DNA of 28,753 nt from a virus, in the IMG/VR virus record IMGVR_UViG_3300007609_000068, positions 1 through 28,753 of that record; one strand, given 5' to 3'. Each line of letters begins with the position of its first letter. Positions within the stretch are counted from its first letter, which is position 1. The notes beneath the pieces were generated by a model, which saw only the letters and a list, made by a program, of their open reading frames with translations, ran no database searches and was not told the origin of the DNA. The position numbers and the translations under genes were made by a program. Shown here one piece after another: positions 1 through 28,753 of this stretch.

Positions 1-3000
1 ATCACTGTTATATGCTGCTTCTGTAACCCTTGGATGACGAAGAACATTTAGGTTTCCGTCACTGCCGCAGGTGAATGCAAGACTCTCTTCTTTGAGTCTA
101 ATCTTATCACCATACTCGTATGGATGAGGTCCAATTTCCAGCGTCATAATACCAGTTACTGGATTATAGCTAGCACCATATGGAGTGAACGAATTCTTTG
201 CTGTTTCCTTAGCAATTTCCACAAAGTCACGCTGTAGATTAGCATCTGCCCAGGTTATCACTGGATATTGTGTTGCAGGAAGACCTGTGGTATTACCTAC
301 CTTGATAACTTCAATGATGATATCAACCAGTTCTTGATATCTTGTGACTTCTGAGGCTGTGCCCGGATCACTTTCAATTAGTTGTTCTAGATTGTGTCCT
401 GGCTGAGGGGTAACCTCGTCACACACTACAATCTTGGCAATAAGATCTTTGAGGTGACCATATGCATCAACTGTTGCATCAACCTGTCCTTCTGCTAGTT
501 GATCAATTGTGCCAACAAAGTAGCTCTTGGCGGCTTGCACTGTTGCAGAATTTCCGCCGTACAGCAAATCAAAATTGATAGCATCAATGATGAATTCAAC
601 GTCTCTCTTGCATCTTGACTGAACATACTGAAGCTGAGGATAATTGTTTTCAATGTATTGAATAACATCAGTAGCAATAAACTCTTTGTTTATTCTCAAC
701 TGGTCCTTGGCGTCTGTTTGATCTTGTGTTGCATTTGCAGGATTATTAAGTTCAATGTTTTCAACAACGCCTGCATCATCTGTCGAGTCATAGGTGCTGT
801 CGTATGTAAATGCACCGTCAAGGATATCAAGCACTGTGTCAATCAATCGTGTCATTCTTGCACGACCTTGTGTGCTCAACTTGGTAAGTTCGTCGACTTT
901 TTCCTTGAGATGAGCAATAGCCGCAACAGTTTGAATTTTCTGTCCGGTTAACACTTCGCTGGCATTTGCTCTTTGATAAGCAAGACCTGCGGTAATCGTG
1001 TTGTAGTTTGTGTTCAATACTGTGTCGAGATTAACAGCATCAAGCAAGAGCTGTGTGTCTCTTAGACACTTGGCTTCATCGTATGAGAAGTTTGTGAACT
1101 GATCATCAATCCACGCAATAATTTCTTCTTGGATAAATGTTCTGTTGTCTTGCAACAATCTGTGTGCATCCTGGATATCCTGACTGGCATCAATTGGCAT
1201 TACAAAATTCAGCGGATCAGCGGCCTGTCTTGTGCTGGTAGCGCCATTTTCAAAAATGTCAATCAGCTCATCAAACGATGCTGTTACACGTGCTCTGCCA
1301 AGGTCTGACAGTCCTGAAATTTCAAGGATTTCGTCTTTCAAATATTTAATGGCTGCCAGTGTTTGTGGGAATTGCTCTGCTTTGACTTTCGCAATGCTTG
1401 CACTTCCACGCTGATAGCTAAGGCCTGCTATGATTGAATTATAGTTTGTGCCTAGTGCAACGTCCATAGACACTGCATCAAGGATTAAACCGACATCTCT
1501 GGCACATACTTCTTCATCAAAACGGAACTCACGGAAAGTTGTATCAATAAACTTGATGGTCTTAATTGTGAGGTTCTGTCTTTCTGCAAGGATTTTTTCT
1601 CTAATTTCGTTGCCTGCCGCACTTTGATTTTCAAAGTCTGGATCAATGTTGTCAATGAAATCGTTGATGAAGTAATTTCTTCTAACAACACTTGATAGCA
1701 CTTCGAATAATCTTTGAATTCTTAAAATTTCTGTGATTGTTGTAGCAGAAGTACTTGTATCCTGGGCAATGAAGTTTGGATCATTTTGGTTTTGTGTGGG
1801 CACAACTCTGTTAGAACGCAACACATCGCCTACTCTGTCTTTCAACAAATCAAGTGCATCACCGTATGCCCTTCTCAGCAAATCAGGAATTACAATCTGT
1901 CCTTTGCTGTTGTAGTATTGTTTAGCAGCCGCAAAACTTTGGCTGTTGCCTTTGTATAATGTATCATAAACTACTGCATCAATAATATATCCAAAAGCAT
2001 CTTGAGCTTCATCTTCGTCGTATGCAAAATTTGTTTCGATAAACAGTGTCACGTCGCGTTGTAGATCGCCCTTTTCACCCTGTAAGATAAGATGATCAGT
2101 GTACAAACCTTGATTTGAGAAACCTACTGGATATGAAATATTTGCATCGTATCCGTCTACCCATGTTAACACAGGCTCAATTTCTTCAGGCTCTGGATCG
2201 TTGTTTTCAATAATAGTAATAATATTTTGCACAAGTGTGCCTGCTCTGGTTGCGGCTGTTGCACTGTAAGTTGCACCACCGTCTCCTAGAATTTGTTCAA
2301 CTGTGTTTTGCAACTCTGTTACATCAGTGTTTGCGCCAATATCGCTGAGAAGATCTCTCAAGAACTTGTAAGATTCCACAGTGGCAATCACCTCTGCTCT
2401 GTTAACTCTCACATAGCCTCTGTTGATGTACTCTTGGAAATTTGCACCGTCAACTGGCTGGGTTAGTGCTTCGTCTGTGAAGATTTGGAATGTGGTTTCA
2501 TCTACAACCTGCACAAAGAATGTTTGAGCGTTTAGTCGAATTGGACCGTTGAGATCAAACAGTGTTACTGTATAGCCATCTCTCAAACCGTGCTCTTCCA
2601 CCGTTCCAATTGTGATAGGATTACCTAAAGTAACACTTTCAACATCAACATCAACAAACTGGGAGCCTAATTGATCTACGTCGCCGTCTGCGGCCGCTAC
2701 TACATCTGAGAAATAGCTTCTGCCTGCGATGAGAGTTTCTAGGTTTCCACCGTATGTTAAGTCGTATACCACAGAATCTAGAATATATCCAATATCTCTT
2801 GAACACTTGCCGTCGTCGTCGTAGGTCTCTGACACCTGTGGAAATTCATTTTCAATAAACTGCTTTACTTCTGCTGTGATGAAGTCTCTGTTGTTATCAA
2901 TGTTTGAAATAACATTTGCAATAGTGGTGTCGCTGGCATTGCCATCACCACTGGTTGGCGTTGGCAAATCATAGTCTGAAGGAACTCTGCTGATACCGTC

Positions 3001-5949
3001 TTGAATGATATCAACAATCAAGTTCATATTGTCTTCAATTCTTTCAATCGCAACCGTTTCAGACACAATTGCTTTCATTAGATCTTTTAGATGCAGGAAT
3101 GCAGACACTGTTGCGGCTTTCTGCTCTGGTGGTACAACAGTATCACCTATAACCTCAGTTTGTTGAACTGTAACTGTGCCACCATAACCACCAAAGCTGG
3201 TTGTTTCGCCTGTGGTAACAGTGGTAGAATTGCTGCCTACATTCAGTGATGTTGTAGTAGGATCGCTAGTGATAAGTGTTCCGGTAACACCTGTGGTTGT
3301 GGTAAACAGAGGTCTATCCGTTGCTACACCCTGCAAGGCGCCACGTAGATAAGAACGTCCCGCTGTGATAGAACGGAAGTTTGAACCGAACATCAGGTCA
3401 TAGCTTATAGCATCAATTACCAATCCAACATCTCTTTCACAAACTTCTCTGTTGTATCCTAGCAATGGATAATTTTGGTTAATAAATGCAATACCTTCTG
3501 CAATTAGATATTCTTTGTTGATTTGAATGTTTGTTTGTGCCCTTGTAATTTCTGGGAACACACCTGTTGGAGCAGGATATTGTACTAGGTTGGTCGAATC
3601 AAATTGTTCATATCCGTTGTCAATAATTCCAAGCACTGTGTCAAAGTTAAATTCAACTCTCTCGTATGCTTGTCGGTCTGCTTCTGAGCTTGCCGCACTT
3701 GGTGGATCTAGCAGTGCAAGAACTTCTGATTTAGCATACTCTAATGCAGCCAGTGTTTCTTCTTTTTGTTCGGAAATTACTAACGCTGCACTTGAACTGG
3801 AATATGTTCTGCCTGCAACAACTGACTTGTAGTTTGTGCCAAACACCATGTCGTCAATAACTGCTTCAATGATGAGTCCAGTATCTCTATAACACTTGGC
3901 CTGATTGAACTCCAGCAATACATAATTTGCTTCCACAAACAAAATTGTGTCTTGTACAAGATTGTCCTTCTGGGCTACAATTAGATTGTATGCTGTTAAG
4001 TTGTCACCTGCGACACCTAGTGCAGATACGTCTGGCTCTACTTCTGCGGGCAATGTCTCACTGTCTGCGATATAAGTTGTTGTAATGCCAATCAAGGTAT
4101 CAATTTCTGCGCCTTCAGTGGCAGTGGCATCGGAACCACTTGTGTCAACTGTTTCTGTGTTTCCAGTTGTAGGAGTAACTGCAACGCCTTCTACAATATC
4201 AGAAGCAACTGCAGCCAAATGATCGTATGCGGCTGTGGTTTGTTGTTCTTGTCCGGCTACTTGACTAACAGCGCCTACATAATATGCTTTTGCAACTTCC
4301 ACACTTGCGGTATTGCTGCTGTACATAATATCGTACTGTAGAGCATCAACAATTAAGCCTACATCACGTGAACACTTGTCACTGTTGTAAGTGAAATCTT
4401 CCCAGATGCTTCCTGGAGCGGCATTAGCTACCTGATCAGCAATGTAAGCAATAACTTCTGCTTGTAGGAAAGTTCTGTTGTTTTCCAGTCTGGCAACTGC
4501 GTTTTGCTCGTTTGATGAAGATGCAGATGCGGCTGGGACATCCAGCGTTGCGAGATAATTGTTTGAGATATAGTAAACACTGCTCTGTTGATTGTTCAAC
4601 AGATCAATTATGATATCAAATAGTCCGTTGGAAGTTGTAGCAAGACTGCTTGGAATCAATGATGCAACTCTGCCTTTCACATACTCGATGGCATCTGCTG
4701 TTTGTGTCTTTTGATTATTGATTAGGTAAGCAGAGTTTGCTCTTGTGTAAGCAAGACCTGCTGTTAAACTTCTATAGTTAGATCCTAACGCTAGGTCATT
4801 TGAGATAGCATCTAGGATTTCGCCTGTGTCTCTGCGACACTTGGCTTCGTCAAAATCTGTTTGATAAGTTTCCTTCACAAAGTCTATAGTGGCTTTCTGA
4901 ATTGCTTCTTTTTGCCCTAAAATTACGTTTCTTGCTTCTTGTAATTCTGCATCTTCTGTGGTAAAGGTTGGTCCTGTTACCACTCCTTGACCTACTTTGA
5001 TAGGAGTAGCGTCTTTGATTGTGTATACTTCTTCTGTATCTGAGAACACAGCCGCATTCTGAATGTAAGGAATATTGGTAAGATCATTGAAGATCATTGA
5101 ACTTCTGTTTACATTCGCACCAGCTGATGCTGAGAACAGGGCTTCTGAAAATCCGTCGGAGATAAGTCCATAGTTACCAAACGAAGTGTTAGAGTTAGTA
5201 AGAGAACAAAATCCGCCGCTTTCACACAAAATCGAAATATCACATGAAATTGTGAAAATAGATACCAACTGAGTGTTACCTCTGTTTAGGTGATGGACAC
5301 CAATTCCGCCCTGGTTGTACTGTGTGTAGGCGTCAACAACCATTGAACGCAAACCTGTAACAACTGATCCGTCAACACGCATACCTGTACCAGTGGTAGT
5401 GTATGCGGTACAGTTTTGAACATATGGGGAACACATAATTGAACCTGCTGAACCGTCGGGTGGGAACGCTACTGCGGCACTTGGTGCAATAAAGTTGTTG
5501 AAACGCATGTCTTTGAGGAAGCAACCATTGTTTACCCAGAACATATCTTGATCTTCAAACTCTGGTTGTACAAATGTGGTTCTCAGTGAGTCACCTACAA
5601 TCGCGCAGAATGCAGGTAGTTTTACTGGATTTTTCACAGTGTGTTGACCCGCTTTCACATACAGCGTAGATCCTTCTGGAATAACACTGAGTGCATGATG
5701 TATGGTTGCAAATGCATCACCAATGGTCTTACCATCGTTTTCATCTGAACCTGTTGTGGTCACATAGAAAACATTGTCAGTGGCGTCTCTTGCACCCAGT
5801 TCTCTGATTGCAAAATTGCCTTCTTCTTGTTCTCTCTTAAAGAATAATTTACCGTCGTATGTGTTAAGGGCGAGTTCGCCCAGTTCTAGTTGATCAAAGG
5901 AAGGAACCTTATCCGGTTCGGCACTTCTTTTAATTCTGATAGTTGACAT
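1..5949 (-). CDS. Giant tail-fibre/appendage protein, beta-helix head plus nine repeat modules (partial, runs off left edge)
   Basis: The frame is open without a stop for 1983 codons from ATG at 5949 to base 1, so the C-terminus is missing. AAGGGG lies about 11 bases before the ATG. Residues 1-50 form the short N-terminal module common in marine T4-like fibre proteins (IKRS...QLELGELALNTYDGKLFF). Residues of about 60-290 look like a right-handed beta-helix (FYVTTTGSDENDGKTIGDAF, then GDSLR, NNGC, DAYTQYNQGGIGV, SNTSFGNYGL), the family seen in cyanophage structural proteins. The rest holds nine diverged modules of the form CxRDxGxIxDAxxxDxxxGxNxxSxxAGxxY, about 150-250 residues apart. The sixth (near 2000) has lost the Cys-Arg-Asp. 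A small beta domain (about 2430-2660) is inserted between modules 5 and 6. A virion fibre or baseplate appendage is likely; receptor and exact position are unknown. Confidence 0.85.
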   Translation of the reverse strand, partial: MSTIRIKRSAEPDKVPSFDQLELGELALNTYDGKLFFKREQEEGNFAIRELGARDATDNVFYVTTTGSDENDGKTIGDAFATIHHALSVIPEGSTLYVKAGQHTVKNPVKLPAFCAIVGDSLRTTFVQPEFEDQDMFWVNNGCFLKDMRFNNFIAPSAAVAFPPDGSAGSIMCSPYVQNCTAYTTTGTGMRVDGSVVTGLRSMVVDAYTQYNQGGIGVHHLNRGNTQLVSIFTISCDISILCESGGFCSLTNSNTSFGNYGLISDGFSEALFSASAGANVNRSSMIFNDLTNIPYIQNAAVFSDTEEVYTIKDATPIKVGQGVVTGPTFTTEDAELQEARNVILGQKEAIQKATIDFVKETYQTDFDEAKCRRDTGEILDAISNDLALGSNYRSLTAGLAYTRANSAYLINNQKTQTADAIEYVKGRVASLIPSSLATTSNGLFDIIIDLLNNQQSSVYYISNNYLATLDVPAASASSSNEQNAVARLENNRTFLQAEVIAYIADQVANAAPGSIWEDFTYNSDKCSRDVGLIVDALQYDIMYSSNTASVEVAKAYYVGAVSQVAGQEQQTTAAYDHLAAVASDIVEGVAVTPTTGNTETVDTSGSDATATEGAEIDTLIGITTTYIADSETLPAEVEPDVSALGVAGDNLTAYNLIVAQKDNLVQDTILFVEANYVLLEFNQAKCYRDTGLIIEAVIDDMVFGTNYKSVVAGRTYSSSSAALVISEQKEETLAALEYAKSEVLALLDPPSAASSEADRQAYERVEFNFDTVLGIIDNGYEQFDSTNLVQYPAPTGVFPEITRAQTNIQINKEYLIAEGIAFINQNYPLLGYNREVCERDVGLVIDAISYDLMFGSNFRSITAGRSYLRGALQGVATDRPLFTTTTGVTGTLITSDPTTTSLNVGSNSTTVTTGETTSFGGYGGTVTVQQTEVIGDTVVPPEQKAATVSAFLHLKDLMKAIVSETVAIERIEDNMNLIVDIIQDGISRVPSDYDLPTPTSGDGNASDTTIANVISNIDNNRDFITAEVKQFIENEFPQVSETYDDDGKCSRDIGYILDSVVYDLTYGGNLETLIAGRSYFSDVVAAADGDVDQLGSQFVDVDVESVTLGNPITIGTVEEHGLRDGYTVTLFDLNGPIRLNAQTFFVQVVDETTFQIFTDEALTQPVDGANFQEYINRGYVRVNRAEVIATVESYKFLRDLLSDIGANTDVTELQNTVEQILGDGGATYSATAATRAGTLVQNIITIIENNDPEPEEIEPVLTWVDGYDANISYPVGFSNQGLYTDHLILQGEKGDLQRDVTLFIETNFAYDEDEAQDAFGYIIDAVVYDTLYKGNSQSFAAAKQYYNSKGQIVIPDLLRRAYGDALDLLKDRVGDVLRSNRVVPTQNQNDPNFIAQDTSTSATTITEILRIQRLFEVLSSVVRRNYFINDFIDNIDPDFENQSAAGNEIREKILAERQNLTIKTIKFIDTTFREFRFDEEVCARDVGLILDAVSMDVALGTNYNSIIAGLSYQRGSASIAKVKAEQFPQTLAAIKYLKDEILEISGLSDLGRARVTASFDELIDIFENGATSTRQAADPLNFVMPIDASQDIQDAHRLLQDNRTFIQEEIIAWIDDQFTNFSYDEAKCLRDTQLLLDAVNLDTVLNTNYNTITAGLAYQRANASEVLTGQKIQTVAAIAHLKEKVDELTKLSTQGRARMTRLIDTVLDILDGAFTYDSTYDSTDDAGVVENIELNNPANATQDQTDAKDQLRINKEFIATDVIQYIENNYPQLQYVQSRCKRDVEFIIDAINFDLLYGGNSATVQAAKSYFVGTIDQLAEGQVDATVDAYGHLKDLIAKIVVCDEVTPQPGHNLEQLIESDPGTASEVTRYQELVDIIIEVIKVGNTTGLPATQYPVITWADANLQRDFVEIAKETAKNSFTPYGASYNPVTGIMTLEIGPHPYEYGDKIRLKEESLAFTCGSDGNLNVLRHPRVTEAAYNSD

Positions 5950-6010
5950 ATTTTTCCGTTCCCCTTGCAGACTGCGTGTTATTATAGTAGTAGTTTATCT
6001 AACACAAAGA

Positions 6011-6018
6011 TATTTATC
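6011..6018 (-). promoter_or_regulatory. T4-type late promoter box GATAAATA
   Basis: On the minus strand this reads GATAAATA, matching the NATAAATA late-promoter form used by marine T4-like phages. It lies 62 bases before the ATG of the giant fibre gene, in the 163-base gap after the 395-aa gene. The start of transcription is expected near 6005. From there the RNA could fold with GTGTTA (6005-6000) pairing to TAACAC (5981-5976) around an 18-base loop. The rest of the gap is AT-rich with one weak inverted repeat (6025-6041) and no gene. Confidence 0.7.
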
Positions 6019-6112
6019 AAATAGACTAAAATCCTTTTAGTTTTATACTATTTTAACTATTTTCTGTTAGTATATATCTCAATGAATAGGAAAACTATCT
6101 TAAAGCGGTAAA

Positions 6113-7300
6113 TTAAAACGTACCGCCGTCGATATCACCTTTTAGTTCATCTGCTTCCAGTGTTTGAGAAACCTTTGCATTGCCGTAAACCAACAAATTT
6201 TCTTCAAAACCTGAGGTTTGAGCTCCTACTATGACCTTGCCTTCTGCTATTTCAAAATCCACGCCTGGGATTCTAACCCGCTCTATAGTTTCATTGCCTA
6301 TTGTGACTTCATTGTTTACTACAGACGAAGACGGTTCTGCGTGATTTCCAATAAGAATATTGTTTGAACCGTCTATCAATGCATTTCCAGCATCATTGCC
6401 TAGTGCTACATTGTAATTTGAATCAGCGGTAAGATTATCTAAACTTCGGAATCCTAGTGCTAGATTTTCTTGAGCATCATTTTTTCCATCGGCTAAATCA
6501 TCAATGGCAAATAATCTACCATTAATGGTTAATGTAGTCTGGAAGTCGATTGCTCCGTCAATGGTAACGTCATTGCCAATATCAACTGCTCCGCCGATAG
6601 TAACGTCACTGCCAATGTCTACGTTATCTTGGAAAATTGCGTCATTGTTTATATTAATAATGCCTGATCCATCTGCAAGCAGATTAATACCACCATCTGT
6701 ATTTGAAGCACGTATGTCATTGTCTTCGATGATCAAATTGCCTAATTCTGCACGCTGACCTTTTACTCCAAAATCACTCACATATACGGCACCGCTTATG
6801 AATATGCTTTTGCCTGATATTCCAGCTGGTAGATTGTCACCTATGAAGTTCAATATACCTGCAGAATAATCAAAGAACCATTCGTCGTTGTTTCCAGAAC
6901 CGCTGGCAAAAATCTGTGAACCAGTTGTCTGCGGGGTTGACGATCCAGGATCGTCAATGTATACTTTAATTTGGTATGTCGACCCAAATTCTGGTGGAAT
7001 CCAGTTAATTGTGTTAGTTAACCAAGTTCTATTTGGTGATGCTGTGATATCTGCTTCACATTCCACTGTGGGTTCTGCACCAAATGCATCACTGTACACT
7101 TCTACAATATCGTTGGACACCGCAGGAATAACATTGGGTATGAGATCAGAATCTACCCAGATGATATCTCCTCTCAGCAACAGTGGACTTGGTATACTTT
7201 CGTTTACAGCTGCCTTGACGCTGTTTATGTCTGTTTTTGCAAATCCATAACCTATCTTTTTCCAAAGAAAGTCAAGTTTTTGATTGTCTGCGATTGCCAT
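6113..7300 (-). CDS. Tail-fibre/appendage structural protein with trimeric beta-roll C-terminus (395 aa)
   Basis: ATG at 7300 is preceded by GAGG about ten bases upstream and begins 3 bases after the stop of the 1421-aa gene, so the two are translationally close. The N-terminal half (ADNQKLDFLWKKIGYG, LLLRGDIIWVDSD, then TWLTNTINWIPPEFGSTYQI and NNDEWFFDYSAGILNFIG) matches a family I recognise from cyanophage structural proteins. Residues of about 180-260 are short 'NDVTIGG/VDIGNDVTIDG' turns. Residues of about 280-325 (ENLALGFRSLDNL, NVALGNDAGNAL, NNILIGNHA) resemble the YadA-type head repeat that forms a trimeric left-handed beta-roll. A trimeric fibre or appendage part is likely; no enzymatic motif is visible. 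Confidence 0.8.
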   Translation of the reverse strand: MAIADNQKLDFLWKKIGYGFAKTDINSVKAAVNESIPSPLLLRGDIIWVDSDLIPNVIPAVSNDIVEVYSDAFGAEPTVECEADITASPNRTWLTNTINWIPPEFGSTYQIKVYIDDPGSSTPQTTGSQIFASGSGNNDEWFFDYSAGILNFIGDNLPAGISGKSIFISGAVYVSDFGVKGQRAELGNLIIEDNDIRASNTDGGINLLADGSGIININNDAIFQDNVDIGSDVTIGGAVDIGNDVTIDGAIDFQTTLTINGRLFAIDDLADGKNDAQENLALGFRSLDNLTADSNYNVALGNDAGNALIDGSNNILIGNHAEPSSSVVNNEVTIGNETIERVRIPGVDFEIAEGKVIVGAQTSGFEENLLVYGNAKVSQTLEADELKGDIDGGTF

Positions 7301-7303
7301 CTA

Positions 7304-10300
7304 TTATGCCTCTTTTATTTCTAGCGTTGTGATTTCTTGCCCTGCATCCAACGCAATTCTAACTAGCACAACATTGTTTGTTGCGTTACTCATATTTTCT
7401 GCACCCAGTGTCATGTTAAATTGACCATTTAGTGAAGAATTAGTATTAATGATATCTGATCCTGTTATGGCACAGCCGTTTGATCCATTACCGCCATTAT
7501 CGGAATCTCCGCCAGGAACGCCTGCACCGGCATATTGTATTGAACAATCTAGCCATCCGTTTATAGAACTTGCCGTGTCAATTGCTGTGCCAGGTGCAGC
7601 TATCCATACACCTGCAACACCTGATCCGCTAACTATTCTTATACCGAAGTTTGCCACAACCTGTCTACGGAAGGCAAACGTAAAGTACTGCGTGCCTGTG
7701 TCGCCGGTTCTGTCTGGTCCTACCGGTAGAAAGCCTGTGCTGTAGTTCTCGGTATTGTGTTCAAGAACTCCTATTCTGATTGTGGCTTCCTGTGTGCCTT
7801 CCACGCCAGGATCATTGCTTTCTGAATAGGGATTATTTGTGTAGTAATTTACACCAGTGCTAGAAAACACAGGATTGCTCACAGGATCATTGGCGAAATT
7901 AAATATTCTAATGCCGTCATCGGTAAACACACCGTTACCTAGAGAATTGTCAACCGCTATGGCAATTTCACTGATTCCAGACTGCTCTGCTTTGTGCACG
8001 GCTATCTTTAATGGTGAGCCGCCATATGCTCCGAATCCATTCACGTTTCTTGCCCTCCATCTTACGGTGTCTATGGTTCTAGTAATTAGGGTAGTAATCG
8101 GTATCACCAAGGTAGTTACCGTATATGGTGATCCTACTCCTGTGTTTGCAATCGGAATATTTACGTCTAGGAACGGATTAATTCCATTGTTCAGTTGCGT
8201 GTATGAAAAGTCTTGACTTTGTATTGCTGGACTTCCTGTACCTTCGTAATTGAGACTGCTTCTTACCTGCAGAATATCAGTTCTGTTTACATAGGCTTGT
8301 CCAACAAGATTTTCTATGCCTAGCCCTGAAAGTCTAAGACTTGGAGTTCCTGCGTCGTAGTACGGAATACCAGAAATGTATCTATAAACACCGGATTGAT
8401 TTTCACTGAGTGTACCATCAACTACATTCGGCGCGGCGGTTATATCGTCTTTTACAAATTCCAAAGCCCCACTGGTGTATGTTCCAGATGGTGTAGTATG
8501 TTGTATCTGATACGTGTTTGCTCCTACTGACACAGTGGTTGCGCTTTTTTCTACCCTTGCTCTAAAACCGCCAAACGCATCAGGATAAAACACACTGTTA
8601 GCAAAAGACACTGACTGGCCTGAGGAATTAAACAGATTATAATCCTCTTCGCTGGAAAGTATCAGGGTGTCGTTTGTACCCGTGTTTCCACCTATGATGT
8701 TGGTAAGAGTGATAGAACCTTCTGCGGAATTGTTTACCAAACTGGTCACCACAGGAGGATTCAAAGGGTCAAAATCGGATTCTAATCCTATGCTACCATA
8801 ACTCAGCGTAGAAATTGTGTTGCTGACTATGTTTCCAGAAGTTCTTGTGGTTCTGTTTATTGGATCACCTTTTTGCAACGTGGTCACTGCACTGTTATCG
8901 GTAAAACCAGATGCAAGCCTTGGACTGTCGCCCTGTGAACCATTGCTGCCAAATGTCAATGTTTTTGTGTCTATGAAATCCGGTGTTGCAGGATCGTTTT
9001 CGTAAATCTTTATGGTTTTGTTCGCCGAGACCGGAATTACAGCAGGATCAGCCGTGCTGTGAGATGTCAGGGTGAGAGTTACATTGGTACTACCAGTTCC
9101 TGTGCTGGTGCCGTCGGCAAATGTATGACTGATTCTAGCACCGTCTCTGCCTCCTGGATCAGTATCGCTTGCTATGTTATCTATTGCGGTTCCGTCACCC
9201 CAATTAATTGTGTAGGTTGCTGTATTTCCTGCACCAAGAGATATACCTGTGTTTGAAGTCTCGTTTTCCAAGGCCAATGCTTGACCTTCGATAACATATA
9301 AAAGGTTTCCAGACAGTGCAGTGCCTCCGGTCAAAGATCGATATAAATCAAAGTCTGCTACGGGATCGGGAGTGTAGATAATGATAAAATCAACCTTTTC
9401 TTCTTCAGCATCTGTGCCTGCACTGCCTGGAAAGTCGGAGTCTGTGTTGCGAACTACTACCTTCACAGTAAACAGACCACCCAACGGGGCATTGTAAGTA
9501 AAACTTACAGTATCAGTACCGCTAGGGTACGTAATTTCTTTGTTGTCAAATACACCTTGAGCAACAAGTTGACCGGTGACATCCCAGTCAACTTCTACTT
9601 GATTGTGATTACCGTCAACATCTAAATTCAGCGTGATTGTGCTGCCACTGCCCGCAGCTTGTGGACTGGCAGAATAATCAACACTGCGTATAAATGTGTT
9701 GTTTCTTACATTATTCAGTGATTCATTTAATAAATCGATTGCCTGTGCAACAGAAATATCAAAATTAAATGCATCTATGGGTTTCGGATCACCGTCCGAG
9801 TCAACGGACGCACTTCTAATAAAAGCACCGTCTGCATAAGAACTATCTTCAGGCGGTCCTAAAGGAATTTCGTTACCTGTGTTAACTTCGTCAATAAATC
9901 TTGAAATAGCACCTTGGGTAGCTAATGCAGTATCTGAAGGATTATCTCGTAAATTATTTTCATTGTTATCTATTGCGTCTATTGTATAACCATCAACTGT
10001 TAATTTCTTTGTAAAAATGTTTTTCCAGTTTTTATTAATAAATCCAATGGTATATCCTGTGGTTCCGTCACTGTTTATGTCAGGAAGTATGTTACTATTA
10101 ATATCTGCATTAAAAACGATATTGTCTGTATCTTCATCGCCCAATACAAGATCACCATCTGCCGTGATAGAGCCTGTCGCATGTAAATTTCCTTGTACTT
10201 CTACGTTAGAATTTAGGTTTATATAATTTGTAGGCGTTAACGCTTGTATATTAATATCACCTGTTCTACTTATAATGTTATCACCCGAAATCAGTGCGGT

Positions 10301-11569
10301 TGATATTAGATTTGGTGCTTCAAGGGTATTGTTGACTACTACCAAATTTGTTGTTGGACTAAGAGATAAATCGTTGCCAGCCGTTGTTGTTATAGCATTA
10401 TTGTCTATTACCACATTGTTTACTCTAACTTGGTCGGCAAACACAGTGTCTATTACATTTAGATTGTTTCGTATGTTTACTAGTCCTGTGGCACTTACAT
10501 CTATGTCTAAATTGCCAGTGTTGGTGGTAATAGTATCAAACACGCTGGTAGGACTGGTAATTGTGTCTCCAACATCGAGATCGTCTTCTACAAACACGCT
10601 ACCATAATTGTTTGTGTTTCCAAAGAAATTAAATGTGTTAACCGTTGAGTCTGCTAGATTGTTTACAATAAAATTAATGTCGCTTGCATACGATTCAATT
10701 GTGTTACCGTCAATTTCTAACTCGTTTTGAACAATCAATTTTGAATTGGAGTTCAACTTAAGGGGTTCTAATGCCTCTGTTTCTGATTCCAAGATAATGT
10801 TAGAAAATGTGGTAGTGAAGCTTTTGGGACCTGATCTCAAAATTAAATTTACATCTTGTGTAGTCACTTCAACAAAGTTATCATCTATCCTTATGTCGTT
10901 TACAATTAGTTCCTCAACATCGACAGTTCCTGTGGTTGTAATCGCGCCTGTTTCACCGTCCACTGTCAACACGGTATCGCCTAAGGAATTTTCAAATGTG
11001 AGGTTTGAAGAATCTAATTTGAGGGAGCCCGCTACAACCATGTCTCCCTCAACACCAAAACGATTTGTGTCATCTGGTCTTACGATGAAATCAACACTGT
11101 TTGATTGCAGTATAATATCGCCGTCTTCTGCTAAAGCAAACTCACTGCCTGGAGATATTACTCCTTGCTCGGCTATAGTGATTCCATTAGCAACATTGAA
11201 AGAATTAGTAAAGGTGTCGTTGTCTACCGTTAGGTTTTCAGTAATATTAGTGTTTGAATTTATAACAACAGTATCACCAACAGTAGCCGCACGTAGATTT
11301 AGGTCGCCTAATGTAGATGCTATGCTATTATTTTGGATTTCTATATCACCCAGATTAGCAACTGCATCCGAAATAAGGTTTGTGGTTTTTGTGGTTCCGT
11401 TTACTTCTAATTGGTTTGTTGGAGTGTCGGTGTTTACACCTAAGAAGTTATTTGATATGTTGAAGTACAGCAGGGGAACATCGCCCGGAAAGTTGCTGAA
11501 GCTTATATCTACATCCTCTCTATAGAGGTTAGATTTCAAGACCTGGCCAGATATGCGCCCTATAGCCAT
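7304..11569 (-). CDS. Large tail-fibre/appendage protein with PKD-like domains (1421 aa)
   Basis: Starts at ATG 11569 after GGGGGA. The N-terminus MAIGRISGQVLKSNL, then LLYFNISNNFLGVNTDTPTNQ, is a signature I know from marine T4-like phage structural proteins. Residues of about 40-530 are repeated beta-solenoid-like turns (GDLNLRA, NITENLTVDN, GDINIQ, VEVQGNLHATGSITADGDL). Residues of about 640-860 contain two Ig-like PKD folds; the second has the typical INWGDGTA and ISHTFADG followed by VTLTLTSHS. The C-terminal part is Ser/Gly/Thr-rich beta sequence ending in a possible carbohydrate-binding region. It heads a two-gene unit with the 395-aa protein and has its own late promoter. Probable role: virion fibre that meets the cell surface. 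Confidence 0.82.
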   Translation of the reverse strand: MAIGRISGQVLKSNLYREDVDISFSNFPGDVPLLYFNISNNFLGVNTDTPTNQLEVNGTTKTTNLISDAVANLGDIEIQNNSIASTLGDLNLRAATVGDTVVINSNTNITENLTVDNDTFTNSFNVANGITIAEQGVISPGSEFALAEDGDIILQSNSVDFIVRPDDTNRFGVEGDMVVAGSLKLDSSNLTFENSLGDTVLTVDGETGAITTTGTVDVEELIVNDIRIDDNFVEVTTQDVNLILRSGPKSFTTTFSNIILESETEALEPLKLNSNSKLIVQNELEIDGNTIESYASDINFIVNNLADSTVNTFNFFGNTNNYGSVFVEDDLDVGDTITSPTSVFDTITTNTGNLDIDVSATGLVNIRNNLNVIDTVFADQVRVNNVVIDNNAITTTAGNDLSLSPTTNLVVVNNTLEAPNLISTALISGDNIISRTGDINIQALTPTNYINLNSNVEVQGNLHATGSITADGDLVLGDEDTDNIVFNADINSNILPDINSDGTTGYTIGFINKNWKNIFTKKLTVDGYTIDAIDNNENNLRDNPSDTALATQGAISRFIDEVNTGNEIPLGPPEDSSYADGAFIRSASVDSDGDPKPIDAFNFDISVAQAIDLLNESLNNVRNNTFIRSVDYSASPQAAGSGSTITLNLDVDGNHNQVEVDWDVTGQLVAQGVFDNKEITYPSGTDTVSFTYNAPLGGLFTVKVVVRNTDSDFPGSAGTDAEEEKVDFIIIYTPDPVADFDLYRSLTGGTALSGNLLYVIEGQALALENETSNTGISLGAGNTATYTINWGDGTAIDNIASDTDPGGRDGARISHTFADGTSTGTGSTNVTLTLTSHSTADPAVIPVSANKTIKIYENDPATPDFIDTKTLTFGSNGSQGDSPRLASGFTDNSAVTTLQKGDPINRTTRTSGNIVSNTISTLSYGSIGLESDFDPLNPPVVTSLVNNSAEGSITLTNIIGGNTGTNDTLILSSEEDYNLFNSSGQSVSFANSVFYPDAFGGFRARVEKSATTVSVGANTYQIQHTTPSGTYTSGALEFVKDDITAAPNVVDGTLSENQSGVYRYISGIPYYDAGTPSLRLSGLGIENLVGQAYVNRTDILQVRSSLNYEGTGSPAIQSQDFSYTQLNNGINPFLDVNIPIANTGVGSPYTVTTLVIPITTLITRTIDTVRWRARNVNGFGAYGGSPLKIAVHKAEQSGISEIAIAVDNSLGNGVFTDDGIRIFNFANDPVSNPVFSSTGVNYYTNNPYSESNDPGVEGTQEATIRIGVLEHNTENYSTGFLPVGPDRTGDTGTQYFTFAFRRQVVANFGIRIVSGSGVAGVWIAAPGTAIDTASSINGWLDCSIQYAGAGVPGGDSDNGGNGSNGCAITGSDIINTNSSLNGQFNMTLGAENMSNATNNVVLVRIALDAGQEITTLEIKEA

Positions 11570-11570
11570 A

Positions 11571-11600
11571 GTTAATTCCCCCGGGGATCCTGTCCCTCCA
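11571..11600 (-). other. GC-rich self-complementary leader around the ribosome-binding site of the 1421-aa gene
   Basis: The message reads GGATCCCCGGGGGAATTAAC before the ATG. The ribosome-binding GGGGGA is part of a CCCCGGGG palindrome and can pair with the neighbouring TCCC/CCCC. A further GGGA...TCCC pairing is possible just upstream. This could mask the ribosome-binding site in one mRNA conformation. It stands out in an AT-rich intergenic region, but the helices are short. Confidence 0.3.
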
Positions 11601-11649
11601 ACCTAATTCTCAGCCCTAGAGCTCTTTGCTGGTTGACCACAGTTTGTCC

Positions 11650-11667
11650 TGGGAAAACCCTTTCCCA
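11650..11667 (-). repeat. Hairpin at the predicted 5' end of a late mRNA
   Basis: A perfect 7-bp inverted repeat, TGGGAAA and TTTCCCA around a 4-base loop, lies 8 bases downstream of the CATAAATA late box. Transcription is expected to begin near 11669, so the stem would be at the extreme 5' end of the message. There is no T-run after it, so it is not an intrinsic terminator. Such 5'-terminal stems are known to protect mRNA from 5'-end-dependent decay. Confidence 0.5.
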
Positions 11668-11674
11668 TTAACAA

Positions 11675-11682
11675 TATTTATG
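11675..11682 (-). promoter_or_regulatory. T4-type late promoter box CATAAATA
   Basis: Minus-strand CATAAATA fits the NATAAATA late consensus and lies 106 bases before the ATG of the 1421-aa fibre gene, inside the 146-base gap that follows the 226-aa gene. The remaining gap sequence holds the 5' hairpin and the GC-rich leader described separately, and no ORF. Confidence 0.7.
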
Positions 11683-11715
11683 GTATGGAGATTATAAATT
11701 AAGTTGTGTTTTAAT

Positions 11716-12396
11716 TTATTTGTTGAAGTTGTGCAGAACTGTCACAGGCTTGCCGAGGGGAACTCCTGATGTAAATTCAAGATACCAACCTGTTTCCCTA
11801 ACAGTGCCAGTTCCTAGTGCGGCACCTGTTGCTGTGAATACCGTGCCAGGGGTTGAATTAGGAGCTCCGGCAGAAGTGAAATCAGTGGCAGCGCCACCGG
11901 CTCCATCGTCTACTGCGGTTATGATGTATTCTGTACCAGGAACCATGCTGTCAGCCTCAGTTTCTGCTCCTGTACCAGCAGATGGAGGATTTTGAACTAG
12001 ATTGTAATTTGTTGTTGAGATTTGAAAAACATTTTCAATCAACACAATCATGCTTTGAGCACTGTCGGGTGCAGAAAAGTCTAGATCTTGATTATCCAAA
12101 GGACCGAACACTGTTTCTAGACCAGCCGCACCATTGAGAGTTTGTTGTACAATTGTTCTTGGTTCTTTGTAACGGACCTTTCTCCACTGACTGTCTTGAT
12201 ATGCTTCAAACTCTTCAGTGGTGGTATTATAACGAAAGTGTCCGTTTTCAGGACTGAGAGGCCTTTCAGCAGTAGTGCCTTTTGGTACTAGCAGAACGTT
12301 ACTGGAATCAAGGATCACTTGATCATTGATGTCGAAAATCACACCTTTACCCAGTGTATTTTTGTTATTGGTGTTTTGCCTCTTTAAAAATCTCAT
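11716..12396 (-). CDS. Small tail-fibre/appendage protein with inserted TDFT-type domain (226 aa)
   Basis: ATG at 12396 overlaps the stop of the upstream gene by one base (TAATG) and has GGAG six bases upstream, so it is translationally coupled. Residues of about 36-75 (PKGTTAERPLSPENGHFRYN, then EEFEAYQDSQWRKVR) are the 'parameter-like' fibre module widespread in phage tail proteins. A second segment (IENVFQISTTNYNLVQNPP ... GWYLEFTSGVPLGKPVTVLH) is typical of marine phage appendages. It is interrupted by a compact block (YIITAVDD ... TDFTSAGAPNSTPGTVFTAT) that recurs in many unrelated phage fibres. Inferred to be a virion appendage component; the partner proteins are probably its neighbours. 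Confidence 0.72.
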   Translation of the reverse strand: MRFLKRQNTNNKNTLGKGVIFDINDQVILDSSNVLLVPKGTTAERPLSPENGHFRYNTTTEEFEAYQDSQWRKVRYKEPRTIVQQTLNGAAGLETVFGPLDNQDLDFSAPDSAQSMIVLIENVFQISTTNYNLVQNPPSAGTGAETEADSMVPGTEYIITAVDDGAGGAATDFTSAGAPNSTPGTVFTATGAALGTGTVRETGWYLEFTSGVPLGKPVTVLHNFNK

Positions 12397-12734
12397 TATA
12401 GCTCCAAGAAACTAACTGTTGCAGATAACACTGTTGGCGATTCACTGCTTACTACAATTTTGTCACCGCCATCAAGAATGATTTTTTCAGTGTCAAATGT
12501 AAAAGTTTCGCCTGCAGGTAGCTGAACCTTGTTTATTACTTTATTTATATCCGATGCAATATCACCTTGCTTGACAAAATGCAAATCAAAGTTTGTTGAA
12601 TTTGCAGTTTCGTCATTTGGATCAGGTGTTGCTGTATTGCATACCATAATCACAGTTACCGCAAATCTTATCCCTGAGGGGACAGCTAGCAGTTCTGTGT
12701 CTAATCTATCAATTGCAACGCTTTGAATAGCCAT
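12396..12734 (-). CDS. Conserved appendage-cluster protein (112 aa)
   Basis: ATG at 12734 is preceded by AAGG about ten bases upstream. The sequence is all-beta in character (LLAVPSGIRFAVTVIMVCN, NFDLHFVKQGD, LPAGETFTFDTEKIILDGGD, TVSFLEL) and matches a small protein I recognise from the structural gene clusters of marine T4-like phages. It has no signal peptide, membrane segment or catalytic motif. It sits between two fibre-type genes with tight spacing (15 bases upstream, 1-base overlap downstream), so it is probably a structural or adaptor subunit. Function is not established. Confidence 0.7.
   Translation of the reverse strand: MAIQSVAIDRLDTELLAVPSGIRFAVTVIMVCNTATPDPNDETANSTNFDLHFVKQGDIASDINKVINKVQLPAGETFTFDTEKIILDGGDKIVVSSESPTVLSATVSFLEL
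12542..12549 (-). promoter_or_regulatory. Perfect TATAAATA box inside the 112-aa gene
   Basis: Minus-strand TATAAATA is the exact T4 late consensus. It lies within the 112-aa coding region (codons for Asp-Ile-Asn-Lys), about 145 bases before the ATG at 12396. It could give an extra late transcript for the 226-aa gene, or be fortuitous, since the gene is also coupled to its upstream neighbour. Confidence 0.35.
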
Positions 12735-12749
12735 TTTCTTTTACCTTTT

Positions 12750-13754
12750 TTAAAATATAATCCCATATAGGATTGATTTACTTTTACTTACCAATTCGTC
12801 CGTGGTGCTGTTTTCATTCACAAAATAAATGCCAGTACCTCCTACATCTTGGACTCCTGCAAATATCTTTACACCATTACTGGGTGTAGTAGGTACTTCA
12901 AATATGTTTGCAGGTTTTGGTATTGTTAAGTTATTGTTTATGAATACTGTGTTAGTAATCGATCCAGCAATCACTTTGTTAGCTCTCAGTGTTAGATTGT
13001 CATCATCTCTAAGTCCTGTTACAGGATCAGGATCAGTCTTACCACTAATTGTAGTTATATCAAAATCTATGTTTTGTATTTCTACGTGACCTTCATAAAA
13101 GTTTGCAGTAGGAGTTGTTTGCTGATCAAGAACCACTACTACTTTGCTGTCTAAACCACTCAGTTCGCTGTCTTGCACTTCTACAAAACTTTCTGACGCT
13201 TCACCTTGTGCTATCCTGTTAATTCCAATAGCACCTAATACTGCATCGTCTACATATAACTTATTAGGAATTGCGTTTTCATCAACTCCTGTGGTGTTTT
13301 TTAAAAACCCAAGATATGCTTCCGGTGTTACGTCGTCGATGCGCAAAACATTTCCATTTTGGTCAATACTGCGTGTGCCAAAATTTACCGAACCGGTTCT
13401 GATTTGCGAAAGTGTGTCGGCAGGATCGTCAAACTTAAACACAAAAGAATCAATACTCTCGTCGAATACCATTTGCGCATTTGCAAGGTTTCCTCTGTTT
13501 ACTTCTAAACCAGCGGATCCGATCGTTACGCCATCGCCTGTTTCACCTTGATTGACAACAATGATGTTATCTTGTACTGTTAAGGTGGATGATTCTACTG
13601 TGGTTGTTTCACCTTCGACTAATAAGTTTCCACTTATTCTAACCTGTCCAGGGCCAGAAGGAGATAAAGAATTTCCTGTATTTAGAAAAATTTCTCCACC
13701 TTCTTTGGTTTCGACAATGTAATCGCCTTCTGCAACCCTTAAGAATTTGCTCAT
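12750..13754 (-). CDS. Tail-fibre/appendage structural protein (334 aa)
   Basis: ATG at 13754 follows AAGGA with 8-base spacing, and lies 9 bases after the stop of the 145-aa gene. Residues of about 1-75 (MSKFLRVAEGDYIVETKEGG, then QVRISGNLLVEGETTTVESS and TLTVQDNIIVVNQGETGDGV) are a known marine phage structural motif, in which a solenoid turn leads into an 'ITIGSAGLEVNRG' type element. The middle contains NKLYVDDAV, common in fibre proteins before a coiled or beta segment. The C-terminus (NLTIPKPANIFEVP, GVQDVGGTGIYFVN) is a further beta module. Probably part of the same appendage as the adjacent genes. No enzymatic motif seen. Confidence 0.75.
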   Translation of the reverse strand: MSKFLRVAEGDYIVETKEGGEIFLNTGNSLSPSGPGQVRISGNLLVEGETTTVESSTLTVQDNIIVVNQGETGDGVTIGSAGLEVNRGNLANAQMVFDESIDSFVFKFDDPADTLSQIRTGSVNFGTRSIDQNGNVLRIDDVTPEAYLGFLKNTTGVDENAIPNKLYVDDAVLGAIGINRIAQGEASESFVEVQDSELSGLDSKVVVVLDQQTTPTANFYEGHVEIQNIDFDITTISGKTDPDPVTGLRDDDNLTLRANKVIAGSITNTVFINNNLTIPKPANIFEVPTTPSNGVKIFAGVQDVGGTGIYFVNENSTTDELVSKSKSILYGIIF

Positions 13755-13763
13755 TTAAGATCC

Positions 13764-14201
13764 TTAAATAGCAGTAAGAATAAGCAGGTTAGCTGTAGAG
13801 TCGTCTTGAATTTCCCAGGTATAACGATTATTGGCGAAATCGATCATTGTGCGATTCTGTACTTTGCGGATGTTAACTCCGGCACCTGAACCTCCAACAT
13901 ATCCCTTAATAATCATTTCTCCGTCGCCTGGCACTTGCTTGTTCACAAGTGTGCAAAATCCTACATTACCAGTTCCGTTTGAACCATCACGAGTTGTACC
14001 GTCTGTGTTAACAGCCGTGCCATTTGCAGTATCGTTGACTTTGAATTTTGTTTCTGATCTCTGGGAAAGAATAATACCTGTGTTTGATACTGACTCACCT
14101 GTGACCTTTACTACGGCAGTAAGTCTTTCTTCGTTGCTGAGATCTGCACCTCCGGCGGCTTGAGTATTGCCGAAAAATCTATCATTTAATGGACGTCCCA
14201 T
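13764..14201 (-). CDS. Conserved virion-type protein, GRPLNDRFFGN family (145 aa)
   Basis: I place the start at ATG 14201 because AAGGAG sits 6 bases upstream and the protein then begins MGRPLNDRFFGN, a start I recognise from small structural proteins of marine phages. An in-frame ATG at 14276 would add 25 residues but has no ribosome-binding site and lies right at the expected transcription start. The body is Gly/Thr/Asn-rich with beta character (ILSQRSETKFKV, GFCTLVNKQVPGDGEMIIKG, RYTWEI). It leads the appendage cluster from its own late promoter. Role unknown; a small capsid or tail decoration subunit is possible. Confidence 0.72.
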   Translation of the reverse strand: MGRPLNDRFFGNTQAAGGADLSNEERLTAVVKVTGESVSNTGIILSQRSETKFKVNDTANGTAVNTDGTTRDGSNGTGNVGFCTLVNKQVPGDGEMIIKGYVGGSGAGVNIRKVQNRTMIDFANNRYTWEIQDDSTANLLILTAI

Positions 14202-14207
14202 TTGTTT

Positions 14208-14213
14208 CTCCTT
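14208..14213 (-). promoter_or_regulatory. Shine-Dalgarno that fixes the start of the 145-aa gene
   Basis: AAGGAG on the minus strand, six bases before ATG 14201. This supports the shorter protein over the 25-residue upstream extension. Confidence 0.75.
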
Positions 14214-14286
14214 ATGTTGACGTTCTAGGTCTACGCGGTGGGTTGCTCCGCATAAGTCTTCTTTGCAGAAGCTCATTTAGACATTG

Positions 14287-14294
14287 TATTTATC
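14287..14294 (-). promoter_or_regulatory. T4-type late promoter box GATAAATA
   Basis: Minus-strand GATAAATA between the 130-aa gene (stop at 14290, so the box overlaps its end) and the 145-aa gene. Transcription should begin near 14281, giving an approximately 80-base leader to ATG 14201. The leader holds a small hairpin (CTTCT, loop GCAA, AGAAG) and a four-codon ATG-TCT-AAA-TGA reading frame. Confidence 0.65.
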
Positions 14295-14682
14295 TCGTCT
14301 TGTCTTTAACACGATTTATGAAATCACGAACATATTCAAAATGTGTACTCAATTTACCAAACAGTTCAGGATTGTATATCTGAGACGCTTGGTCGTAACT
14401 GCTTTTTCCTATCAGTGAATAATAGTCAATACTGATACCATAATCTGGAAACATACCTGTAATAAACAAACAATGATCGCCAAGTTCTTTGGCTTGTTGT
14501 TTGGACTGTAAGTCAAAGAATGTTTCAGCAAACGTTGTAGCAGGGAGGAATTCTTGGTCTCTTACTCTTGATGCCAACAATAAGATAATGTATTGTTCAA
14601 TATAGTCTGGCATTTCTATGCCAGTGTCTTTTTTGGTTTCAATGACTGCATTTGAAAATGCAACCACATATTCATCTTGCAT
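14290..14682 (-). CDS. Hypothetical protein after the capsid gene (130 aa)
   Basis: Reads MQDEYVVAFSNAVIETKK, then MPDYIEQYIILLLASRVRDQ and SIDYYSLIGKSSYDQA, ending RDFINRVKDKTR. It is mostly helical by eye, with no membrane segment, signal peptide or catalytic motif. I do not recognise the family firmly. Its isolation is notable: a strong terminator separates it from gp23, and its own late box lies only 5 bases before the ATG, with no Shine-Dalgarno in between. A downstream ATG (residue 24) also lacks a ribosome-binding site. The position next to gp23 suggests a late virion or head-assembly role, but this is inference. Confidence 0.7.
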   Translation of the reverse strand: MQDEYVVAFSNAVIETKKDTGIEMPDYIEQYIILLLASRVRDQEFLPATTFAETFFDLQSKQQAKELGDHCLFITGMFPDYGISIDYYSLIGKSSYDQASQIYNPELFGKLSTHFEYVRDFINRVKDKTR

Positions 14683-14687
14683 AAAAT

Positions 14688-14695
14688 TATTTATT
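14688..14695 (-). promoter_or_regulatory. Late promoter box AATAAATA immediately before an ATG
   Basis: Minus-strand AATAAATA followed by ATTTT and then ATG 14682. In T4 late promoters transcription begins about six bases after the box, which here falls on or beside the start codon. It lies just downstream of the gp23 terminator, so it starts a new unit. Confidence 0.6.
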
Positions 14696-14703
14696 ACGCC
14701 GAC

Positions 14704-14731
14704 AAAAAAATAGGCCCCGAAGGGCCTATTT
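14704..14731 (-). terminator. Rho-independent terminator after gp23
   Basis: On the minus strand AAATAGGCCC and GGGCCTATTT form a perfect 10-bp stem around a TTCG tetraloop, followed directly by TTTT, 24 bases after the gp23 stop. This is a textbook intrinsic terminator and ends the head operon. Confidence 0.93.
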
Positions 14732-14754
14732 CAGTGTGGTTACCTTAGTAACTA

Positions 14755-15921
14755 TTAGCTGAAGCTAACGTTGCCGTTAGTTACGCCAACTGCTGCCAAG
14801 TAATCAGCAGCATTACCAAGAGATGACGCTGTGTTAGTTAGTTCTACATAACCATAGCGAGTCATAAAGCTCACTGTTGGCTCGAATGTAGATGGATCTA
14901 GCACAACTCCACTGCTCATCAATGGAATGTATGGGCAGTAGAATGCAGCCGCATCTGATTCTGAAGTACCTTTGTACCCGATCAATACGTTTGCATTGTC
15001 AGCGGCATATGTGTTAACATATACACGCATAGCATTGTTTAGTGTTCCAACCATCTTGGTGTTAGTTGGTGCTTCGAAAGTACCTTCTGTTGTACGAGCG
15101 AACGCAGAAGTAGTTGCTGACTGAAGAATAGTAAGCGCAAATGGGCTAACTACACACCAGTTACCAGCACCACGACGTGTACGCTGTGCAATCAAGTTAC
15201 TTGCGCGGTTGATTTGAACAGCTAGTGCAGCGTGCTCGTCACCTACGAAAGTAGCAGTACCACTAACAGCGGCTTGGTCATATGTTTCAACAACATTGCC
15301 AGCTAGTGAATCTAGGCTACCAAGTACTTCTTGGTCAATTTCAGCAGTAATTTCTTGTGCAAGTGCAGCCATAATTTCTGCTTCAACGTCGATGCCGTGC
15401 ATAGACTGTGCGTCTTGTGCAGCTTCAAAAGTCCAGCGTGCGCTGAGCTTACGAGTCTTGGCTTCGACAGTTTGCTTCAAGATTTGAATTGACATTCTGT
15501 TACCAGCTTGTCCTTCAAGTGAAGCAGTTGCGCTTGGAGCAGCATCGCTGCCTGGAGCACCTGAATACGCTTCAGCGATCTTGAATGGTGAAAGTGCCTC
15601 TTCACCTGCTGTAGCACCGTTGTCTGTGTCAGCATAACGTACACGTAGTGTATGAATCTGACCAACTGGTCCTGTCATTGGTTGTACACCAACTAGTTCA
15701 TTTGCAATGACTGTTGGCATTACACGTCTGATCACTGGAAGGATCACACGATTTAGTGTTGCAACGTTACCGGCAGAAGTAGCACCAGCAGTAGCACTCT
15801 CTGACAAATACTTGCGAGTATTTTCAAGAGTAGTGGCCATTACTGACTTTTTGTTGCCTTGTAGGCCTTCAAGAAGTGCTGTCTTCGTGTCCTGCCAGCG
15901 ACTTTCTAGTAGTTCTGACAT
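14755..15921 (-). CDS. 23: Major capsid protein gp23 (388 aa, compact form)
   Basis: Forms the icosahedral shell of the head after cleavage by gp21. Recognised from the T4-type signature LSARWTFEAAQDAQSMHGID, then EAEIMAALAQEITAEIDQEV, and the C-terminal CPYIPLMSSGVVLDPSTFEP leading to MTRYGY. AAGGAG precedes ATG 15921 and overlaps the gp22 stop. At 388 residues it is well short of the 521 of T4 gp23, so the insertion domain and much of the propeptide are probably absent. Possible gp21 sites of the L-x-E type near the N-terminus are LLE18/G19 and LSE41/S42. Follows gp22 by 10 bases and ends at a strong terminator. Confidence 0.95.
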   Translation of the reverse strand: MSELLESRWQDTKTALLEGLQGNKKSVMATTLENTRKYLSESATAGATSAGNVATLNRVILPVIRRVMPTVIANELVGVQPMTGPVGQIHTLRVRYADTDNGATAGEEALSPFKIAEAYSGAPGSDAAPSATASLEGQAGNRMSIQILKQTVEAKTRKLSARWTFEAAQDAQSMHGIDVEAEIMAALAQEITAEIDQEVLGSLDSLAGNVVETYDQAAVSGTATFVGDEHAALAVQINRASNLIAQRTRRGAGNWCVVSPFALTILQSATTSAFARTTEGTFEAPTNTKMVGTLNNAMRVYVNTYAADNANVLIGYKGTSESDAAAFYCPYIPLMSSGVVLDPSTFEPTVSFMTRYGYVELTNTASSLGNAADYLAAVGVTNGNVSFS

Positions 15922-15931
15922 AATAATCTCC

Positions 15932-17032
15932 TTAATTTAATCCAGCTAAACGACGAATGTCTACTACATTCTCATCGTTTGCCTTACTACTATGTGTTTG
16001 TGAAGTTTCTTCACGATTGCCTGTTACTTCTTTGCCTTCTGTTAATGTTGCCTTTTGCTTTGCTGGAGTATTACCGTCAATCACTGCCGGTAGGTATTTC
16101 TCAAACGAACTACGTAGTCTGTTCGTTTGAACTGATTCCAGTAAATCTTTCATGATGGCTTTTTGATCACTGTTAAGTGGACCAACCAGCTCATTCATAA
16201 TTTCTTGTCTTTGTGCAGATTCCACAAGACGCTTTTTCTCAGCTTCTTTTGATTCTGCAATTTTAATTGCTTTAGCCGCATGTTTTTTGGCTTCTGCAAG
16301 TTGCTTGTCTTTTAGATCAAGAACCTTTAATAGTTTTGCTGTTTCTGATTTTTCATTTAGATATGAAGAACCATATTCATTTGCAAACGCTTCAAAGATT
16401 CTACGACCGAAGTCGTTTTGACGTGCTGTGTCGATATCTTCTCTGAGAGAACCAATCTCTTTGTTAAGAGTTTTAGATACTGTCTCAGATACCACATCGG
16501 CACTACGCTTAATAAAATCTTTTTTGACCTTATTGAAATGTGATTTTGCTTCTCTAACAAGCTTGACCTTGGTTTCGGCAAGATCCTTCTTGTCTTCGTA
16601 GAATTCAGCAATTTCTGAAGCAAGCGAATCAACAATGAATTCTTCAAGCTTGGCATAGTTTTCCTGCATTGCTTTTTTGTCTGCGTGTAGTTCTACAATT
16701 TCTTTTTGCAGTTGTTCAACCACAAAACCTTTTAGTAGATCTGAATTTTCACGCATTGCAACAGCATACTTTGCTTTTGCTTCTGCAAGTTGATTTCTGT
16801 CTTCTGAGAACTCTGCAATTTCTTGCTGTAGATTTTCAGAAAGCATTTGATCAATTGCATCGACCATTGTCTGCTTGTCGTGCTCGTATTTCTGTGCAAA
16901 CTCTTCACGGAGTTCAGCAGTTACCTGCTGCTTGTGCTCAGTTACTTTGCTATTCCAAGCTTCTTCTACTTCAGCTCTGATTTCTTCTGAAATTACATCA
17001 TTTTCAAAAAGGTGTTTCAGTGCTTCCAACAT
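15932..17032 (-). CDS. 22: Prohead scaffold (core) protein gp22 (366 aa)
   Basis: Internal scaffold that shapes the prohead and is degraded by gp21. The protein is extremely charged and helical, with Glu/Lys heptad patterns through residues of about 20-300 and no globular motif, as expected for gp22. Position between gp21 and gp23 is the T4 order. An L-x-x-E-I element recurs at residues of about 67, 107, 136 and 188 (NLQQEIAEF, QLQKEIVEL, SLASEIAEF, TLNKEIGSL), suggesting internal duplication; at 366 residues it is longer than T4 gp22 (269). The C-terminus ends NVVDIRRLAGLN after a Thr/Ser/Asn-rich linker. AGGAG precedes ATG 17032. Confidence 0.88.
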   Translation of the reverse strand: MLEALKHLFENDVISEEIRAEVEEAWNSKVTEHKQQVTAELREEFAQKYEHDKQTMVDAIDQMLSENLQQEIAEFSEDRNQLAEAKAKYAVAMRENSDLLKGFVVEQLQKEIVELHADKKAMQENYAKLEEFIVDSLASEIAEFYEDKKDLAETKVKLVREAKSHFNKVKKDFIKRSADVVSETVSKTLNKEIGSLREDIDTARQNDFGRRIFEAFANEYGSSYLNEKSETAKLLKVLDLKDKQLAEAKKHAAKAIKIAESKEAEKKRLVESAQRQEIMNELVGPLNSDQKAIMKDLLESVQTNRLRSSFEKYLPAVIDGNTPAKQKATLTEGKEVTGNREETSQTHSSKANDENVVDIRRLAGLN

Positions 17033-17045
17033 ATAATTTCTCCTG

Positions 17046-17669
17046 TTATTGGAGTTTGTTGATTATGTTAACCAACGATTCCTTTAGATACTTCTGTGCC
17101 TTTGAGTCTTCTTTTGTTGCCTGTGCTAATTCGTATGCTTTGTATCCACCGCGAGCATTCATTAGATGTTCATATATGGGTGTTGGATACGCTCCTGGAG
17201 CCGATGGTTGTGCAACCACGTCTACAGTTATAATTTCAAAATCGGAAACTTCGTTGCTTCCATCTTCACTTACATTCCCTGAACCGCGCGATGAGACGCC
17301 CAGTTTAACTCCGCTTTCCAGCATTGTTTTAACCAGTTGTCCCATCGGGGTAGGTAGAATTTTTAGTTTACCGTAACCGTTTGCATCATCCATCCAGCAT
17401 TCGCTGATCATATGACTCACACGGTCTAGGTTTATGTTAAGGCCTTCTGGATGATCAACTTCTCCGAGAACACTGTATCCTCCTTTTATTTGATCATTGA
17501 GAGTTTTGACAGCCCTGCCGATTTCGTTCACAGGATACACACGCTGGTTTGCGTTACGTACTCCGCCCTGTATCATGATACCTTTCATGTACAAGTCTTT
17601 TCCTTCATTAGCAGACTCAACAACCATTCTAGCTTGGTCGAATGTCAAATGCTCTCGTAAGTTTTTCAT
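17046..17669 (-). CDS. 21: Prohead core protease gp21 (207 aa)
   Basis: Serine-type protease with herpes-assemblin/T4 fold that cleaves scaffold and capsid proteins during head maturation. Visible motifs: GGVRNANQRVYP near residue 36, GEVDHPE with the likely catalytic His73, and GVSSRGSG with the likely catalytic Ser126 or Ser127, then TVDVVAQPSAPGAYP, whose Asp150 may complete the site. Length is typical of the family (T4 gp21 is 212). The start at ATG 17669 lies 16 bases after the gp67-like stop; the ribosome-binding site is weak (GAAGGG at about 14 bases). C-terminal residues 170-207 are Lys/Ala-rich and may be self-cleaved, as in T4. Confidence 0.95.
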   Translation of the reverse strand: MKNLREHLTFDQARMVVESANEGKDLYMKGIMIQGGVRNANQRVYPVNEIGRAVKTLNDQIKGGYSVLGEVDHPEGLNINLDRVSHMISECWMDDANGYGKLKILPTPMGQLVKTMLESGVKLGVSSRGSGNVSEDGSNEVSDFEIITVDVVAQPSAPGAYPTPIYEHLMNARGGYKAYELAQATKEDSKAQKYLKESLVNIINKLQ

Positions 17670-17685
17670 TCAAATATGCCCTTCT

Positions 17686-18690
17686 TTATTTTGCGCGAGT
17701 GCTTACTTTATTAAGTGTGCTATCTGCGCCTTTGTCAGCACTGTCAGGCTTGCCTTTCTTTTCAGCACCGTGTCCTGCTGGAACAGTTTTGCCTGCTTTA
17801 GCTGCTTTACCACCTGGAACATTAATGTTGCCAGTTGACATATCTTTTGGTGAAGTATCATTTAGTGGTGAACCTTTCAGTGCACCTTTATTTGCTTCGC
17901 CGCTGTTTTCGTCTTTGCTTTGATTTAGGTTTGACGCTGTGCCACCCATGTCGTTCTTCATATTGTCAACTGTAGACTTTTTGTTTACACCGCCGTCTTC
18001 ACCTTTGCCTTTTGATTCAGCACCGTGACCACCTGCAACTTTTTCTACATACTCACGCATTTGTTCTGCGCTTGACTTTTCGTCAACTTCTTCGTCAGCT
18101 TCGTCAACTTCTTCGTCGTCTGCTTCGTCAACTTCTTCGTCGTCAGCTTCAAATGCAAATGACTCTTCTTCAGGCTCTTCTTCGCCTTCGTCGTCACCTT
18201 CGTCATCCATGTCCATGTCCATGTCCATGTCATCTCCAGCTTCGCCTTCTTCACCTGACATCAGTTTTTCAAATTCTGCTTTGAGTTCGTCTAGAGCATC
18301 TTCTAGATCGTCAACACGATCTTCAACTTCATCGTCGCCGCCTTCGTCGTCCATGTCCATATCCATGTCCATGTCGCCTTCTTCGTCGTCTTCAATGTCG
18401 CCCATCATGTCGTCGCCTGCGTCGCCGCCCATCATCATGTCGTCATCTGCTTCTACTTCAAACTCGTCAAGGTCAAAGTCTTCAGACATTTTTTCATCTT
18501 CGTCTTCATCTTCGTCCTTGGCTTCTTCAACTTCTTCTTCGTCCTCTTCTTCAACTTCTTCGTCTTCTAGAAGAGACTCATAAATCTCTCTTGACTTTTC
18601 AACCACGATTTCGTGGAAAAGCTCTTGTGCGCCGTCACGGTCTTCGTTTACAAGACGCTCCAGCATTTCTTCAAATTTTGTACGGTCCAT
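17686..18690 (-). CDS. 67: Highly acidic prohead core protein, gp67-like (334 aa)
   Basis: The first 42 residues (FEEMLERLVNEDRDGAQELF, then HEIVVEKSREIYESLLEDE) match the helical start of T4 gp67-type prohead core proteins. The rest is dominated by Asp/Glu runs, including two MDMDMDMDDEG blocks and three EEVDEAD repeats, then a Gly/Lys/Ser-rich tail containing the repeated GHGAE(S/K)KGK. T4 gp67 has 80 residues, so this is a strongly expanded form. Position upstream of 21-22-23 is the T4 order. AGGAG precedes ATG 18690. A sigma70-like promoter lies directly upstream, so it may start its own transcript. Expected to act inside the prohead and be largely degraded by gp21. Confidence 0.75.
   Translation of the reverse strand: MDRTKFEEMLERLVNEDRDGAQELFHEIVVEKSREIYESLLEDEEVEEEDEEEVEEAKDEDEDEDEKMSEDFDLDEFEVEADDDMMMGGDAGDDMMGDIEDDEEGDMDMDMDMDDEGGDDEVEDRVDDLEDALDELKAEFEKLMSGEEGEAGDDMDMDMDMDDEGDDEGEEEPEEESFAFEADDEEVDEADDEEVDEADEEVDEKSSAEQMREYVEKVAGGHGAESKGKGEDGGVNKKSTVDNMKNDMGGTASNLNQSKDENSGEANKGALKGSPLNDTSPKDMSTGNINVPGGKAAKAGKTVPAGHGAEKKGKPDSADKGADSTLNKVSTRAK
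18081..18141. repeat. Direct repeats coding for EVDEADDE
   Basis: The 16-base unit CGTCAACTTCTTCGTC occurs three times, starting at 18081, 18102 and 18126 (periods 21 and 24). It encodes the acidic Glu-Val-Asp-Glu repeat of the gp67-like protein and offers a slippage or recombination route for length change. Confidence 0.75.
18207..18230. repeat. Hexanucleotide tandem repeat CCATGT x4 (MD repeat)
   Basis: Four perfect copies of CCATGT encode Met-Asp repeats of the gp67-like protein. A second, imperfect run of the same unit is at 18351-18376 with one copy changed to CCATAT. Confidence 0.8.
18351..18376. repeat. Second CCATGT-type tandem repeat
   Basis: Four CCATGT/CCATAT units, one diverged, encoding a second Met-Asp block about 150 bases from the first. 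The two blocks look like an old duplication within the acidic gene. Confidence 0.7.
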
Positions 18691-18711
18691 TTTATTCTCC
18701 TGTAAAAAGTA

Positions 18712-18733
18712 ATATCATACCGCGGTACGATAC
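18712..18733. promoter_or_regulatory. Operator-like 22-bp palindrome within the promoter spacer
   Basis: The two 11-base halves match at nine positions around a perfect TACCGCGGTA core. The palindrome overlaps the -10 box and most of the spacer of the sigma70-like promoter, where a bound repressor would block polymerase. Confidence 0.5.
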
Positions 18734-18743
18734 GGGCTGTCAA
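18714..18743 (-). promoter_or_regulatory. Sigma70-like promoter before the gp67-like gene
   Basis: On the minus strand a perfect TTGACA (18743-18738) is followed after 18 bases by TATGAT (18719-18714). The predicted start near 18707 gives a short leader with AGGAG before ATG 18690. The match is far better than expected by chance in an intergenic region, and differs from the NATAAATA late boxes elsewhere, so it may allow transcription by unmodified host polymerase. Confidence 0.65.
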
Positions 18744-18771
18744 TTATATTTACTACATATACGTGAAAATG

Positions 18772-18821
18772 TCTTTGAAAAGGCCGGATTTTGACTGATT
18801 TTTGTCAAAATTTTTCAAAGA
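18772..18821. repeat. Two-tier inverted repeat at the end of the 238-aa gene
   Basis: TCTTTGAAAA (18772) pairs with TTTTCAAAGA (18812), stacked directly on ATTTTGAC/GTCAAAAT with an 8-base loop and one 6-base bulge (GGCCGG). The stop codon of the 238-aa gene lies in one arm. On the minus strand no T-run follows; on the plus strand eight T's follow after 6 bases. It may be a 3'-end mRNA stabiliser or a terminator for antisense transcription. Confidence 0.5.
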
Positions 18822-19531
18822 TTGTGATTTTTTTTAAATTTTTCTTGGCTTATGTGCTCTATGTTACTTAAACCTGTTAGTTCTTTTGGGATAAATCCCC
18901 CTTCTTCCATTACTCGATAGTACTTAATATTCGGATGCTCTTTTATGGTTATAGTGGTTTGTTTTAACCAGTTACCGTAAAATGTAGCACGGTCTGTAGA
19001 CTTCTTGTAATTTGTAGTATCAGCAAACAGATTATTAAAATATCTACCATCAGCTTTGCCTTTGTAGTCAAAGCCTAAAATATATATCTCTTTGTAGCCA
19101 TGTTGACTGGCTAACCAAAGTGCAGTTGGCCCTGAACTCCAGCCTTTGCTAGGATTAAACAGGTTTAAATTTGGAATATTTCGGTAACTTCTGTTAGGAT
19201 TTGTCCAAAGTTCGTTTTCAAGCTGATATCCTGTTCTTGAAATCTCTATAACCATGCGTGTGTCTACGGCAATTAGATAATCGGGCGTAAATGTTCTGTA
19301 TAGTGCATTGCATCCGTAAATTTTACCTTTGCCCTTCAGTTCTACAGGTTCAACAAAGGCACGACTGGTACCATTGCCTAATACGAATGCTAAATCTTCT
19401 CTTAATTCTGCTTTCGGAATTTTAACAGGAGGATTTGGAGGAACAGGTGTTCCTGTTTTTTTAGCTCTTTTAATAGCCTTAAGTCTGCGCTTTTCTTCTT
19501 TTGATATTTCTGGATTGTTATGTTCGGACAT
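18815..19531 (-). CDS. Rossmann-fold GT42/MptE-like protein of phage head clusters (238 aa)
   Basis: After a Lys/Arg-rich N-terminus (1-40), the motifs are: LGNGTSR (51-57), a nucleotide-binding-like loop; YGCNALYRTFTPDYLIAVD (72-90); SSGPTALWLASQHGYKEIYI (132-151) leading to LGFD; and NNLFADTTNYKKS, then FYGNWLKQ (184-191). This pattern recalls the DUF115/MptE and sialyltransferase GT42 folds, where GNG binds a nucleotide-linked donor and SSG...LGxD forms the second half of the fold. I recognise the same unexplained family in other marine T4-like phages. Coupled to the 81-aa gene by TAATG. A sugar- or pterin-type transferase acting on virion or host is possible; substrate unknown. Confidence 0.72.
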   Translation of the reverse strand: MSEHNNPEISKEEKRRLKAIKRAKKTGTPVPPNPPVKIPKAELREDLAFVLGNGTSRAFVEPVELKGKGKIYGCNALYRTFTPDYLIAVDTRMVIEISRTGYQLENELWTNPNRSYRNIPNLNLFNPSKGWSSGPTALWLASQHGYKEIYILGFDYKGKADGRYFNNLFADTTNYKKSTDRATFYGNWLKQTTITIKEHPNIKYYRVMEEGGFIPKELTGLSNIEHISQEKFKKNHNL

Positions 19532-19776
19532 TACATACCTGTTTCAGCGTTTGCTGCAATTCCGTACATTTGTTTTACAAAATGAAGGTCTTTTTTGCGC
19601 TCTTCAACAGATAGCTCAGAAGCTTTGCGGATGCGATTAAGCTGTTTCAGTGTTAATCTTACTTTGCGGGTGTCATCAAAGTCAACAGGTGACTCGTCAT
19701 ACTCTGGCTCATAACGAGTATCTTCTACGCTGTCCAGCGTGTCTTTATCAAAGTAAAATAATTCTCTAAGTATCAT
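19531..19776 (-). CDS. Small conserved protein downstream of portal (81 aa)
   Basis: Reads MILRELFYFDKDTLDSVEDT, then VDFDDTRKVRLTLKQLNRIR and LHFVKQMYGIA. The DTRKxRLTLKQxNRxRK core is a conserved feature of small proteins next to gp20 in marine T4-like phages; the role is unknown, possibly in prohead initiation. I chose ATG 19776 over an in-frame GTG at 19818, because the GTG has GGAG directly abutting it (no spacing) and would lie inside gp20. ATG 19776 has no Shine-Dalgarno either, but a perfect TATAAATA ends 7 bases upstream, so the message may start at the codon. Confidence 0.72.
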   Translation of the reverse strand: MILRELFYFDKDTLDSVEDTRYEPEYDESPVDFDDTRKVRLTLKQLNRIRKASELSVEERKKDLHFVKQMYGIAANAETGM

Positions 19777-19783
19777 GACAGTG

Positions 19784-19791
19784 TATTTATA
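19784..19791 (-). promoter_or_regulatory. Perfect late promoter TATAAATA across the gp20 stop codon
   Basis: Minus-strand TATAAATA contains the TAA stop of gp20 and is followed by CACTGTC and ATG 19776. Transcription about six bases downstream would begin at or two bases before the ATG of the 81-aa gene, which has no Shine-Dalgarno. Confidence 0.7.
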
Positions 19792-21532
19792 TCGTTTGTT
19801 CAGTTGACGGTGCTTCACCTCCGCCTAGCTCTTGTCCTGTAGCAGTTTCAGGTGCTTCGCCTTCTCCGCCTTCTATTGCGCCAGCATCAGCGTCAATTTC
19901 ATCTTCTACTCCGCCAAGGTCGCCTTCGATGCCTGCGCCACTTATTCCGGCACCACGCATTTCTGCGCTGGCATCAGTTGGTAAAGGCTCTAGGTTCTCT
20001 TCGTTTTCTTCTCTCCACAGACGTTCATTCTCTGCTAGCTCCTCTTCGCTCAGTCCTAGGAAGCGTTTTAGGGCAAAGCGATTTGAAATATACGGTATAG
20101 CCGCCATCTGTGTGTATGTTGGCACACGAGCATTGTCAATTTCACTCTGTCTATAGCTGGCAAAGTTCTGTGGCTCTTGGAATTTAAGTGAAAACATGTT
20201 AGTATCAATGTTCACACCTTTTTCTAATAGATATCGTTTGAACTCTGTGTCAAATTCTTCAATAATAAGTCCTTGCAACCTTTCACAATAGGTATTGAAT
20301 CTAAGTTCTTGAATGTATGCCGTTCCTACTCTACCATCGTTGTATTGAGAGCTTGCGTCATCAGCTCCGGTAGGCAAATATGAACTCGGGATTCGTAAGC
20401 CGCGTACAAGCTTATTAGTAAAGTATCTAAGATCATCGATTTCTCCTAGGTTTGTTCCACCTGGTAATGTTTCTACTTTGGACCCTCTGCCTTCCGCTGT
20501 TTGTGGGAAGAAGTAATCTTCGTTGATTGACAGCGGGTTATATGAACTGTCTATGACATTCTGACCGCCCCCTGTTGCCGATGGGATACGTCTTTGATGT
20601 ATTTCCGTTTTTACACGCTCAACAAACTGCATAGCAAGGTGAGTTGGCATGTTGCCCACATCAACGTAGAATACTCTTCTTTCTGGAGCTCTCTGAACAC
20701 GATAGATAATAATCGCATCTTCAAGCAATTCTTTTTGTTTGTAAACTTTGAATACTGTTTCCAGCAAACTATTACCAAACGGATAATTCTTGTCCAATCC
20801 TTCTGACAGACTCAAATGCACAACATGTTCTGCACCAACAGTGATTTCATTTTCTTCGTTCATCCAGCGATTGCCGGCATTTGTAGGCGAGTTGCCTGTC
20901 ATACCTCGCACACCGCCCGTTAAATAACCTTGTCCGCCGCCAGTAACTTGACCGTTAGTTTCGTATGGTGTAGTTGCTACCATGTCTTTGAAGTTTACAT
21001 TGAAATCTTTGATCACATACTGTTCTGGAGTCTTGCCTTCGCTTTCGTTTACGATAATTTTAGTAACGTTTGCAGGATCTACATGGAACCACTTTTTGGT
21101 TTCTGGATCTCTAATAAAGACTTGATCGCCATACTTGAATGTGTTGCGGAATAGTCTAAACATTCTTGTATCAAACTTTTGTATTTTATACCACTGTTGC
21201 AGATACTGTTGTATAATAGTGGTTTCTGAATTTGTTGCTTTCTGTTTGAAATCGATTCGAAAGTTAGTGCCGTTCTGTTGATTCTTTTGTGTGCAAAACT
21301 CTGCGAGAATATCCAGTGCGGCATTGACTTCTGAGTCCATATCCATTACATTATACTGTCCATAGCGTTCCACACGATTTGGTGTGCCCATGTACACGTC
21401 TGGAAGATATGAAGAATAGTTAGAGCGTGCAGGACCGGCCTGACCGTTGCTGGCTCGTCCTGAGAACGGAGAGTAGCTGCCGTCTGGGTTGTTACCTGTT
21501 TGTACAGGTGTGAAATACTTTTTCCATGACAT
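19787..21532 (-). CDS. 20: Portal vertex protein gp20 (581 aa)
   Basis: Dodecameric portal through which DNA enters and leaves the head and on which the prohead is nucleated. Signatures visible: MDMDSEVNAALDILAEFCTQ, GNSLLETVFKVYKQKELLED followed by AIIIYRVQRAPERRVFYVDV, and DYFFPQTAEGRGSKVETLPG then LGEIDDLRYFTNKLVRGLRI. These are core gp20 motifs of T4-like phages. Length slightly exceeds T4 gp20 (524); the extra part includes a Gly/Ala/Glu-rich acidic C-terminal tail (about 525-581). AGGGG lies upstream of ATG 21532, 3 bases after the stop of the tape-measure-like gene. Confidence 0.97.
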   Translation of the reverse strand: MSWKKYFTPVQTGNNPDGSYSPFSGRASNGQAGPARSNYSSYLPDVYMGTPNRVERYGQYNVMDMDSEVNAALDILAEFCTQKNQQNGTNFRIDFKQKATNSETTIIQQYLQQWYKIQKFDTRMFRLFRNTFKYGDQVFIRDPETKKWFHVDPANVTKIIVNESEGKTPEQYVIKDFNVNFKDMVATTPYETNGQVTGGGQGYLTGGVRGMTGNSPTNAGNRWMNEENEITVGAEHVVHLSLSEGLDKNYPFGNSLLETVFKVYKQKELLEDAIIIYRVQRAPERRVFYVDVGNMPTHLAMQFVERVKTEIHQRRIPSATGGGQNVIDSSYNPLSINEDYFFPQTAEGRGSKVETLPGGTNLGEIDDLRYFTNKLVRGLRIPSSYLPTGADDASSQYNDGRVGTAYIQELRFNTYCERLQGLIIEEFDTEFKRYLLEKGVNIDTNMFSLKFQEPQNFASYRQSEIDNARVPTYTQMAAIPYISNRFALKRFLGLSEEELAENERLWREENEENLEPLPTDASAEMRGAGISGAGIEGDLGGVEDEIDADAGAIEGGEGEAPETATGQELGGGEAPSTEQTI

Positions 21533-21535
21533 ATG

Positions 21536-24520
21536 TTATCCCCTACTGTCCGATATTCTGCCTTTGCTTATGTCGCCACCGATGCTTTTGGTGTTTCTTT
21601 CAATCTTCTTGAGATAGTCTGAAGTCTGCGTCGTAGTTGCTAAAAGAGCATCCATCGTTCTATTTAAGCGATTTCCGCCTTCTCCGCCACCTGTCGTGGC
21701 TGTTGCGGCGGTTGCACCTTCTGGCAGGTCTAGTCCTTGATTTTCAGACAGCACACCGTTTAAATTTTCTAATGTGGTAACAAGGTTTTCCATTGCTTCT
21801 CTATAATTGTTCACGTTGTCAGAATCAAGTTCATTAAGATTTGCAAAGTCAGTTGAGTTAGCCGGCGTCTGCGACAAGGATGCATTCACAACTTGTTTAT
21901 CAATACCAACTAGCTGTGATTCTAGTTCTTTTACTCGTTGTTTGCGCTCTTGTAAATTTTCCAGTGCATAGTCTAATTTGACATTGGCACCCATGAGCAT
22001 GTCGTTAGTTACTGAGCTACCAGGCTGTGCAAAATTATTTTCTAACAATTGCAGTCTATTTTGTGCATTAGATACACTACGCTCTGCTGACAAAAGCCAA
22101 TCATTTGCTTTGTCAAGTTTTTCTTTTATTTCAGAGGTTTGTGTTTCGAATTCTGCTTTTTCAGCTTCGGGATCGTTACCAAACAGTGCATCCCCTACAG
22201 TAGACAGTAATCCTTTTTTAGGAAGAACATCTAGATTAGAGATAGCTTCTGAAAATGAATTTATACTGCTGGCATTTTGCTTTACAGCATCTCCATCTAT
22301 ATCTGCGTCTGCAAACTGTTTTAGTTTGTCTAACGGGCTGTCACCGCCGAAGAATCCTGCAATACCTTCTGCCACACTGCCTACCATGTTGCCAATGCCG
22401 CTCACAACTGATCCTGCACCAAATGCAGCCATTGCACCTGTCATTGCAATCATACCATCCGCTGCGCTTTTTAATCTTGCGCCATCGAGGTCTTCGAAGC
22501 TCTTCATGCCTTCAGCAAAGCTAGGCAGTGCATTGCCTACTAACCATGTAGCGCCTGCAATGCCTGCGCCAATTAGCGTAATTGCTCCACCAACTGCTGC
22601 AGCACCTAACGCTATCAAAGGTGCTTTTGCTCCGGCGCCTGCTAGGGCATTTGTGATGCCTTCTAGAATTCCTCCACCGATTCCGCCCAGTGCTCCTCCA
22701 ATGTTGCCGCCGATTTTGCCGCCTGTAGTTTGGCTGGGCTTTAGACTAGGTCCAGGTGCTTTTGTAGTTGTACCCCCGCCGGCAGTTCCGCCGAATAATC
22801 CGCTAAATGCTTTTCCGACTACTGATGTTACTGCTTTTGCAGCAAACAATAAACCAATACCTGCAACTAATGCATCTAAGACCGGACCCATAAATAGATC
22901 ACCTATAAAGTCACCAATTTGTCCGCCAATATCGTCAACGATTTCTCCAAAGCTCATGCCTTTAAAACTTGCAATCCAATCAAAAAATTGATTAGCTAAT
23001 TCTGAAGCTTGTTTTCCGAGCTCTTCCATCTTGGCTACGCCTTCTTCGCTTCCTAACCAATCACCTAGTGTTTTTAGTCCAGCGCCAATTGTTTCAAATA
23101 CACCACTTTTTATAAATGCAGTGGTTATGACTCTTCTAGCTTCTCTTACTGCTCCTTCAATTTGATTCATACCGGTAGTAAGATCGTTTGCAGCGTTTGT
23201 TTCTGCGTTTGCTTTAGCAATAGCCTCTTCAATGAGTTTTTTGTTGACATTGCCGTTTTCGTCAAGGAATTGTACACCCTGCTTAGTCATTGCACTAAAC
23301 ATTTCCAACATTTCGCTGCTGACGCCATCTAACCCTGCAGAGCCTGCTTTCAATACACCTTCCATGTTTCCGGCTGCTTCTAATGCTGATACCATAGAGT
23401 CAACCTGTGTTTTTTGCATTTGACTGTCAAATTGATCTGCACTGGTAGATGCATCTCTAGCAGCTCGTCCTAGATCTGTGAGACCTTCGTAAACTCCTGG
23501 CATAGTAGCTGCCATTATTTGAGTTTCTCTTGTTAACGGCCCCATTCCTAACACTGCTTGCTTAACCGCTTGTGCTCCAGCTTCCCCGAATTGAGCAGAA
23601 GCCATTGCCATTGCTTTGTTTACTTTGTCCCTTTCCTTTTCATCTAGCTTGGCCATTTCCATTTGAAATGCAATATCGTTTTGCTTGGCCATTTGCTCCT
23701 GTTTAATTTGGTCAATATCTTTACCTGTCAGTTTACTCAGTGTGGTAAGATTTTTTGCGTAATCTGCGGCAGCGGCGGCTTGTGATTTGGCATCACGACG
23801 CTGAGCAACAGCTCCTGCACGATTTAAATTCTGATAATCGATAAGAGTTTCATTTATTTCTTCAAAGCTGAAACCCATATTCATAAGTTGCAGTCTATTA
23901 TCTCCAAGTTCTCTGTTTAAATCAGCTAGACGTTTTGCACCGCCAGTAACAGTTCCGCCAAAGGATGAAAGATCTGCAGATCTATTTGCAATCAGATTTG
24001 AAAATTGGTCAAGTGTAAGATAAGTTTCAGCTGCGGCTAATCGCAAATCTGTTAAGCTGTTATTAAACGCTCCGCCTACACTGCTTAATTCTCTAAATGC
24101 AGTCATAGAATCATCTAGATAGCCGGTTAGTGGCGTTAGCAGGCTTCCTATTCCCGGAATGTGTCGGGCAAAATCAGAAAGTTGACTACCGCCACTTATA
24201 AGTTCTTTGGCAAAATTACCTACTCCAACTGAAGCGGCAACTAGTCCAGTTGTGATCATGCTTCCCGCTTTGCTTAGAGCACTCGCATGATTTTCTACGG
24301 CTTCGGTGCCTTCTTTTAAAGCTTCTCTGTTTTCTGTAACAACAGTGATAGAGTCGTCAAAGCTTTGGGCGAGCTTCTTGGCTTTTTCTGCACTCTTCTT
24401 GGGATCGAAGCCTTCTTTTTTGGCAAGGAATTCAACAGCCTTGACCAGACTTTCCAGAGTAGCTTCAGACGCGACGCCGCCTTTGCCTACATTACCAATG
24501 TCTACTGTTTCGTCTGCCAA
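21536..24520 (-). CDS. Tape-measure-like tail protein (994 aa)
   Basis: Starts at TTG 24520: an in-frame TAA lies 15-18 bases upstream and AGGA about ten bases before the TTG, and no earlier ATG exists. The protein is long, Ala/Gly-rich and helical, with hydrophobic stretches at about 547-568, 633-662 and 690-715, a Gly-rich linker (575-620) and a coiled-coil-like region at about 795-880. The C-terminus (LLATTTQTSDYLKKIERNTK) resembles tape-measure ends. Tape measures set tail length and are ejected during infection. Next to it, on the opposite strand, is a pair of genes organised like tail-assembly chaperones. Could instead be another internal tail or DNA-ejection protein; no lytic domain motif seen. 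Confidence 0.65.
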   Translation of the reverse strand: MADETVDIGNVGKGGVASEATLESLVKAVEFLAKKEGFDPKKSAEKAKKLAQSFDDSITVVTENREALKEGTEAVENHASALSKAGSMITTGLVAASVGVGNFAKELISGGSQLSDFARHIPGIGSLLTPLTGYLDDSMTAFRELSSVGGAFNNSLTDLRLAAAETYLTLDQFSNLIANRSADLSSFGGTVTGGAKRLADLNRELGDNRLQLMNMGFSFEEINETLIDYQNLNRAGAVAQRRDAKSQAAAAADYAKNLTTLSKLTGKDIDQIKQEQMAKQNDIAFQMEMAKLDEKERDKVNKAMAMASAQFGEAGAQAVKQAVLGMGPLTRETQIMAATMPGVYEGLTDLGRAARDASTSADQFDSQMQKTQVDSMVSALEAAGNMEGVLKAGSAGLDGVSSEMLEMFSAMTKQGVQFLDENGNVNKKLIEEAIAKANAETNAANDLTTGMNQIEGAVREARRVITTAFIKSGVFETIGAGLKTLGDWLGSEEGVAKMEELGKQASELANQFFDWIASFKGMSFGEIVDDIGGQIGDFIGDLFMGPVLDALVAGIGLLFAAKAVTSVVGKAFSGLFGGTAGGGTTTKAPGPSLKPSQTTGGKIGGNIGGALGGIGGGILEGITNALAGAGAKAPLIALGAAAVGGAITLIGAGIAGATWLVGNALPSFAEGMKSFEDLDGARLKSAADGMIAMTGAMAAFGAGSVVSGIGNMVGSVAEGIAGFFGGDSPLDKLKQFADADIDGDAVKQNASSINSFSEAISNLDVLPKKGLLSTVGDALFGNDPEAEKAEFETQTSEIKEKLDKANDWLLSAERSVSNAQNRLQLLENNFAQPGSSVTNDMLMGANVKLDYALENLQERKQRVKELESQLVGIDKQVVNASLSQTPANSTDFANLNELDSDNVNNYREAMENLVTTLENLNGVLSENQGLDLPEGATAATATTGGGEGGNRLNRTMDALLATTTQTSDYLKKIERNTKSIGGDISKGRISDSRG

Positions 24521-24546
24521 CTGCGTGATTCCTAGTTAAATGCGCA

Positions 24547-24554
24547 TATAAATA
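24547..24554 (+). promoter_or_regulatory. Plus-strand late promoter TATAAATA
   Basis: Perfect TATAAATA 43 bases before ATG 24598, the only such motif I found on the plus strand. Transcription should start near 24560. It lies upstream of, and faces, the minus-strand late box at 24579. Confidence 0.75.
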
Positions 24555-24578
24555 TATTATATATATAATGGTATAGTG

Positions 24579-24586
24579 TATTTATA
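24579..24586 (-). promoter_or_regulatory. Minus-strand late promoter TATAAATA
   Basis: Minus-strand TATAAATA, about 58 bases before TTG 24520 of the tape-measure-like gene. Expected start near 24573, so its transcript crosses the plus-strand box at 24547. Confidence 0.75.
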
Positions 24587-24597
24587 CGGAGCAAAAA

Positions 24598-25476
24598 ATG
24601 CCAGAATTCGATCCAAACAGTTTTCAAGGGAATCAGCAAAATCCCCTTCAAAAGTACTTTAGACAGGCGAAAGTTTATATTACCCTGCCCAGCCAAGGGC
24701 AGTGGTATCCCAACGGGACTTTAGATTATCCAGAAAACGGTGAACTGCCTGTGTTTGCAATGACTGCTAAAGACGAGTTGGGCATGAAAACTCCAGACGC
24801 ACTGCTAAACGGACAAGCCACTGTTGATGTTATTCAAAGCTGTGTGCCTAATATCAAGGACGCATGGCAAATGCCCAGCATTGATCTAGATGCCGTGCTT
24901 ATTGCAATACGAATTGCTACTTACGGCGAGCAGCTTGATATTACTACGAAAATTCCAAACATCGGTGACGAAAAAGATTACGGTGTTGACCTAAGAACTG
25001 TATTGAATAAATTAGTCACAGTGCATTTCGAAAGCACTGTTTTTATCAATGACATGAAAGTCGAGCTGCGTCCGTTGACCTACAGAGAATTTACCAACAG
25101 CAGTCTCAAAACATTCGAAGAGCAAAGAATACTGAGATTAGTAAATGACGAAAGCATTCCAGAAGAAGAAAAGCTTGCTCGATTTAATCAAAGCTTTAAG
25201 AAATTGACAGACTTAACCGTAGACATGCTTGCCAATGCTGTTACCAGCATCTCTGTAGACGGAACAACAGTAACTGATCAAAATCACATCTCAGAATTCA
25301 TTATTAATTCTGACAAACAGTTTTTTGGCGGAGTAAAGGATCATTTCGAATCGCAGAAAAAGAAATTTGAAATTGAACCCATGACTATTCATACCACTGA
25401 AGACGAACAAGAAAGAGGGGCACCTGAAACTTTTGAAATTCCTATTACGTTTGATCAATCAAATTTTTTCGCATAA
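24598..25476 (+). CDS. gp26-type T4 baseplate-family protein, candidate tail-assembly chaperone (292 aa)
   Basis: GGAG lies 6 bases before ATG 24598. The conserved stretch (KVYITLPSQGQWYPNGTLDY, then VFAMTAKDELGMKTPDALLN, VIQSCVPNIKDAW and AVLIAIRIATYGEQLDI) belongs to the family annotated as T4 baseplate hub protein gp26 (T4_baseplate). T4 gp26 has about 208 residues, so this is longer. It is one of only two plus-strand genes, with its own late promoter. Its last codons hold a -1 slippery run that would fuse it to the next ORF, the G/GT pattern of tail chaperones; together with the adjacent tape-measure-like gene this suggests it coats the tape measure during assembly (inference). Confidence 0.78.
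   Translation: MPEFDPNSFQGNQQNPLQKYFRQAKVYITLPSQGQWYPNGTLDYPENGELPVFAMTAKDELGMKTPDALLNGQATVDVIQSCVPNIKDAWQMPSIDLDAVLIAIRIATYGEQLDITTKIPNIGDEKDYGVDLRTVLNKLVTVHFESTVFINDMKVELRPLTYREFTNSSLKTFEEQRILRLVNDESIPEEEKLARFNQSFKKLTDLTVDMLANAVTSISVDGTTVTDQNHISEFIINSDKQFFGGVKDHFESQKKKFEIEPMTIHTTEDEQERGAPETFEIPITFDQSNFFA
25461..25470 (+). promoter_or_regulatory. Candidate programmed -1 ribosomal frameshift site A AAT TTT TTC
   Basis: In the frame of the 292-aa gene the codons are tcA AAT TTT TTC, containing two overlapping X-XXY-YYZ heptamers (A-AAT-TTT at 25461-25467 and T-TTT-TTC at 25464-25470). The -1 frame has a stop (TGA) at 25452 and the 0 frame stops at 25474, so the only window for a shift is 25455-25473, and the run lies inside it. 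A -1 slip gives S-N-F-F-R-I-R-M-L-T-W and continues through the 73-aa ORF, yielding about 367 residues. Confidence 0.7.
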
Positions 25477-25478
25477 GG

Positions 25479-25700
25479 ATGCTTACCTGGAGCCTTGACG
25501 AAATTTTAGCGGAAGCTAAGAAATTAGAAAAAGAACAGAGTGCATTGAGGGAAGAACTTTTAAAGATCTGTTGGTACATGCGAGGTGGCGTTACCTTAGA
25601 CGAAGCTTATGCTATGAGTTATCAGGATAGATCGATAGTGGGAGATATTGTTAAAGACAACATGGAAACCACTAAGAAGTCGGGCTTGCCTTTCTTTTAG
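25479..25700 (+). CDS. Small downstream ORF, probably the frameshift extension of the gp26-type gene (73 aa)
   Basis: Reads MLTWSLDEILAEAKKLEKEQ, then ELLKICWYMRGGVTLDEAYA, MSYQDRSIVGDIVKDN and METTKKSGLPFF. The MSYQDR...ENxxxTKKSG ending is similar to short proteins that follow gp26-type genes in other T4-like phages. Its ATG begins 2 bases after the upstream stop, with AAGG directly touching it, so independent initiation looks poor. The -1 frame is open from 25455 onward, so the sequence is better read as the T part of a G-GT fusion. T4 gp51 is an alternative identity I cannot support. The last 29 bases overlap the convergent minus-strand gene. Confidence 0.65.
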   Translation: MLTWSLDEILAEAKKLEKEQSALREELLKICWYMRGGVTLDEAYAMSYQDRSIVGDIVKDNMETTKKSGLPFF

Positions 25701-27771
25701 GAATCAACATCTGCTTAACTTGGGCGGCAATACCCAGTTTCTTAATCTCAGCTGCAAGCGTCTGTACATCAACCTGTGCAGTAGACTGGCCTGCTTGTGT
25801 TTTCTTAAGATCAACATTATTGTTTGAACCTACAGTACCGATCTGCTCGTCTGATAATCCTGCTTGACTGAGAACATTCACAACACTGGCAGTGTCTGTA
25901 GGTGATCCCATTTTTTTCCAAATACGATTCAACTTGCCTGCTGTTACCTGTTGACCTAGTTCTTTGCCTACTGCCTTTATACCTTGACCTGCTTTTTCTG
26001 CACCTTTGCTGGCAACTTTACCGATAGCATCTGCGGCTTTACTTGCCATGCTCATTATGCCTGCTTCATAAAGTTCAAGCTCGTCCCATAGTTGTTCATC
26101 TAGTGATTCGCCAGTAGGTTTACCGAAAGCATTTGTAGTTAACCAATCTATAGCCCATTGTTTATCTTGACGTGATGCATTTTCCCAAGCATCATTGCCT
26201 ATCATTTGTTTAAGAAAATTTTCTACCTCAAATGTATCGTTGCCTATAGCATCTTTTACTGCGTCTGGTCTCACACCAAAATATTCAGCGGCTTGTCTAG
26301 GATTCATGTCGCCATCTGCTTTCACAATATCAAAATCTTCAGGAGTCCAATCTTCCGCATCGACATTCATTCGAAGTTCATAAGCTTTTTCAAAATCTTC
26401 TAGTTCGTTCCAGTCTGCACCCTGTCTTGGATCAGCTTCTGGTTCTGCTCCTGTCTCTGTATCTGTAGAGGACGAAAATGTATCCTTAACACTTTTTAAG
26501 TTATCAGGATTCTTTTCTAAAACGCTAAAGGTGCCATCGCCGTTATCAACAACTGCTCTATCTGAAACACCTCTGGGCCAGCCTTCTGCTCTTTCGGCAG
26601 CAGCTTTTGCGGCTTGTTCCGTAGGATAGTTTTTGCCAGTAGTTACAGCATCAGCTTGAGGTTCGTTTGCGCCTGTCTCTGGATCTGTACCACCGTCTGG
26701 AACTTGATTAACACCAGTTGGTCCTTCCCCTCTAATGTCGTTGACGTAGTCTTGTGCTTCCTTACTGAAAGAACCTTGCATACCTCCGCCGTTGCTTTGA
26801 ACTATTCTGTCGTATTCAGCAACTTCGTCCGGAGTTAAGAAAGTATTACCTTGCACAATCTTGCCTTCTATGCTGGCTGTGAAATCATCTGGGTAGTTGC
26901 CTTCGATAGTAACATTGTCTGCAAGTTTTTCCAACATGGCATCGTTCATAGAGCCCATGTCTCCCCACTTGGCAAACTGTTCATCAGCTAGATTGTTAGC
27001 AAACATCTGTCTAAACTGATCTTCACCGACTTGACTGAGATCAATGTCTGATAAATCAGCATCAACACTAAAGTCAGCTTCACCTTCAACTCCTGTAGGA
27101 TCAATGTCAAAGCCATCCAACACAACGTTGCCGATTGCACCTGCAATAGCACCAATGGCCGCACCTTTGAGACCTTTACCTACCGCAGTGCTCAGTTTAT
27201 CACCTTGCAGTGTGCTGTTGGCCATTCTCAAGAATAAACCTATTACACCACCTGATACCATACCGGCGCTTGCAAAGCCAAGTATCAAAGTCATTGCACC
27301 TATAATAAATGCACTTTTGGCAGGATTGCTTTTTGAATACTCTTTCCATGCATCAACACCAGCTAATATTTTTTTACCACCGGGCATAGAAGACACTTTG
27401 TTAGCAATCTGACTGCGCAGTTTGTCAAACTGTGCGTCTATGTTCTGTATAGGACCTGTTTCTTGTGCAGCCTTAGCTAGTTTTACAATCTCATCCTTCA
27501 TCTTGGAAGTAACTTGAGCTGTGGCTGCACCTGTTTTGCCCAGTGCTGTTTTGTTGTCTACAGTGACTTCTTCTGCGTTTTGAAATATCTGTTGTATTTG
27601 GTCAGCTGTAAGTTCTGCTTCTAGTAACACAGAAAGCTGTTCCATTAACGGCCATACCTGTGTTTCCCAACGTCCTAGATATACCTGCTGACGCTCAGTA
27701 AGAACCTGCCAGCTTTCATTTAACAGTTGAGCAGATTTATATTCTCTTATGGTAACTTCTTGTAACTTCAT
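25672..27771 (-). CDS. Large predicted virion protein with two hydrophobic segments (699 aa)
   Basis: ATG 27771 overlaps the upstream stop by 4 bases (ATGA). Residues 1-150 are helical (YLGRWETQVWPLMEQLSVLL, then EAELTADQIQQIFQNAE). Residues 153-181 (SAFIIGAMTLILGFASAGMV, continuing SGGVIGLFL) and 202-218 (KGAAIGAIAGAIGNVVL) form a helical hairpin able to span or enter a membrane. The middle is acidic and low complexity, with VADNGDG-type repeats. The C-terminus includes a KLNRIWKKMGSPTDTASVVN motif continuing LSQAGLSDEQIGTVG, a short module recurrent in marine T4-like phage proteins. Function unknown; an internal or ejected virion protein acting at the host membrane is possible. Confidence 0.72.
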   Translation of the reverse strand: MKLQEVTIREYKSAQLLNESWQVLTERQQVYLGRWETQVWPLMEQLSVLLEAELTADQIQQIFQNAEEVTVDNKTALGKTGAATAQVTSKMKDEIVKLAKAAQETGPIQNIDAQFDKLRSQIANKVSSMPGGKKILAGVDAWKEYSKSNPAKSAFIIGAMTLILGFASAGMVSGGVIGLFLRMANSTLQGDKLSTAVGKGLKGAAIGAIAGAIGNVVLDGFDIDPTGVEGEADFSVDADLSDIDLSQVGEDQFRQMFANNLADEQFAKWGDMGSMNDAMLEKLADNVTIEGNYPDDFTASIEGKIVQGNTFLTPDEVAEYDRIVQSNGGGMQGSFSKEAQDYVNDIRGEGPTGVNQVPDGGTDPETGANEPQADAVTTGKNYPTEQAAKAAAERAEGWPRGVSDRAVVDNGDGTFSVLEKNPDNLKSVKDTFSSSTDTETGAEPEADPRQGADWNELEDFEKAYELRMNVDAEDWTPEDFDIVKADGDMNPRQAAEYFGVRPDAVKDAIGNDTFEVENFLKQMIGNDAWENASRQDKQWAIDWLTTNAFGKPTGESLDEQLWDELELYEAGIMSMASKAADAIGKVASKGAEKAGQGIKAVGKELGQQVTAGKLNRIWKKMGSPTDTASVVNVLSQAGLSDEQIGTVGSNNNVDLKKTQAGQSTAQVDVQTLAAEIKKLGIAAQVKQMLIPKRKASPTS

Positions 27772-28502
27772 AGTAAACTCGCTAGTTCTTGCTTTTGCTG
27801 ATCAGTCAATGCGTCAAGCTGTTGTTTAATGTTCATAGGTATACCTGGAGTTTCGGGTTTATCACCTATCACAGGTTTGTCTTGAGGAGTAAATGGTTTG
27901 CCAGTATTAGGATTGATCAGTGCAGTTCTAGGCACATTCGCAGTAAACTCACCTGCTTGTACTTTTACATGTGCATCATCTTTGCCTTTGTCAATCACAA
28001 CAGCTTCTTTTTCTTTGCCGTCTCGGCCTTTAAATTTCACTTGTTGATTAGGTGCAAATTTTATTTCTGCACTCTGCTCCCCGCTACCACCGTCAGTATC
28101 GCTGCCGGACGAATCGTCGTTGCCTTGACTCACACCTGAACGCTTGTTCATAGCTTCGGATGCAACAGTCATTAGAATGTCGTTTAGTTGCTGTTTGGTT
28201 AAAGTACCACTTGGAATATTGGCTTTGGTTTGATGTTTCTTGACTTGTTTAATAAACGTGCTCAGGTCTTCGCCAGTGGCCTGTTTCATGGTCTTTTGAT
28301 TTTGACCAAGATACCCGTTAAATTCTTTGTGTAATATGTTTGCAGTATCACCTAGGTCAGCTTTTGAAGCAATATTAGCAGCTTTACTTTTAGCAGCACC
28401 ACCGGGTACTTTGTTTAGCACACGTGAACCTATTTTTTTAGCAGCCTGTCCTATCATACCAGCAGGTACTTCATCCAGCTGTTCTATTTCGTTGATCTTC
28501 AT
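27768..28502 (-). CDS. Hypothetical protein coupled to the membrane-segment virion protein (244 aa)
   Basis: Begins MKINEIEQLDEVPAGMIGQA. I chose ATG 28502 because the longer version would start with TTG at 28517, only 3 bases after the expected transcription start. GGAAAA lies before the ATG. The N-terminal two thirds are helical (AKKIGSRVLNKVPGGAAKSK, and TLTKQQLNDILMTVASEAMN), followed by a Ser/Asp/Gly-rich linker. Residues of about 145-195 (IKFAPNQQVKFKGRDGKEKE, VVIDKGKDDAHVKVQAGEF) look like a small beta-barrel similar to SH3-like folds. The C-terminal peptide QQLDALTDQQKQELASLL is amphipathic. I do not recognise the family. ATGA overlap and shared promoter suggest it works with the 699-aa protein. 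Confidence 0.65.
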   Translation of the reverse strand: MKINEIEQLDEVPAGMIGQAAKKIGSRVLNKVPGGAAKSKAANIASKADLGDTANILHKEFNGYLGQNQKTMKQATGEDLSTFIKQVKKHQTKANIPSGTLTKQQLNDILMTVASEAMNKRSGVSQGNDDSSGSDTDGGSGEQSAEIKFAPNQQVKFKGRDGKEKEAVVIDKGKDDAHVKVQAGEFTANVPRTALINPNTGKPFTPQDKPVIGDKPETPGIPMNIKQQLDALTDQQKQELASLL

Positions 28503-28525
28503 GAATTTTCCAAACAATGATATAA

Positions 28526-28533
28526 TATTTATC
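28526..28533 (-). promoter_or_regulatory. T4-type late promoter box GATAAATA
   Basis: Minus-strand GATAAATA 23 bases before ATG 28502; expected start near 28520. It begins the two-gene unit of the 244-aa and 699-aa proteins. Confidence 0.65.
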
Positions 28534-28542
28534 GATAGATAG

Positions 28543-28563
28543 AATATCTACTTCGTAGATATT
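28543..28563. repeat. Inverted repeat AATATCTAC/GTAGATATT
   Basis: Perfect 9-bp arms with a 3-base loop immediately upstream of the late promoter. No T-run follows on the minus strand; on the plus strand only a short TTTT follows. Could be a weak terminator or regulatory stem. Confidence 0.5.
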
Positions 28564-28753
28564 AGTTTTCGCTTATCGCTCAAACTACATTTATCATTAA
28601 ACGAAACGAAGTGAAGTAATAGTTTCATGTAGATCGTTTAGGTCAGACGGAACCTCTTTGGGTTCCATCAAAAAAAAGCTTCATGTGAGTCATGCTCATG
28701 CCGAGACTTTGGAAACAGGTATTTGGTTTATACACAACTCCCCGGGCTCTGAC
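28564..28753. other. Non-coding right edge with inverted repeats
   Basis: No ORF or RNA gene I can support. It contains GGAACC/GGTTCC around a 6-base loop (28649-28666) followed on the plus strand by eight A's, and a weak CATGAG/CTCACATG stem whose minus-strand reading is followed by eight T's, a possible weak terminator for a gene beyond the edge. Confidence 0.35.

What the first reader, a model, noticed from the sequence alone, without database searches (positions are those of the whole stretch)
14680..14697. A second late promoter placed 5 bases before an ATG
AATAAATA-ATTTT-ATG at the 130-aa gene repeats the architecture of 19776: no Shine-Dalgarno and a predicted start at the codon. A strong terminator just upstream removes read-through from gp23, so this promoter should be the gene's main source. 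Two independent cases argue for a real leaderless late class in this phage.
Basis: partly seen in the sequence, partly recalled or inferred. Interest (0 to 1): 0.55.

Follow-up and report, generated by a model that had tools for sequence, protein, structure and literature searches.

The report
Leaderless late genes of T4-like phages
This virus, and a large group of related uncultured bacterial viruses, appear to switch on a set of late genes from a promoter so close to the gene that the messenger RNA should start at the start codon itself, without the usual ribosome-binding leader.

Summary
In detail: on the minus strand AATAAATA-ATTTT-ATG (14695-14680) opens a 130-aa gene behind a strong terminator-like hairpin, with no Shine-Dalgarno (SD) sequence. 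It is not chance. In 13 related IMG/VR contigs plus the window (1139 genes), TAAATA stands 4-5 nt before the first ATG in 57 genes, about 2 per position at spacings 6-16, then shows a second hump at 17-30 nt. The 57 genes form 26 families; 3 of 57 have an SD-like string. The architecture is kept in 17 of 17 readable loci of the 130-aa gene and 80 of 80 listed loci of the 81-aa gene at 19776. Five compared phages (T4, PA5oct, Syn9, Vibrio 2.275.O, Atu_ph07) have 1 case in 1829 genes; pelagimyophages HTVC008M, Mosig and, weakly, Melnitz have it. Nine of 13 contigs encode a gp55 (late sigma) homologue. By T4 numbering a 5-nt spacer puts +1 on the A of ATG. Best explanation: a gp55-type late promoter making leaderless mRNA; the transcript start itself is inferred. 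Both elements are known; eight searches of an open-access library showed no report of their systematic combination in T4-like phages. The 19776 case has spacer 7, not 5.

The parts
14688..14695 (-). late-promoter core AATAAATA (T4 consensus TATAAATA with A at -13)
   Evidence: A(-13) is found at 9 of 50 listed T4 sites (PMC2988020, passages)
14683..14687 (-). 5-nt spacer ATTTT; by T4 numbering the next base is +1
14680..14682 (-). ATG, start codon and predicted 5' end of the mRNA
14290..14682 (-). 130-aa gene of unknown function, no PHROGs or Pfam match
14707..14732 (-). terminator-like hairpin after gp23, followed by a U-run
   Evidence: -17.2 kcal/mol, z -5.3
14755..15921 (-). major head protein (gp23-like), with AAGGAG before its ATG; contrast case
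19784..19791 (-). late-promoter core TATAAATA of the 81-aa gene; contains the portal stop codon
19531..19776 (-). 81-aa gene after the portal gene (phrog_13986), start 7 nt behind the core
14287..14294 (-). late-promoter-like GATAAATA of the next gene, which has a leader
14199..14272 (-). 5' leader matching Rfam freshwater-2 RNA (RF02980), just below its gathering score
   Evidence: 48.7 bits, cut-off 49.9
13764..14201 (-). gene starting MGRPL with AAGGAG; probable true start, 25 codons inside the listed ORF
24547..24554 (+). TATAAATA with a leader and SD-like string before ORF 24598-25476
24579..24586 (-). TATAAATA facing the other way, before ORF 21536-24520 (TTG start as listed)

Best explanation
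The site is a T4-type late promoter (recognised by a gp55-like sigma factor) whose core lies 5 bp before a start codon, so that RNA synthesis begins at the A of ATG, or within a few nt of it, and the 130-aa gene is translated from a leaderless mRNA. It is one member of a leaderless late class shared by a large clade of T4-like phages, beside a leadered late class driven by the same core. Shown from sequence: the motif, its spacing, absence of SD, conservation across orthologues, presence of gp55 in relatives, uneven distribution among phages. Inferred: the transcription start, promoter activity, and translation from a 5'-terminal AUG.
For: Spacer counts of TAAATA before the first ATG of 1139 genes: 20 at 4, 37 at 5, 26 in all at 6-16, then a hump at 17-30; of seven other A/T hexamers only those overlapping TAAATA (AAATAT, ATAAAT) peak there. 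In an unbiased scan of all hexamers TAAATA at 4-5 is rank 11 and the only non-SD-type string in the top 14. Poisson against spacers 6-16: about 1e-41 for 57 genes, about 4e-12 if each of the 26 families counts once. SD-like strings: 3 of 57 in this class, 66 of 105 in the 17-30 class, 419 of 880 in genes without TAAATA. ATG 64 of 3016 candidate starts at spacer 4-5, GTG 1 of 933, TTG 2 of 1344. The two bases before TAAATA prefer GA in both classes. 68 of 81 family-contig pairs keep TAAATA 3-8 nt before ATG; of the 13 that do not, 9 have an SD-like string. 130-aa gene: 17 of 17 readable loci, 1 more cut by its contig end. 81-aa gene: 80 of 80 loci, spacers 4 (21), 5 (58), 7 (1), 54 distinct upstreams; in 12 of the 54 the portal stop lies earlier, so portal coding alone does not explain the core. 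Terminator-like hairpin upstream of the core: 9 of 57 against 8 of 977 other genes. gp55 homologue in 9 of 13 contigs. Of 30 leaderless-type proteins given to PHROGs, 14 have a best match in head/packaging, connector or tail, including large terminase, tail tube and baseplate wedge.
Against: No transcript 5' ends, no expression or proteome data. The window's own core is AATAAATA while the clade preference is GATAAATA; the 81-aa family mostly has TATAAATA (65 of 80). The window's second case has spacer 7. gp55 was not found in the window (a 28.7-kb fragment) nor in 4 of 13 contigs. Gene calls are crude (longest ORFs, first ATG; some cases such as the 81-aa gene of G008 and G013 were missed), and contigs are related, so counts are not independent. 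26 of 57 follow a same-strand gene within 20 nt, where translational coupling is also possible; only 9 of 57 have a recognisable hairpin upstream. 16 of 30 PHROGs-scanned proteins are not structural by best match. gp23 has an SD in 13 of 13, so late genes as such are not leaderless.
Confidence: 0.85

Rival explanations
1. TAAATA 4-5 nt before ATG is a translation-initiation element (A/U-rich replacement for SD) in mRNAs that start further upstream, not a promoter.
For: The core sits where an SD would sit; 26 of 57 genes follow a same-strand gene within 20 nt.
Against: The same core with the same flanking preference also occurs 17-30 nt upstream, before SDs; in the 130-aa family it follows a hairpin-like stretch (by eye in the relatives, folded in the window), and terminator-like hairpins are enriched upstream of the class; it is the T4 late core and gp55 is present in relatives.
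Confidence: 0.08
2. Short-leader rather than strictly leaderless (a variant of the best explanation, not exclusive of it): transcription starts 1-4 nt upstream of ATG, with spacers 4-7 reflecting drift, and the ribosome binds much as on leaderless mRNA.
For: Spacers of 4, 5 and sometimes 6-8 occur; the window's 81-aa gene has 7.
Against: The peak is narrow at 4-5: 37 genes at 5, 3 at 6.
Confidence: 0.2
3. At the 81-aa gene the motif is kept only because it encodes the end of the portal protein, and the gene is translated by reinitiation.
For: In 42 of 54 distinct upstreams the portal stop codon is the TAA of the core.
Against: In 12 of 54 the portal stop lies earlier and the core is still kept before ATG; the 130-aa gene has a hairpin, not a gene end, before its core.
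Confidence: 0.07
4. Chance: A/T-rich phage DNA gives TAAATA near ATG.
For: ATAAATA frequency in the window is within the range of shuffles.
Against: Positional tests; five other T4-like or related jumbo genomes of 33-41% GC show 1 case in 1829 genes.
Confidence: 0.01

Closest known systems
Bacteriophage T4 late promoters (gp55/gp33/gp45)
   Same: 8-bp TATA box, A(-13) variant known, gp55 homologue in relatives, virion genes among those downstream
   Different: In T4 none of 237 genes has TAAATA at spacer 4-5, while 25 occurrences lie at 17-30. The clade core prefers GATAAATA.
Leaderless mRNAs of bacteria and temperate phages (for example lambda cI, recalled)
   Same: ATG at or next to the predicted 5' end, no SD, peak only before ATG
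   Different: Here a whole class in T4-like phages tied to one promoter geometry; 5' ends not mapped. A 2017 paper says in passing that phage transcripts are often leaderless (PMC5312081, passage).
Pelagibacter phages HTVC008M and Mosig, Methylophilales phage Melnitz (Kyanoviridae)
   Same: TAAATA 4-5 nt before ATG in 12 of 176, 6 of 181 and 3 of 194 genes
   Different: HTVC008M gp23 is only about 36% identical to the window's; its spacer often begins with G. The unbiased scan ranks the motif 2nd in HTVC008M, 29th in Mosig and not at all in Melnitz, whose 3 cases fall below the scan's minimum of 5. A pelagimyophage paper reports that late-promoter prediction was unsuccessful there (PMC7029224, passages).
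Jumbo myophages PA5oct, Vibrio phage 2.275.O, Atu_ph07, Sinorhizobium phage Phosso
   Same: Among the best named matches by gp23 or portal; PA5oct, Vibrio 2.275.O and Atu_ph07 show the leadered hump at 17-30
   Different: Leaderless class absent: 1 of 371, 0 of 446, 0 of 606 (398 of 490 kb of Atu_ph07). Phosso was only searched by pattern (4 matches in 469 kb).

Membership tests
T4-type late promoter | 8-bp core TATAAATA or single-base variant | tested here: met
   AATAAATA at 14695-14688; A(-13) occurs at 9 of 50 listed T4 sites
T4-type late promoter | no conserved -35 element | tested here: met
   over the 20 nt upstream of TAAATA in 57 genes no base exceeds 51% except A next to the core (65%)
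T4-type late promoter | late sigma factor gp55 encoded by the phage | tested here: inconclusive
   homologue in 9 of 13 related contigs, none in the 28.7-kb window
T4-type late promoter | start about one helical turn downstream; late, gp45-dependent activity | not testable with these tools
   needs 5'-end mapping and in vitro transcription
leaderless mRNA | 5' end at or within a few nt of the start codon | not testable with these tools
   predicted from spacing only
leaderless mRNA | no SD | tested here: met
   window gene none; class 3 of 57 SD-like
leaderless mRNA | ATG as start codon | tested here: met
   peak only before ATG, not GTG or TTG; few GTG/TTG candidates are likely real starts, so the test is weak
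freshwater-2 RNA (RF02980), neighbouring leader | covariance-model score at the curated cut-off | tested here: inconclusive
   window 48.7 against 49.9 bits; 5 of 10 relatives searched reach the cut-off

The most novel reading that the evidence does not exclude
A major clade of uncultured T4-like phages, and separately the pelagimyophages, evolved a two-tier late programme: the same gp55 promoter makes leadered (SD) mRNAs for some genes and leaderless mRNAs for a recurring set of genes (in every locus read, the gene behind the portal), so that late in infection these genes could be read by ribosomes through a route that does not need SD pairing, giving separate control of their dose or timing.
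Probability: 0.3. Interest if true: 0.75.

Novelty: new variant of a known kind. Interest (0 to 1): 0.6.

Why it matters
A conserved, position-locked class of predicted leaderless genes that includes large terminase, tail tube, baseplate and head genes would be a natural system for asking how leaderless mRNAs compete for ribosomes during lytic infection, and why a gene changes between SD and leaderless modes among relatives. It also gives a practical rule for finding late promoters and correct start codons in T4-like phages, including pelagimyophages, where late-promoter prediction was reported unsuccessful (PMC7029224, passages).

Tried and rejected
Phage-encoded ribosomal protein bS21 as the cause of SD-independent translation: not supported as a correlate. 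PF01165 was found in 0 of 16 clade contigs (mostly fragments), but in all three pelagimyophages and also in PA5oct, Phosso, Atu_ph07 and Vibrio 2.275.O; of those four, the three tested gene by gene lack the class.

Alphaproteobacterial host as the cause: not supported. Atu_ph07 has 0 of 606 genes; Sinorhizobium phages phiM12 and phiM9 have no TAAATA-N4-5-ATG at all (pattern search only).

Function of the 130-aa protein: no PHROGs, Pfam or phage-collection match. AlphaFold2 from three sequences failed (pLDDT 48.7), so no fold search was made. L002 matched only a short segment and was dropped as unrelated. A distant homologue in G004 (27%) does not have the architecture: TAAATA lies 24 nt upstream of its first ATG.

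First window test used a TTG start and gave 3 cases; it was replaced (ATG starts only, 2 cases). Raw counts of TAAATA-N3-9-ATG against the reversed pattern show no overall excess, since they ignore genes; they were not used as evidence.

Mended: 26, not 25, occurrences at spacers 6-16; 24, not about 21, nt in the G004 homologue; number and reach of the literature searches; hairpins of relatives marked as seen by eye; the short-leader reading marked as not exclusive.

Full report
What is there. The window is a 28.7-kb virus record without a name. Its minus-strand genes include T4-type head genes: portal, protease, and major head protein gp23. The best named gp23 matches are jumbo myophages such as Sinorhizobium phage Phosso, Vibrio phage 2.275.O and Pseudomonas phage PA5oct at 67-71%. 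Behind gp23 come a terminator-like hairpin, then AATAAATA-ATTTT-ATG and a 130-aa gene.

Is it more than chance? In the window, 2 of 18 tested ATG starts have ATAAATA 3-8 nt upstream, against 0.027 in circular shifts, reached in 3 of 5731 shifts. I then took the related IMG/VR contigs longer than 54 kb from two searches (82 loci, 13 contigs used, the unrelated L002 left out) and called ORFs crudely. Over 1139 genes with a first ATG, TAAATA lies 4 nt before it in 20 and 5 nt before it in 37; spacers 6-16 together have 26; then comes a broad hump at 17-30. A scan of every hexamer at every spacer ranks TAAATA at 4-5 eleventh, the ten above being SD-type strings.

Promoter or ribosome signal? The 17-30 group carries SD-like strings in 66 of 105 genes, the 4-5 class in 3 of 57, genes without TAAATA in 419 of 880. 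The two bases before TAAATA prefer GA in both groups, as expected if one promoter serves both. Terminator-like hairpins lie upstream of the core in 9 of 57 genes of the class, 2 of 105 of the hump and 8 of 977 others. The peak exists before ATG (64 of 3016) and not before GTG (1 of 933) or TTG (2 of 1344). Against a pure promoter reading: 26 of 57 follow a same-strand gene within 20 nt.

Conservation. The 57 genes fall into 26 families. Over 81 family-contig pairs 68 keep TAAATA 3-8 nt before ATG; among the other 13, 9 have an SD-like string instead, so the two modes seem to replace each other. For the 130-aa gene all 17 readable loci of 18 have the core 4 (16) or 5 (1) nt before ATG, behind a hairpin-like stretch whose sequence differs between groups (by eye; several loci are near-identical and two are contigs already used). 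Its start looks secure: the first six residues are identical in the three aligned, and the next Met is not conserved. In 42 of 54 distinct upstreams the portal stop codon is part of the core, but in 12 it lies earlier and the core is still there. By contrast gp23 has an SD in 13 of 13.

Mechanism. T4 late promoters are an 8-bp box with its first base at -13 (PMC2988020, passages). Such a box ends at -6, so a 5-nt spacer puts +1 on the A of ATG. T4 gp55 finds a homologue in 9 of 13 contigs (single-pass E 1e-5 to 1e-7) and none in the window or the other four. Of 30 leaderless-type proteins given to PHROGs (of 57), 14 have best matches in head/packaging, connector or tail: large terminase, tail tube, baseplate wedge, head-tail adaptor, virion proteins; the other 16 are metabolic, endonuclease-like, of unknown function or without a match. 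The step from spacing to a real 5' end, and from there to leaderless translation, is inference.

Spread. The same test gives T4 0 of 237, PA5oct 1 of 371, Syn9 0 of 169, Vibrio 2.275.O 0 of 446, Atu_ph07 0 of 606 (398 of 490 kb), but HTVC008M 12 of 176, Mosig 6 of 181, Melnitz 3 of 194. Melnitz is weak. Since Vibrio 2.275.O and PA5oct are much closer to the window in gp23 than HTVC008M is, the trait has probably arisen or been lost more than once (no tree was built). Neither bS21 nor host class explains the pattern.

Literature. Ten searches of the held open-access PMC library were made; eight of them had a leaderless term. Four listings were capped (25 of 219, 15 of 102, 15 of 150, 12 of 36). 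In the listings seen I found no paper on leaderless late genes in T4-like phages; only 5 papers hold both leaderless and T4-like, and of these I looked into PMC9004378 alone, where leaderless occurs only in a reference title (passages). Most subscription papers and all bioRxiv preprints are missing from the library. PMC5312081 says in passing that phage transcripts are often leaderless (passage). PMC7029224 reports failed late-promoter prediction in pelagimyophages (passages). PMC7892883 describes the structure of the T4 late complex (passages). In the passages seen of PMC3037559 and PMC9723584 the word leaderless does not occur.

Verdict. The finding is real, and larger than reported: a position-locked, leaderless-type late class in a wide phage clade. 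It is a new variant built of two known things, and awaits 5'-end mapping.

Noticed in passing
window 14199-14294 (-): The gene after the 130-aa gene has its own GATAAATA and a leader that matches Rfam freshwater-2 RNA (48.7 bits, cut-off 49.9). Similar leaders between TAAATA and the same MGRPL-type start were found in the window and 37 loci (32 of the 38 aligned), with stems that by eye change on both sides (no consensus fold was run). The listed ORF start 14276 lies outside the likely coding part; the likely start is 14201.
   Followed up: partly
L008, L010, L035, L041, L052 downstream of gp23; L035 and L055: Relatives carry a glutamine riboswitch (RF01739; five loci) or manA RNA (RF01745; L035, L055) behind gp23; this position looks like a hot spot for structured RNAs and small genes.
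   Followed up: partly
L014, L017, L038, L065 behind gp23: A TTGACA-like string followed by a conserved, RNA-like stretch lies behind the gp23 hairpin (by eye). In the similar L055 the manA match lies here; L014, L017 and L065 had no manA match at the gathering score, L038 was not searched.
   Followed up: no
window 24547-24586: Two TATAAATA cores face away from each other between ORFs 24598-25476 (+) and 21536-24520 (-), 24 nt apart; both genes have leaders.
   Followed up: partly
W03 (phage 121Q) 121927-131286 (-): Seven identical TAAATATAGTATAATG strings and one near-identical one lie within 9.4 kb, perhaps repeated genes with the same promoter.
   Followed up: no
gp55 homologues of the nine contigs, PA5oct and Vibrio 2.275.O: Their open frames are 280-304 aa, much longer than those of T4, Syn9 and the pelagimyophages (159-200 aa).
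   Followed up: no
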